A DNA stretch of 46,190 bases from Thermoplasmata archaeon (lineage in GTDB: Archaea; Thermoplasmatota; Thermoplasmata; Methanomassiliicoccales; Methanomethylophilaceae): contig SUSW01000046.1 in assembly GCA_015063235.1 (NCBI GenBank), forward strand, positions 1 through 46,190, given 5' to 3'. This document shows positions 1 through 46,190 of the stretch, piece after piece (the first letter of the stretch is position 1; each line of letters starts with the position of its first letter). The position numbers were made by a program, and so were the translations under genes. The notes beneath the pieces are model-generated. The model made no database searches and was not told the origin of the DNA. It worked only from the letters and a program-made list of their open reading frames with translations.

Positions 1-594
1 ACCGCGATTAGAACGCGGCATGCAACATCCTCACCTTGGGCCTGCAAGGTGTTCAGTCGTTGAGCTGATGGATGGAGAACGGAACGGCAGTTCCGTGATC
101 ACAGAGCGAGGTGTGTTTCCACACACTTTCGCAGAGAGCCGATAAAACACTCCCGGAGAAATCTTTCATCTGATTTCAGAAGCTCCGCATAATGCTTGGC
201 AAGATTGCGCGCCATTTTCATTCGTGAAAGAAGAGAACGTAAATGGATACTTAACGGCGTATTGATAATAGCAATAGGGTATATGAACCGAGATCCGGCT
301 GCTTGACTTCTACTTCCACTCAAAGATGGGGCAACCGATCTGAGATTATGGTAACATTCGCCGATTGACATCTTCCATAGACAATTCATGTTTATATTCC
401 ATATCTATTGGATGAATTAAAGTTAATTATAAATAATATAAGTTTAGAATTCAATTCTGTTTTGGCTAATTTTGCTACATTAAATCAGTTAGTTCATAGT
501 ATTTTTTAGCCGTTAATCTTGTTCTTTTATATACTATACTACCAATATTTTGGTATTTACTATATTTCAAAACAATAAAATTTGTAATATCTAG
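1..594. other. Left-edge region without a recognised gene
   Basis: No recognised coding region. Positions 2-19 (CCGCG...CGCGG) and 91-104 (GGAAC...GTTCC) form short hairpins that could belong to the 3' end of something left of the window. A reading frame open from the left edge to about 143 and a 96-codon minus-strand frame (99-389) resemble no family I know. From about 410 the sequence becomes strongly AT-rich and reads as the promoter region of the corrinoid-protein operon starting at 657. Confidence 0.4.
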
Positions 595-609
595 AAATCA
601 TTAAATAGT
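595..609 (+). promoter_or_regulatory. TATA-type promoter element of the corrinoid cluster
   Basis: AAATCATTAAATAGT lies 48 nt upstream of the corrinoid-protein start. The same 15 bases occur at 35475-35489 upstream of mtmC, and the inner decamer ATTAAATAGT recurs on the minus strand at 41013-41004 upstream of the ferredoxin gene. The AT-rich core suits an archaeal TATA box. The leader that follows has a small hairpin (GGATGA at 613-618 with TCATCC at 628-633). Confidence 0.55.
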
Positions 610-656
610 CTTGGATGACATGATAATTCATCCCGAAAAGGGTAAGAGGAAACACA

Positions 657-1289
657 ATGAGTAAGGAGGAGATTTACCAGGCTTTGGCTGACTCGGTCGT
701 CAATCTGAAGATAAAGGATGCGGCACCGTTAGCTCAGCAGGCATTGGACGAAGGATTAGACCCGGTAGAGGCAATCAATGAGGGCCTCGTCAAGGGCATG
801 TCTATCGTCGGAGACAAATTTGCGGAACACAAGATGTTCCTGCCGCAGGTCCTTGTGGCATCAAAAGTTCTGTACGCTGGATTGGACATCCTGATCCCTG
901 CAATCCCTGCAGGCGCTCTGGATAACGCCAAGAGAGCAGGAACGGCAGTTGTAGAAGGAGATGTTCATGATATCGGAAAGAACATCGTCAAGACCATGCT
1001 CACTGCCGGAGGATTCCTGGTCACCGACTTCGGAAAGGATATCGCACCGACTGCAATCGTCGACGGTGTCAAAGAGAACAAACTGGATATCCTATGCCTT
1101 TCGACACTTATGACCCCGACCATGGATTCGATGAAAGCCACCGTCGAGATCATGAAGGAAACGGGACTCAAGAACAACTGTAAAGTCACCATCGGCGGAC
1201 CACCAACATCGCCTGAGTTCGCCAGCACCATCGGAGCAGACCACCGTGACATCAACGCTCAGGACTGCGTTGCATACCTGAAGGGATGA
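657..1289 (+). CDS. Corrinoid (methyl-carrier) protein, MtmC/MtbC/MtsB-like
   Basis: A 210-residue corrinoid-binding methyl carrier of the methyltransferase C-subunit family. Residues about 5-85 form the helical cap and about 90-205 the Rossmann B12-binding domain. The cobalt-ligand motif is present as D102-x-H104-x-x-G, and the length is normal for the family. The protein would accept a methyl group onto Co(I) and pass it to a methyltransferase; the UroD-fold gene 5 bp downstream is the obvious partner. An AGAGGA Shine-Dalgarno at 645-650 supports the ATG. It is clearly distinct from the second corrinoid protein at 35573, so it probably serves another substrate, which the sequence does not reveal. 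Confidence 0.9.
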   Translation: MSKEEIYQALADSVVNLKIKDAAPLAQQALDEGLDPVEAINEGLVKGMSIVGDKFAEHKMFLPQVLVASKVLYAGLDILIPAIPAGALDNAKRAGTAVVEGDVHDIGKNIVKTMLTAGGFLVTDFGKDIAPTAIVDGVKENKLDILCLSTLMTPTMDSMKATVEIMKETGLKNNCKVTIGGPPTSPEFASTIGADHRDINAQDCVAYLKG

Positions 1290-1294
1290 TTTGA

Positions 1295-2389
1295 ATGGTT
1301 GCACCTATGACTCCATACGAGAGGGCTGTCGCTACCCTCATGAACGAGCCTGTCGACGAGCTTCCTGCGTACCCTCTGGTCTGCGGACTTCAGAGAAGGC
1401 TTCTCCCCAATCAGCCTGTGACATACAAGACATGGGCAACCGATGCGAAAGTCTGTGCAGACTCCTTTGTAGAGGGATTCAAGCAGTACAAGTTCCCGTA
1501 CTCCGTCCTTCTGGAGGACCTTTCTGTCACCGCTCACGACTTCGGAGCTAAAGTAAGGATGGATGCCGAGAACACGCCGTTCGTAGACGGCCACATCATC
1601 CACACCGCCGAGGATTACGAGAAGATCGCCGAGACGCACCCGGACATCCACAAGGGACGTACAGGGCACCTCATCGAAATGAACAGGCTCGCCGCACAGC
1701 AGCTGAAGGGAAAATCATTCCTGATGTCATTCCTTGAGGGACCTCTCCTAACACTTACACAGGCCGGAGGAGCCGAGCAGGTCATGATGGACATGTACAC
1801 CGACCCCGATGCTGTCCACAAGGCATTGGAATCCACTACAAAGTTCTGCTGCGAGGCTGTGACGGAGATCGCCACAACAGGCGTAGAGGCTATGTGCTGG
1901 GATTACCTGTGGGGCAACTACTCCTGCCTTGGAGATCCTGAGTACATGGAATTCGAAGGTGAGAAATATGCGAAGGCCACCAACGAGGCCACAAGGAAAG
2001 CCGGAATCGGTCTGGCAATCCACAACTGTGCTGATATGCCCCACCTCGATACACAGATCAAGCTCTTCGGCGTAGACGGTTATTCCATGGCATACTACCC
2101 CCAGATTCCCGAATCCCCGACAATGGCAAGCGTCATCGAGAGAGGATACGGAGAGAAATGTACGATCATGGGAACCATCGACCCCCAGCTCTTCATGAGA
2201 GGCAGCTACGATGAAGCCGTCCAGGTCACCAAAGAGCTCTGCCAGGACTGTAAGACTGCCATGTGCAAGGCAGGTCTGAACTCCCACGTATGTATCGCTT
2301 CAGGATGCGAAGTGCCTCCGGATCTGGAGACCAAATGGGAAGTCGTCAAGGGAGTAATGGACGGAACCCATCTCTACGGAGCATTCTGA
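1295..2389 (+). CDS. Uroporphyrinogen-decarboxylase-fold corrinoid methyltransferase (MtaA/MtbA/CmuA family)
   Basis: 364 residues of the UroD-superfamily methyltransferases, which move methyl groups between corrinoid proteins and thiols such as coenzyme M. The zinc-binding pattern of the family is visible as H243-x-C245 with C338 (the segment ASGCEVPPD). A GTIDPQLF segment corresponds to the NLDP region of MtbA. It departs enough from MtbA that I do not assign it to methylamines. It could be the CoM-methylating enzyme for the corrinoid protein encoded 5 bp upstream, or, like MtsA, carry out both half reactions on a thiol or thioether substrate, since no separate substrate-specific B subunit lies in the cluster. 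It ends in TGA and is followed by a long hairpin. Confidence 0.85.
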   Translation: MVAPMTPYERAVATLMNEPVDELPAYPLVCGLQRRLLPNQPVTYKTWATDAKVCADSFVEGFKQYKFPYSVLLEDLSVTAHDFGAKVRMDAENTPFVDGHIIHTAEDYEKIAETHPDIHKGRTGHLIEMNRLAAQQLKGKSFLMSFLEGPLLTLTQAGGAEQVMMDMYTDPDAVHKALESTTKFCCEAVTEIATTGVEAMCWDYLWGNYSCLGDPEYMEFEGEKYAKATNEATRKAGIGLAIHNCADMPHLDTQIKLFGVDGYSMAYYPQIPESPTMASVIERGYGEKCTIMGTIDPQLFMRGSYDEAVQVTKELCQDCKTAMCKAGLNSHVCIASGCEVPPDLETKWEVVKGVMDGTHLYGAF

Positions 2390-2415
2390 TCGCCCCCACC
2401 ATCCGCTTATGCGGA

Positions 2416-2475
2416 GATCACACCGGGCCTTCCCTACCCGATCTCTTTCCTTCGGATCGCAGGTCCGGTGTGATC
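2416..2475 (+). terminator. Long hairpin after the UroD-fold methyltransferase gene
   Basis: GATCACACCGG (2416-2426) is perfectly complementary to CCGGTGTGATC (2465-2475), an 11-bp stem. It closes a pyrimidine-rich 38-nt loop that can itself pair CGATC with GATCG (about 2439-2459). It begins 27 nt after the stop codon and ends 20 nt before the zinc-ribbon gene. A transcript-end, processing or attenuation role between the methyltransferase and the downstream genes is inferred. Confidence 0.6.
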
Positions 2476-2494
2476 ATACAATCAGGTCGATACG

Positions 2495-2815
2495 ATGAGC
2501 ACAACTTTCTTCCAGGCGATGAACCAGCACGGGTTCTCCAACAACGAGACTGCGGCGGTACGCAAGACGCTGACCTGCCCCAGATGCGGTTTCAACTTCT
2601 CGTTGGTCTATGCGAGAACTTTTGCATGCCAGGGCTGTTCTGAAGCCGTACGCGGCTGCAACAAGGTCAGATGCAACAAATGCGATTTCGAGTTCCCGCT
2701 GATCAATTCTACTGATGTCTACAACACCAGTCAGCAGAGGTCTTTGGCAGATCACATGAGCAACTTCATGTATAAGCGCGGAACAGACCGCGGAATATCG
2801 TCATTCAACAGATGA
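2495..2815 (+). CDS. Small zinc-ribbon protein
   Basis: A 106-residue soluble protein with three Cys pairs or clusters: CPRCGF at about residue 28, CQGC at about 46, and CNKVRCNKC at about 55-63. This pattern suits a zinc ribbon or other metal site. I do not recognise a named family. Its position between a corrinoid methyltransferase and an ASKHA-type protein, all on one strand, suggests an accessory role in the methyl-transfer module, but nothing in the sequence states which. An AGGT-type ribosome site precedes the ATG. Confidence 0.65.
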   Translation: MSTTFFQAMNQHGFSNNETAAVRKTLTCPRCGFNFSLVYARTFACQGCSEAVRGCNKVRCNKCDFEFPLINSTDVYNTSQQRSLADHMSNFMYKRGTDRGISSFNR

Positions 2816-2904
2816 ATATGCATCCGGCGGCAGAGTGTGTCTAACAACATAACTCAGAAACACCTTACCTAACCGCTTTTTTAAGGATTAAGGAGATTGA
2901 TTTC

Positions 2905-4905
2905 ATGACACTAGGGCTGGGCCTTGATACTGGCGGAACATATACCGATGCGGCCATTATCGATCTCAGTAATAACGAGGTCCTCTATTGCACCAAATCT
3001 CACACCACCAGAGAGGACTTGAGCATCGGGCTGCGCAATGTGATGATGCAGATTCCAGAAAAATACATACCGCAGATAGGAGTGGTCTCGCTGTCGTCGA
3101 CTCTGGCCACGAATTCTGTGGTCGAAGGCAAGGGCTGCAGAGTAGCTCTAATATGCATAGGGAGCGACTACGACAATTCAGTAAGCTCGGACTACTCCAT
3201 CGTCATCTCCGGAGGACATGATCTCCACGGAGCTGAGAGCAAGCCCCTAGATGTAGAAGCTGCCAGGAAATTCCTCAACGAGATCAAGGATAAAGTAGAC
3301 GGCATCTCAATCAACGGATTCCTGTCGGTGCGCAATCCAGAGCACGAAAATAGGATAAAGGATCTGGCCAAATCGATCATGGATGTACCTGTGGTATGCG
3401 GCCACGAATTATCATCCGGACTGGGGTTCAACGAAAGGACATCGACTTCGATAATGAATGCCCGTCTCATCCCCATCATCGATGATCTGATCAAATCTGT
3501 CAAATCCGTCATGATCCAACTCAAGATACACGCACCGCTGATGATCGTCCGCGGCGACGGTTCAATGATGGGGGAGGAAATCGCAAGGGAAAGGCCTGTT
3601 GAGACGATCATATCCGGACCGGCAGCCAGCCTTATCGGCGCTATGGTGCTCACAGGACATAAAGATGCGATTGTAATGGACATGGGTGGTACGACCACCG
3701 ATATAGGAATACTGCGCAACGGCAGACCTCGTCTCGATCCAGAAGGCGCAGTCATCGGAGGCAAGCGCACAAGGGTCCTGGCTGCAGACATAGAAACATC
3801 AGGAATAGGGGGAGACAGCCGCATACTGGTCAACGGACCTAACATGATACTGTCCTCGCTCAGAGTCATGCCGGTCTGTCTGGCCTGCAATGAATGGGAG
3901 TGTGTGAGGGATTACTACAGCAAACTCTCCCAGATCAAATCCAAACCTACGCCTCCGGCACTGGGTGTGGACAACATCGTCTTGGACAGTGAAATGTTCA
4001 GAACCCTCCGCATACCTAAGGATGAAAGGACAATAACTCCCACAGATCTCTGCCTCCTGAATCTTCTCAAGGACCGTCCGTACAGTCTGAACGAAGCAGG
4101 AGAGATACTGGACATCCATCCGATGAACTTCAATGTCCATAAGTTAGAATCTCTGGGCTATCTTCAGAGGATAGGCGTGACCCCTACTGATATACTCCAT
4201 GCTGAAGGCTCATACAGCGAATTCTGTGCAGAAGGCTCGAAGGCAGCAGTCAGCTATCTGGCCGACCGTCAGGGCATAACGTTCGATAGATTCATCGAAC
4301 TTGCGAAAGAGAAGATAAAGTACAAACTCTGCATCGAATTGCTCAAGGTCATCTATCATGAGGAGGGCTGCTACGAACTAAGCGATATAGCAGAGAACAT
4401 GATCAGAAAAGCGATATTCCACAGGGACGGGGTAGACTATTCCTGTTCCATAAAGGTGAATCAGCCCATCATCGGAATAGGGGCGCCGTCAGGCGTTTAC
4501 ATAAGATGGGTGGGAGAGGCATTCGGCACGGATGTTATCATTCACAAGTATTCCGGTGTCGGAAATGCGATAGGTGCCATTACATCGAGCATATCCGAGG
4601 TTCTGGACATCCTGATTAAGCCTGCGGTATTGGGCTCTACGGAGAGCAAGGTCGAGGTATTCTCGAAGATGGGCAATGCAGTCTTCGACACGATGGATGA
4701 GGCACTCAGGTCCGCCGAGGAGGCAGGACGCAAATACGTTCGTGAGGCCATCGACCGCAGCGGTGCGGAAGATGTCTCCATCGATACAGAGATCGAACGC
4801 AAGACGTTCAAGTACGGAAATTCGAAAGACTACGGCGATGACAATCCTCTGGTGGAGATACACATGAAAATCAGGGCCGCCGGAAAGCCAAAGCAATTCA
4901 GGTGA
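2905..4905 (+). CDS. Hydantoinase A/oxoprolinase-like ASKHA-fold protein
   Basis: 666 residues of the hydantoinase-A/N-methylhydantoinase family. The two nucleotide-binding phosphate loops of the actin-like ASKHA fold are visible: DTGGTYTDAA near residue 8 and DMGGTTTDIG near residue 257. Unlike a simple hydantoinase, it has a Cys-rich stretch, PVCLACNEWEC (about 323-333), and a helical insert at about 373-420 that resembles a winged helix. No hydantoinase B subunit is nearby. RamA-type corrinoid activators also use an ASKHA-type ATPase domain, so an ATP-dependent activation or repair role for the corrinoid protein at 657 is a reasonable but unproven guess. An AAGGAG site at about 2889 supports the ATG start. 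Confidence 0.8.
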   Translation: MTLGLGLDTGGTYTDAAIIDLSNNEVLYCTKSHTTREDLSIGLRNVMMQIPEKYIPQIGVVSLSSTLATNSVVEGKGCRVALICIGSDYDNSVSSDYSIVISGGHDLHGAESKPLDVEAARKFLNEIKDKVDGISINGFLSVRNPEHENRIKDLAKSIMDVPVVCGHELSSGLGFNERTSTSIMNARLIPIIDDLIKSVKSVMIQLKIHAPLMIVRGDGSMMGEEIARERPVETIISGPAASLIGAMVLTGHKDAIVMDMGGTTTDIGILRNGRPRLDPEGAVIGGKRTRVLAADIETSGIGGDSRILVNGPNMILSSLRVMPVCLACNEWECVRDYYSKLSQIKSKPTPPALGVDNIVLDSEMFRTLRIPKDERTITPTDLCLLNLLKDRPYSLNEAGEILDIHPMNFNVHKLESLGYLQRIGVTPTDILHAEGSYSEFCAEGSKAAVSYLADRQGITFDRFIELAKEKIKYKLCIELLKVIYHEEGCYELSDIAENMIRKAIFHRDGVDYSCSIKVNQPIIGIGAPSGVYIRWVGEAFGTDVIIHKYSGVGNAIGAITSSISEVLDILIKPAVLGSTESKVEVFSKMGNAVFDTMDEALRSAEEAGRKYVREAIDRSGAEDVSIDTEIERKTFKYGNSKDYGDDNPLVEIHMKIRAAGKPKQFR

Positions 4906-4909
4906 AAAG

Positions 4910-5521
4910 ATGAGAATAGGCATATTGGCCTGCGATATCCTCAAACCGGAGATCGAATTCATCACCGCGGGAGATCCGGACATAGTCATAAGAAAATATC
5001 TCGAATTCGCCCTTCATGAGGATCCTCCGAACATGAGGAAGGTCATACTGGAGGAATCCAAGGAGTTCGTCGGAAAGGTGGATGTTCTTTTTCTCGGGTA
5101 TGCGGTATGCAGCTCGCTGGAGAAGATCACCGATGAGATCCCAATACCTTCGGTCATGCTGAAGGGATGCGACTGCATAGAGGCCATATTGGGTCCAGAG
5201 GAATATGCGGCGGAGAAGAAGGTGTGCACAGGAACCTGGTTCAACACACCGGGATGGGCGTTGGAGGGGACGAAAGGCCTGATCAAGGAACTCCATCTGG
5301 ATTCCATAGAAGGATTCGAACCGGAATTCTTCTTCGACATCATATTCGATTCCTACCAGAGAACACTGTTCCTCGATACCGGCATAGGCGATGAGGAGCA
5401 TTACTTGGAACTATCAAAGAAATTCGCTGAGGAGCTCAACCTCAAGCACGAATGCAGGAAATGCGATATTAACCGCATATCGGAAACGATTCAGCAGGCA
5501 AAGGATCTTGCAAAAACATAA
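4910..5521 (+). CDS. DUF1638-family protein
   Basis: 203 residues resembling DUF1638 proteins, a family often found beside corrinoid methyltransferase genes in methanogens and acetogens and of unknown biochemical function. Cysteines sit in GYAVCSSLE (about residue 66), KGCDCIE (about 85-87), KVCTGTW (about 104) and, near the C terminus, CRKCD. Metal or corrinoid handling is possible. The gene starts 5 bp after the ASKHA gene and ends 11 bp before the next gene, so it is almost certainly co-transcribed. Confidence 0.7.
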   Translation: MRIGILACDILKPEIEFITAGDPDIVIRKYLEFALHEDPPNMRKVILEESKEFVGKVDVLFLGYAVCSSLEKITDEIPIPSVMLKGCDCIEAILGPEEYAAEKKVCTGTWFNTPGWALEGTKGLIKELHLDSIEGFEPEFFFDIIFDSYQRTLFLDTGIGDEEHYLELSKKFAEELNLKHECRKCDINRISETIQQAKDLAKT

Positions 5522-5532
5522 AAGGTGAGAAA

Positions 5533-5865
5533 ATGGCAAAAGTGGAAGTGAACATGAAGACCTGTTCAAAGCATCACGTTATCGAGGTCACCATGAACGA
5601 TGAGGGGAATCTCGATGTGAAGATAACTACCGACTGCAAGCATGTACAGGAATATGCTGACAAGCTCAAAGTGATAACCATGGACGACGTCACATCATTC
5701 GCCGGAAGCAAGGTGGAGGATCCTGACATCAGAGCAACGCTATCTGTCCCGTGCCTCGTGCCCAACGCGGTATTCGATGCCGCATGGATCGAGATTGGTA
5801 TGCTCTCGAAGAACCTGTGCAACAAGGTCCATAATAACGAGATCATACTGGACGGACAGGATTGA
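5533..5865 (+). CDS. Small conserved Cys/His protein of the corrinoid cluster
   Basis: A 110-residue soluble protein that I cannot assign to a characterised family. It begins with an Nx(K)TCSKHH-like segment (C12, H14, H15). It has further cysteines in TDCKHV, SVPCLVPN and KNLCNKV, which could build a metal site. It is the last gene of the six-gene cluster and converges with the sensor gene at 5872, only 6 bp away. It ends in TGA. Confidence 0.65.
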   Translation: MAKVEVNMKTCSKHHVIEVTMNDEGNLDVKITTDCKHVQEYADKLKVITMDDVTSFAGSKVEDPDIRATLSVPCLVPNAVFDAAWIEIGMLSKNLCNKVHNNEIILDGQD

Positions 5866-5871
5866 ATCCGT

Positions 5872-7716
5872 TCACCCAATCCTGTACATATCCGGGGGAA
5901 TCTGGATCTCTGCTATGAAACCGTGATTGCGCGGGATCCAGTTGACCCCCATCCCGTTACCGTTACACAGCTGTTTTATGAGGACTGTAGGCAGAGGATC
6001 GCAGTAGATCGGTCCGCTCATATTGTTACCGTAGGACATAGGGTGCAGCCCGTCGTCCGAGAGCAGTATCTTCAGCACGCCGCTCTCGATCTTGTATCTG
6101 GCCTCAATCACGGTTATATCGACGCAGCGGATGCAGACCAGCCTTTTGAACTCGTAGAAGATCTTATAGAATGAGCCGTTAGCAAAGATCTGAATGTTAT
6201 CCAGACGGATATTCTCCTGAAGACCCTCATGATTGTACAATGAGAAGCCTTCCTTGACGGTTGCACTTAAGTCGAACCATTCCTTGGAGTTGAAATCGAT
6301 ACCGTTGAACGTCTCTAGGAATCTCGATACATCCTCGATCTTACCGATGGCGATATCTCTGTTCTCCTCGGCCTTCTCGGGAGAAGAGATGAGTGTGAGC
6401 ACCGATCTCAGCTCGTTCCCTATGAGGCACTGCATCATCCTGATTATGGCCTCTCCGCTGTCCACCTTAACCTTGTATTCGAGGATCTTGGTCACATCTG
6501 TCAGTACGATTGAGTATCCCTGCAGACCCTCGTCATTGAACTTGTGAATGGCTATGGACCATTTGCACTCATCCACGGTGAAGATCCTGTCGTCATCCAT
6601 ATCTCTGTAATTCTTTACACGGGCGAGCACATATTGGATGATTTCTCCGCTCAGTTGACTGACATCAAGATTGCCATCAGTCTGCGCGTTCATGAGAGAG
6701 GCGGCCACACTGTTCAGACTCGCCTTCGTGCCGTCTTTGCTCAGATACATCAATCCGAACGGTCCGCTGTTGAATATGTGGCGGAAGATCGCGAGATCGC
6801 TCTCATAACGATTTTTGATAATCGTCGACTGTTCTATCTCAAATGCTTCTTGGAACAGCTGCTGGACATTGTATTCGTCGACAGAATTGTATTCCCTCAT
6901 CTTGTTTCCAACACCCACGGTCCCTATTATGCTGCCGTTGAGATGGATGGGTACCATCAGAAGCCTCTTCAGTTCGACATGTCCGGTCGGAGCTCCGTGC
7001 TTCATGGGGTGGTGGGTCGTCTCATAGTCATCGATGTAGACGGCCTTCCCCGTCCTGACCGGAGCTGCCCACAGGCCGGCCTCGTTGAGCTTGAAATCCA
7101 TCTGCTTGTTGTCGACCCTGCACATATCGTGAGCGGACTGCGACCAGGCCAGCATGGTGAGCTGGTTCTCAGGTTCGTTGACCATGGCCACATATCCGAT
7201 CTTGCTGCTGGTGAGCTCCATCGCCTTCTCCAATGCATAATTGATGATGCCTTGGAAATCGTACTGGTCCTTCTTGGCCAGCTCGACCAAAGCGGCGAAA
7301 CGTTTCGTCTCAAGGATGTGCTGGCTCTGGACACGGAACCTCTCTACCGTGAATACTATGAGATTTGAAAGCTCCTGATAGTAATCCGAGGGATCCCGCT
7401 CGTCGATGCAAAGATAGTTGTTGACGTGCTCGTTGATGGCCTGCGACATCAGACGCGGGCTGCATTCCTTGGACATGAGGATCAGCGGCAGATCGATGTT
7501 GGAGCGGCTGATGAATGCTATTATGTCATCGAACCTCGATGTAGGTGTATGCTCGATAATCAGGACATCGACGAGCTCATTGTTTTCAAGCAGTTTTATG
7601 AACTCGTCTCCGGTCGTAACGACGGCAGATTTGATGTCCGGGTTGAAATGCGATAGAAACTTCGATGCTATGTTCTTAGTGACTGAATTGTCACTGATAA
7701 TGGCAGCGTAGTACAT
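5872..7716 (-). CDS. Receiver-GAF-PAS-kinase-like sensor with degenerate catalytic sites
   Basis: A multidomain sensor of about 614 residues. Residues about 1-115 form a receiver-like fold, about 130-300 a GAF domain, about 315-430 a PAS domain, and the C-terminal 190 a histidine-kinase-like core. The receiver phosphoacceptor Asp appears to be Glu (VDVLIIEHTP), while the conserved Lys is kept (LILMSK). The kinase H-box reads GNELRSVLTLI, with Asn where His is expected. In the ATPase domain a DDG element remains but the usual glycine-rich lid is not evident. It may therefore signal by ligand-dependent conformation rather than phosphotransfer. The open frame extends to a TTG at 7737, but the ATG at 7716 follows a GAGGGA site. 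It converges on the corrinoid cluster, so that cluster is a possible target. Confidence 0.75.
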   Translation of the reverse strand: MYYAAIISDNSVTKNIASKFLSHFNPDIKSAVVTTGDEFIKLLENNELVDVLIIEHTPTSRFDDIIAFISRSNIDLPLILMSKECSPRLMSQAINEHVNNYLCIDERDPSDYYQELSNLIVFTVERFRVQSQHILETKRFAALVELAKKDQYDFQGIINYALEKAMELTSSKIGYVAMVNEPENQLTMLAWSQSAHDMCRVDNKQMDFKLNEAGLWAAPVRTGKAVYIDDYETTHHPMKHGAPTGHVELKRLLMVPIHLNGSIIGTVGVGNKMREYNSVDEYNVQQLFQEAFEIEQSTIIKNRYESDLAIFRHIFNSGPFGLMYLSKDGTKASLNSVAASLMNAQTDGNLDVSQLSGEIIQYVLARVKNYRDMDDDRIFTVDECKWSIAIHKFNDEGLQGYSIVLTDVTKILEYKVKVDSGEAIIRMMQCLIGNELRSVLTLISSPEKAEENRDIAIGKIEDVSRFLETFNGIDFNSKEWFDLSATVKEGFSLYNHEGLQENIRLDNIQIFANGSFYKIFYEFKRLVCIRCVDITVIEARYKIESGVLKILLSDDGLHPMSYGNNMSGPIYCDPLPTVLIKQLCNGNGMGVNWIPRNHGFIAEIQIPPDMYRIG

Positions 7717-7943
7717 TGAATCCCTCGTCCATCCCAAAGAGTGTCATCGATTGCCTTTCGACAGTTAGCTAGACTTCAAATCCGATATTCGGTGAAATGG
7801 TCAAGTTTTAAGCATATTTGAATCATTTGATTACTTGATACATCTTAATAGTAAAGAATAACCGATTCGGGTTCCGAGCGCCATTCATATCCTATGAATA
7901 ATTCTGGTCAATCACTATATATCTCCATTCAATTGAGTCCAGT

Positions 7944-8570
7944 ATGGAGATCCCGGCATTCTTCGCAACCTACAGAGACCAAAGGATGATGCTCACCGAC
8001 GGTCGCTTCTCAGCTGTGACTCCCAAGCCCGGGACAGAATTCCTTCCTTTCAGCGAGACCGTGTCAAAAGTTGTGGATAAAACCCAGCGTTCTCCCGCCC
8101 TCTTCGTTGATTGTGACAGTTTCGAGCAGCGTCAGTTCTCAGAGAAGGTAATGAAACACATGAGGGCGCCCGGTATGGACATCTGGTTCATGACCTATGT
8201 GGATTCTGTTGAGGATGTGTTCGATGCATTCAACAAGGATGCCGACCTTGTATTCGCCCCATATCATTTCATCAGGTCTGAGGCTGAACTCAGGGACATT
8301 TGCAGTGTATCTGATTCATTCGTCCCTGTCATTTCGGTGCACAGAGGAAAGGCGATCACCGGCAGAAGGAGCTCGTCCGATGTCCTGAAAGTTCTGGACA
8401 AACTGGTATCCATTGGATTCTACAGGAACTCCGTGATGGATTCCGGAAACAGCCTCGACGGATACACCTGGTCCGTCATAGCTGATGATTATCCTTCGAC
8501 GATACCAATAGTCGACAGGACAGGCGGGGTCGAGAGCTTCCAAAACACGATCATCCCTTATCCGGTATGA
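7944..8570 (+). CDS. Hypothetical protein, possibly HisA/HisF-like barrel
   Basis: 208 residues with no signal peptide and no membrane segment. I do not recognise a named family. Alternating strand/helix text such as PALFVDCDSF, DLVFAPYHFI and VPVISVHRGKAI looks like a TIM-barrel protein of the phosphoribosyl-binding sort, a weak impression only. It stands alone on the plus strand behind a 200-bp AT-rich divergent promoter region shared with the sensor gene. Its 3' end overlaps the 3' end of the flavoprotein gene by 20 bp. Confidence 0.6.
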   Translation: MEIPAFFATYRDQRMMLTDGRFSAVTPKPGTEFLPFSETVSKVVDKTQRSPALFVDCDSFEQRQFSEKVMKHMRAPGMDIWFMTYVDSVEDVFDAFNKDADLVFAPYHFIRSEAELRDICSVSDSFVPVISVHRGKAITGRRSSSDVLKVLDKLVSIGFYRNSVMDSGNSLDGYTWSVIADDYPSTIPIVDRTGGVESFQNTIIPYPV

Positions 8571-9084
8571 TCCCCTGCATGTGGGAAGATATGATGGCGG
8601 ATACGTCCGATACTACGAAATCCGTAGCAGAGATCTTCGCAGAACCCATGTAATTCATGCCACAGGTTATGCAGAATGCTTTGATTATGCGCTCGGTGTA
8701 CTCGAAATTGGGCTTCTCGCTACCACCGCAGAGAAGCGCGGTGCACATGAGAGGATGAGATGATCCCTTGTCATGCCACATCGGCTGGAAGCGGTCCATG
8801 GCCGCCTTTATCAGCGAGGATGGGCCGCTGAAATGGATGGGTGATGCCAATATCAGAATGTCCGATCCATGATATGAATCATAAAGTGCCGACATGTCAT
8901 CCTCAATGATGCACTTTCCGCTGGTGCACCCGTCGCAGTCCCTACAATGACCGATGTCCATGGAACCCAGACGGAACAGGTCGACCTGACATCCATTGGA
9001 TCTGAGATACTCGTCGGCACAACGGCACATGGAATCGGTCACTCCTTCCGGATCGGCCGAACCGCAGAGGATGGTCGCTTTCAT
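8551..9084 (-). CDS. Flavodoxin-fold iron-sulfur flavoprotein / NAD(P)H-dependent FMN reductase family
   Basis: 177 residues with the flavodoxin-like start TILCGSADPEG, which binds FMN phosphate. A compact cysteine motif, C-x2-C-x2-C-x4-C (CRDCDGCTSGKC), at about residues 47-58 is typical of archaeal iron-sulfur flavoproteins. The segment ILASPIHFSGPSSLIKAAMDR is the usual FMN-contact region. It is likely a cytoplasmic electron carrier or reductase; the partner is unknown. The gene is monocistronic and converges with the gene at 7944. Confidence 0.8.
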   Translation of the reverse strand: MKATILCGSADPEGVTDSMCRCADEYLRSNGCQVDLFRLGSMDIGHCRDCDGCTSGKCIIEDDMSALYDSYHGSDILILASPIHFSGPSSLIKAAMDRFQPMWHDKGSSHPLMCTALLCGGSEKPNFEYTERIIKAFCITCGMNYMGSAKISATDFVVSDVSAIISSHMQGIIPDKG

Positions 9085-9170
9085 CTGCCCTTATATCAGG
9101 TCCTCAATAGATAACCCTTGAGTAAAACCCGGACCGTGCACATTATACATGTGTAGAAAGATAACGCCGT

Positions 9171-9650
9171 GTGAAAAACACCTACTCCGTGGTAATAACC
9201 ATCGTGCTGGTGGTAATGCTGATCATAGGCTCCGTGGCCTTATTCCTCATGCTGCAGGTATTCAATACTCTGAATCCCGACGAGCATGAACTGCCGCATG
9301 ATTATTCCTTCAGCGGCACGCTTTACGGCGAGGAATGTACCGGCAGCGGACACTCCGAATACATGGACGAGTCCTCGAACGAATACGATTACCTGGTGAA
9401 GTTCAGCCTCAGTTCCGCTGATAAGAGCTACAAATCCGATTTCATGATGTTCTTCGACCGTGACGACAGGATGCTGGAGAAGTACTATACATATCAAGGC
9501 AAGGAGATCCTTGACGGAGTCGAGACCGATGTATGGAGCAGGGACGAGGGCGGGACATCCTACACATTCTATATCGGTCTGAAATGCAAGATGTACAAGG
9601 TATGCATCGAATCCGACATTCTCGATGTGATAGGGATTCTGAAAGAATGA
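9171..9650 (+). CDS. Membrane-anchored hypothetical protein
   Basis: 159 residues beginning with GTG. One N-terminal hydrophobic helix (about residues 7-30) is followed by an acidic extracytoplasmic domain rich in Tyr, Asp and Ser. There are cysteines at about residues 55, 142 and 146. No family recognised. The gene is followed by two tandem hairpins with identical CGAA loops, before the convergent binding-protein gene. Confidence 0.55.
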   Translation: MKNTYSVVITIVLVVMLIIGSVALFLMLQVFNTLNPDEHELPHDYSFSGTLYGEECTGSGHSEYMDESSNEYDYLVKFSLSSADKSYKSDFMMFFDRDDRMLEKYYTYQGKEILDGVETDVWSRDEGGTSYTFYIGLKCKMYKVCIESDILDVIGILKE

Positions 9651-9655
9651 AAGGA

Positions 9656-9688
9656 CCCCTCCGAAGAGGGGAAGATGCCCCGAAGGGC
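9656..9688. terminator. Tandem CGAA-loop hairpins between convergent genes
   Basis: CCCCTC-CGAA-GAGGGG (9656-9671) and GCCC-CGAA-GGGC (9677-9688) stand 5 nt apart in the gap between two convergent genes. The stems are read directly. A bidirectional transcript-end role is inferred. Confidence 0.6.
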
Positions 9689-9701
9689 GCTTATCAAAAC
9701 T

Positions 9702-11108
9702 TCATCCGTCGATTACTCCAACGACCTTGAACCACTGATCTAAGTCTACGTATTTCTTATAGAGATTGGGTTCCATCGCGAAGTTGTCGATGAAGTACTG
9801 GAGCTCCACCTCGTAATCGAGGCCGGTGACTTCTGTGAGCTCGGGGTACATGAGGTTCTGATAGAATATCATCTCAATCAGATACAATGCACTGTTTCCG
9901 AGTTCACGGGTCATTCCTACCCAGTAGATGGTGTTGTCGGTCTTCAGTCCGAGTCCGGCCCACTGGTCCAGGGTGGTGTTCAGATCCCTGTACATGACGA
10001 TTCCGGCGTTCTCGTTGTCAATGAAGTAGATCATATTGTCCGAATCACCATTCCTGTCGATGATGGTCTGGATTGCCTCCTTGTTGATGGAGGGGTAGTT
10101 GCTCTTCGAGAGGAGCTCATCGTGCTGGGCGACCGAGTAGACTCCTGCCCACTCTGCGTGGATGCTGTTCGTCTGGTTGTAACCGATGAACAGGTAGTCT
10201 CCTGAAGGTGCGTGTGCGGGATCGGTCCTTGCCTGAATCATGGTGGCCCTGTCATCATCGTCGATGAGGGCTGCGCCTGCCTTGAGTTTTGAGAGGACAT
10301 CGTCGTGCCAGCTGAGCCACTTGTAGACGCGGTTCATGTCACCCTGGATGAGGTATCCGAAGGTGGTGAGTGACCTGTCGATGTACTCGTTGGGGAACTT
10401 CACGAACCAGTTGTCTGAGGTGTTCATGAACATGACGTCGATTCCCTTGAGTTTCTCGGGAGCAAGCTGATCTGCCTCGGACTCGCACCATCCGGGAACG
10501 TATACATCGATGCCGCTTGCGAGGAGGGCCTCCCAGTCGGGGGATTCCTCGTCTCCGAAGGAGGGGGCGTTGGCTGTGTGGCTGTTGAGCTTCTTCCATC
10601 CGTCTCCCATCATCTCGTCGACCATGACGATCTTATCGGTTACTCCGGCGACCTCGGATGCGTAGAATCCGGAACTGAATCCGGTTGCGAATGTCTTGAT
10701 AGGCCAGTCGATCTTTGCTACCTTGAAGTAGTTGTCTATGTAGTAGACCCTGAGCTTGGTATCGGACTTGGCGGCGATCATCTTCTCGACCTGCTCGACG
10801 TCCTTGTCGTCGACCTTTCCGTCGGCGTTGGCATCGGCCAGCTGAGTCGCTTTCGCGGAACCTTTGATCATTGCTTTCAGTGCTGTGATATCGCTAGCAT
10901 CGATCTTGTCATCCTCGTTAGCATTTCCGTACACCCAAAGCCTTCCGGCCTTGTTAGGATAATCCTTCTCGGCAATTGATTCTCCGACCCTGCATCCGGG
11001 TCCATCATCGTCTCCGCCATTGTTGTTCATGACGAAGAATGCAACTGCGGCTATGGCAACTATCGCTACTACCACAACGCCGACAATTATCATCTGATTC
11101 TTTTCCAT
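9702..11108 (-). CDS. ABC importer substrate-binding protein with dockerin-like repeats (iron/cobalamin type)
   Basis: 468 residues. Residues about 6-27 form a membrane anchor, followed by an Asn/Gly/Asp linker. At about 50-115 come two Ca-binding, dockerin-like repeats (GNANEDDKIDASD and DANADGKVDDKD). From about 120 the chain resembles class III periplasmic binding proteins of the BtuF/FepB/FhuD type, supported by the permease and ATPase genes upstream. The ligand could be a corrinoid, which would suit a corrinoid-dependent methylotroph, or an iron chelate; the sequence does not decide. The ATG follows a GAGGTGA site 12 bp after the ATPase stop codon. Fusion of a dockerin-like module to a binding protein is unusual. 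Confidence 0.85.
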   Translation of the reverse strand: MEKNQMIIVGVVVVAIVAIAAVAFFVMNNNGGDDDGPGCRVGESIAEKDYPNKAGRLWVYGNANEDDKIDASDITALKAMIKGSAKATQLADANADGKVDDKDVEQVEKMIAAKSDTKLRVYYIDNYFKVAKIDWPIKTFATGFSSGFYASEVAGVTDKIVMVDEMMGDGWKKLNSHTANAPSFGDEESPDWEALLASGIDVYVPGWCESEADQLAPEKLKGIDVMFMNTSDNWFVKFPNEYIDRSLTTFGYLIQGDMNRVYKWLSWHDDVLSKLKAGAALIDDDDRATMIQARTDPAHAPSGDYLFIGYNQTNSIHAEWAGVYSVAQHDELLSKSNYPSINKEAIQTIIDRNGDSDNMIYFIDNENAGIVMYRDLNTTLDQWAGLGLKTDNTIYWVGMTRELGNSALYLIEMIFYQNLMYPELTEVTGLDYEVELQYFIDNFAMEPNLYKKYVDLDQWFKVVGVIDG

Positions 11109-11120
11109 TAATTCACCTCA

Positions 11121-11897
11121 TTAATACTCTGGGACAAGGAATATGTGCGGCACCCCGTCTTCGTAGAAGACCTTGGCCTTCACATCATACACCTCTTCTA
11201 TGTTCTCGGCGGTCAGCACCTCGGCGGCGCTGCCATCCGCATAGATCCCTTTGTCGTAAACCAAAATGACACGGTCGGCATAGGCCGCCGTGATGTTTAG
11301 ATCGTGACAAACCATTATCACGATTATCCCCCTATCATGTGCGTAGGATTTGAGGAACTTCATGACCCCCATCTGGTATTTCACATCCAGATTGGAGGTG
11401 GGCTCGTCTAGTATCAGAACCTCCGGTTCTTGGACGAGACCTCTTGCGATCATGACCCTCTGGACCTGTCCTGCCGAGAGGGCCCTTACGTCCCTGCTCA
11501 CGAACTCGCCCAGTCCGAGGATGGTGATCGCCTGCTCTACCGCCTCGATATCCTCGTCCGTGGTGGTCCATCCTGCAATGGGATGGCGTCCCATCAGGAT
11601 GGTCTCGAGGACCGACATCGAGAACGTGTTTCCGGAACTGTTAGGAACGAAGGCCAGATGCTGAGCCATCTCATGGAAGCTCATCTTGTGGACATCGGTG
11701 CCGTTCAGCTCCACAACACCCGCTTTGGGTACCAAAAGTTTGTTTATGCATTTGACCAGAGTAGTCTTTCCCACACCATTGGGTCCCAACACGCAGACGA
11801 GCCCGGGCTCCTCGAATGTGAGGTTGATGTTGTCAAGGATAATCTTCGTATCATATCCGAACGACATGTCCTTGAACTCTACCTTCGTCATGTCCAA
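11121..11897 (-). CDS. ABC importer ATPase (BtuD/FepC-type)
   Basis: 258-residue ATPase of an iron-siderophore/cobalamin class importer. The Walker A motif is GPNGVGKTT (about residue 39), the signature segment LSAGQVQRVMIARGL (about 140), and the Walker B motif VLILDEPTSNLD. The D-loop and switch histidine (MVCHDLN) follow. The gene overlaps the permease gene by 10 bp and lies 12 bp before the binding-protein gene, so the order is permease-ATPase-binding protein in one operon. The stop is TAA. Confidence 0.93.
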   Translation of the reverse strand: MDMTKVEFKDMSFGYDTKIILDNINLTFEEPGLVCVLGPNGVGKTTLVKCINKLLVPKAGVVELNGTDVHKMSFHEMAQHLAFVPNSSGNTFSMSVLETILMGRHPIAGWTTTDEDIEAVEQAITILGLGEFVSRDVRALSAGQVQRVMIARGLVQEPEVLILDEPTSNLDVKYQMGVMKFLKSYAHDRGIIVIMVCHDLNITAAYADRVILVYDKGIYADGSAAEVLTAENIEEVYDVKAKVFYEDGVPHIFLVPEY

Positions 11898-12829
11898 GCC
11901 TCCCTGGAATTACGAAGGATGAGGTACATGAACAGGGGTCCTCCGAGACATGCGGTGACCACTCCGACAGGAAGCATCTGGGGCGCTACGATCGTCCTTG
12001 CCGCCACATCCGATGCCATGAGCAGAACCGCACCGAATATTCCGGATGCAGGTATCAGATACCTGTTGTCCGAACCGAGGATGGTACGGACGATATGCGG
12101 TGCTACCAGTCCGACGAATCCGATGATACCTGTGAAGGATACCACGGCCGCTGCGACCAGAGTGACGACGAGCATGACAATGAGTCTGCGCCTTTCGACA
12201 TCGACTCCCATGGTCTTAGCGCTCTCGTCACCGAGACCCATGACATTCAGCTGACCAGCCATGATCTGCACATAGATCGATCCCAGGACCGTAACGACTA
12301 CCATGATCACCAGGTTCGAATATGTGATTCCGTTGACCGATCCGACCATCCAGGTGTAGACGGCTGACATCGATTCAGGATCCGCGACCAGCATGAACAG
12401 CTGAGTGATCGCGTTGAACAGATACATGAGTGCTGTTCCGCACAGGATCATCATGGTAGGCGTTGCCTGCCTGAACCTGCTCAGGAACATGATAACGGCT
12501 GCGGGTACAATAGCGAAAATAAAAGCGTTGACGACGACTCCTCCCCCGGCAATAAGCTCGATTCCGAGCAGGATGGCCAGGGCCGCTCCAAAACCGGCTC
12601 CGGAGGATATTCCCATCGTATACGGATCTGCCAGCGGATTCTTCAGCATGCTCTGCATGGCTGTACCGCAGATCGCTAATCCGAATCCGCAGACTATGGC
12701 TCCGAGTATTCTCGGCATCCTCAACTCTATAACGACGTGATAGATCGTACTCTCCCTGTCTCCGCCGAATATGGCTATCATCAACTGGTTCCAGACGTCT
12801 TCGGGTTCAATAGGATATGTACCGATCAT
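11888..12829 (-). CDS. ABC importer permease (BtuC/FecCD family), 5' end uncertain
   Basis: Permease of the FecCD/BtuC family with several membrane helices and the family segment ADPYTMGISSGAGFGAALAI near the N terminus. From the first in-frame ATG (12829) it has 313 residues, and that ATG has no ribosome site. The frame stays open upstream to a TGA at 12985-12983. The added sequence encodes a charged tail followed by VSFIIICIVVCLILVVV, which looks like the missing first membrane helix of the family. No ATG, GTG or TTG lies in that extension. An ATG at 12993 behind GAGGG, in another frame, overlaps it. A frameshift between about 12957 and 12985 (biological or sequencing) or an unusual start codon is likely. 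Confidence 0.88.
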   Translation of the reverse strand: MIGTYPIEPEDVWNQLMIAIFGGDRESTIYHVVIELRMPRILGAIVCGFGLAICGTAMQSMLKNPLADPYTMGISSGAGFGAALAILLGIELIAGGGVVVNAFIFAIVPAAVIMFLSRFRQATPTMMILCGTALMYLFNAITQLFMLVADPESMSAVYTWMVGSVNGITYSNLVIMVVVTVLGSIYVQIMAGQLNVMGLGDESAKTMGVDVERRRLIVMLVVTLVAAAVVSFTGIIGFVGLVAPHIVRTILGSDNRYLIPASGIFGAVLLMASDVAARTIVAPQMLPVGVVTACLGGPLFMYLILRNSREAWT

Positions 12830-12993
12830 CGCAGATACTACTACTAGAATCAGGCAGACGACGATACAAATTATGATAAAAGAGACCCTCTTGACGACTA
12901 ATTTGCGATACTTCTCCTTAATGCGTAATGAATTCTCGTTCTCTTCGACTTCTCCTATCTGATCACCCCGTTGATATTCGCTTCAGACCGCAT
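12830..12993 (-). other. Probable 5' extension of the permease gene across a frameshift
   Basis: The reading frame of the permease continues from 12830 to 12982 and encodes the expected first membrane helix, but offers no standard start. A short frame from ATG 12993 (SD-like GAGGG) ends at TAG 12957-12955 in a different frame. Joining the two by a single frame change gives a full-length permease of normal size. Continuing past that TAG in its own frame does not reach the permease, so readthrough does not explain it. Confidence 0.45.
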
Positions 12994-13030
12994 TGGCCCT
13001 CGGCCCACTGCTGTATATCCAAAACATACC

Positions 13031-13080
13031 ATTTCGTCATTCTAAGAACGAAATACCTATGAGTTGGATTATACATCCAA
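13031..13080. promoter_or_regulatory. Two palindromes upstream of the ABC importer operon
   Basis: ATTTCGT (13031-13037) and ACGAAAT (13048-13054) form a perfect 7-bp inverted repeat with a 10-nt gap. TTGGAT-TATAC-ATCCAA (13064-13080) is a second palindrome with an AT-rich core. Both lie 40-90 bp upstream of the ATG at 12993, in the 333-bp divergent region shared with egsA (12994-13326). This is a good place for a metal- or corrinoid-responsive operator. The rest of the region is AT-rich and holds no gene; an ATATATAAG sequence at about 13242 could be the TATA box of egsA. Confidence 0.45.
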
Positions 13081-13326
13081 TAAGAAATAATATGCCGTCC
13101 TCGTCATATAAAGATTCCTAAATAATCATCCATCAGCCCCAGCATTTTAAACTGAAATTTTCTACTGCTGGCAATGATAATTGACATAATTTCCAAGTCT
13201 AATCCGATAAGACTACTATAATTATTGTTCATTCGTGCTAATATATAAGATTAAACTTGCAAAACCGATTCTGGCCCAGGATTCAGCGCGCCAAACTTTT
13301 ATCCTTGACGACCATAGAGGTATGGA

Positions 13327-14391
13327 GTGAAAGGAGTGAGCAAAGATTTCTCGAAGGCCAAGATGGTCGAATTCCCCAGGAATGTCATCGCAGGACACGA
13401 TGTGCTGCCGGAGGTCAAGAACGTCTGTACGAACATACACAGCGGAATCGTTGGTACGATGGTTACCGGCGAGAACACCTATAAGGCGGCCGGCAAGGAT
13501 ACCATCTCCTATCTGGACGGATACGACGTTGATATCTGCTACACGGGAAACGCCACCCCTGAGAACATAGAGGAGGTCGAGAGGCGCGTCAAGGAGAAAG
13601 GATCGACTTTCATACTTGCCGTCGGAGGAGGAAGCAAGATAGATATCGCCAAGATAGCTGCATTGGACCTCAGCCTCCCTTTCATCAGCATCCCCACTTC
13701 CGCGGCCCATGACGGTATCGCGTCAAACAGGGCATCCATCAAATCCGACAAGGGGTCCAAATCCATCGAGGGTGCATCCCCTATGGGTGTCATCGCGGAC
13801 ACCTCGGTCATTTTCAACGCATCATACCGTTCCCTGGCATCCGGATGCGCGGATGTGCTCTCAAACATCAGCGCGCTGAACGACTGGAAGCTTGCTTATA
13901 ACCTCAGGAACGAATCCTTCAGCAGATCCGCGTATTCATTCTCACAGTTCGCTGCAGAGTCCATGATAGACGCGGCTGACTTCATCAGGCCTAACCTCGA
14001 GGAGAGCGTCTGGCTTGCAATTAAGCCCATCATCATCTCAGGCATCTCGATGAGCCTGGCCCACAGCTCCAGGCCTACCAGCGGTTCCGAGCACATGATC
14101 TCCCACACCATCGACCTGAAGTATCCCGGAAGGGCCATGCACGGCGAGCAGTGCGGCGTGGCCAGCATCATCACACTCTATCTTCAGAAAGGAGATTGGG
14201 AAGAGCTGAAGCACAGCCTTGTCAAGATCGGGGCACCGACGAGGGCTTCCGAGCTCGGACTGTCCGATGAGGAGTTCATTTCATGTGTTTGTGAGGCCCA
14301 CAAAATACGCACCGACAGATACACGATCCTTGGCAAGGGTGTAAAGAAGGAAGTGGTCGAGGAGATCTGCGTAAGGACAGGGGTGATCTGA
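13327..14391 (+). CDS. egsA: sn-glycerol-1-phosphate dehydrogenase
   Basis: 354 residues. The enzyme reduces dihydroxyacetone phosphate to sn-glycerol-1-phosphate with NAD(P)H, the first step of archaeal ether-lipid backbones. The nucleotide-binding segment LAVGGGSKIDIAK is at about residues 98-110. The substrate segment IPTSAAHDGIAS and the Zn-binding histidines in the SEHMISH and GRAMHGEQCG regions follow the family pattern. The GTG start at 13327 sits 7 nt after GAGG; a second GTG at 13336 is less well placed. The stop overlaps the ATG of the next gene by one base. Confidence 0.95.
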   Translation: MKGVSKDFSKAKMVEFPRNVIAGHDVLPEVKNVCTNIHSGIVGTMVTGENTYKAAGKDTISYLDGYDVDICYTGNATPENIEEVERRVKEKGSTFILAVGGGSKIDIAKIAALDLSLPFISIPTSAAHDGIASNRASIKSDKGSKSIEGASPMGVIADTSVIFNASYRSLASGCADVLSNISALNDWKLAYNLRNESFSRSAYSFSQFAAESMIDAADFIRPNLEESVWLAIKPIIISGISMSLAHSSRPTSGSEHMISHTIDLKYPGRAMHGEQCGVASIITLYLQKGDWEELKHSLVKIGAPTRASELGLSDEEFISCVCEAHKIRTDRYTILGKGVKKEVVEEICVRTGVI

Positions 14392-14819
14392 TGGCGCTGA
14401 TAACACTCATTGGAAAACCGCTGGCGACTTCCGGCTACGAGTTCTATTACCTCGGACCTGTCGAGGAATGCGAGGACTGCAAGTTCAAGAAAGTTTGCTT
14501 CAACCTCGAGGAAGGGGCCAAGTACAGGGTGGTCTCCCTTAGATCACAGGACCACGAATGCCATGAGTTCGATTCGGACGTTGTCACGGCCGTCGAGGTC
14601 GAGAAGCTCACCACCACGGCCTCGGTCGGAAAACGCCAGGCCATGGAAGGCAGCAAGATCACCTACAAGAACGTGGAATGCAAGAACGTGGCATGCCCCA
14701 ACTATCAGATATGCCACCCCATCGGTAAGGTCCAGGGGACGAAGTACACCGTTCGGAAGGTGAACGGCGACCTCGATTGCCCCCTGGGAGGGAAATTGGT
14801 TTCTGTGGAACTGTTCTGA
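14391..14819 (+). CDS. UPF0179 family protein
   Basis: 142-residue archaeal UPF0179 protein of unknown function. Two four-cysteine groupings are visible: CEDCKFKKVC near residues 24-33, and C(x4)C(x6)C with a later DCPLGG segment at about 98-132. This arrangement suggests an Fe-S or zinc site. It is translationally coupled to egsA through TGATG and ends one base before the convergent purC gene. Confidence 0.85.
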   Translation: MALITLIGKPLATSGYEFYYLGPVEECEDCKFKKVCFNLEEGAKYRVVSLRSQDHECHEFDSDVVTAVEVEKLTTTASVGKRQAMEGSKITYKNVECKNVACPNYQICHPIGKVQGTKYTVRKVNGDLDCPLGGKLVSVELF

Positions 14820-14820
14820 A

Positions 14821-15723
14821 TCAGAACTTCTCCCCTGTGATCCTCTCGTACATGTCGACGTAGAGCTTGCTCACGCGGTCGACTATTTCCTGGGGAAGAG
14901 CAGGGATGTCCGGCTCGGGCTCACCCTTCTCACGGGCATCGTAGAGTGCCTTGTGATAGCCGATCTCACGGTAGTACTGGCGTACGAATTCCTTGGAAAG
15001 CTGCACGATGTGTCCCTTCGCGAACTCGTCCGCGTCCCACCAGCGGTCCTCGTCGAGGGTACCGAAGGTATCGATGACCATCAGCTTCCTGTCCTTGTCG
15101 AAGGCGAACTCCTTCTTACCGTCGCAGTGGATAAGACCCCTCTTGCTGCACTCCCTGTCAATGATCCTGTCGATCTTCAGGACTGTGTCCTTGATCTCCT
15201 GGAACTCGGCATCGGACAGCCCGGCCATCTCCTTGGCCTCCTCATCCGTGAGGTTCTCGTCATGGGCTTCCAGCTTCGTTGTGCACTCTATAAACGGAGT
15301 GGGGAGCTTCTCTCCTTCCTTAACTACGTGGTCCTTGGGGAATCCCAGGTCTTCGGGCTTCACCTTACCGGCCTTGATCCTGTCCATGAGAGAACCTGCA
15401 GCGTAATATCTGCAGATGACCTCCAGAGGGATCAGGTAGTTCTTGGTACTACCATCGATCTTGCTGTAGTCCCTGATGATGTCGACCCTCTTGACCCTCA
15501 TCCTGTCGGCCGAGGGCTCGCTGATATAATGGTTGTTGATGCCCTCCTTTGAAAGAAGACCGAACCAGAACTTGGCTGTTCTGCAAAGGGTCTCTCCCTT
15601 GTGAGGAATCTGGGAGGGGATGATCTTGTCGAAAACGGAAATGTTGTTGGTGTAGGCGAACTCCAAGGTATCATCGTCGACCTTGTAGACCTCCTTCACC
15701 TTTCCAGTCATTATGTGCTCCAT
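14821..15723 (-). CDS. purC: Phosphoribosylaminoimidazole-succinocarboxamide synthase
   Basis: 300 residues of SAICAR synthetase, which joins CAIR and aspartate with ATP in purine synthesis. Family landmarks are TGKVKEVYKVDDD at the N terminus, the substrate segment CRYYAAGSL, and the metal/ATP segment VIDTFGTLDEDRWWD with GLIHCDGKKEFAF before it. It belongs to the longer, eukaryote-like subgroup with inserted charged loops. The gene is monocistronic and converges on UPF0179. The 245-bp gap beyond it (15724-15968) shows no gene. Confidence 0.95.
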   Translation of the reverse strand: MEHIMTGKVKEVYKVDDDTLEFAYTNNISVFDKIIPSQIPHKGETLCRTAKFWFGLLSKEGINNHYISEPSADRMRVKRVDIIRDYSKIDGSTKNYLIPLEVICRYYAAGSLMDRIKAGKVKPEDLGFPKDHVVKEGEKLPTPFIECTTKLEAHDENLTDEEAKEMAGLSDAEFQEIKDTVLKIDRIIDRECSKRGLIHCDGKKEFAFDKDRKLMVIDTFGTLDEDRWWDADEFAKGHIVQLSKEFVRQYYREIGYHKALYDAREKGEPEPDIPALPQEIVDRVSKLYVDMYERITGEKF

Positions 15724-15968
15724 GATTGTGCAACCGCAGAGTCCATTAAATATTGTACGTTCAAGACCCGTTGAAGATGATGCATCTTCCGACTGTCCGA
15801 TGCCATCTTTCTTCGTTCAGATGTTAAATGTGCTCAGCTATAGCTCTATCTTGTAGATAAGCGGCTTGAGACTGAGGTAATTTGAATAAGAACTATCAAG
15901 AAGAAAATGTTTAGCCATCGGGAGAAGGGACACGCACCTCCCCCTCAGGCATTTTTGGTTTATTGGCA

Positions 15969-18278
15969 TCACTTCTTGGGCTTAGCCGGTATCTTCAGAT
16001 ACAGCTTTCCGCTATCGACTACGTAATTCATAGCGAATGTCACGCATACAGCAAGGAGCAGAATGATGACTATGAGGAATGCAGCGAAGATTCCGATACT
16101 GAATGTTCCGGGCTTTCCGTTGGGGGACTCCTTATAATCAGCTGCCGCGAAGTAGTATGAGAGATGAGGCAGATCCACTGTTATGATCTTTTCCTCCTCA
16201 TCATATGTGCCGCCGATCTTCTCCGCGTGGTACAGGCCGACGTAGTATACTGCCGCTTTATCCTTGGATTGGCCCTCGCCGAGAACGAGAGGCACTGCCA
16301 GCTTGATCTTGCCGTCGAAAGAATGGATTCCGTTGATGTCGATCTCGTAAGGCTTGTAATCCTCCACAATCCATGCCTGCATCGCGGTCATATCCTTCTT
16401 GTCGGCGATTTTGACAGATACTTTCATCTCATTGGTCTTGCTCTTGATGAACTTCATGGCAGTCTTGTCCATGCCAATCTTTGCGATATCTCCGTCGATC
16501 TCGACATTGTAGCTGCCATCATATGATCCAATGTCTACTACAATATTGATGGGTTGACCGCCTGCATCAGTTTCGACATTAATGGCTAGTTCCATGGAAG
16601 CGTTACGGTAGTGAGCCATCGCAGATGTGACTGATTCGGCTTCCTTTATGGCGGTAGCGAATGTGTCTGCGCTATATTTCAATTCACATACTCCTTCTGC
16701 TTCGGACTGATACTGAGCATTAATTGTACCCTGTAATGCAGCTAGAATTCCTTTAGATAGATCAGCATACCCTGCCGTAAACGTTGCGGTTCCATCATGC
16801 ATAAAATGCTCCTCAACATCTATCTTTGTTGAACCATAATCAAACTTGTATCTTTGCGTTATGCTTCCATCCAAACCTATGTCGGATTCCGCACCCTCGT
16901 GAGCCACAAATACTGCAGATATAGTATGGGTCTGAGTGACGTTCTTAAGAACATACGTTGCCTGATTCTTCACGACTACTTCCCCATCAACTTTGATCTC
17001 AGATATCAGATATCCGTCGTTAGCTAGGAAACTATATTCGCCATCCGTCCATTTCTCGACCTTGTCAGGACCGATTATAGCACCATTTTCGGAATCTGCT
17101 ATCGTTATCGAGATATCTTCCGCTCTAAAGCAGGCTTTTATTTTTACAGCATTATCAGGCATTGTGAACTTATTATCGATGACTACTACGTCATCCGACT
17201 CCCACTCAGAGAATTTGTATTCACTATCCGGAGTTGCAGTCAGAACGATTACATCTCCAAACTTTGCCTTTTCTTTGTTGGCAGTCGCTTTTCCGTGACC
17301 GTCATCAGTAATTGTAATTGTGTATTCTTCCCCAGAAATGACCTGAATATCGTGTGTAGCCTTCACTCCACTGCCATCGTTAGCAGTTACAGTGATTCTT
17401 GCAACACCTTTTGACTTGGCAACCAGCACACCCTTTTCAGCTGAAGTGGTCTTAAACTCAGCGACTGAGGTGTCTGAGCAAGAATATGTCACACTCTTAT
17501 CCTTCGCATTTGAAGGCAAAACGGTGACATTGATTTTTAATGAACTTCCTTTTAAAATGTCAAAGTCACTTTCAGGATTGTTAATCGTTATGCTGGTAAC
17601 CTTTACGAGAACTATCTTTCCATAAAGTGTCATATCCTCAGTTACAACGGTATCAAAATTCCATTTATCCGCGAATGTTTCTGTTTTATACCAGCCTTCA
17701 GCCATATAACCGTCTCTTACAGTGGGCTCAACCAGCTTGTTTCCTTTCAAAACTGCTTGCCTTCCCGGTAAATCTCCATCCGGGAACTTGTATACAAGTG
17801 AAACTAGATGGCTATCTCTTAGTAAGTTTCCTGATGTCTTAGTAAAATGCTGGCCCCATAATTTGTTTGGATCTGTAATCGCTGTACCTGAAGCCGTATC
17901 TTTGAAATCAAGCCCTATGGTCACAGTACCGGCTAATTTCCCCTCTCCGAATTGAAACTGCTCAACGTTACTGCATCCAAGAAAAGCGTTGTTCTCCAAC
18001 GAGGTGACAGAATCTGGGATCGTGACGTTCTTGATATCGCTCTGATTCTTGAACGCCTCCGTTTTAACAGAAACCACAGGATACGGATGAGAACCGTCAG
18101 ATGCGGAAGATGGAATGGTTACCGTTACTTTTGACGAAGCTGGCAGACCGTCTTTGAAACCGACGACCTGTACTCCGCCTTCTACCGTTGTGTATTGGAA
18201 CGTTGTGTCTGAAAAATTGGTTGCTTCGACCTCCTCTGAGTCCGCTGTGATCATTAAGAAGCATCCCATAACGGCCAC
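15969..18278 (-). CDS. Large surface protein with LRR_5, InlB-type and Big_2 repeats
   Basis: 769 residues, extracytoplasmic, anchored by a C-terminal helix (about residues 728-752) and a short basic tail ending in KPKK. In order it has a BspA-type leucine-rich LRR_5 segment (about 50-115), an InlB/Listeria-Bacteroides repeat (EGWYKTETFADKWNF, about 196-228), a Big_2 immunoglobulin-like domain (about 230-312), two repeats of the YTITITDDGHGKATANK kind (about 318-460), and a beta-rich unknown domain. It is probably an adhesin-like protein for a host or microbial surface. From the GTG at 18278 the signal peptide lacks its basic start. The frame is open upstream to code SKYKWTLCVLA but offers no ATG, GTG or TTG, so the true start is unresolved. 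Confidence 0.8.
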   Translation of the reverse strand: MAVMGCFLMITADSEEVEATNFSDTTFQYTTVEGGVQVVGFKDGLPASSKVTVTIPSSASDGSHPYPVVSVKTEAFKNQSDIKNVTIPDSVTSLENNAFLGCSNVEQFQFGEGKLAGTVTIGLDFKDTASGTAITDPNKLWGQHFTKTSGNLLRDSHLVSLVYKFPDGDLPGRQAVLKGNKLVEPTVRDGYMAEGWYKTETFADKWNFDTVVTEDMTLYGKIVLVKVTSITINNPESDFDILKGSSLKINVTVLPSNAKDKSVTYSCSDTSVAEFKTTSAEKGVLVAKSKGVARITVTANDGSGVKATHDIQVISGEEYTITITDDGHGKATANKEKAKFGDVIVLTATPDSEYKFSEWESDDVVVIDNKFTMPDNAVKIKACFRAEDISITIADSENGAIIGPDKVEKWTDGEYSFLANDGYLISEIKVDGEVVVKNQATYVLKNVTQTHTISAVFVAHEGAESDIGLDGSITQRYKFDYGSTKIDVEEHFMHDGTATFTAGYADLSKGILAALQGTINAQYQSEAEGVCELKYSADTFATAIKEAESVTSAMAHYRNASMELAINVETDAGGQPINIVVDIGSYDGSYNVEIDGDIAKIGMDKTAMKFIKSKTNEMKVSVKIADKKDMTAMQAWIVEDYKPYEIDINGIHSFDGKIKLAVPLVLGEGQSKDKAAVYYVGLYHAEKIGGTYDEEEKIITVDLPHLSYYFAAADYKESPNGKPGTFSIGIFAAFLIVIILLLAVCVTFAMNYVVDSGKLYLKIPAKPKK

Positions 18279-18313
18279 GGCGAGGACGCAAAGAGTCCAT
18301 TTGTATTTGGATA

Positions 18314-19267
18314 TCAGAATATCCCCTTCTTCTTCTCAGGCGCCTTCTGCGGGCCCATCCAGGTCATGACGCTGCACTGCATCATCGTGACGTTACGGGC
18401 GTTAGACCTGACGTATTTCATCATGAAGACTGAGGAAAGGATGCCCATCATGATCGACAATACTGCCATGGCAATAATCAGTATCATCGGGGTCGAATCG
18501 ATGGTCGGGTACACCGCTGAATTCATCATGATGAGCGCCAGGGAACCGATGAGTCCGATTCCCGAAACGACACTGAATATGGGTATGAGGACTGCGATTA
18601 TTCCGATGAGCAGGGTGATGAGGGCGAAAACCAGCACGATTGTGCCGTTCTCCCCAAGACCGATGCTGAGTATGGATCCGTAATTGATTCCGTTGCCGCT
18701 AAGAGAGAACACTGTGAGCCCGAGTACGAGAAATACGAATGCGACGACTGCAGTACCCATTCCGATGAAGCGGAAGTTCTTGTTGTTGTCCGGGCAGCCG
18801 TTCAGGTACTCAACAGGCTGCCTGACGTCTCCGGGGGCTGCCAGACTGAACTTGAGCTTGGACTTCTTTTCCTCCTCCTGAGGGGCATCAGTCGACATCT
18901 GCTGGTAGGTCTGCTGGTAGGTCTGCTGGACAGGCTGCTGGACGGGGGTCTGGTTCGCCTCTGCGTAGGGAGACATGATGATGGGCCCCTGCTCCGCCTG
19001 CGGCTCGACAGGAGGCTGATAATTCTGCTGATATGGTTGCTGATAGATCTGCGTGTTCTGCGGTTCGGGCATGACGACAGGTATCGGGATGTCGTTGCTG
19101 CCGGCAGGTCCCGGCGGTGCTCCCCCGATACGCTCGATTTCCCCTTCATGGGGCTTTCCGTTGGCGTCAAGGTACTGTTCGTAGGAATAGTACAGTTTGG
19201 CACCGCAGTTCAGGCAGAAACGGTTGATCTCGGGATTTTTACATCCGCAGTTTCCGCAAAATGCCAT
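18314..19267 (-). CDS. Zinc-ribbon membrane protein with Gln/Pro-rich linker
   Basis: 317 residues. An N-terminal zinc ribbon has two CxxC pairs (CGNCGCKN and CLNCGAKL, residues 4-22). A low-complexity Gln/Pro/Tyr linker (about 65-130) follows, and then a four-helix membrane domain (about 170-300). The C terminus is basic. The function is unknown; such zinc-ribbon/membrane proteins are common in this order. Its 3' end lies just upstream of the surface-protein gene, and the two may be co-transcribed. Confidence 0.7.
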   Translation of the reverse strand: MAFCGNCGCKNPEINRFCLNCGAKLYYSYEQYLDANGKPHEGEIERIGGAPPGPAGSNDIPIPVVMPEPQNTQIYQQPYQQNYQPPVEPQAEQGPIIMSPYAEANQTPVQQPVQQTYQQTYQQMSTDAPQEEEKKSKLKFSLAAPGDVRQPVEYLNGCPDNNKNFRFIGMGTAVVAFVFLVLGLTVFSLSGNGINYGSILSIGLGENGTIVLVFALITLLIGIIAVLIPIFSVVSGIGLIGSLALIMMNSAVYPTIDSTPMILIIAMAVLSIMMGILSSVFMMKYVRSNARNVTMMQCSVMTWMGPQKAPEKKKGIF

Positions 19268-19417
19268 GGTATCTGCTTGTGGAATGCCTGTATCCTATAA
19301 AAAATTTAGAAAGATAGAATAATACGTGTCGATAAGCGGATAATATTGACCGTTGGCACTCGAGAAAAATGCATTAAGATTTCATTCTGTGTTCGTACTG
19401 TCAATATCTGGAGATTG

Positions 19418-20083
19418 TCAGAAATCGACTCTGTCCGTGGACCAATCCCTCATATCTACGGTGATGAGACGGCCCTCGTTCTCGGTACCGATTCCGGAGA
19501 CGATCTTGAGTACCTCCAGAGCCTCCATCGAGGCTATGACCGACACCGCTGCACCCACTGACGGGGTCATGCCCTCAGGCTGCTTCATGGTCCCCAGCAG
19601 TTCTCTGAGGCTCTTTGTCCTGCCGGGAACACATACTGCGATCTGACCTTCGAATCCGCTGACGCCCGCGTGTACCAGAGGCACACCCATGCTCTCGGCC
19701 AGATCGGAAAGGACCATCCTGGATTCGAAGTTATCCAGACAGTCTACGAGGATGTCGCACCCCTGGAAGAGTGCCCCGTTGTCTGCTGTCAGGGGCTCCG
19801 CATTGGACTGCACCTCCGCGCTGGGATTCAAAGCTAGGATCCATTCCGCCGATATGACTGATTTGGGCCTCATGTCGAAAGCCGAATAGATGAACTGGCG
19901 GTTGAGATTCGACGGTTCCGGATACTGGTGGTCGCAGAGGATGAAATGGGTTACGCCGGCCATCACCAGCTGTGTGATAACGTTGACGCCCAGACCTCCG
20001 CATCCGACGATACCTACCACGGCACCCATTATCTTCTGCTGCCCCTCCTCCCCGAAGATGGGCATCTGACGCTCGAACCTCAT
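19418..20083 (-). CDS. E1-like adenylyltransferase (ThiF/MoeB/HesA family), Zn-cysteines missing
   Basis: 221 residues of the ubiquitin-activating-like family, which adenylates the C-terminal Gly of small beta-grasp proteins in sulfur transfer. The nucleotide loop GIVGCGGLGVNV (about residues 23-34), the NLNRQF arginine finger (about 59) and the SVIASMEALEVLKI helix are present. The usual pair of CxxC zinc motifs is absent, and the expected catalytic-Cys region reads VCVPGRTKSLREL, so thioester chemistry is uncertain. It starts within the stop of pncC (ATGA), in an operon with nadM. Confidence 0.85.
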   Translation of the reverse strand: MRFERQMPIFGEEGQQKIMGAVVGIVGCGGLGVNVITQLVMAGVTHFILCDHQYPEPSNLNRQFIYSAFDMRPKSVISAEWILALNPSAEVQSNAEPLTADNGALFQGCDILVDCLDNFESRMVLSDLAESMGVPLVHAGVSGFEGQIAVCVPGRTKSLRELLGTMKQPEGMTPSVGAAVSVIASMEALEVLKIVSGIGTENEGRLITVDMRDWSTDRVDF

Positions 20084-20565
20084 ATCTTACCCTCGACTAG
20101 CTGATAGAGCATGTACAGCGCAGTATGGGTCGTCTTTTGCCTGATGGTTTTCCGATCTCCGATGAAATGATTCATAAACACCACCGTCTTCTCTTCGTTC
20201 GATACGGCGACAAATACGAGGCCGACCGGTTTGTCATCGGTGCCCCCGCCGGGACCGGCTATCCCGGTGACGGCCACGGACACATCGCTCCTGAAGAGCT
20301 CGATGGCCCTTTCCGCCATCTCCTTGGCTGTAATCTCGCTTACAGCACCGAATTGATCCAGCGTGTGGCGGTTCACTTTCAGAATGCGTTCCTTGGCATC
20401 ATTTGAATAAACGACAGCACTGCCCAAGAAGGACTCGGAAGAACCCGGGACGCTTGTAACGATAGCCCCGATCATGCCCCCTGTGCAGGACTCCGCTAAG
20501 GACATCGTAAGACCGTGTTCTTGGAGAGAGGACAGCAGCCGCACTGCATCAGAAAGGAGAGTCAT
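20080..20565 (-). CDS. pncC: Nicotinamide-nucleotide amidase (CinA C-terminal family)
   Basis: About 161 residues, the CinA C-terminal domain on its own. It deamidates NMN to nicotinic acid mononucleotide in pyridine-nucleotide salvage. The family motifs LAESCTGGM (about residues 23-31), VVYSNDAK, and VTGIAGPGGGTDDKPVGLV (about 97-115) are present. I chose ATG 20565 behind GTGGTGGAA; a GTG at 20574 is in frame. It overlaps the nadM 3' end by 17 bp. Pairing with NMN adenylyltransferase makes a small NAD module. Confidence 0.9.
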   Translation of the reverse strand: MTLLSDAVRLLSSLQEHGLTMSLAESCTGGMIGAIVTSVPGSSESFLGSAVVYSNDAKERILKVNRHTLDQFGAVSEITAKEMAERAIELFRSDVSVAVTGIAGPGGGTDDKPVGLVFVAVSNEEKTVVFMNHFIGDRKTIRQKTTHTALYMLYQLVEGKI

Positions 20566-21085
20566 TTCCACCACTTATCTGTTTTATCCTGCTGACACCG
20601 TCGATGTCATCGATTATCTGAGCGACTGCATCCGGCACCAGCTGGCGCCATTCCTCGTCCGCAAGTATCCTGCGTCTAATCTCTGTTCCCGAGAATACCG
20701 ACCTGTTGTAAAGCGGCGACTGGCGCACCTCGAAACCGGCCTCCTCGAAGAGACGCCTGGTCAGAGGGTTGTTCGTATAGACTGTCCTGAACGGAGGTAC
20801 CAGGGAGACCACGTGGGCCACCCATACGGGGTATCTATTGAGGTCCTCTATGGGGACGATGCTGTAGTTACTGATGCCCTCGTCCCTGAGTGCCTTGTTG
20901 ATCATCATGTACCTCTCACCGGCAGTGAAAGGGTTCTGGGGCGTATGGGAGTACTGGGCGCTACCGATACCTATCGTGATATGCTCCGAGGCCTCGGCGC
21001 ACTTGCGTATTACGTCCATGTGTCCCTTGTGGAGAGGCTGGAAGCGGCCTACGACCAGCGAATAACCTTCATATTCCTTCTTCAA
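20549..21085 (-). CDS. nadM: Nicotinamide-nucleotide adenylyltransferase (archaeal NadM type)
   Basis: 178 residues of the archaeal NMN adenylyltransferase, which makes NAD from NMN and ATP. The nucleotidyltransferase motifs are GRFQPLHKGH (residues 13-22) and FSGTEIRRRI (about 132-141). The length matches the family. It starts 4 bp after the regulator stop codon, so the regulator, nadM, pncC and the E1-like gene form one minus-strand operon. Confidence 0.93.
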   Translation of the reverse strand: MKKEYEGYSLVVGRFQPLHKGHMDVIRKCAEASEHITIGIGSAQYSHTPQNPFTAGERYMMINKALRDEGISNYSIVPIEDLNRYPVWVAHVVSLVPPFRTVYTNNPLTRRLFEEAGFEVRQSPLYNRSVFSGTEIRRRILADEEWRQLVPDAVAQIIDDIDGVSRIKQISGGNDSPF

Positions 21086-21089
21086 CTGA

Positions 21090-21479
21090 TCACCTTATCT
21101 GGATTATCGTCGGATGCTCAAAACAGAGAAGGTGATCCGCGGAATATCCTTCGAAAACATACAGCGCCTTGAGAAGGCCGCTGTTCTTCACGAACGAACA
21201 GACCCTGCAGATGGCCTCATTGATCGTCATTCCGCGGGATATCTCCGTTGCGGTCTCCGATATCATCGAGTAGAAATCATCCTTGTAGGCAGTCTGATCG
21301 ATCAGGCTTTTGCCACCCCTCAGACCTTTGACATACTGCGAGATGGCGGCATTGGTCACACCGAATAGCTTTGCGATCTCGATCTGCGTCATCCCATGCT
21401 CGTTCACCAAGGCTTTGGCCAATGCACCCTTGGCAGTCGGGAGGATATGAGAGACGATAAGCTCGCACGGCATCTTCAT
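21090..21479 (-). CDS. HTH transcriptional regulator (archaeal COG2522-like)
   Basis: About 129 residues. The helix-turn-helix at about residues 28-55 (MTQIEIAKLFGVTNAAISQY) resembles the XRE-type HTH of archaeal COG2522 predicted regulators. Cysteines occur in the C-terminal half (ICRVCSF). The longer open frame to 21530 is rejected: it would be translated through a TATA box, whereas ATG 21479 has GAGGT 7 nt upstream. It is the first gene of the nadM/pncC operon and may control it. Confidence 0.8.
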   Translation of the reverse strand: MKMPCELIVSHILPTAKGALAKALVNEHGMTQIEIAKLFGVTNAAISQYVKGLRGGKSLIDQTAYKDDFYSMISETATEISRGMTINEAICRVCSFVKNSGLLKALYVFEGYSADHLLCFEHPTIIQIR

Positions 21480-21512
21480 CTGTGGGACCTCATATGTACC
21501 AAACTTTGTCAG

Positions 21513-21524
21513 TATATAATATAA
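21513..21524 (-). promoter_or_regulatory. TATA box of the regulator-nadM-pncC operon
   Basis: On the minus strand the sequence reads TTATATTATATA, centred about 39 nt before the chosen ATG at 21479. This predicts a start of transcription near 21491 and a short leader with the GAGGT ribosome site. Confidence 0.6.
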
Positions 21525-21534
21525 CGGCATCCGC

Positions 21535-22248
21535 TCAGACTTTCCAAGGGATTTCCCATTCCCACGGCCTGATTACATCGGTATACATGGCCAGACCGAC
21601 GACAGCACCCTCGGCGCCTGCCTTGGACAGTATTACTGCGTCGTCATAAGATGTTACTCCGCCGGATGCGATGACCTTGGCGGGACATGATGATATGAAT
21701 GATTCGGCCTGCTTTCTGTCGATGCCCTTCCTCTGACCCTCCACATCTACATTGGTGTTGAGGACGGCTGCCAGAGGCAGATCGCAGATCCTGTCGAACA
21801 TATCCTGGATTGAGATCGACGCGGATTCCTGCCACCCTTTGATCGCTATCTTACAATCCTTGGTGTCCATGGAAAGCACGATCCTTCCGGGATGCCTCTC
21901 GGCCACATCTGCCAGCCAATCCGGTTCCTTGACGGCCTTGGTACCCACAATAATACGGTCTACGCCCGCAGACACGAGGTCGTCGATCGTTTCGACGGTC
22001 TTGATACCGCCACCAATCTCCACGGGCACATCGAACTCCTTGGCGATCTTCTTGAAGACTTCAAGATTGTTTTCCTTACCGAATGCACCGTCGAGATCCA
22101 CCAGATGCAGATAGTCCGCACCTTTGTCAAGCCACATCCCTGCGACCTTCACCGGGTCGGGCATGACAATCTGCTGGCTTCCCGGCTTTCCGCCCACCAG
22201 CTGGACTACCTGATGGTCCAATACATCCACGGCCGGGATGATCCTCAA
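21535..22248 (-). CDS. hisA: ProFAR isomerase (HisA)
   Basis: 237 residues, an 8-stranded barrel enzyme that isomerises ProFAR to PRFAR in histidine synthesis. The catalytic Asp in IPAVDVL (D8), the phosphate-binding VEIGGGI and VIASGGV loops, and the second acid in VLSMDTKD are present. It overlaps the hisH stop by four bases (ATGA). It is the last gene of hisG-hisC-hisH-hisA. Confidence 0.93.
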   Translation of the reverse strand: MRIIPAVDVLDHQVVQLVGGKPGSQQIVMPDPVKVAGMWLDKGADYLHLVDLDGAFGKENNLEVFKKIAKEFDVPVEIGGGIKTVETIDDLVSAGVDRIIVGTKAVKEPDWLADVAERHPGRIVLSMDTKDCKIAIKGWQESASISIQDMFDRICDLPLAAVLNTNVDVEGQRKGIDRKQAESFISSCPAKVIASGGVTSYDDAVILSKAGAEGAVVGLAMYTDVIRPWEWEIPWKV

Positions 22249-22850
22249 AGCTGACCCTCCGCGAAGCTGATGAAGTTCTGAAGGAACCTCCTTCCGGACC
22301 TGCTGCTCTTCTCGGGATGGAATTGGGTTCCGTAGGTGTTGTACGACCTGAAGAACGACGGGAACTCCTTTCCCTCGTACTCGGTTGAACCTATGACGAT
22401 ATCTCTGTCCTTGGCATTGCCGTAGAACGAATGGACGAAGTAGAAATTCATGTCATCGATGCCGCTGACCATCGGATCATCCGATGCGACCTGGTTCCAT
22501 CCCATGTGGGGGATGACCTCGTTGTCCAGCATCTCGACCCTACCTTTGTATAAACCCAATCCTGGGGACTTTCCCTCATCGCTACCCTCGAAGAGGATCT
22601 GCATGCCTATACAAATCCCCAGTGCCGGAAGTCCTGACTTCAGCCTGTCGCAGATCTCCTCCCTGTACGGAAGCAGCTTCTCCATGGTCTTGTCGAAGGC
22701 ACCGACTCCGGGGAAGACTATGCACTCCGCATCCCTGAGCTCCTTCATATCCCCGACGACCTTGACATTGGCCCCGCAGGCCTCAAGGGACCTGCGTATG
22801 GAGTAGAGGTTGCCTACTCCGTAATCTGTGATCATTATGTTCAGCGGCAA
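22245..22850 (-). CDS. hisH: Imidazole glycerol phosphate synthase glutaminase subunit
   Basis: 201 residues of a class I glutamine amidotransferase that feeds ammonia to HisF. The nucleophile Cys lies in LGICIGMQILFE (about residue 80), and the catalytic His is in YGTQFHPEKSS (about 178). The start ITDYGVGNLYSI is typical of the family. It overlaps hisC by 10 bp. No hisF lies in the window, so it must be encoded elsewhere. Confidence 0.95.
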   Translation of the reverse strand: MPLNIMITDYGVGNLYSIRRSLEACGANVKVVGDMKELRDAECIVFPGVGAFDKTMEKLLPYREEICDRLKSGLPALGICIGMQILFEGSDEGKSPGLGLYKGRVEMLDNEVIPHMGWNQVASDDPMVSGIDDMNFYFVHSFYGNAKDRDIVIGSTEYEGKEFPSFFRSYNTYGTQFHPEKSSRSGRRFLQNFISFAEGQL

Positions 22851-23893
22851 GAGGAAATCACCTCTTCCGCCTTCTCCAGCAGCAGGGCGTTGTGCTCCGC
22901 CGTGCCGACAGTAGTCCTGACGCAGTTCTCGGTTCTGCGCTTGGCTCCGAAATCGCGGATGAGGACTCCGCGCTCCTTGAGACCGTCCACCAGGACCTTG
23001 TGGTCTATGGGAGATCTGGCCATAATGAAGTTCGAATCGGACGGGAACGTCTCGAATCCAAGCTTCCTGAGACCGGCATCTAGCTTCGGCCTCTGCTCCC
23101 TGACCATCTCCACACTCCTCCTGATGAAGTCCTGATCCTTCACGGCCGCGATGGCCGCACCCTCGCTGACCATGTTCAGGGAATAGGGTATCTTCACGCA
23201 GATCATCATGTCCGCGAGTTTCTTGTTGGTCACAGCGTATCCTACGCGCAGTGCCGCCATTGCATATGCCTTTGAGAAGGTCCTCAGGACCACCAGGTTA
23301 TCGAACTCCTCGACCCTCTTCACGAAAGGATCGTCGGAATACTCCGCATATGCCTCGTCGACCACTACTACCCCGTTGAATCTGGAAAGGACCTCCTCGA
23401 TGTCCTTCTTCCTGAAGCAATTGCCGGTCGGGTTGTTCGGCGAAGGCATGATAGCGATCTTCGCATCCTGTTTGACCATGGCATCCACGTCAAGCTGATA
23501 ATCCTCGGTGAGATCCACCTCGATGGCCTTTCCGCCGTTGAGTTTCACGAAGTAATCGTACAGCGTGTACGAAGGTACGGGCACCACCGAATTGTCGCCC
23601 ATGTTGGTGAAGGTCTTGAAAACTACATCCAGCATCTCATCGGAACCGTTTCCGGCGATGATGTTGTCGGTGTCAAGCCCGTAGAGCTCTGCAAGAGCTC
23701 CTCTGAGGCCGTCGGAATACGTATTGGGGTAACCGTTCAGATCCCAGGAGTTCTCCTTCAGATACTTCTCGGCGGCAGGATTGGAACCCAGGACATTGGT
23801 GTTGGTGTCAAGCCTCAGCTCGCCGTGCAGCTTAGGGTTGTAGTATTTGACGAAATCCCTGGTGGTGTTCCTCATCACACCTCTGTCCATCAA
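22841..23893 (-). CDS. hisC: Histidinol-phosphate aminotransferase
   Basis: 350 residues, a PLP-dependent class I/II aminotransferase that transaminates imidazole acetol phosphate. The PLP lysine lies in RTFSKAYAMAALRVGY (about residue 210), the Asn/Asp contacts in PSPNNPTG and VVVDEAY, and the cofactor phosphate contact in GNGSDEML. It overlaps the hisG stop by four bases (ATGA). Confidence 0.95.
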   Translation of the reverse strand: MMDRGVMRNTTRDFVKYYNPKLHGELRLDTNTNVLGSNPAAEKYLKENSWDLNGYPNTYSDGLRGALAELYGLDTDNIIAGNGSDEMLDVVFKTFTNMGDNSVVPVPSYTLYDYFVKLNGGKAIEVDLTEDYQLDVDAMVKQDAKIAIMPSPNNPTGNCFRKKDIEEVLSRFNGVVVVDEAYAEYSDDPFVKRVEEFDNLVVLRTFSKAYAMAALRVGYAVTNKKLADMMICVKIPYSLNMVSEGAAIAAVKDQDFIRRSVEMVREQRPKLDAGLRKLGFETFPSDSNFIMARSPIDHKVLVDGLKERGVLIRDFGAKRRTENCVRTTVGTAEHNALLLEKAEEVISSCR

Positions 23894-24753
23894 TTCACCA
23901 GCCTTTCTATCGGAGTGGTGAGGATGCCCTTGGCACCGAGCCTCTTGAGCTCCGCGATGGTCTTGAAGACTTTGTCGCCGTCCACTACTGCGTGTACGGC
24001 AAGGAACTGGTCGTTTCCTGCGATCTCCAGGACGGTGGGGCCTCCGATACCGGGAATGATCCTCTCGACCTCAGACAGCTTGTCCTTGGGAATGTCAGCC
24101 ATGATGTACTTCTTGTTCTCGGCTATGATGACGCTCTCGAACGAATCGACGATATCCTGGATGGCCTGTCCGTTCCTGGCCATCGCTGCATCGGATGTGA
24201 ACACTGCCGCCTGTGATTCTACTATGGACCCTACCTCTCTGAGCCTGTTGGTCTTGAGTGTGGATCCCGTGGATACAAGGTCTACGATGTAATCCGCTAC
24301 TCCCAGATAAGGCATGATCTCGCATGCTCCGGTCACGACTATGATCTCCATCTTCTTTCCAAGCTTCTCGAAATACTCCCTGGTGAGGTTGGGGAAGGAT
24401 GTGGCGATCTTGGCACCGTCCTTAATCTGCGATGCGTCTGTGATTCCGGATTCCTCAGGGACTGCGACAGCTAGATGGCAGAAACCGAACCTCAGATCGA
24501 GCACTTTCTTCAGATCCTTCCCCGACTCGGCGGTCTCGTCGATACCGGTGATTCCAAGATCTATGGAGCCCTCTGCTATGAAGATAGGGACATCCTGCGC
24601 CCTCACGAATATTACCTCGATGTCCTGGTTCTTGGCCTTGAGATAAAGCCTCCTTCCGATATCCTCTCCGAGATCGATACCGGACTTCGTCAGGAGCTCG
24701 ATGGTCCTTTCGTTCAGTCTTCCTTTGTTCGGCACACCTAGTTTAAGTGTCAT
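23890..24753 (-). CDS. hisG: ATP phosphoribosyltransferase, long form
   Basis: About 287 residues, the first enzyme of histidine synthesis. It joins ATP and PRPP and is the target of histidine feedback. The N-terminal GVPNKGRL, the central DLGITGIDET and the PRPP-loop region VDLVSTGSTLKTN are present. The C-terminal 75 residues are the ACT-like regulatory domain of the long HisG form, so no HisZ is needed. I prefer ATG 24753, 6 nt after GAGG, over the in-frame GTG at 24765. Confidence 0.93.
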   Translation of the reverse strand: MTLKLGVPNKGRLNERTIELLTKSGIDLGEDIGRRLYLKAKNQDIEVIFVRAQDVPIFIAEGSIDLGITGIDETAESGKDLKKVLDLRFGFCHLAVAVPEESGITDASQIKDGAKIATSFPNLTREYFEKLGKKMEIIVVTGACEIMPYLGVADYIVDLVSTGSTLKTNRLREVGSIVESQAAVFTSDAAMARNGQAIQDIVDSFESVIIAENKKYIMADIPKDKLSEVERIIPGIGGPTVLEIAGNDQFLAVHAVVDGDKVFKTIAELKRLGAKGILTTPIERLVN

Positions 24754-24806
24754 TTCAGTCCTCACCCCTAACTTATAACTTTAATATAAATAGGAATGGG
24801 ACGCCC

Positions 24807-27179
24807 TCACGCCACCCTGGTGGCCAAAGCTTTCCTGAGATCGCTCTCGTAATCAGGCACGACCGATCCGGATTCTATCAGAACATCGCCGACATGATCC
24901 ATGGCCAGATCGTTGATGGAATCGATCATCTTGGGATGGGCACCGGAAACCCTTGGATCCTCTGGATCGACTAACAGCAGGTTAAGAAAAGCCAGCTGGT
25001 CCGAATCCAGATCCTGGGCGAACCGGTCCCAGCCCTCTACAAGACTCTGGTGCCGGTCGAACCCATCAACGGACTTCTTGTTTGCATAAGGTTCCTTCGG
25101 GTTGCTGACCTTGGCATGCTCTTCGATATTTGGTTCAGACCTCTTTCCGGTGGCACCGTTACCGATATCCATGCCATCTTTTTCGATGTCCTCTCCGGTG
25201 TCCATCATCCTGGTCGTGGACGCCAGATCATCCTGGGCCGATTCTACCAACCTTTTGTCAAGCACCAGTTTCCTATCCTTCTTGGGAACGGATGCGGGCA
25301 TACCGTAGTATGACTGGGCTATCTCTCTTACGCCTTTGAAGACCGAACCGAAGACTTGGATCTCATCATCGGGCATCTTGCTTCCCGAACGATGTGCCTT
25401 GGTCATCCTAAGTACGGACCTCAGAAGCTCCTTGCAATTCTCTTCGAACAGATTACTATTCGCGTAATCATAGACGGAGACAGGATACATCACAGCATAC
25501 CCTTTGGGATAGCCGTAGTACTTCAATGTCTCGAAAACCCTGATCTTGACCGCTTTAGGCCTCAGACTGCAGTATGATGTGGCACCATTGCTGGATTTGG
25601 AATTGTTACTGGCCGCTACCAGTGCTTTGGAAAAAATCGCAGCGGCATCCGAATCGATGCTGTTCTTCATCGCCTTGGTGGCTCCGGAAAAGAACGATAC
25701 CGCCTCGGGAGAGAATGTTATGTCCGCCCCGTTCAGCAGCCTGCGCATCGAATCGTTGATGGTAAGGTTGCATGGATACTGATCATCGGTGGGAAGGGGC
25801 AGTTCCTTGACAATCGCATAATCAAGAGCGGAACGCATGATAAGATGTGCATAGTTGATGCTGAAGAAGCTTCTGTCCTCACGGATCACGGACTTCTCGT
25901 AAGCCTATCCCAAAGATACAATGGCTTGGTAGACGTCTTTGGGGTCGTCATCTGAATTGATGAGTTCGCAGAGGTACAGCCATACGTACCCCAGATCTGT
26001 GGTTGGATACTTTCCATTACGGACCTGTGTCCTCCAGTAGAGATAGAATGATCTCTGCTCCGGCGTCATCCTGCCGTATTGTGCATTCACTTTTCCAGAA
26101 GCCACGTACTGTACTCTGATATCGGACTCCAACCCGTAATTGTCCCTTATGTCTGATCTGAATGTCGCGGAGATGCTGTCCTGTTCCTTGGAATTGGGGA
26201 TTATGAGCATACCGTCCACCTGGACCTCTAACAGAGGGATGGAGTCCAGGAACTTCTCCGAAGACGGCAGCTCTTCGCATACGTGCAGATTCCTTTCTAT
26301 GATTGCACGGACCTCCTTGGTCAGTATCGAAGGGACCGTCGGTCCCTTTTCGCCGTTTGCTTTGCATATGACGCTGACGCAGCACCTGTACACCGCTTTG
26401 AGAAATGCCATCATCGGGGAATTTTCCGATACATCCCTGTACCTGAGACGGTATTCCCTCTCCCCCTCGTAGAACAGGCCTCTGAACACATCGGCCTGCG
26501 AGGACATGTGTTCGCCTCCATAGGTATCCAGGATTCCGGACCCGGTGGTGTTCTCCAAATACGAATCTATGGATGAAAGAGATTGATTGAACAGCTCGAC
26601 CAATTCATCCGATTCTCCATAACAGTATGAATCCTCATAGGATATGCCGCAGAATGCCTCCGGATCTTCGACGAATGATATGGGCTTCTGCAGCATCGAC
26701 GCACGTGAGGATATAGCCATAATATCGCTGAAATCTTCAAATCCCCTCAACGGCAAATGGAAGGCGATACATGCATCGAAGTACACGCCGTAAAGGAACG
26801 GATAGCTGTTCTTGACGGACCTCGTATTGTCAATCAGCAGCTCCAGCTGTTCTCTGAGATGCTTCCTCTCTTCGGGGATGTTTATGAGCTCGCATATGCG
26901 GATGTATTCGTAACCGTAATCGCTTTTGAGCACCGTGCCTTTGCGAAGCTGGTCCCTCCAATGGATGTAGTAACTGTACTGTTCCGCGCTCAGGCTGCGG
27001 AGGTCCGTTGAATAATCCGGACAAGGTACGAAGGGGGCCTCTGCCGGATCGGATGAGTAGGAATCCCTCATCTGCATCAGAAAATCATCGGCGGGTTGCT
27101 TATTCTTCCCCCTAGGCACTATAGTGAAAGAACGCATCGGAACCGAGTAGGCATTACCCCGTATATCATTCTGATACAA
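24807..27179 (-). CDS. TerB_N/TerB_C-type protein interrupted by an in-frame UAG (candidate pyrrolysine protein)
   Basis: Read through the TAG at 25907-25905, this is one protein of about 790 residues; stopping there gives 424 and 360-codon frames. The first TerB_N-like copy lies at about residues 63-150 and a second at about 373-475, with the UAG as codon 425 inside the second. A TerB_C-like segment (DSDQLAFLNLLL, INDLAMDHVGDVLIE) ends the chain. TerB_N and TerB_C are normally joined in one polypeptide. After the UAG the frame continues AYEKS-VIREDRSFF up to DYAIVKELPLP, matching the end of the first copy (FDACIAFHLPL). A GTG at 25889 could start a separate gene but lacks a good ribosome site and would cut the domain. 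The 5' start (TTG 27179 or ATG 27137) is uncertain. It follows pyl genes and SMR exporters on the same strand. A plain nonsense mutation is the alternative. Confidence 0.7.
25905..25907 (-). other. In-frame amber codon, possible pyrrolysine site in the TerB-like gene
   Basis: TAG lies between VSLG and AYEK in the second TerB_N-like copy, in the same frame as the coding sequence on both sides. UAG terminates none of the other 45 coding sequences called in the window, and the two other internal UAGs are the mtmB pyrrolysine codons. Confidence 0.65.
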
Positions 27180-27489
27180 GGTTCATGCCGATGACGCCTA
27201 CCAGCAGGATGCCCAGGAACAGGAATCCGATCATGTTGGGACCTTCGCCCATGATTATGCTGACTATCACAGCACCTATCGCACCGATACCTACCCAGAC
27301 GGCGTATCCGGGACCTGTGGGGATGCCCTTCTTAAAAGCGAAATGAAGGAATATCACGCTGATGGGCATAAGGAGAAGCGTCACTACTGTCCAGAACGGG
27401 TCGGTGAAGACCTCGGACAGGCTCATCGTCGTTGCCCAGCACATCTCGAATACGCCTCCGATGAGGATGTATAACCATGCGATGTTCAT
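27166..27489 (-). CDS. SMR-family exporter subunit B
   Basis: 107 residues, four membrane helices, small multidrug resistance family. The membrane-embedded proton/substrate glutamate is E15 in GGVFEMCWATTMSL. The ATG overlaps the stop of the first SMR gene (ATGA), so the two are translated together and probably form a heterodimer. The 3' end overlaps the 5' end of the TerB-like frame by 14 bp if that starts at TTG 27179. Confidence 0.88.
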   Translation of the reverse strand: MNIAWLYILIGGVFEMCWATTMSLSEVFTDPFWTVVTLLLMPISVIFLHFAFKKGIPTGPGYAVWVGIGAIGAVIVSIIMGEGPNMIGFLFLGILLVGVIGMNLVSE

Positions 27490-27815
27490 TCGATCACCGC
27501 CGATAGCTCCAATCCGACCACACCTATGATTATCAGCATCACCAGGAACACTTTGATGCGGTCCACCTTCTCCTTGAACAGCACGTATCCTGCTATCATT
27601 GCGAATACCGCTCCGAGACCGGTCCAGATGGAGTATGCTACGCCTACGCTCATCCCGTCGCCCATGGCGAATGCCAAGCATGCCGGGCTCAGGTACATGA
27701 ATACAACTGTGAAGAGCAGCCATTTCAGGGATCTGGTCTCACCGTACTTCTTCAGCCCTATGACCCAAACCGGTTCGAGCAATCCGCCGAGGATCACCCA
27801 GGCCAAACCGACCAT
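27486..27815 (-). CDS. SMR-family exporter subunit A (Gdx/SugE-like)
   Basis: 109 residues, four membrane helices, with the essential glutamate E14 in GGLLEPVWVIGLKKY. This wording is close to the SugE/Gdx subgroup, whose members export guanidinium or quaternary ammonium ions. It begins 2 bp after the pylD stop, so it is read as part of the pyl transcript. The substrate is unknown; small alkylated ammonium compounds would fit the setting but that is inference. Confidence 0.88.
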   Translation of the reverse strand: MVGLAWVILGGLLEPVWVIGLKKYGETRSLKWLLFTVVFMYLSPACLAFAMGDGMSVGVAYSIWTGLGAVFAMIAGYVLFKEKVDRIKVFLVMLIIIGVVGLELSAVIE

Positions 27816-27817
27816 GC

Positions 27818-28633
27818 TCACTTCGATACTTCCATGGAGAACAGTGCGCTGTTCACTGCCATCATGGCTGTCCCTATCTCCAGCGGATCGTGGATGATGG
27901 CCTTGGCCTTCTTCCTCCCCTCCTCGTCGAAGTAATGGGGGACTCCCGGAGTCGATATGACCGCACCCTCTTGGATGAGCCTTCCGGGGAAGATAGCAGG
28001 AGCTGCGTTGAGGATGTATCTGTGGGATGCCAGGGCATCCTCCACATCCGGCAGTGCCTTCACTCCGAACCTCTCCTCCAAGGCCTTGGCCTTCTCGGTC
28101 TTGATATCCGTGACCGAAACGTTGGCACCCCAAGATTTCAGGATCTGGACGGCTTCGGTTCCGACCAAACCTGCTCCGATAACGAGGACATCCTTTCCCT
28201 CGATGCCGCCTGCGGCGTTCTTCAAAGCGACTGCGTAACCCATCGCGGTCCCCCAAGAGTTGTTGGTGCTCCTAGCTGCGTGGACGTTGTACGCGACGAA
28301 CATCGCATCGTCTGCCATCATGACCATGTCTACACCATCCCTGATAGCCTGCTGGAATCCGTTGACATCCGTTCCGGCGGTGACATAGCTCTGCATGCCG
28401 AGTCTCCTGACGATTGCATCCACGGATTTGGAGAAGCCACCGATGATACCCATTCCCGAAGTGATGGGTACGCAAGCTACCCTCATCTTGGAGAAATCCA
28501 CGTCATGATAGACGCCAGCACCCTCCAGGGCCAGCTGTTTAACTGTCTTTCCGCACATCTTGAGCAGCCTCGAATCCAGATCCAGGGTATCGTCAGGCAC
28601 TCCTTCGATCAAATCAGGGGTGAGTCTTGTCAT
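27818..28633 (-). CDS. pylD: Pyrrolysine biosynthesis protein PylD
   Basis: 271 residues. This NAD-dependent enzyme oxidises the terminal amine of the Lys-methylornithine dipeptide, which then cyclises to pyrrolysine. The Rossmann segment VLVIGAGLVGTEAVQIL (about residues 150-166) and the N-terminal MTRLTPDLIEGV are visible. The start at 28633 overlaps the pylC stop (ATGA); the longer open frame to 28678 lies inside pylC and is rejected. Confidence 0.95.
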   Translation of the reverse strand: MTRLTPDLIEGVPDDTLDLDSRLLKMCGKTVKQLALEGAGVYHDVDFSKMRVACVPITSGMGIIGGFSKSVDAIVRRLGMQSYVTAGTDVNGFQQAIRDGVDMVMMADDAMFVAYNVHAARSTNNSWGTAMGYAVALKNAAGGIEGKDVLVIGAGLVGTEAVQILKSWGANVSVTDIKTEKAKALEERFGVKALPDVEDALASHRYILNAAPAIFPGRLIQEGAVISTPGVPHYFDEEGRKKAKAIIHDPLEIGTAMMAVNSALFSMEVSK

Positions 28634-29793
28634 CAGATCATCTCCGGGGTTCCGTCGAGGAACCTCTCTATTGAGCATTCGTCAAGTATCTTTTCGATGC
28701 AGGCGGCGGCCCTCTCGTCCGCTTCTTTCTCAGTCCTGCCCTTGGAAATGAGCGTGGCATGCCATTCGGCTTTGCCGGGCTCGTAATCAGTGATGCAGTT
28801 ATCGCTGCCGAAGAGCCCGGGGGCGAATCTCGGTGAGACCACATGGCCGAACTCCTTCTCTCCGCTGGAACGCAGCTCCCCGTCCCTCAGGTACACGTGA
28901 CGGTAGACCGAGGAACCCTCTTTTGGCTTCCTGTCGGCGGGTCTTCCCAGCGCCGTGGTCGCGAGTTCCTCCAAAAGGTTGACGCCCGTGGCGGCCTCTA
29001 TCGCCGCAGGGGTCTGGCTGGGGATACGTGCATCGATCTCCAGGACCCTTAGTCCTTTGGGGGTGAGGATGGCTTCCACATCCATCAGCGCGCTGAGGCC
29101 TATAGCATCCGCTACATCCTCCCCTATCTTGGCGAAGAGGTCGCAGTTCTCCTTTGTCATGATATTGGGATTGCATCTGACCATCTTGCAGTCGTAATTG
29201 GAATCAAGGCATACCTCTGTGGTGATGTATCCTTTGGCGGTCTTCCCGTTGCCTATGACCTCCACGGAGACGCTCTTTCCGTGCACGAACTCCTGTATCA
29301 CAGGCTCATCGTTAAGCGACTTAACAATGTCCAGACCCTTCTCCAAATCCTCTTCGTTCATCGCCACGGTCACGCCTATGCTCCCGCTCTGGGAAGACGG
29401 CTTCACGATCGCAGGGAATCCGCATTGGGGCCAAGGCTGGGGGAGCGGTACCCCCACCGATTTCATGACCTCGTTGGACCTGTTCTTCGAGTTGGAGATG
29501 TTGTAGGATGCGAGATCGAACAGAAGAGGGGCGTCCATCTTGGACTTCATGGAATCCAGCGTCTTCAGGAGGTCCATCTCCTCGCATGCCGGAATGACCG
29601 CATCGCACCCTCTGAAGACCTCCAGTGCGGCTTCGGGATCTTTGGTTGGGTCCAGATTGACCGGCTCGTCGCATAAAGACATGGCGGGTGCACCCTTCTT
29701 CCTGTCCAGGACGACCGTCTCATAGCCTGCCGCCTTGGAAAGCAGTACGGCCTCCATGCCCTGCAGGGCCCCTCCCACTATGGCGATCCTCAT
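28633..29793 (-). CDS. pylC: Pyrrolysine biosynthesis protein PylC (ATP-grasp ligase)
   Basis: 386 residues. It ligates (3R)-3-methyl-D-ornithine to the epsilon-amine of lysine with ATP. An N-terminal Rossmann-like preATP-grasp segment (RIAIVGGALQGMEAVLLSKA) is followed by ATP-grasp parts: AIVKPSSQSGSIGV (about residues 126-139), MDVEAIL and LEIDARIPSQTPAAIEA. The start at 29793 overlaps the pylB stop (ATGA). Confidence 0.95.
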   Translation of the reverse strand: MRIAIVGGALQGMEAVLLSKAAGYETVVLDRKKGAPAMSLCDEPVNLDPTKDPEAALEVFRGCDAVIPACEEMDLLKTLDSMKSKMDAPLLFDLASYNISNSKNRSNEVMKSVGVPLPQPWPQCGFPAIVKPSSQSGSIGVTVAMNEEDLEKGLDIVKSLNDEPVIQEFVHGKSVSVEVIGNGKTAKGYITTEVCLDSNYDCKMVRCNPNIMTKENCDLFAKIGEDVADAIGLSALMDVEAILTPKGLRVLEIDARIPSQTPAAIEAATGVNLLEELATTALGRPADRKPKEGSSVYRHVYLRDGELRSSGEKEFGHVVSPRFAPGLFGSDNCITDYEPGKAEWHATLISKGRTEKEADERAAACIEKILDECSIERFLDGTPEMI

Positions 29794-30848
29794 CAGGCCA
29801 CCCTCTTGGGCCTGTGGGCTTCGAGGAAGGACCTGTACTCCGCCGAGGAAGCGTGATGATGCCCCATGTCCTCCAACATCTCGAACACGTGCTCCACGGA
29901 ACGGTTTCCGTTCTCGATGTCCAGCTCGTGCTGCGCCACCCCTGCGAGATGCTGGCTGGGGGGAACGATTGACGTGACCACGTTCGCACCGGCGTTTATC
30001 CTCGTCTTGAGTCCCGCTATGCCCTCGACATCGAGGCTGCACGGAATGAGCTTATCCTGATTGAGGAGCCTCATTATGGCGATGGCCTTCAGCTCCTCCG
30101 TCGAATCATAGGGTGTGAAATCCTGCATCGGGGTGCCGACCTGGGGCACGAAGGTCATGGCCCTGACCTGTCCGCATCCCAGCGAGCTCATCTCCTGGAT
30201 GGTCTCGGCCCTGTCCCTGACGGTCTCTCCGAGGCCGATCATCATCCCGTCCTCTGCCAGAAGCCCGGCCTCCATGGCCCACGTCTTCTGGTTACGGCGG
30301 TCGTCGTAACTCTGGTTGACCCTCAGGGATTCGAAAAGCTGCCTGTTGTACGTTTCCTGGTAGCAGGCGTACCAATCAGCGCCTGCGTCGCGGACCTTCG
30401 AGAACATCTCATGGGGCAGCGCCCCGGGGGATGCCATGATGTTTATCCCTACCTCGTCATGGACCGCGGAGATTATCTCCAGCAGGTTGGCGTATCCGTC
30501 TTTGTACATAAGGGGGTCCTCGCCCATCGTGAGGTCCGAGAGGTTTATCCCTGCATCCTGAAGGCTGGCCGACAGCTCCACGATCTCTTCCTTCGTCTTC
30601 CTGTAGCGGTCTATCCCTTTGTTGGACGTCCTGTAATAGCAGAATGTGCAGTTGTTCTTGCAATATGTGGAGAAGTATACGAATCCGTATGTGAAGATCT
30701 TCTTCCCGAATTCCCTGTCCCTCACCCTTCTTGCGGCGGAGTATAGATCTTCCAGATCCTGTCCGCCTTTGATGGACATCAGTTCGAATATCTCGTCGGT
30801 AGATAGTTTTCCGGTCTTCTCAGCCTTGGAGATCGTATCAGCTATCAT
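29793..30848 (-). CDS. pylB: Pyrrolysine biosynthesis protein PylB (radical SAM lysine mutase)
   Basis: 351 residues. This radical SAM enzyme rearranges L-lysine to 3-methylornithine. The Fe-S motif is CKNNCTFCYYR (C-x3-C-x2-C, about residues 60-70), with the SAM-contact segment TMGEDPLMY (about 105) corresponding to the GGE motif. I chose ATG 30848; an in-frame TTG at 30857 overlaps the pylS stop. The short spacing shows translational coupling. Confidence 0.95.
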   Translation of the reverse strand: MIADTISKAEKTGKLSTDEIFELMSIKGGQDLEDLYSAARRVRDREFGKKIFTYGFVYFSTYCKNNCTFCYYRTSNKGIDRYRKTKEEIVELSASLQDAGINLSDLTMGEDPLMYKDGYANLLEIISAVHDEVGINIMASPGALPHEMFSKVRDAGADWYACYQETYNRQLFESLRVNQSYDDRRNQKTWAMEAGLLAEDGMMIGLGETVRDRAETIQEMSSLGCGQVRAMTFVPQVGTPMQDFTPYDSTEELKAIAIMRLLNQDKLIPCSLDVEGIAGLKTRINAGANVVTSIVPPSQHLAGVAQHELDIENGNRSVEHVFEMLEDMGHHHASSAEYRSFLEAHRPKRVA

Positions 30849-30853
30849 GTGAA

Positions 30854-31675
30854 TCAATCCAGTTTGTATCCGTTCAGATAGGTTATGCTCTTACCTGTCT
30901 TCTTGGCGTTGCTCTTGCCGTTCTTCAGCATGAGCAGCCTCTCCAGACCGAACCCGACCCCTGCCCAGGGCTCATGGATGTCATGCGCAGGGTCCAGCCT
31001 GTGGGGACCGATGGCTCCCGATGCGACCTCGACACCGTCTATCTCCACATCCAAAGTCTCGACGTACACGTCGGACTCCTCGCGTGTGGTGGTATATTCG
31101 ACACCCACTGCATCCATAATGTCGCCGATGTACATCTTGAGATGCTCCATGGCATCACCGTCAGGACCGAGCTCCACCAGATTAAGCATTGTGAACTCCT
31201 CCAGATGCGTAGAGCTCTTGGACTCCTTCCTGAAGCATGAGCCTATCTCGAATATCCTCACCGGACCGTTAGTATGGTCCCTGAGCTCCCTCATGACCCT
31301 GTACAGGTTCATGGCGTGCATGGGCCTGAGGGCCCTCTTGTCATCGATCCAGAACACCTGTCTGAACAGAGGGTGATCCTCTGTGATCGTCATCTTGGCC
31401 AATGCTGCCTTGGAAACGAAGATGGGTGTGTGAACCTCGATGAATCCCCTCGCCCTCAGCTTGTCCCTGATCCTGTTCTCCAGATCCGTGAGATCGTTGC
31501 GGGGATTCGCGATGACGTCCTTGAGACCTTTGTCGTTCGCGGACTTCAGTTTGGAGAACTGGCTCGAGAACTCCTTGTCCCTCTGTACAGCATCTTCGAA
31601 TTCCGTTGCAGACCAATCGCTATCTCCGTACTCCATCAGATGCTGAATCTGAGAATCCGTGAACTTCAAACCCAT
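30854..31675 (-). CDS. pylS: Pyrrolysyl-tRNA synthetase lacking the N-terminal domain
   Basis: 273 residues, only the class II catalytic domain. It charges tRNA-Pyl with pyrrolysine. Motif 2 (IFEIGSCFRKES) and motif 3 (GVGFGLERLLML, near residue 238) are clear. The separate N-terminal tRNA-binding domain of Methanosarcina PylS is absent, and no free PylSn gene is in the window. This is the solo form known from Methanomassiliicoccales. The ATG lies 20 nt after the 3' end of tRNA-Pyl. Confidence 0.96.
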   Translation of the reverse strand: MGLKFTDSQIQHLMEYGDSDWSATEFEDAVQRDKEFSSQFSKLKSANDKGLKDVIANPRNDLTDLENRIRDKLRARGFIEVHTPIFVSKAALAKMTITEDHPLFRQVFWIDDKRALRPMHAMNLYRVMRELRDHTNGPVRIFEIGSCFRKESKSSTHLEEFTMLNLVELGPDGDAMEHLKMYIGDIMDAVGVEYTTTREESDVYVETLDVEIDGVEVASGAIGPHRLDPAHDIHEPWAGVGFGLERLLMLKNGKSNAKKTGKSITYLNGYKLD

Positions 31676-31695
31676 GATATCTACCGTAAATGTAA

Positions 31696-31766
31696 TGGCG
31701 AAAGGCCGGGGGGTCGAACCCCGCTTACAGGTTTTAGAGACCCGTTTGCTCGCCGGAGCGCCCTCC
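31696..31766 (-). tRNA. pylT: tRNA-Pyl (anticodon CUA)
   Basis: 71 nt with CCA encoded. It folds into a 7-bp acceptor stem (GGAGGGC with GCCTTTC, two G-U pairs), a D-arm GCTC-CGGC-GAGC with a 4-nt loop and no base between acceptor and D stems, a 6-bp anticodon stem (ACGGGT with ACCTGT) around CTCTAAA with anticodon CTA, a 3-nt variable loop, and a T-arm CGGGG-TTCGACC-CCCCG. The long anticodon stem, short variable loop and missing junction base identify the pyrrolysine suppressor tRNA of Methanomassiliicoccales. It decodes UAG. Confidence 0.97.
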
Positions 31767-31791
31767 AACATGGGTTAAAGTCCAACATTTG

Positions 31792-31799
31792 TATTTAAA
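31792..31799 (-). promoter_or_regulatory. TATA box of pylT and the pyl operon
   Basis: TTTAAATA on the minus strand is centred about 29 nt before the first base of tRNA-Pyl, where an archaeal TATA box belongs. A second similar block (ATATTTAAAC) lies at about 31826-31835. The tRNA and pylS are probably transcribed together from here. Confidence 0.6.
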
Positions 31800-31849
31800 C
31801 TTATCGAAAAAATACGACTTTGTTTAAATATTTCAGATGTAGCATATAG

Positions 31850-31917
31850 GCTGCCGATGACATTGCGATTTCAGAAAGATGGTTCGCACTGGACTGAAAA
31901 CCTGTCATTGGGGCAGC
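31850..31917. ncRNA. Structured hairpin between mtmB2 and pylT (3' element or small RNA)
   Basis: GCTGCC (31850-31855) pairs with GGCAGC (31912-31917), ATGACA (31857-31862) with TGTCAT (31903-31908), and TTTCAG (31869-31874) with CTGAAA (31894-31899). The result is an elongated stem of three perfect 6-bp helices with small internal loops and a 19-nt apical loop. A second short hairpin, GTCTA...TAGAC, is at 31920-31948. On the minus strand it sits about 90 nt after the mtmB2 stop, so it may be a 3'-end element; an independent RNA on either strand is possible. Confidence 0.4.
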
Positions 31918-32005
31918 ACGTCTACGCCTACATGCGTTGCGGATAGACTTCCCGATAGATAAACCTGGATGTAGAAAGCGATATCATCCAACGTTATTCG
32001 CAGAA

Positions 32006-33388
32006 TCAGAAATCGATTCCGCAGTCGGAAAGCTTGCTGAGGGCATTCTCGTATACATCCAGATATTCATCGGTAGGCTGGATGTTATCTAGATCGTAGC
32101 ATTCCTGGAACGTCTTGCCTTTTGGCGGGTTGTAGTAGTTGACCTCGTACTCGCCGAGGATACGGTCGATGATGTTGTTTGCATCAGAGATGTCCATGCC
32201 GCATGCGGCCATAGATGCCTCGCCCATCATACGCGCCTCCATGGCCGAGACCTTGTTCTTGACGACACCTTTAGCCGAAGCGACCCCGGACAGAAGCTCT
32301 CTGCCGGAAGCGGTATCGCATATCGCCTGTGCAGCGGTCTCGAGGAGATTCATGACGGTACATGGCCCTGCCATCGCATAATACTGATTGCCCAGAAGGA
32401 GATCGGTGTTGGTATCCAGCGCCATAGCGGTATGGGCCGCCACCTGCAGGGACTGACGGTTGGTCGTGGTCCCCCATCTGACATGGATCGGGCCACCGAG
32501 ATGAATATCGGCGTTGAGGAGTGCGAAAGATGCAATCGTGGTGGCGATATCGCAGATCGCAGTCTCCTCCACGCCTCCGCAGTATCCACCGATGATCGGC
32601 ATCTGTTCCACCAGGATGTTGTTTCCTGCGAGATGCCATGCGGATATCACGTTCATCATAGCCATATCCACCTTCATCTCGTTCAGCTGGGAGCATTCAT
32701 GCAGATCGGAGTGCTTCATCCCCAGCTGGTCCTGCAGGTTCGCCACGATACGTCCCTGGGCGGTCAGCGGGGTTTGCGGACCCTAGATGGCCATCCCGGG
32801 CCTTCCTGCCTCGTACAGAGCGTTGTGGACATAGTTCAGCTCCCCCAGGGTCGCCCTGACCTCCCAGGGGGTGTTCTTCACAGAATGATGTCCCTTGACC
32901 GATTCGAGCACACCGCTGACGATGGTATCCACGACAGGCTCCTGAGCATAAGATTCTATGACTGTAGCGTATATGTCCTCGGAAACCGGAGCGCCTGTAG
33001 GTCCGCCCTCGATGATGGGCTTGTTGATGCTGTTGCCTCTGCGCTGGAAGCACTCGACCATGTCCTTCCCCTCGCCGAGCCTGAGGGTCTTGGGAGCCAT
33101 CTTCAGGCCTTCGTAGATCTCATCCTCGGAGATCTTCATGCGGGTACCGGTATTGATGTTGTATATGCCGGTGGTGATCAGCATATCGATGCCGGCTACA
33201 AAGAGACGGTCCACGAGATCCTGATCCTCCGGAAGGATATTGGATCCGAACTTGATATCGTAACGTTTCTTCATGAGAGACGCGTTGTTGGGAATAATGG
33301 TGTAATCCCAATCCGATTCAGATATATGTTCCCCGTCGATGAAACGGTTGTATGCCTCGAAAACATCGACGTATCTGCGTGCAGTCAT
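32006..33388 (-). CDS. mtmB2: Monomethylamine methyltransferase MtmB, second copy, with pyrrolysine codon
   Basis: 460 residues with UAG as codon 202 (32785-32783), in the context RPGMAI-O-GPQTPL, which matches the known MtmB pyrrolysine site. MtmB moves the methyl group of monomethylamine to the MtmC corrinoid. Family landmarks after the Pyl residue include ECSQLNEMK, VEQMPIIGGY, GPIHVRWG and GKTFQECYDLDNI. It is clearly divergent from the copy at 36226 and lacks its C-terminal 19-residue tail. It has no corrinoid-protein gene of its own, so it must share MtmC or use another carrier. AAGGAG precedes the ATG. A different amine specificity is possible. Confidence 0.93.
32783..32785 (-). other. 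In-frame UAG (pyrrolysine) of the second mtmB
   Basis: CTA on the plus strand; homology to MtmB continues on both sides. Position 202 is the same as in the mtmB copy at 36226. Confidence 0.95.
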
Positions 33389-33462
33389 AACGCGTAGCTC
33401 CTTAATCCTGTAAGACCGTTCCGACAGCGATGCCCTTCCTTACACCTTTTCGGCCGCCGGCC

Positions 33463-33479
33463 ATGCTGATTGGCAGCAT
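33463..33479. terminator. Hairpin between the regulator and mtmB2
   Basis: ATGCTG-ATTGG-CAGCAT is a perfect 6-bp hairpin. It stands beside GGCC-GCC-GGCC at about 33452-33462, in the 121-bp gap between two minus-strand genes. A role as transcript end for the regulator gene is likely but not certain. Confidence 0.4.
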
Positions 33480-33509
33480 TACCAGTGTCTAAGGGATTGT
33501 CATCTACGA

Positions 33510-35018
33510 TTAAATAACTGTGTGGCCCTGGAACACGCTGGATGAAGCCTGTGGCTTGCCTCTGACGACCTCTACGTTAACCTTATAAGCATCGCCCGTG
33601 AGGCTCTTCAGCCCCTCTTTTACGAATCCCTTGACGAAATCGGCCGGCCAGTTCTCCCAGAGAGTGTCGGGGGACATCCTGACGCGGATCTTCAGAGGTA
33701 TCATTGTGACGATCTCGGCAAGGTCCGGCTCTGAAACCATGCTGCATGCCACATCCAGCATGGTCTGCGGATCGATATCTGGGCGCTGGGCGATGACTGA
33801 ACGTGCAGTGCTGGCACCTGACCTCATGAACATCTTGTCGAAGTGGACCCCCATGTATTTGATGGACTCCATGGCATAGGCGATGACCGCTGAATAATAA
33901 TCGATTCTACCGGTCTGGAACCTCTCGATTATGTCGCCCAGCCTGTCCAATCCCTGCGGCTCCATCTGTGTACTGTATATGATAGGATCAGCCAGTAGCC
34001 TGTATTTCTTGGGACTTCCCGAATTCCTGTCGACCTCCACTGCCCCCATCTCGATGAGCTTCATCAACGATGCATAGATGGTAGCCTTGGATACGCCCAT
34101 ATCCATCTCTAGGTCGTTTACCGACATGTCGGCCTCCGAGAGGTTGAAGAGGATGTCCATCATGGTCGGATTGGTGAAGAGGGTCGACACCCCTTTGATG
34201 GAATAAATGGAGAATGGTTCGACACTGTAGTCGCGCTCGAGGTTCCTCTGAACATGCTCCGGGTTACTGTTGTGGTAATCCTGACCGACGAACGGATCGA
34301 CCTTCATCATCACACTGTATCCTTTGTTGGAGACCTTGAGCGAGATGTCATGGGATAGGTTATACCCCAGAAGATCGCGGGAATGCGAGATGATGGCACC
34401 CAGCATCGGAACGATGATGAGAGGTACGTCTGATATGTTGTCAGCTATGGATTCGAACTTCAGCTCCAATCCGTCCTTTGTCACCATATCGACCGCTATG
34501 CCGTGCTTCTCGCACTGATCCTTCATTGAGCTCAGCATATTGTCCAGGAAAACTCTTCCGCGCTCTCCGCTTGTGAGCTCCTCACCGATGTTAAACAGTC
34601 CCTGGACTATGTTAAGTCCGCTCTCGGTGATGGATGCGCCGTATAGAGAAAGATCCTCTCTGCTCGTACATCTTCCTCCGTCAAGAATCCTAGCGGTGGA
34701 AGCGGACCTGGCGTAGAGCTGCCACCCTACATCCGTGTCGCTGCAGAATACGAGCCTTCCGTCCAGACGATAGATTACGCTGCGGGCATCGTTGACACGA
34801 GGCTCCTGCATTACGATTCCGGTACGGAACAACTTGGTCAGGCTAGCCTGTATGGTGGATTTTGGCAGCTTGAACTCGTTTGCAATGTCCGAGGGCGAGA
34901 CTTCGCGGTAGCGCATCTCCCTCAGAATCGACAGACTTAGTTCGTTAGTAACTATCTGGATACCGTTGTTTCTGGTAAGATAGATTTCGAAATTGGAACT
35001 ATAGCCTACGTCGGACAT
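33510..35018 (-). CDS. Double winged-helix transcriptional regulator
   Basis: 502 residues built as two similar halves, each starting with a winged helix-turn-helix. The recognition parts are SDIANEFKLPKSTIQASLTK (about residues 41-60) and LEMDMGVSKATIYASLMKL (about 302-320). Each is followed by a mixed alpha/beta region that could bind a ligand or dimerise. ArsR/TrmB-like wHTH proteins often carry one such domain; a tandem arrangement in one chain lets a monomer contact two half-sites. Its position between mtmB2 and the divergent mtmC-mtmB-ramA operon makes it the best candidate regulator of methylamine genes. The stop is TAA. Confidence 0.8.
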   Translation of the reverse strand: MSDVGYSSNFEIYLTRNNGIQIVTNELSLSILREMRYREVSPSDIANEFKLPKSTIQASLTKLFRTGIVMQEPRVNDARSVIYRLDGRLVFCSDTDVGWQLYARSASTARILDGGRCTSREDLSLYGASITESGLNIVQGLFNIGEELTSGERGRVFLDNMLSSMKDQCEKHGIAVDMVTKDGLELKFESIADNISDVPLIIVPMLGAIISHSRDLLGYNLSHDISLKVSNKGYSVMMKVDPFVGQDYHNSNPEHVQRNLERDYSVEPFSIYSIKGVSTLFTNPTMMDILFNLSEADMSVNDLEMDMGVSKATIYASLMKLIEMGAVEVDRNSGSPKKYRLLADPIIYSTQMEPQGLDRLGDIIERFQTGRIDYYSAVIAYAMESIKYMGVHFDKMFMRSGASTARSVIAQRPDIDPQTMLDVACSMVSEPDLAEIVTMIPLKIRVRMSPDTLWENWPADFVKGFVKEGLKSLTGDAYKVNVEVVRGKPQASSSVFQGHTVI

Positions 35019-35572
35019 TGTTTACTACCACCTTACGAATGTTAGATGTCAAATAAAAAACCTTGTAAAAATGATAATTTCGTTCAATCTGTGCACTTAC
35101 AATATAAACTATGCGTTAAAACGGACTTTATAGTAGATAATTTCTGATTCTTTGATATTACAGAATTAAAGACAAGAGTTCGCCTGCTAACAAAGCTGGT
35201 AACGGTTCTGTTTGACTGGAACCTGGCGCAGATCTGATTTTTAATGAGTAGTCAATTTTATCCATGACATGTCAATTTTTTGAGCACTGAAATCAGTCGA
35301 ATACGGAAATTTTTCTGTGCGTTTCGACAATGTTTCTTACTGTTTTTTTGGCTACTATATAAATTTATCTCGATTTCAATCGGTTTGATAGTTAGTTTTA
35401 AATACATAACAAAGTTAAAAATCCATGATTAGATAGATTTAAATATGGTTTAATTTGCTCGGATGAATATAGCAAAATCATTAAATAGTGATGAATTCCT
35501 ATTTTCATTCAAGCAACAGAGATGTTGCACTGGCAAACCAAAACACTTTAGAGGAAAAAGGAGGAAACAATT
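35019..35572. promoter_or_regulatory. Divergent control region between the regulator and mtmC
   Basis: 554 bp of AT-rich DNA with no gene. It holds two copies of GTCAATTTT 20 bp apart (35251 and 35271), with the palindrome TGACATGTCA (35265-35274) overlapping the second; these are possible operator sites. The mtmC promoter element AAATCATTAAATAGT is at 35475-35489. The leader has a GCAACA-GAGA-TGTTGC hairpin with a GNRA-type loop (35513-35528), and then GGAGG at 35560-35564. A TATATTG-type box for the regulator lies at about 35100 on the minus strand. Confidence 0.5.
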
Positions 35573-36211
35573 ATGTCAAACGAAGAGATTCTGGAGAATC
35601 TGAAAAAATCGGTCGAGACTTGGAACATCAAGCTCGCACAGGAAGCAACACAGGCCGCAATCGACGCAAAGATGAGCATCGGAGACATCATCGGACTCGG
35701 ACTTGGAAAGGGAATGGAGACCATCGGACTCAGGTTCGACAAGGCAGAGATCTACCTACCCCAGGTCGTTGCAGCGTCAAAGACCATGGAAGCCGCACTC
35801 AATATCCTCAAGCCCCTCATGGAGTCGGGAGAGGGAAACCTCAAGGGAACTGTTGTCATGGGAACAGTCGAGGGAGACATCCACGAGATTGGAAAAAACG
35901 TCTGCTGCGCCATGCTGAGAGGTGCAGGGTACAACGTTATTGATCTCGGCCCTGACGCATCCGCGATGGATTTCATGGATGCTGCAGAGGAGAACAACGC
36001 TCAGGTCTGCGGAGGATCCGCACTCATGACCACCACTCTCGAATCACAGAGGGAGCTCGTAGAGACCATCAAGGAAATGGAAGCTCCATACAAGGCGATC
36101 TTCGGAGGAGCACCCTGCTCTAAGGAGTGGTGCGACGAGATCGGAGCGGACGGATACTCTGAGACTGCAAACGAAATCATCCTGCTGGTCGACCAGCTCA
36201 CCGGGAACTGA
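35573..36211 (+). CDS. mtmC: Monomethylamine corrinoid protein MtmC
   Basis: 212 residues. It carries the methyl group on its corrinoid between MtmB and the methylcobamide:CoM methyltransferase. The cobalt-binding motif is D102-x-H104-x-x-G (EGDIHEIGKN). The N-terminal helical cap (about residues 5-85) and Rossmann domain (about 90-210) are complete. GGAGG 8 nt before the ATG is an excellent ribosome site, in keeping with high expression. mtmB follows 14 bp later. No mtbA lies beside it. Confidence 0.93.
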   Translation: MSNEEILENLKKSVETWNIKLAQEATQAAIDAKMSIGDIIGLGLGKGMETIGLRFDKAEIYLPQVVAASKTMEAALNILKPLMESGEGNLKGTVVMGTVEGDIHEIGKNVCCAMLRGAGYNVIDLGPDASAMDFMDAAEENNAQVCGGSALMTTTLESQRELVETIKEMEAPYKAIFGGAPCSKEWCDEIGADGYSETANEIILLVDQLTGN

Positions 36212-36225
36212 TTGGAGGCTAATTA

Positions 36226-37665
36226 ATGGCAGCAACCAGATTCCTTACAGTAACTGACGTTTACGAGAGATTCCTCAAGGGAAAGAAAGTTCCCGAGGCG
36301 GACTGGGATTACAAGATCATCCCCGAGACCGCCACAGCCATGAAGGAGAAGTACAAGCTCGACTTCGGCAACAAGTTCATCCCTGAGGACAACGAGACAA
36401 AGAACAACCTGTTCGCAGCAGGAATGGACATGCTGTGCACATGCGGATTCTACTGCCAGGACCTCGGCCGTGTAATGAAGTTCATGAAAGAGGAAATCTG
36501 GGAGGGAATCAAGAGGGCAGACAAAAAGCTGATCCTCGGAGAGGGAAGGGACATCGCAAGGTTCTACCCCAGACACGGAAACGCACCTATCAAGCCCGTC
36601 ATCCAAGGAGGACCTACAGGATCACCTGTATCCGAAGACGTCTTTGTGCAGCTCATGCAGTCCTACGCACAGGAGGGAATCGTTGACGACCTCGTTAACG
36701 GAGTCATGACGACAGTAGAAGGAAAACCTGCTAAGTCCAAGACACCTTACGAAATCCGTGCAACAATGCAGGAGCTCAGGGCTACAAAGGAAGCAAGGAC
36801 CAGGGCCCAGAGGCCCGGACTCGGCGTATAGGGACCTGAGACACCTCTGTCCGAAGCAGCACGTCTCGTCGCAGACTGCCCCAACGCAGGACACAGGATC
36901 ACAGACGCCCACGAGTGCTCTCAGCTCAACGAGCTGAAGATGGATATGACCGGATTGAACATGCTTGCAGGCTGGACAATCTCCGGAGACACCATCATGA
37001 TCGAGCAGATGCCCATCTTCGGCGGATACTGCGGTAACCTCGAGGAGACAGCGATATGTGATACAGCGACAACACTTGCATCCTTCGGACTGTTCTCCGG
37101 TAACTTCCACCTGGACGGACCTATCCACATCAGGTGGGGAACGACCATGGCCAGAGAGACCTTGGCTGTAGCAGGACACGCCTGCGCGGCTATCGACAAC
37201 AACACTGACCTGCTCCTCGCGAACCAGTACTACCCCGTTGCAGGACCCTGCACGGAGATGGGACTCATCGAGACCGCAGCTCAGGCAATCTGTGATACCG
37301 CATCCGGAAGAGAGCTCCTCTCAGGATCCGCAGTCGCAAAGGGAGTCGTACAGGACAAGATCACCGGAATGGAAGCACGTATGATGGGAGAGGCAGCAGC
37401 CCAGACAGCAGGAATGAAGATCGATGAGGTCAACGACCTGCTCCTCAAATTCGTGGACTGGTACGAGCCTCAGTACACCAGCGCAGACCTCGGAAAGACA
37501 TTCCAGGAGTGTTACGACGTCAAGACCGTCAGGCCCACCAAGGAGTACCTCGAGGTCTACGACAACGCCAAGAAGCGCATGGCAGACTGGGGATTCGAGA
37601 TCACCAACTACAACTCCGGTGTTATGTACGGAGGATATGACGATCCGAAGAACTACAGATACTGA
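36226..37665 (+). CDS. mtmB: Monomethylamine methyltransferase MtmB with pyrrolysine codon
   Basis: 479 residues, with UAG as codon 202 (36829-36831) in RPGLGV-O-GPETPL. It demethylates monomethylamine onto MtmC, and the Pyl residue activates the amine. The landmarks ECSQLNELK, IEQMPIFGGY, GPIHIRWGTT and GKTFQECYDVKTV match characterised MtmB proteins. It has a C-terminal extension of about 19 residues rich in Tyr, Gly and Asn that the other copy lacks. It is flanked by mtmC upstream and by a structured intergenic element and ramA downstream. It ends in TGA. Confidence 0.97.
36829..36831 (+). other. In-frame UAG (pyrrolysine) of mtmB
   Basis: The codon stands between GLGV and GPET, at residue 202, the known pyrrolysine position of MtmB. 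Confidence 0.97.
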
Positions 37666-37677
37666 CGCTAAACACAA

Positions 37678-37757
37678 ACCATGCTTGGTATTGCCGGGAT
37701 TACCCGCCCGGCATTCCAAGACCCTCCTTTGCTTACCCGTCTTCAACCAAGCATGGT
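37678..37757 (+). promoter_or_regulatory. Structured mtmB-ramA intergenic element with alternative pairings
   Basis: ACCATGCTTGG (37678-37688) pairs perfectly with CCAAGCATGGT (37747-37757). Within it CTTGG (37684-37688) can instead pair with CCAAG (37716-37720), which flanks a strong TGCCGGG/CCCGGCA hairpin (37692-37713). The two outer pairings exclude one another. The loop contains CCTCC (37723-37727), which is complementary to the ramA ribosome site. It may be a terminator, a processing site or an attenuator that sets RamA below MtmB. Confidence 0.55.
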
Positions 37758-37862
37758 GATTTCTTTAACCACCCTTTCCATTTTCTGACCTTGTCAATAC
37801 CTTATTTTACATGTATCTGGATACACACTCCGGTTACAGGCAAACCTTCAGGAGGTTTCAAT

Positions 37863-39494
37863 TTGAGGTATGGAATAGCATTGGATCTCGGTACTAGCGG
37901 ATTCCGCTGCCAGGCAGTGGAACTCGACTCTAAGAAGACTGTTGCAACAGCAGTTACTGAGCGTCACCCGATTCCGGGAATGAACGTCATCGATCACGTG
38001 AATTACGCAATGGAGGTCGGAGAGGATCTGGCCAACGGATTGATGATCACAGCGATCAACAACCTGTTCAAGGAACTGAACATCGACCTTTCCAAAGTGG
38101 AGATCATAGCTGTCTGCGGAAATCCGTTCCAGCTGTCTCTCTTCCAGAATATCGAGATCAGAGACCTAGCATACGCTGGAAAGAACAAGGTCAAGGCATT
38201 GGGGATCGTCTCCCCAGACAGAAACGGTGCGGTCATCGATGCATCATCCATAGGGATCCTCGGAATGCCCGGTGCGAAAGTCATCATACCCCCTGCAGTC
38301 ACACATGAGATTGGTGCGGATGCCATCGCCATGATGCTTATGACCGACATTCTCGACGAGAAGCAGCCCTGTATCGTCGTAGATTACGGAACCAACGCCG
38401 AGATGGCCCTGGTGGTCAACGGCAACATCTACACGGGTTCCGCGGCCGCAGGACCGGCACTCGAAGGTCAGCAGATCGAGAGAGGAATGCTCGCGGCACC
38501 CGGCGCCCTCAGCGAGATCACCGTCACCGACAAGGGATGGAGATGCTATGTACTCGACGATACCATCGCCGTTCAGGAAGGCGACCTCATCGATCCGTTC
38601 ACCGGCAAGGTCATCGAGGAAGGTCCAATGCACGGAAAGGCTGTTGGAATCACCGGAACCGGAGTCATCGCGGCCCTTGCCAGCGGGATGAAGACAGGTG
38701 TGATCAAGAATTCCCACATCCTCACAGATGATGGATACCTCACCCTCCAGGACGGGATCAGGATCAGCTCCAAGGATGTCGAGGAAGCAGGAAAGGCAAT
38801 CGGAGCGCTGCGCTGCGGATTCCTCACCCTCCTCGATGCTGCAGGCATCTGGGTGGAGGACGTCAAGAAGGCTTACATGTCCGGAGCCTCGGGACTCTAC
38901 GTGGACCCCATCAAGGCCATGGAAGTCGGAATGGTCATCCCAGGGGCCACCGAGATAGTACAGTTCGGTAACACGTCCATCGGAATGGCAAGGAAGATCA
39001 TATTCGGAGAGATCACCCTGGACGAGCTGAAGGTCTTCGCGAAGAAGCTCCTCGCACAGCATGTGATGTTCGCCACATCGGATATGTTCAAGAACCTGTA
39101 TTCAGTGGAATACTCCTTCTGGTGCGGAGACATGCCCTTCAGCGAGTACAACAACATGCTGGAGATCTACGGCATCAAGCCTCTCCCGCCTTTCCCCAAG
39201 CCAGAGGACATCAAGCACAAGCGCCTCGCGGTAAGGGATCTGCCGGACACAGAAGAATGCAAGGTCAAGATCATCCATGCCGGTACCATCACCACCGGAA
39301 AACTGGACGGATGCATCGGATGCAAATCCTGTGTCAAGGAGTGTCCTGAGAAGGCCCTGTCCATCGTCAAGAAGGATGACGGTCAGTACGCCGAGATAAT
39401 GACTGACAGATGCGGAGGTACCGCTTGCAGGAGATGCGAGAGGGTATGCCCCAACAGCTGTCTGCACACGCTTGATCTCAGGCCCGTAGCCTGA
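37863..39494 (+). CDS. ramA: Corrinoid reductive activator RamA
   Basis: 543 residues from a TTG start 7 nt after AGGAGG (37850-37855); the frame is open to 37791 but that stretch has no ribosome site. RamA uses ATP to reduce Co(II) corrinoid back to Co(I) in methylamine methyltransferase systems. The N-terminal ASKHA-like loops (ALDLGTSGFRCQAVELD and VVDYGTNAEMAL) are present. Near the C terminus two Fe4S4 motifs are visible: C-x2-C-x2-C-x3-CP (CIGCKSCVKECP) and C-x4-C-x2-C-x3-CP (CGGTACRRCERVCP). It stands in the mtm operon and ends before a strong hairpin. Confidence 0.95.
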   Translation: MRYGIALDLGTSGFRCQAVELDSKKTVATAVTERHPIPGMNVIDHVNYAMEVGEDLANGLMITAINNLFKELNIDLSKVEIIAVCGNPFQLSLFQNIEIRDLAYAGKNKVKALGIVSPDRNGAVIDASSIGILGMPGAKVIIPPAVTHEIGADAIAMMLMTDILDEKQPCIVVDYGTNAEMALVVNGNIYTGSAAAGPALEGQQIERGMLAAPGALSEITVTDKGWRCYVLDDTIAVQEGDLIDPFTGKVIEEGPMHGKAVGITGTGVIAALASGMKTGVIKNSHILTDDGYLTLQDGIRISSKDVEEAGKAIGALRCGFLTLLDAAGIWVEDVKKAYMSGASGLYVDPIKAMEVGMVIPGATEIVQFGNTSIGMARKIIFGEITLDELKVFAKKLLAQHVMFATSDMFKNLYSVEYSFWCGDMPFSEYNNMLEIYGIKPLPPFPKPEDIKHKRLAVRDLPDTEECKVKIIHAGTITTGKLDGCIGCKSCVKECPEKALSIVKKDDGQYAEIMTDRCGGTACRRCERVCPNSCLHTLDLRPVA

Positions 39495-39503
39495 TAATAA
39501 AAC

Positions 39504-39525
39504 GCCCCCTTGCGGGGGCTTTAAT
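39504..39525 (+). terminator. Terminator-like hairpin after ramA
   Basis: GCCCCC-TTGC-GGGGGC (39504-39519) followed by TTTAAT and a further T-rich stretch, 9 nt after the ramA stop codon. Confidence 0.75.
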
Positions 39526-39557
39526 CTGTTTTCAGAATTCTTGATGAAGAAGGATGT

Positions 39558-40304
39558 TCAATCGTCCTGATTGAAATCGTTCCTGCCCATTCCAAGACGC
39601 TCCATGATGGTCATGAGCATATCCTTGACCTCGTAGATCTCTCCCCTGACCATGGCGATCTGGGTTTTGACTGCGGCGATCTGCTCATCATGCTGCATGA
39701 TCTTATCCTGGAACTCCTTGCTGAGTCCGGAGCCCTCTGCAGAACGGTATCCCTCTGATTTCAGCGCCTTGATCTTGTTGACAGTGTTGTCACGCCTGAA
39801 GCGCAGCTTATCGGCCTCTTCCTGCAGCCTGGTCTTCTCACCGAGCTCGTCGGCAAGGTCGGCTTCCATGATCTTATGCTCCATGTTGGAAAGGCGTTCA
39901 GTCATCTCCTTGACCATTGCGTTGAGTTCATCGATATCGTCTGTCTCAGGAACCTCGTAACCCTCGTATGCCTTGGCTGCGATGGCGTTCCTGGCGTTGG
40001 TCTCGTCGATAAGCTCTTTCCTGTAATCCCTTCCGACGGGCTCGAAGGATGCTCCGATAGGGTAAACGCTGGCGTTAAGGTTCCTTGATGCCAGAGGAAG
40101 CTCGAGACCGGCTTCGATGTAAGAATCCTCAATCTCCTTCTTGCGCGCCTCGTATCTTGCGACAGTCTCGTCGATTACCTTTATACGTGCCTCGTCCTCT
40201 GCCGTAAGCTGTCCTTTTGCCAAAATGGATTCCTTCTCCGATTTGAGATGTGTCGCTTCCTTGCCTAAGAAGCGGATCTCGCGTTCGTATTTGGTCGAAG
40301 TCAT
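39558..40304 (-). CDS. Coiled-coil hypothetical protein
   Basis: 248 residues, highly charged, with long heptad-rich coiled coils at about residues 3-60 and 105-235 separated by a short uncoiled linker (LPLASRNLNASVYPIGASFEP region). There is no membrane segment and no cysteine cluster. The family is unknown; an internal structural or scaffold role is possible. The ATG at 40304 follows AAGGA; the open frame runs further to 40337, but that part has no ribosome site. An archaeal TATA-like TATATATAG stretch lies just upstream, at about 40340. Confidence 0.65.
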   Translation of the reverse strand: MTSTKYEREIRFLGKEATHLKSEKESILAKGQLTAEDEARIKVIDETVARYEARKKEIEDSYIEAGLELPLASRNLNASVYPIGASFEPVGRDYRKELIDETNARNAIAAKAYEGYEVPETDDIDELNAMVKEMTERLSNMEHKIMEADLADELGEKTRLQEEADKLRFRRDNTVNKIKALKSEGYRSAEGSGLSKEFQDKIMQHDEQIAAVKTQIAMVRGEIYEVKDMLMTIMERLGMGRNDFNQDD

Positions 40305-40388
40305 TTCCTTCCCTCTTGGTTCCCGTACACCATACAACTATATATAGAAGTCCTACCACATCCTTGATTTCCAGACATTCGCGGATAA

Positions 40389-40757
40389 GTGATAATCTAT
40401 ATCGCTGCGAAGCATCCGTGTTCCATGGAAGAGCTGTGTGCGAAGAGCGCCGATGACGACACCGATCTGCAGGAGAAGATTGCCCGTTTCCTGGAGGACA
40501 GAAACATAGATACCGTCACTGGGATTCGCAGAATGGGCAGGGACAATCTTGTGGATTACGTCGCATCCAAATCTAACGATTCAGGCAGGACGTGCAGCAT
40601 CTTCCCGGACATTTCTTCGAACGATATCATCATCTTCAGGCAATGGCACGGACTCGAGGATGATATGAGGGAACTCAGAGCACGCAAGCCCTCTCTGGAC
40701 ATACTCTTCGGACAGGACCTCTGCCATCAGGTACCGGCAGTGGTCAGGTACAAATAA
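40389..40757 (+). CDS. Hypothetical protein
   Basis: 122 residues starting with GTG. It has a hydrophobic start (IIYIAAKHPC), then a charged helical region and a C-terminal segment ending in AVVRYK. It has three cysteines in the first 75 residues and one near the end. No family recognised. Its stop is TAA. The single gene faces the ferredoxin gene. Confidence 0.5.
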   Translation: MIIYIAAKHPCSMEELCAKSADDDTDLQEKIARFLEDRNIDTVTGIRRMGRDNLVDYVASKSNDSGRTCSIFPDISSNDIIIFRQWHGLEDDMRELRARKPSLDILFGQDLCHQVPAVVRYK

Positions 40758-40778
40758 ATCAGAAAATGGGGGGGTTGG

Positions 40779-40797
40779 AAAGAGTTTATGACTCTTT
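40779..40797. terminator. Hairpin between convergent genes
   Basis: AAAGAG-TTTATGA-CTCTTT with T's on the plus strand. It lies between the convergent 40389 gene and the ferredoxin gene. Confidence 0.45.
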
Positions 40798-40808
40798 TGG
40801 AGTCAGTT

Positions 40809-40970
40809 TCACTCGATTGCGCCAGCAGGGCACTCATCGATGCATGCACCGCAGTCGACACAAACGCTTGCGTCGATAACTGCGACATCGCCGATGGTGA
40901 TTGCTGATGAGGGGCAAGCGTCTGCGCATGCTCCGCATGCAACGCACTCTGACTCGTTGATTGTTGGCAT
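40809..40970 (-). CDS. Small 2[4Fe-4S] ferredoxin
   Basis: 53 residues with two classical C-x2-C-x2-C-x3-CP motifs (CVACGACADACP and CVDCGACIDECP), a bacterial-type 8Fe ferredoxin. It could supply electrons to RamA or other low-potential reactions, but its partner is not shown. The ATG at 40970 has GAGG 8 nt upstream; the open frame extends to 40994 without a ribosome site. Its promoter shares ATTAAATAGT with mtmC and the corrinoid gene at 657. Confidence 0.93.
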   Translation of the reverse strand: MPTINESECVACGACADACPSSAITIGDVAVIDASVCVDCGACIDECPAGAIE

Positions 40971-41003
40971 TTTAATAACCTCGAAACTTAGCACTCTGAT
41001 TCG

Positions 41004-41013
41004 ACTATTTAAT
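41004..41013 (-). promoter_or_regulatory. TATA-type element of the ferredoxin gene
   Basis: ATTAAATAGT on the minus strand, about 34 nt before the ferredoxin ATG. It is identical to the decamer upstream of the genes at 657 and 35573. Confidence 0.55.
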
Positions 41014-41237
41014 CTGTATGATAGAAAGAACCAATTTTATGATGATTTTTTTAGTTTTAACTAAATTTTCAACTCACAATATTTAAATCATGCACTCAAA
41101 AATTTAGGTATCCATAAAAATTTTGACCATGTTCCAAAACTGCGGATACGAACTGTCGCACCGAGTATCCCGATGGAAGAGTTCTGAGTACGGATGAATC
41201 ACCATTATCTATAATGAACCGATTTTCAGGAACGTTA

Positions 41238-41530
41238 GGAGATGGAGGGTGGCCGACGGTAGTCCACAAGGACGGCTGAGGAAGTTCCCTCCTCCAAGGG
41301 CAAGATGGACAGGCGTAAGCCTGTACGGCGAGAGCTGTGGCAAGGGCCCAGAAACGACACAGACTCGGTCAAAGGATGATCCGTCAGACGGTGACGTTCC
41401 CGAGGATTTGGTGAAACGGCGACTCCCCATCGGAGCAAGTTCATACAACGGGGAAGACCTGCCCGGGACCCGTGGGTAGAACGCGAAGTTGAATGCCACC
41501 TGAAACAGAAGGGGGGCTACTACCATCACC
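41238..41530 (+). ncRNA. rnpB: RNase P RNA (archaeal)
   Basis: About 290 nt. The conserved regions of RNase P RNA can be read: the 5' region GAGGAAGTTCCCTCC (41278-41292), central CAGAAACGACACAGACTC, and the 3' region ACAGAAGGGGGGCTACT. GATGG at 41241 pairs with CCATC at 41523-41527 as the closing P1 helix. A TATA-like TATCTATAAT lies at 41206-41215, at the right distance for a start near 41240. It is the catalytic RNA that matures tRNA 5' ends. Exact ends are approximate. The sequence between the ferredoxin promoter and here (41020-41205) shows no gene. Confidence 0.87.
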
Positions 41531-41554
41531 TGACACACATTCCAAGGCGATACC

Positions 41555-42778
41555 ATGATGCTTCAGCGCTGCCCCAAATATTCCAAAGAGACTGGGATCA
41601 GGACCATTCCGACCAAGGAGACTCTCGACAGGGTGCTTCCGCTTCTAGATAAGGCCGGCATGGGAAAACCGGAGAACATAATGGACAAGGATAATATCGG
41701 CATCCCCGTCTTCTCGGTTGACAGACAGCACACCGCGCTTGGTAAACCAAAGTACTACAACGGAAAGGGTGCTACTGTGGAGCAAGCGGAGGCATCCGCG
41801 ATCATGGAGGCCATCGAGAGATACAGCGCGGAACAGCGCGATACCGATGAGGTCGTTTACGGCTCCTATGCAGAGGCCAAGGAAATCATGATGGCCTGCA
41901 ACCCCGTGGACCTCATCCTTCCCCTCAGGGTTCTGGACCGGTACAACAAGAACACGGAGATCGCATGGGTCGAGGGCTTCGAGATGTTCAGAGGGTGCCC
42001 CATTTGGGTGCCCGCATGTGCGGTATTCTATCCCTATGTCCCCGACACCGATCTTCAGCTCTTCAGCTGGCATACGAATGGAATCGCATCGGGGAACACC
42101 ATCGAGGAGGCCATCCTTCACGCACTTTTTGAGGACATCGAAAGGGATGCCTGGTCTATCGCCGAGTACAAGGATTATACCAACGGGGACATCCTTATTA
42201 GAGACAAGGACTCCGTCCCTGCACAGCTGATCGAGAAGTTCAACGCACAGGGAATCGAGATCCATCTGAAGGATCTTACCAGCGACATCGGCATCCCCAC
42301 CATAGGAGCCGCTGCCGACGATACCGCAACAAAGGATCCGGAGCTCCTCACCATCGGAGTGGGAACCCATCTCGACCCCGAGATCGCTGCTATCAGGGCA
42401 ATCACCGAAGTCGCTCAGAGCAGGACCACCCACAAGCACGGAATGAAGATCAACGCCCAGCTCCAGAAGGTCACACAGGATATGGGCTACGAGAAGATCA
42501 AGAAGGTCAACCACATGTGGTTCGGGGATCACCCCAACAAGATCTATCTCGAGGACATGAAGGACCTTTCCACAGATTATGTCCTTGATGATATAGAAGT
42601 GGTACTCCAGAGGCTCATGGATACAGGGTTCGAACAGGTCATCTGCGTCGACCTCACCCGCCCCGAATTGGGAGTACCTTCGGTCAGGATGATAGTGCCC
42701 GGATTGGAAGTGTGCACGATGGATCCCGAGCGTGAGGGCGGAAGGCTCCGCGGCATGTGGCCGCCAACGAGGCAGTGA
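41555..42778 (+). CDS. ycaO: YcaO-type protein, probably McrA-glycine thioamidation enzyme
   Basis: 407 residues of the YcaO family, which activates backbone amides with ATP. In methanogens the member of this length installs the thioglycine of methyl-CoM reductase (methanogenesis marker 1). The ATP-binding acidic residues lie in EAIERYSAE (about residue 88), LFEDIERDAW (about 192) and AITEVAQSR (about 279). TfuA, its usual partner, is not in the window. The ATG at 41555 comes 25 nt after rnpB. The HAD gene starts one base past its stop. Another YcaO substrate cannot be excluded. Confidence 0.9.
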   Translation: MMLQRCPKYSKETGIRTIPTKETLDRVLPLLDKAGMGKPENIMDKDNIGIPVFSVDRQHTALGKPKYYNGKGATVEQAEASAIMEAIERYSAEQRDTDEVVYGSYAEAKEIMMACNPVDLILPLRVLDRYNKNTEIAWVEGFEMFRGCPIWVPACAVFYPYVPDTDLQLFSWHTNGIASGNTIEEAILHALFEDIERDAWSIAEYKDYTNGDILIRDKDSVPAQLIEKFNAQGIEIHLKDLTSDIGIPTIGAAADDTATKDPELLTIGVGTHLDPEIAAIRAITEVAQSRTTHKHGMKINAQLQKVTQDMGYEKIKKVNHMWFGDHPNKIYLEDMKDLSTDYVLDDIEVVLQRLMDTGFEQVICVDLTRPELGVPSVRMIVPGLEVCTMDPEREGGRLRGMWPPTRQ

Positions 42779-42779
42779 G

Positions 42780-43451
42780 ATGTTTGAGGGCATCAAGGCA
42801 GTAGGGTTCGACCTAGACGGGACGTTCCTGAACACCCATGTGGATTACGCCAGGATCGACAGGGCAGACCGTGAAGCCTGCCTCAGACATAATATCCCCT
42901 TCGACGACCTGGAATTCCCCACCATCAAGAGACAGAGGGCACCCATCAGATCATGGCTGGAGGCCAACGGTAGGATAGATGAATTCGATGCCCTTTGCAA
43001 AGAGATAGATGATGAGCTCACAGCCTCCGAACTGGAGTTCATACACGAAGCGAAGCCGTTCCCCGGAAGCCTCGAATGCGTACCTGTCCTGAGATCTAAG
43101 GGACTGAAGGTCGGACTGCTCACCAGAGGTAGCTGCCGGTACGGAAATGAGGCACTGACGAGGGTGGGGGTAAGAGAAGGGTTTGACGCAGTGGTGGGAA
43201 GAGATTCCATAGACTTCGATCTCGCCAAACCGTCGCCCAAGGCCATGGAGCACTTTGCCGAGGCCCTCGGCGTCAAACCGTCGGAGATACTCTATCTGGG
43301 TGACAACGTCACCGACTATTATTCCGCCAGGGATGCCGGCGCACAGTTCATAGGTGTCCTCTCAGGCTCAATGAACAAGGATAAGTGGCTGAAAGAGGAT
43401 CCCGACATGATCACCCTGGAGTACGCCGGGGACGTCATCAAATTCTTCTAA
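42780..43451 (+). CDS. HAD-superfamily hydrolase (phosphoglycolate-phosphatase-like)
   Basis: 223 residues with all four HAD motifs: FDLDGTFLNT (residues 9-18), LLTRGS (about 115), K in DLAKPSPKA (about 145) and LGDNVTDYYSA (about 170). A helical cap domain sits at about 20-90. It is a phosphatase acting on a small phosphorylated molecule; the substrate is not known. I chose ATG 42780; the open frame from 42732 lies inside ycaO. It is the likely last gene of the rnpB-downstream operon. Confidence 0.85.
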   Translation: MFEGIKAVGFDLDGTFLNTHVDYARIDRADREACLRHNIPFDDLEFPTIKRQRAPIRSWLEANGRIDEFDALCKEIDDELTASELEFIHEAKPFPGSLECVPVLRSKGLKVGLLTRGSCRYGNEALTRVGVREGFDAVVGRDSIDFDLAKPSPKAMEHFAEALGVKPSEILYLGDNVTDYYSARDAGAQFIGVLSGSMNKDKWLKEDPDMITLEYAGDVIKFF

Positions 43452-43453
43452 AC

Positions 43454-43942
43454 TCACCAGTGGCCCCTTACTATCCTTCTTACCAATGCGATTACCACAC
43501 AGATGACGAGGATAGATATCACTGCGATGATCACAGCCATCTCCGAACCGGAGAACTCATGATCGCTGACGCCGAAAGAATACACCTTCAGATCCGAACC
43601 GGACATCAGGCGCAGTTCATAGCTGTAATTATCGAGGTTCACAAGCGCTTTATCCTGTATCACCGCTGAGAGACGATCCTCGGAGATCTCCACCGGATGG
43701 TCCTCGATTACCGTATGATGCTTACTGGACGAATCAAAATAAGTGACATCAGCTTCCCAGATCCCATCGGAAAAGGGCTCGCTCTCAGTCACGAGGATCT
43801 TTCCATCGTTATTAAAGTACTCCACATTTCCATGGTCCGAGCTGGGCAAGAAGATGATTATCGCAATCGTAACAGCTACTATGCCCACCACTACGACGAT
43901 GCCAATCAGTCTGGATAGCTGCCTGTCCATTATACCGTTCAT
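43454..43942 (-). CDS. Hypothetical protein with N- and C-terminal membrane helices
   Basis: 162 residues. Hydrophobic helices at about residues 12-32 and 133-155 flank a soluble, probably extracytoplasmic, acidic domain. The tail is basic (RRIVRGHW). No family recognised. It converges on the HAD gene, with a gap of 2 bp. The 233 bp on its 5' side (43943-44175) contain nothing I can identify. Confidence 0.55.
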   Translation of the reverse strand: MNGIMDRQLSRLIGIVVVVGIVAVTIAIIIFLPSSDHGNVEYFNNDGKILVTESEPFSDGIWEADVTYFDSSSKHHTVIEDHPVEISEDRLSAVIQDKALVNLDNYSYELRLMSGSDLKVYSFGVSDHEFSGSEMAVIIAVISILVICVVIALVRRIVRGHW

Positions 43943-44175
43943 TAATCAATACTTTCAGATTAAAAAATTGCTACATGACAGCCCTTCATATCAGACATAT
44001 TTTGCAATCGAATTCTATATGTCTGGGTGGGGGCGTCGATAACAACTGCCTCTACGAACAGGTTCACGAGATAAATGGAATCATGGTCCCCTTCCGACTC
44101 GGAAGAATTTCATGAGTGTCGCGGTTTCGAATAGGCCAGCTCACAACTGCTTTTCAAATCGTTGTAGGCTGATAA

Positions 44176-44925
44176 TCAGAGTCCACCTGTGAGATAATCC
44201 ACCGCCAGCGTGATTACAATACCTATCGCGAAAATCACGATCGTGGATAGGCTATTCCTGTTCTCCCCTTCGAAGGCTCCCGGCACCATCTCGGCCAACG
44301 CCGCATACATGAATATCCCTGCGGAGAAGCACAGGGCAAGGCCCGATATACCGACCAGCACCCTGGTGAACAGGAATCCGAACACGATGAGTGACAGCGG
44401 ACAGATGAAGCAATAGACCACCATCATCTTCTTGGCAGAGGCGGTATCGGAACCCGATATGATCTGATTCGCCAGAGCGAATACCTCCACTCCCTTGTGA
44501 AGGCACATGGCTATCAATATGGCAATCTCTGTCCCTCCGCCCACGTTGAGACCCGTAGCGACCACTGCTCCGTCGATGACCGCATCGACACAGAATCCTA
44601 CCCACATCCCCTTAGAGCTGATGTCCTCATTATGATTCTTGATACTGACAAGATGGAGAAGATATCCTATCATCAAGACGAACAGGAACCCGCCCATCAT
44701 AAGTACCGAACAGAAGACATGACCATGTCCTTCGGCCTCTATACGGTCCAAGGCCTCCGGTATCATCATGATGAACAGCACACCGATCATAATCCCGGCA
44801 CTGAGGGTGAACACCCTGGTCTGAAGCTTCGGGTTGCCCGTAAAACGGAAAGGCATATACGCGGCCACCAAACTGATGACCAGAATAAGCCCAGCTGCGG
44901 ACAGGGATGCAACGGTGGGATCCAT
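44176..44925 (-). CDS. ZIP-family metal transporter
   Basis: 249 residues, about eight membrane helices, of the ZIP family of divalent-metal permeases. The metal-binding helix pair carries DAVIDGAVVATGLNVG (about residues 113-128) and CLHKGVEVFALAN (about 140-152). The polar loop that often holds His residues has only EGHGHV. The substrate is probably Zn, Fe or Mn. It is monocistronic. Confidence 0.85.
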   Translation of the reverse strand: MDPTVASLSAAGLILVISLVAAYMPFRFTGNPKLQTRVFTLSAGIMIGVLFIMMIPEALDRIEAEGHGHVFCSVLMMGGFLFVLMIGYLLHLVSIKNHNEDISSKGMWVGFCVDAVIDGAVVATGLNVGGGTEIAILIAMCLHKGVEVFALANQIISGSDTASAKKMMVVYCFICPLSLIVFGFLFTRVLVGISGLALCFSAGIFMYAALAEMVPGAFEGENRNSLSTIVIFAIGIVITLAVDYLTGGL

Positions 44926-45005
44926 TATTGGACGTATCTCCCAACTATTAATAAACTAAACGTACAATCGGCCAGTTGTAAGCCTTCAGTCATTACTCGA
45001 ATATA

Positions 45006-45031
45006 AAAAAAGAACCGCCCTGGATGGGCGG
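45006..45031 (-). terminator. Terminator of the FAD-linked oxidase gene
   Basis: On the minus strand CCGCCC-ATCCA-GGGCGG is followed by TTCTTTTTTT, a classical hairpin plus T-run 22 nt after the stop codon at 45054. Confidence 0.75.
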
Positions 45032-45053
45032 TAAAAGGTTTATGATGATCTGT

Positions 45054-46190
45054 TTACTGGCTTCCGTCACCGAGCTTGTGGTGCCTGTCCAGGGTCTTGA
45101 GGTGTTCCATCTCGTTGTATCTGAACCTCTCGCGGTTGTCCTGGAAGGTTGTGTTCTTGGGGAACATCTTCTTCATGGTCTGGAGCATGACGCTTCCCAT
45201 GGACATGATGGGCTTGGAGAGGCCGATTCCGAATCTGGTTGAACCGCACACGACGTGACCGGGGTTCACGACATCGTGGGAGTCCAGGACGGTCTTGAGA
45301 TCCCTCATCTTCTTGACGGTGGGGACATTGTGGATGACGTCGAGCTGCCATGCGAAGAACACTCCGAGACCGGTGGACCTTCCGCCGAACTCTGCTGCCC
45401 TGTCTCCCATGAAGAAGTTGAATCCGAACGGGAGCATTCCGGTAAGGAGCTCGTCGTCCTTGAAGTAGTAGGGCATGAACAGGGTTGTGGACCTGTCGAC
45501 CATGACACCGATGATTCCTCCGGGTTCCATCTTCATCTCCTCGAATCCGCTGTAGCAGACACCGACGTACTCTCCCCAGTTGTGGGTGGGGACGATGACC
45601 TCTGCAGGAATCTCTCCCACTCCGACCTTCCTGGCGCGGAACTCATAGCATCTCTCCTCCCACTCATGCTCTGCGATCTCGCCAGAGATCTTCCTTCCGC
45701 CGAACTCCTCTGCGGCGGCATCGGCGAACTTCTCTCCGAGGTCGTTGTGGGCCGCGTCTCCCTGGAAGGTGACGAGGAACACGTTGGATACGTCGGGTGC
45801 GTGGATACCTGCCTTGCGCTGGTTCTCGAAGTGCATGTAGTCTGACCATGCCATGTGGAGGGGCACGACGGACGGGTCCTGGACGATCTTCTGCAGTGCG
45901 GGGTCCGCATCGCTGAGGTTGTCGTACTCGTATCCGAGGTACCTGTACTCCCCGAGAGGATAGATCCTGAATGTGACATCGGCGAGGATTCCAAGTGTTC
46001 CCTCCGCTCCGGAGAAGAACTGGTTGAGGTTGTAGCTCATTCCGTAGGATCCGATGTTATCGAATCCGGTGGTCACGATGGAACCGTCATCGACGATGAC
46101 GTGGGAGTTCAGGACGTTGTCCTTGGCGGATCCGTACTTGTAGGAACCGATTCCCATACCGTTGGTGGAGATCCATGCTCCGATTGTTCC
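45054..46190 (-). CDS. FAD-linked oxidase (GlcD/D-lactate dehydrogenase-type), C-terminal part
   Basis: The gene runs off the window; 378 codons are seen with no start. The beginning carries the end of the FAD-binding domain: TIGAWISTNGMGIGSYKYG, then FFSGAEGTLGILADVTF, the usual second FAD-contact region. The rest is the substrate/cap domain. It is a flavoprotein oxidising a 2-hydroxyacid or similar, membrane-associated or soluble. No Fe-S motif is present in the visible part. The ATG at 46157 is inside the domain and is not the start. The stop is TAA. Confidence 0.85.
   Translation of the reverse strand, partial: GTIGAWISTNGMGIGSYKYGSAKDNVLNSHVIVDDGSIVTTGFDNIGSYGMSYNLNQFFSGAEGTLGILADVTFRIYPLGEYRYLGYEYDNLSDADPALQKIVQDPSVVPLHMAWSDYMHFENQRKAGIHAPDVSNVFLVTFQGDAAHNDLGEKFADAAAEEFGGRKISGEIAEHEWEERCYEFRARKVGVGEIPAEVIVPTHNWGEYVGVCYSGFEEMKMEPGGIIGVMVDRSTTLFMPYYFKDDELLTGMLPFGFNFFMGDRAAEFGGRSTGLGVFFAWQLDVIHNVPTVKKMRDLKTVLDSHDVVNPGHVVCGSTRFGIGLSKPIMSMGSVMLQTMKKMFPKNTTFQDNRERFRYNEMEHLKTLDRHHKLGDGSQ

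Follow-up and report, generated by a model that had tools for sequence, protein, structure and literature searches.

Within the window, a stretch of 46,190 nucleotides from a Thermoplasmata archaeon of the family Methanomethylophilaceae that was analysed at its full length, a gene similar to sngA of the Shango system contains an in-frame TAG, and the corresponding UAG codon is very probably read as pyrrolysine (Pyl). The explanation favoured here, and held with high confidence, is that the gene encodes one full-length SngA-like protein with the order TerB_N–TerB_N–TerB_C, in which UAG codon 411 would be translated as Pyl with a nearly neutral effect. A SngA-type, possibly anti-phage, protein would thus join the candidate pyrrolysine proteins. 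The window is contig 47 of a genome of 1,782,499 bp in 54 contigs (G000), which is 87% complete.

The gene lies on the minus strand, in a frame of 791 codons that runs from 27179 to 24807. The TAG at 25907-25905 is the sole stop in this frame before the last codon, in agreement with the original prediction that the same frame continues on both sides of it. The ATG at 27137 is likely to be the start in preference to the TTG at 27179, because it sits at the aligned position in both orthologues described below. From this ATG to its terminal TGA, the gene covers 24807..27137 and would encode 776 residues if UAG stands for one residue. The TAG (25905..25907, minus strand) is then codon 411, or codon 425 when counting from the TTG. 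Neither TAA, TGA nor a frameshift is found within the gene, and the chance of 365 codons without TAA or TGA 3' of the TAG is approximately 1e-5 by base composition. GC3 is 0.634 before the TAG and 0.625 after it. In terms of fold energy, the region 3' of the TAG is not unusual (z=0.43), and the same holds for both mtmB genes in the window, with z=-0.63 and 0.17. A PYLIS-like element 3' of the TAG was rejected on this fold energy; such a feature is not obligatory for Pyl proteins.

The protein contains two matches to TerB_N (PF13208), at 26682..27110 and 25890..26168 on the minus strand. The second, which includes the TAG, is the better of the two, covering residues 324-416 of 776 with 82.9 bits against a cut-off of 25, so the earlier assignment of a TerB_N domain that crosses the UAG holds. 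The two copies had also been described as equal in length, yet they comprise 79 residues (EQYSYY to LPL) and 89 residues (EQRSFY to LPL), respectively. TerB_N and TerB_C had been noted as usual partners on one polypeptide; here, the C-terminal match to PF15615 (24840..25283, minus strand; residues 619-766) is weak, with 19.8 bits, and lies below the curated cut-off of 26.3. The PADLOC model of SngA (PDLC03958) matches the C-terminal half of the protein with E=1.3e-46 (24828..26084, minus strand), extending over residues 366-784 of the 790-aa frame and, like the second TerB_N match, across the TAG, here at 425. NCBIfam assigns no family to this protein. The predicted structure of the read-through protein, based on a three-row alignment, is poor (mean pLDDT 45.3, pTM 0.29); in this model, a helix at 399-414 is predicted at the TAG, and the last part of the TerB_C-like domain is modelled best.

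Shango comprises three genes (SngABC), whose products have TerB, ATPase, and helicase domains, and it shows a modest anti-phage effect on plates, according to the part of PMC10250203 considered here. The window gene resembles its SngA through the PADLOC match. Unlike in the Shango operon, there is no SngB or SngC beside it (SngB and SngC of its own genome, used as tblastn queries, gave no match in the window at E 1e-4), a UAG lies inside the gene, and the neighbourhood consists of pyl and his genes. The same genome has sngABC elsewhere, on contig 51 (SngA 8.1e-35, SngB 1.8e-146, SngC 1.1e-206), where SngA likewise has two TerB_N matches, and SngB is present in 31 of the 31 genomes of the genus. 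The window gene is to be regarded as an orphan, fast-evolving homologue of SngA, and its similarity to SngA suggests a possible role in anti-phage defence.

The machinery required for Pyl is encoded upstream, on the same strand, as a complete set of pylT, pylS, pylB, pylC, and pylD, in which the four protein-coding genes all score above curated cut-offs. Adjacent to the SngA-like gene is SMR-type small transporter gene 2 (27166..27486), followed by SMR-type gene 1 (27486..27860; its start is not settled, and this stretch was used as a query), pylD (27818..28678; TIGR03911), the pylC ORF (28633..30042; TIGR03909 from ORF residue 85), pylB (29793..30857; TIGR03910), and the pylS ORF (30854..31771; TIGR02367). 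The start of pylC is probably further in, near 29820. The tRNA-Pyl gene pylT, with the anticodon CUA, was located by ARAGORN at 31696..31766. Since the longest pylS ORF begins upstream of pylT and contains it, the true pylS start probably also lies further in; pylS ORFs are about 273 aa long in several relatives. Two mtmB genes with an in-frame TAG, at 32006..33388 on the minus strand and 36226..37665 on the plus strand, served as positive controls for Pyl. The genome as a whole contains three full-length mtmB matches with one TAG each, and a fourth match is a fragment of 127 positions at a contig end, with no TAG. For aRF1, there is one full-length match and one partial match below the cut-off. 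On the downstream side, hisG (23890..24765, minus strand) marks the insertion site and is accompanied by hisC.

To describe the use of TAG beyond this gene, a sample consisting of the window and 20 further stretches (360,779 of 1,782,499 bp) was considered, in which a codon-usage score was used to select ORFs with 100 codons or more. Because this filter requires 100 codons before a TAG, internal TAGs are undercounted. The 274 ORFs kept end in TGA (242), TAA (24), or TAG (8). Seven of the eight TAG-ended frames continue for 39-365 codons, and the eighth, a MIP-like gene (L049), for 6 codons. The first 30 codons past the stop reach the coding score in five of eight TAG cases versus 14 of 266 TAA or TGA cases (Fisher p=4.6e-5); the three TAG cases below it are LeuA (just below), the aldo-keto reductase, and MIP (too short). 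Six of the eight have a family match that extends across the TAG, namely the two MtmB, a LeuA-like protein (L035 4514-6085), a Na/Pi cotransporter-PhoU protein (L043 1507-3180), an aldo-keto reductase-ferredoxin protein with a Fer4 domain (L047 1203-2327), and the SngA-like gene. For the seventh TAG-through frame (L033 8191-8919), no family was matched. The TAG of the MIP-like gene may be a real terminator; its similarity to a sequence of the relative G024 ends at residue 127 of 182, and consequently the end of this ORF is doubtful. TAG-through frames are rare, at seven per 97,947 sampled ORF codons.

Comparison with related genomes places this usage in context. The Na/Pi-PhoU gene of G024 (L073 18196-19869) has its TAG at the same codon as that of G000, with 81.5% identity between the two and 85.0% after the common TAG. 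One mtmB TAG is also at the same codon in both genomes, with 77.5% identity after it, and the LeuA TAG of G000 corresponds to an Ala codon in G024. TAG ends 6 of 283 ORFs in the G024 sample, with coding-like sequence beyond it in 4 of 6; the corresponding values are 12 of 256 and 2 of 12 in G013, 34 of 212 and 5 of 34 in G026 (L152-L171), and 33 of 254 and 1 of 33 in G047, which belongs to another family of the order. These counts indicate that TAG is a sense codon in the G000 and G024 samples, mostly a stop in G026, and intermediate in G013. Stop usage therefore differs inside one genus, with 34 of 212 ORFs ending in TAG in G026 against 8 of 274 in G000, 7 of which run on. With internal controls, the analysis shows G000 to treat UAG as sense, while G026, placed in the same genus, still has it as a stop. 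A report in Science from 2025 is said to describe archaea that read all TAG codons as Pyl; the G000 and G024 samples, nearly devoid of TAG terminators and with TAG as a general sense codon, resemble such a code.

Of 30 further genomes assigned to the genus, only two have close orthologues of the SngA-like gene, G026 (41% identity) and G024 (38%), and the next best match has 30%. A scan of genome contigs returned the same two orthologues only, in records of a sheep-rumen Methanomethylophilaceae MAG and a Thermoplasmata MAG. Both match SngA in PADLOC, and each contains a single TAG, at a codon different from that of G000 and from that of the other, without any further internal stop. A Pyl site conserved among the orthologues was rejected on account of these differing positions; the column of the window TAG is AAG in G024 and GCC in G026. 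The original prediction had proposed an alignment of homologues across the TAG codon. In this alignment, 15 homologues are unbroken through the TAG column, where K, R, A, D, N, E, and S occur and W never does. The suggested decay route from TGG to TAG was rejected, as none of these 15 homologues has Trp there and the syntenic orthologue (G024) has Lys, encoded by AAG.

The gene order pylTSBCD-SMR-SMR-gene-hisG-hisC is identical in G000 and G024. The products of the neighbouring genes (pyl, SMR, hisG, hisC, hisA) are 70-95% identical between the two genomes, versus 36-38% for the SngA-like protein. The orthologue of G026 is on a different contig from pylD. Among nine genomes examined at the SMR-hisG junction, the gene is present in G000 and G024 and absent in G003, G007, G009, G012, G018, G022, and G030. 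The junction between SMR gene 2 and hisG (24766-27165 in the window; L112) is variable, with a 215-aa ORF in G012, and in G003, G009, G018, and G030 it is too short for any gene. By its distribution and divergence, the SngA-like gene is best described as accessory and fast-changing. Between G000 and G024, codon positions 1, 2, and 3 are identical in 56, 63, and 40% of cases before the TAG and 47, 55, and 36% after it; between G000 and G026, the values are 54, 61, and 40% before and 52, 59, and 40% after. Conservation by codon position persists 3' of the TAG and is somewhat weaker there. Protein identity before and after the TAG is 41.4% versus 33.5% for G024 and 41.8% versus 37.4% for G026.

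In the proposed mechanism, the tRNA encoded by pylT, 4.6 kb upstream, would read UAG codon 411 as Pyl. UAG would in practice be a sense codon in G000, so that the second TerB_N domain could accept a TAG substitution at one of its variable positions. The TAG may have arisen by a single substitution in a fast-evolving accessory gene, for example from AAG (Lys), the residue of the syntenic orthologue. Pyl would most likely stand in for a polar residue with almost no effect on the protein, and would not be catalytic. Its insertion and neutrality are proposed on top of the observed frame, domain crossing, pyl genes, TAG pattern, and two-sided conservation. In Methanosarcina, the tRNA-His guanylyltransferase reportedly acquired Pyl by neutral evolution, and that protein is said to have been tested experimentally. 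The window gene would be similar in having Pyl at a tolerated position outside the methyltransferases, with the difference that it is predicted from sequence alone.

Decoding as Pyl has to be weighed against decay of the gene, that is, a recent nonsense mutation in a weakly constrained accessory gene of defence type, which would be truncated at the TAG and whose 3' part is no longer useful. The accessory and fast-evolving character of the gene agrees with decay, as do its much lower identity to the syntenic orthologue compared with the neighbours, its absence from the junction in seven of nine genomes, a low codon-usage score before the TAG (0.20 bits per codon), the fall in orthologue identity after it, and an in-frame TGA in a homologue from G011. 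Decay is nevertheless unlikely: the gene is free of TAA, TGA, and frameshifts, codon position 3 is still the least conserved of the three past the TAG, and a single TAG is the only internal stop in the gene and in each of the two orthologues. Moreover, in a genome that encodes tRNA-Pyl and hardly ever terminates at TAG, this codon need not be inactivating. The situation may differ in G026, which uses TAG as an ordinary stop, and there the TAG of the orthologue could consequently truncate the protein. A deliberate use of partial UAG decoding, with truncated and full-length forms that report the Pyl (methylamine) state in a Pyl-gated manner, would fit the linkage of the gene to pyl in G000 and G024 and the occurrence of TAG in all three genes of the orthologue group despite the rarity of such frames. 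It is very unlikely, as the TAG positions differ among the three orthologues, so that truncation points are not conserved, and the orthologue and pylD of G026 are on different contigs. The near-absence of TAG terminators in the G000 sample also suggests efficient decoding.

Two further possibilities concern the integrity of the frame itself. Termination at the UAG followed by a restart at GTG 25889, which begins 16 bases past the last base of the TAG, would yield an N-terminal protein of 410 residues and a C-terminal protein of approximately 360 residues. This break would disrupt a TerB_N domain as well as a SngA match. No homologue was seen split at this place among 36 ORFs of the family, although 8 of these have fewer than 730 codons and were not all inspected one by one; such a split gene is highly improbable. 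An error of assembly or sequencing might be considered in a genome of 54 contigs and 87% completeness, but random errors would produce TAA, TGA, and frameshifts as well, while the sample contains seven TAG-through frames, two of which (Na/Pi-PhoU and mtmB) are common to the independent genome G024. This leaves an error with next to no probability. The original prediction of UAG decoded as Pyl and a full-length product is thereby well supported at the sequence level, through pylTSBCD, the few TAG terminators, the TAG genes outside the methyltransferases, one of them with its TAG conserved in a relative, and homologues that run unbroken through this place.

The earlier expectation that Pyl outside the methyltransferases would be unusual fails for this group, where many other candidates have been described in the consulted parts of PMC4153887 and PMC5011839. 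For 'Ca. Methanomethylophilus alvus', 16 non-methyltransferase Pyl proteins, including Cas1, were predicted, with 1.6% TAG stops (Borrel 2014, PMC4153887), and in ISO4-H5, amber codons occur in 46 genes, among them Cas3 (PMC5011839), as given in those parts. Both organisms are similar to G000 in belonging to the same methanogen order and in having a pyl operon and in-frame TAG codons in varied genes, and their Pyl proteins are likewise sequence-based predictions in these accounts. Defence genes with TAG are represented by Cas1 in alvus and Cas3 in ISO4-H5. A TerB or SngA protein is not named in section 12 and Table 7 of Borrel (PMC4153887) or in the consulted part of the ISO4-H5 report (PMC5011839), and a literature search on pyrrolysine with TerB returned nothing apparently relevant. 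Pyl outside the methyltransferases has thus already been predicted in related methanogens, and the relative of SngA is a new predicted example. Standard annotation would split the SngA-like and similar genes and may label them as pseudogenes.

TAG codons also occur elsewhere in the SngA family, for which 36 distinct ORFs were collected from fetched loci. A TAG is placed inside the aligned region in 6 of the 36: the three members of the orthologue group (G000, G024, and G026) and three SngA genes from Shango operons (G013, G015, and G023). In addition, TAGs occur downstream of a possible start codon in L030, L032, and L117, while the TAG of L002 and of L027 precedes the first Met. The Shango-operon SngA of L119 (G013), L120 (G023), and L118 (G015), which are 46-80% identical, have their TAG at one common column, immediately before the conserved motif G[YF]xWL or a PF variant of it, and SngB then follows. 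The TAG of the G024 orthologue is at the same column. This column is Tyr in G014, which is 63-66% identical to two of the three, and also Tyr in G000, where it is encoded by TAC, one base from TAG. It is a candidate conserved Pyl site in SngA, and the UAG common to the Shango SngA of three species is well suited to test whether Pyl outside the methyltransferases is under selection or simply tolerated. A SngA homologue in L115 (G011 contig 14, 2980-3771) has an in-frame TGA at a column that is mostly Trp in relatives, and this may reflect a broken gene, an error, or another form of recoding. Members of the family can consequently be broken, which counts against a TAG-only rule. Rows with a TGA inside were also obtained for contig 51 of G000 and for G003, G005, and G009; in that of G000, the one checked, the TGA is the natural end.

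A broader link between Pyl decoding and the Shango-type defence module, in which SngA-like proteins acquire and keep UAG, could be considered because the orphan gene lies beside pyl in G000 and G024, because three Shango SngA with identities down to 46% have a common UAG, and because a pair formed by a SngA end and a SngB-like gene adjoins mtm-pyl genes in five genomes. This link is very improbable. If it were true, the full-length defence protein would be made only in a Pyl-decoding cell, which would act as a gate, or as a barrier that keeps mobile elements and hosts of standard code from using the protein.

In the five genomes in question, a gene for a SngB-like ATPase adjoins a homologue of the window ORF 35573-36211, an mtmB with TAG, and pyl genes (L174 in G026, L175 in G001, L176 in G017, L177 in G029, and L178 in G025). 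The gene before the SngB-like ATPase has a SngA-type C-terminus in all four loci tested, that is, all but L178.
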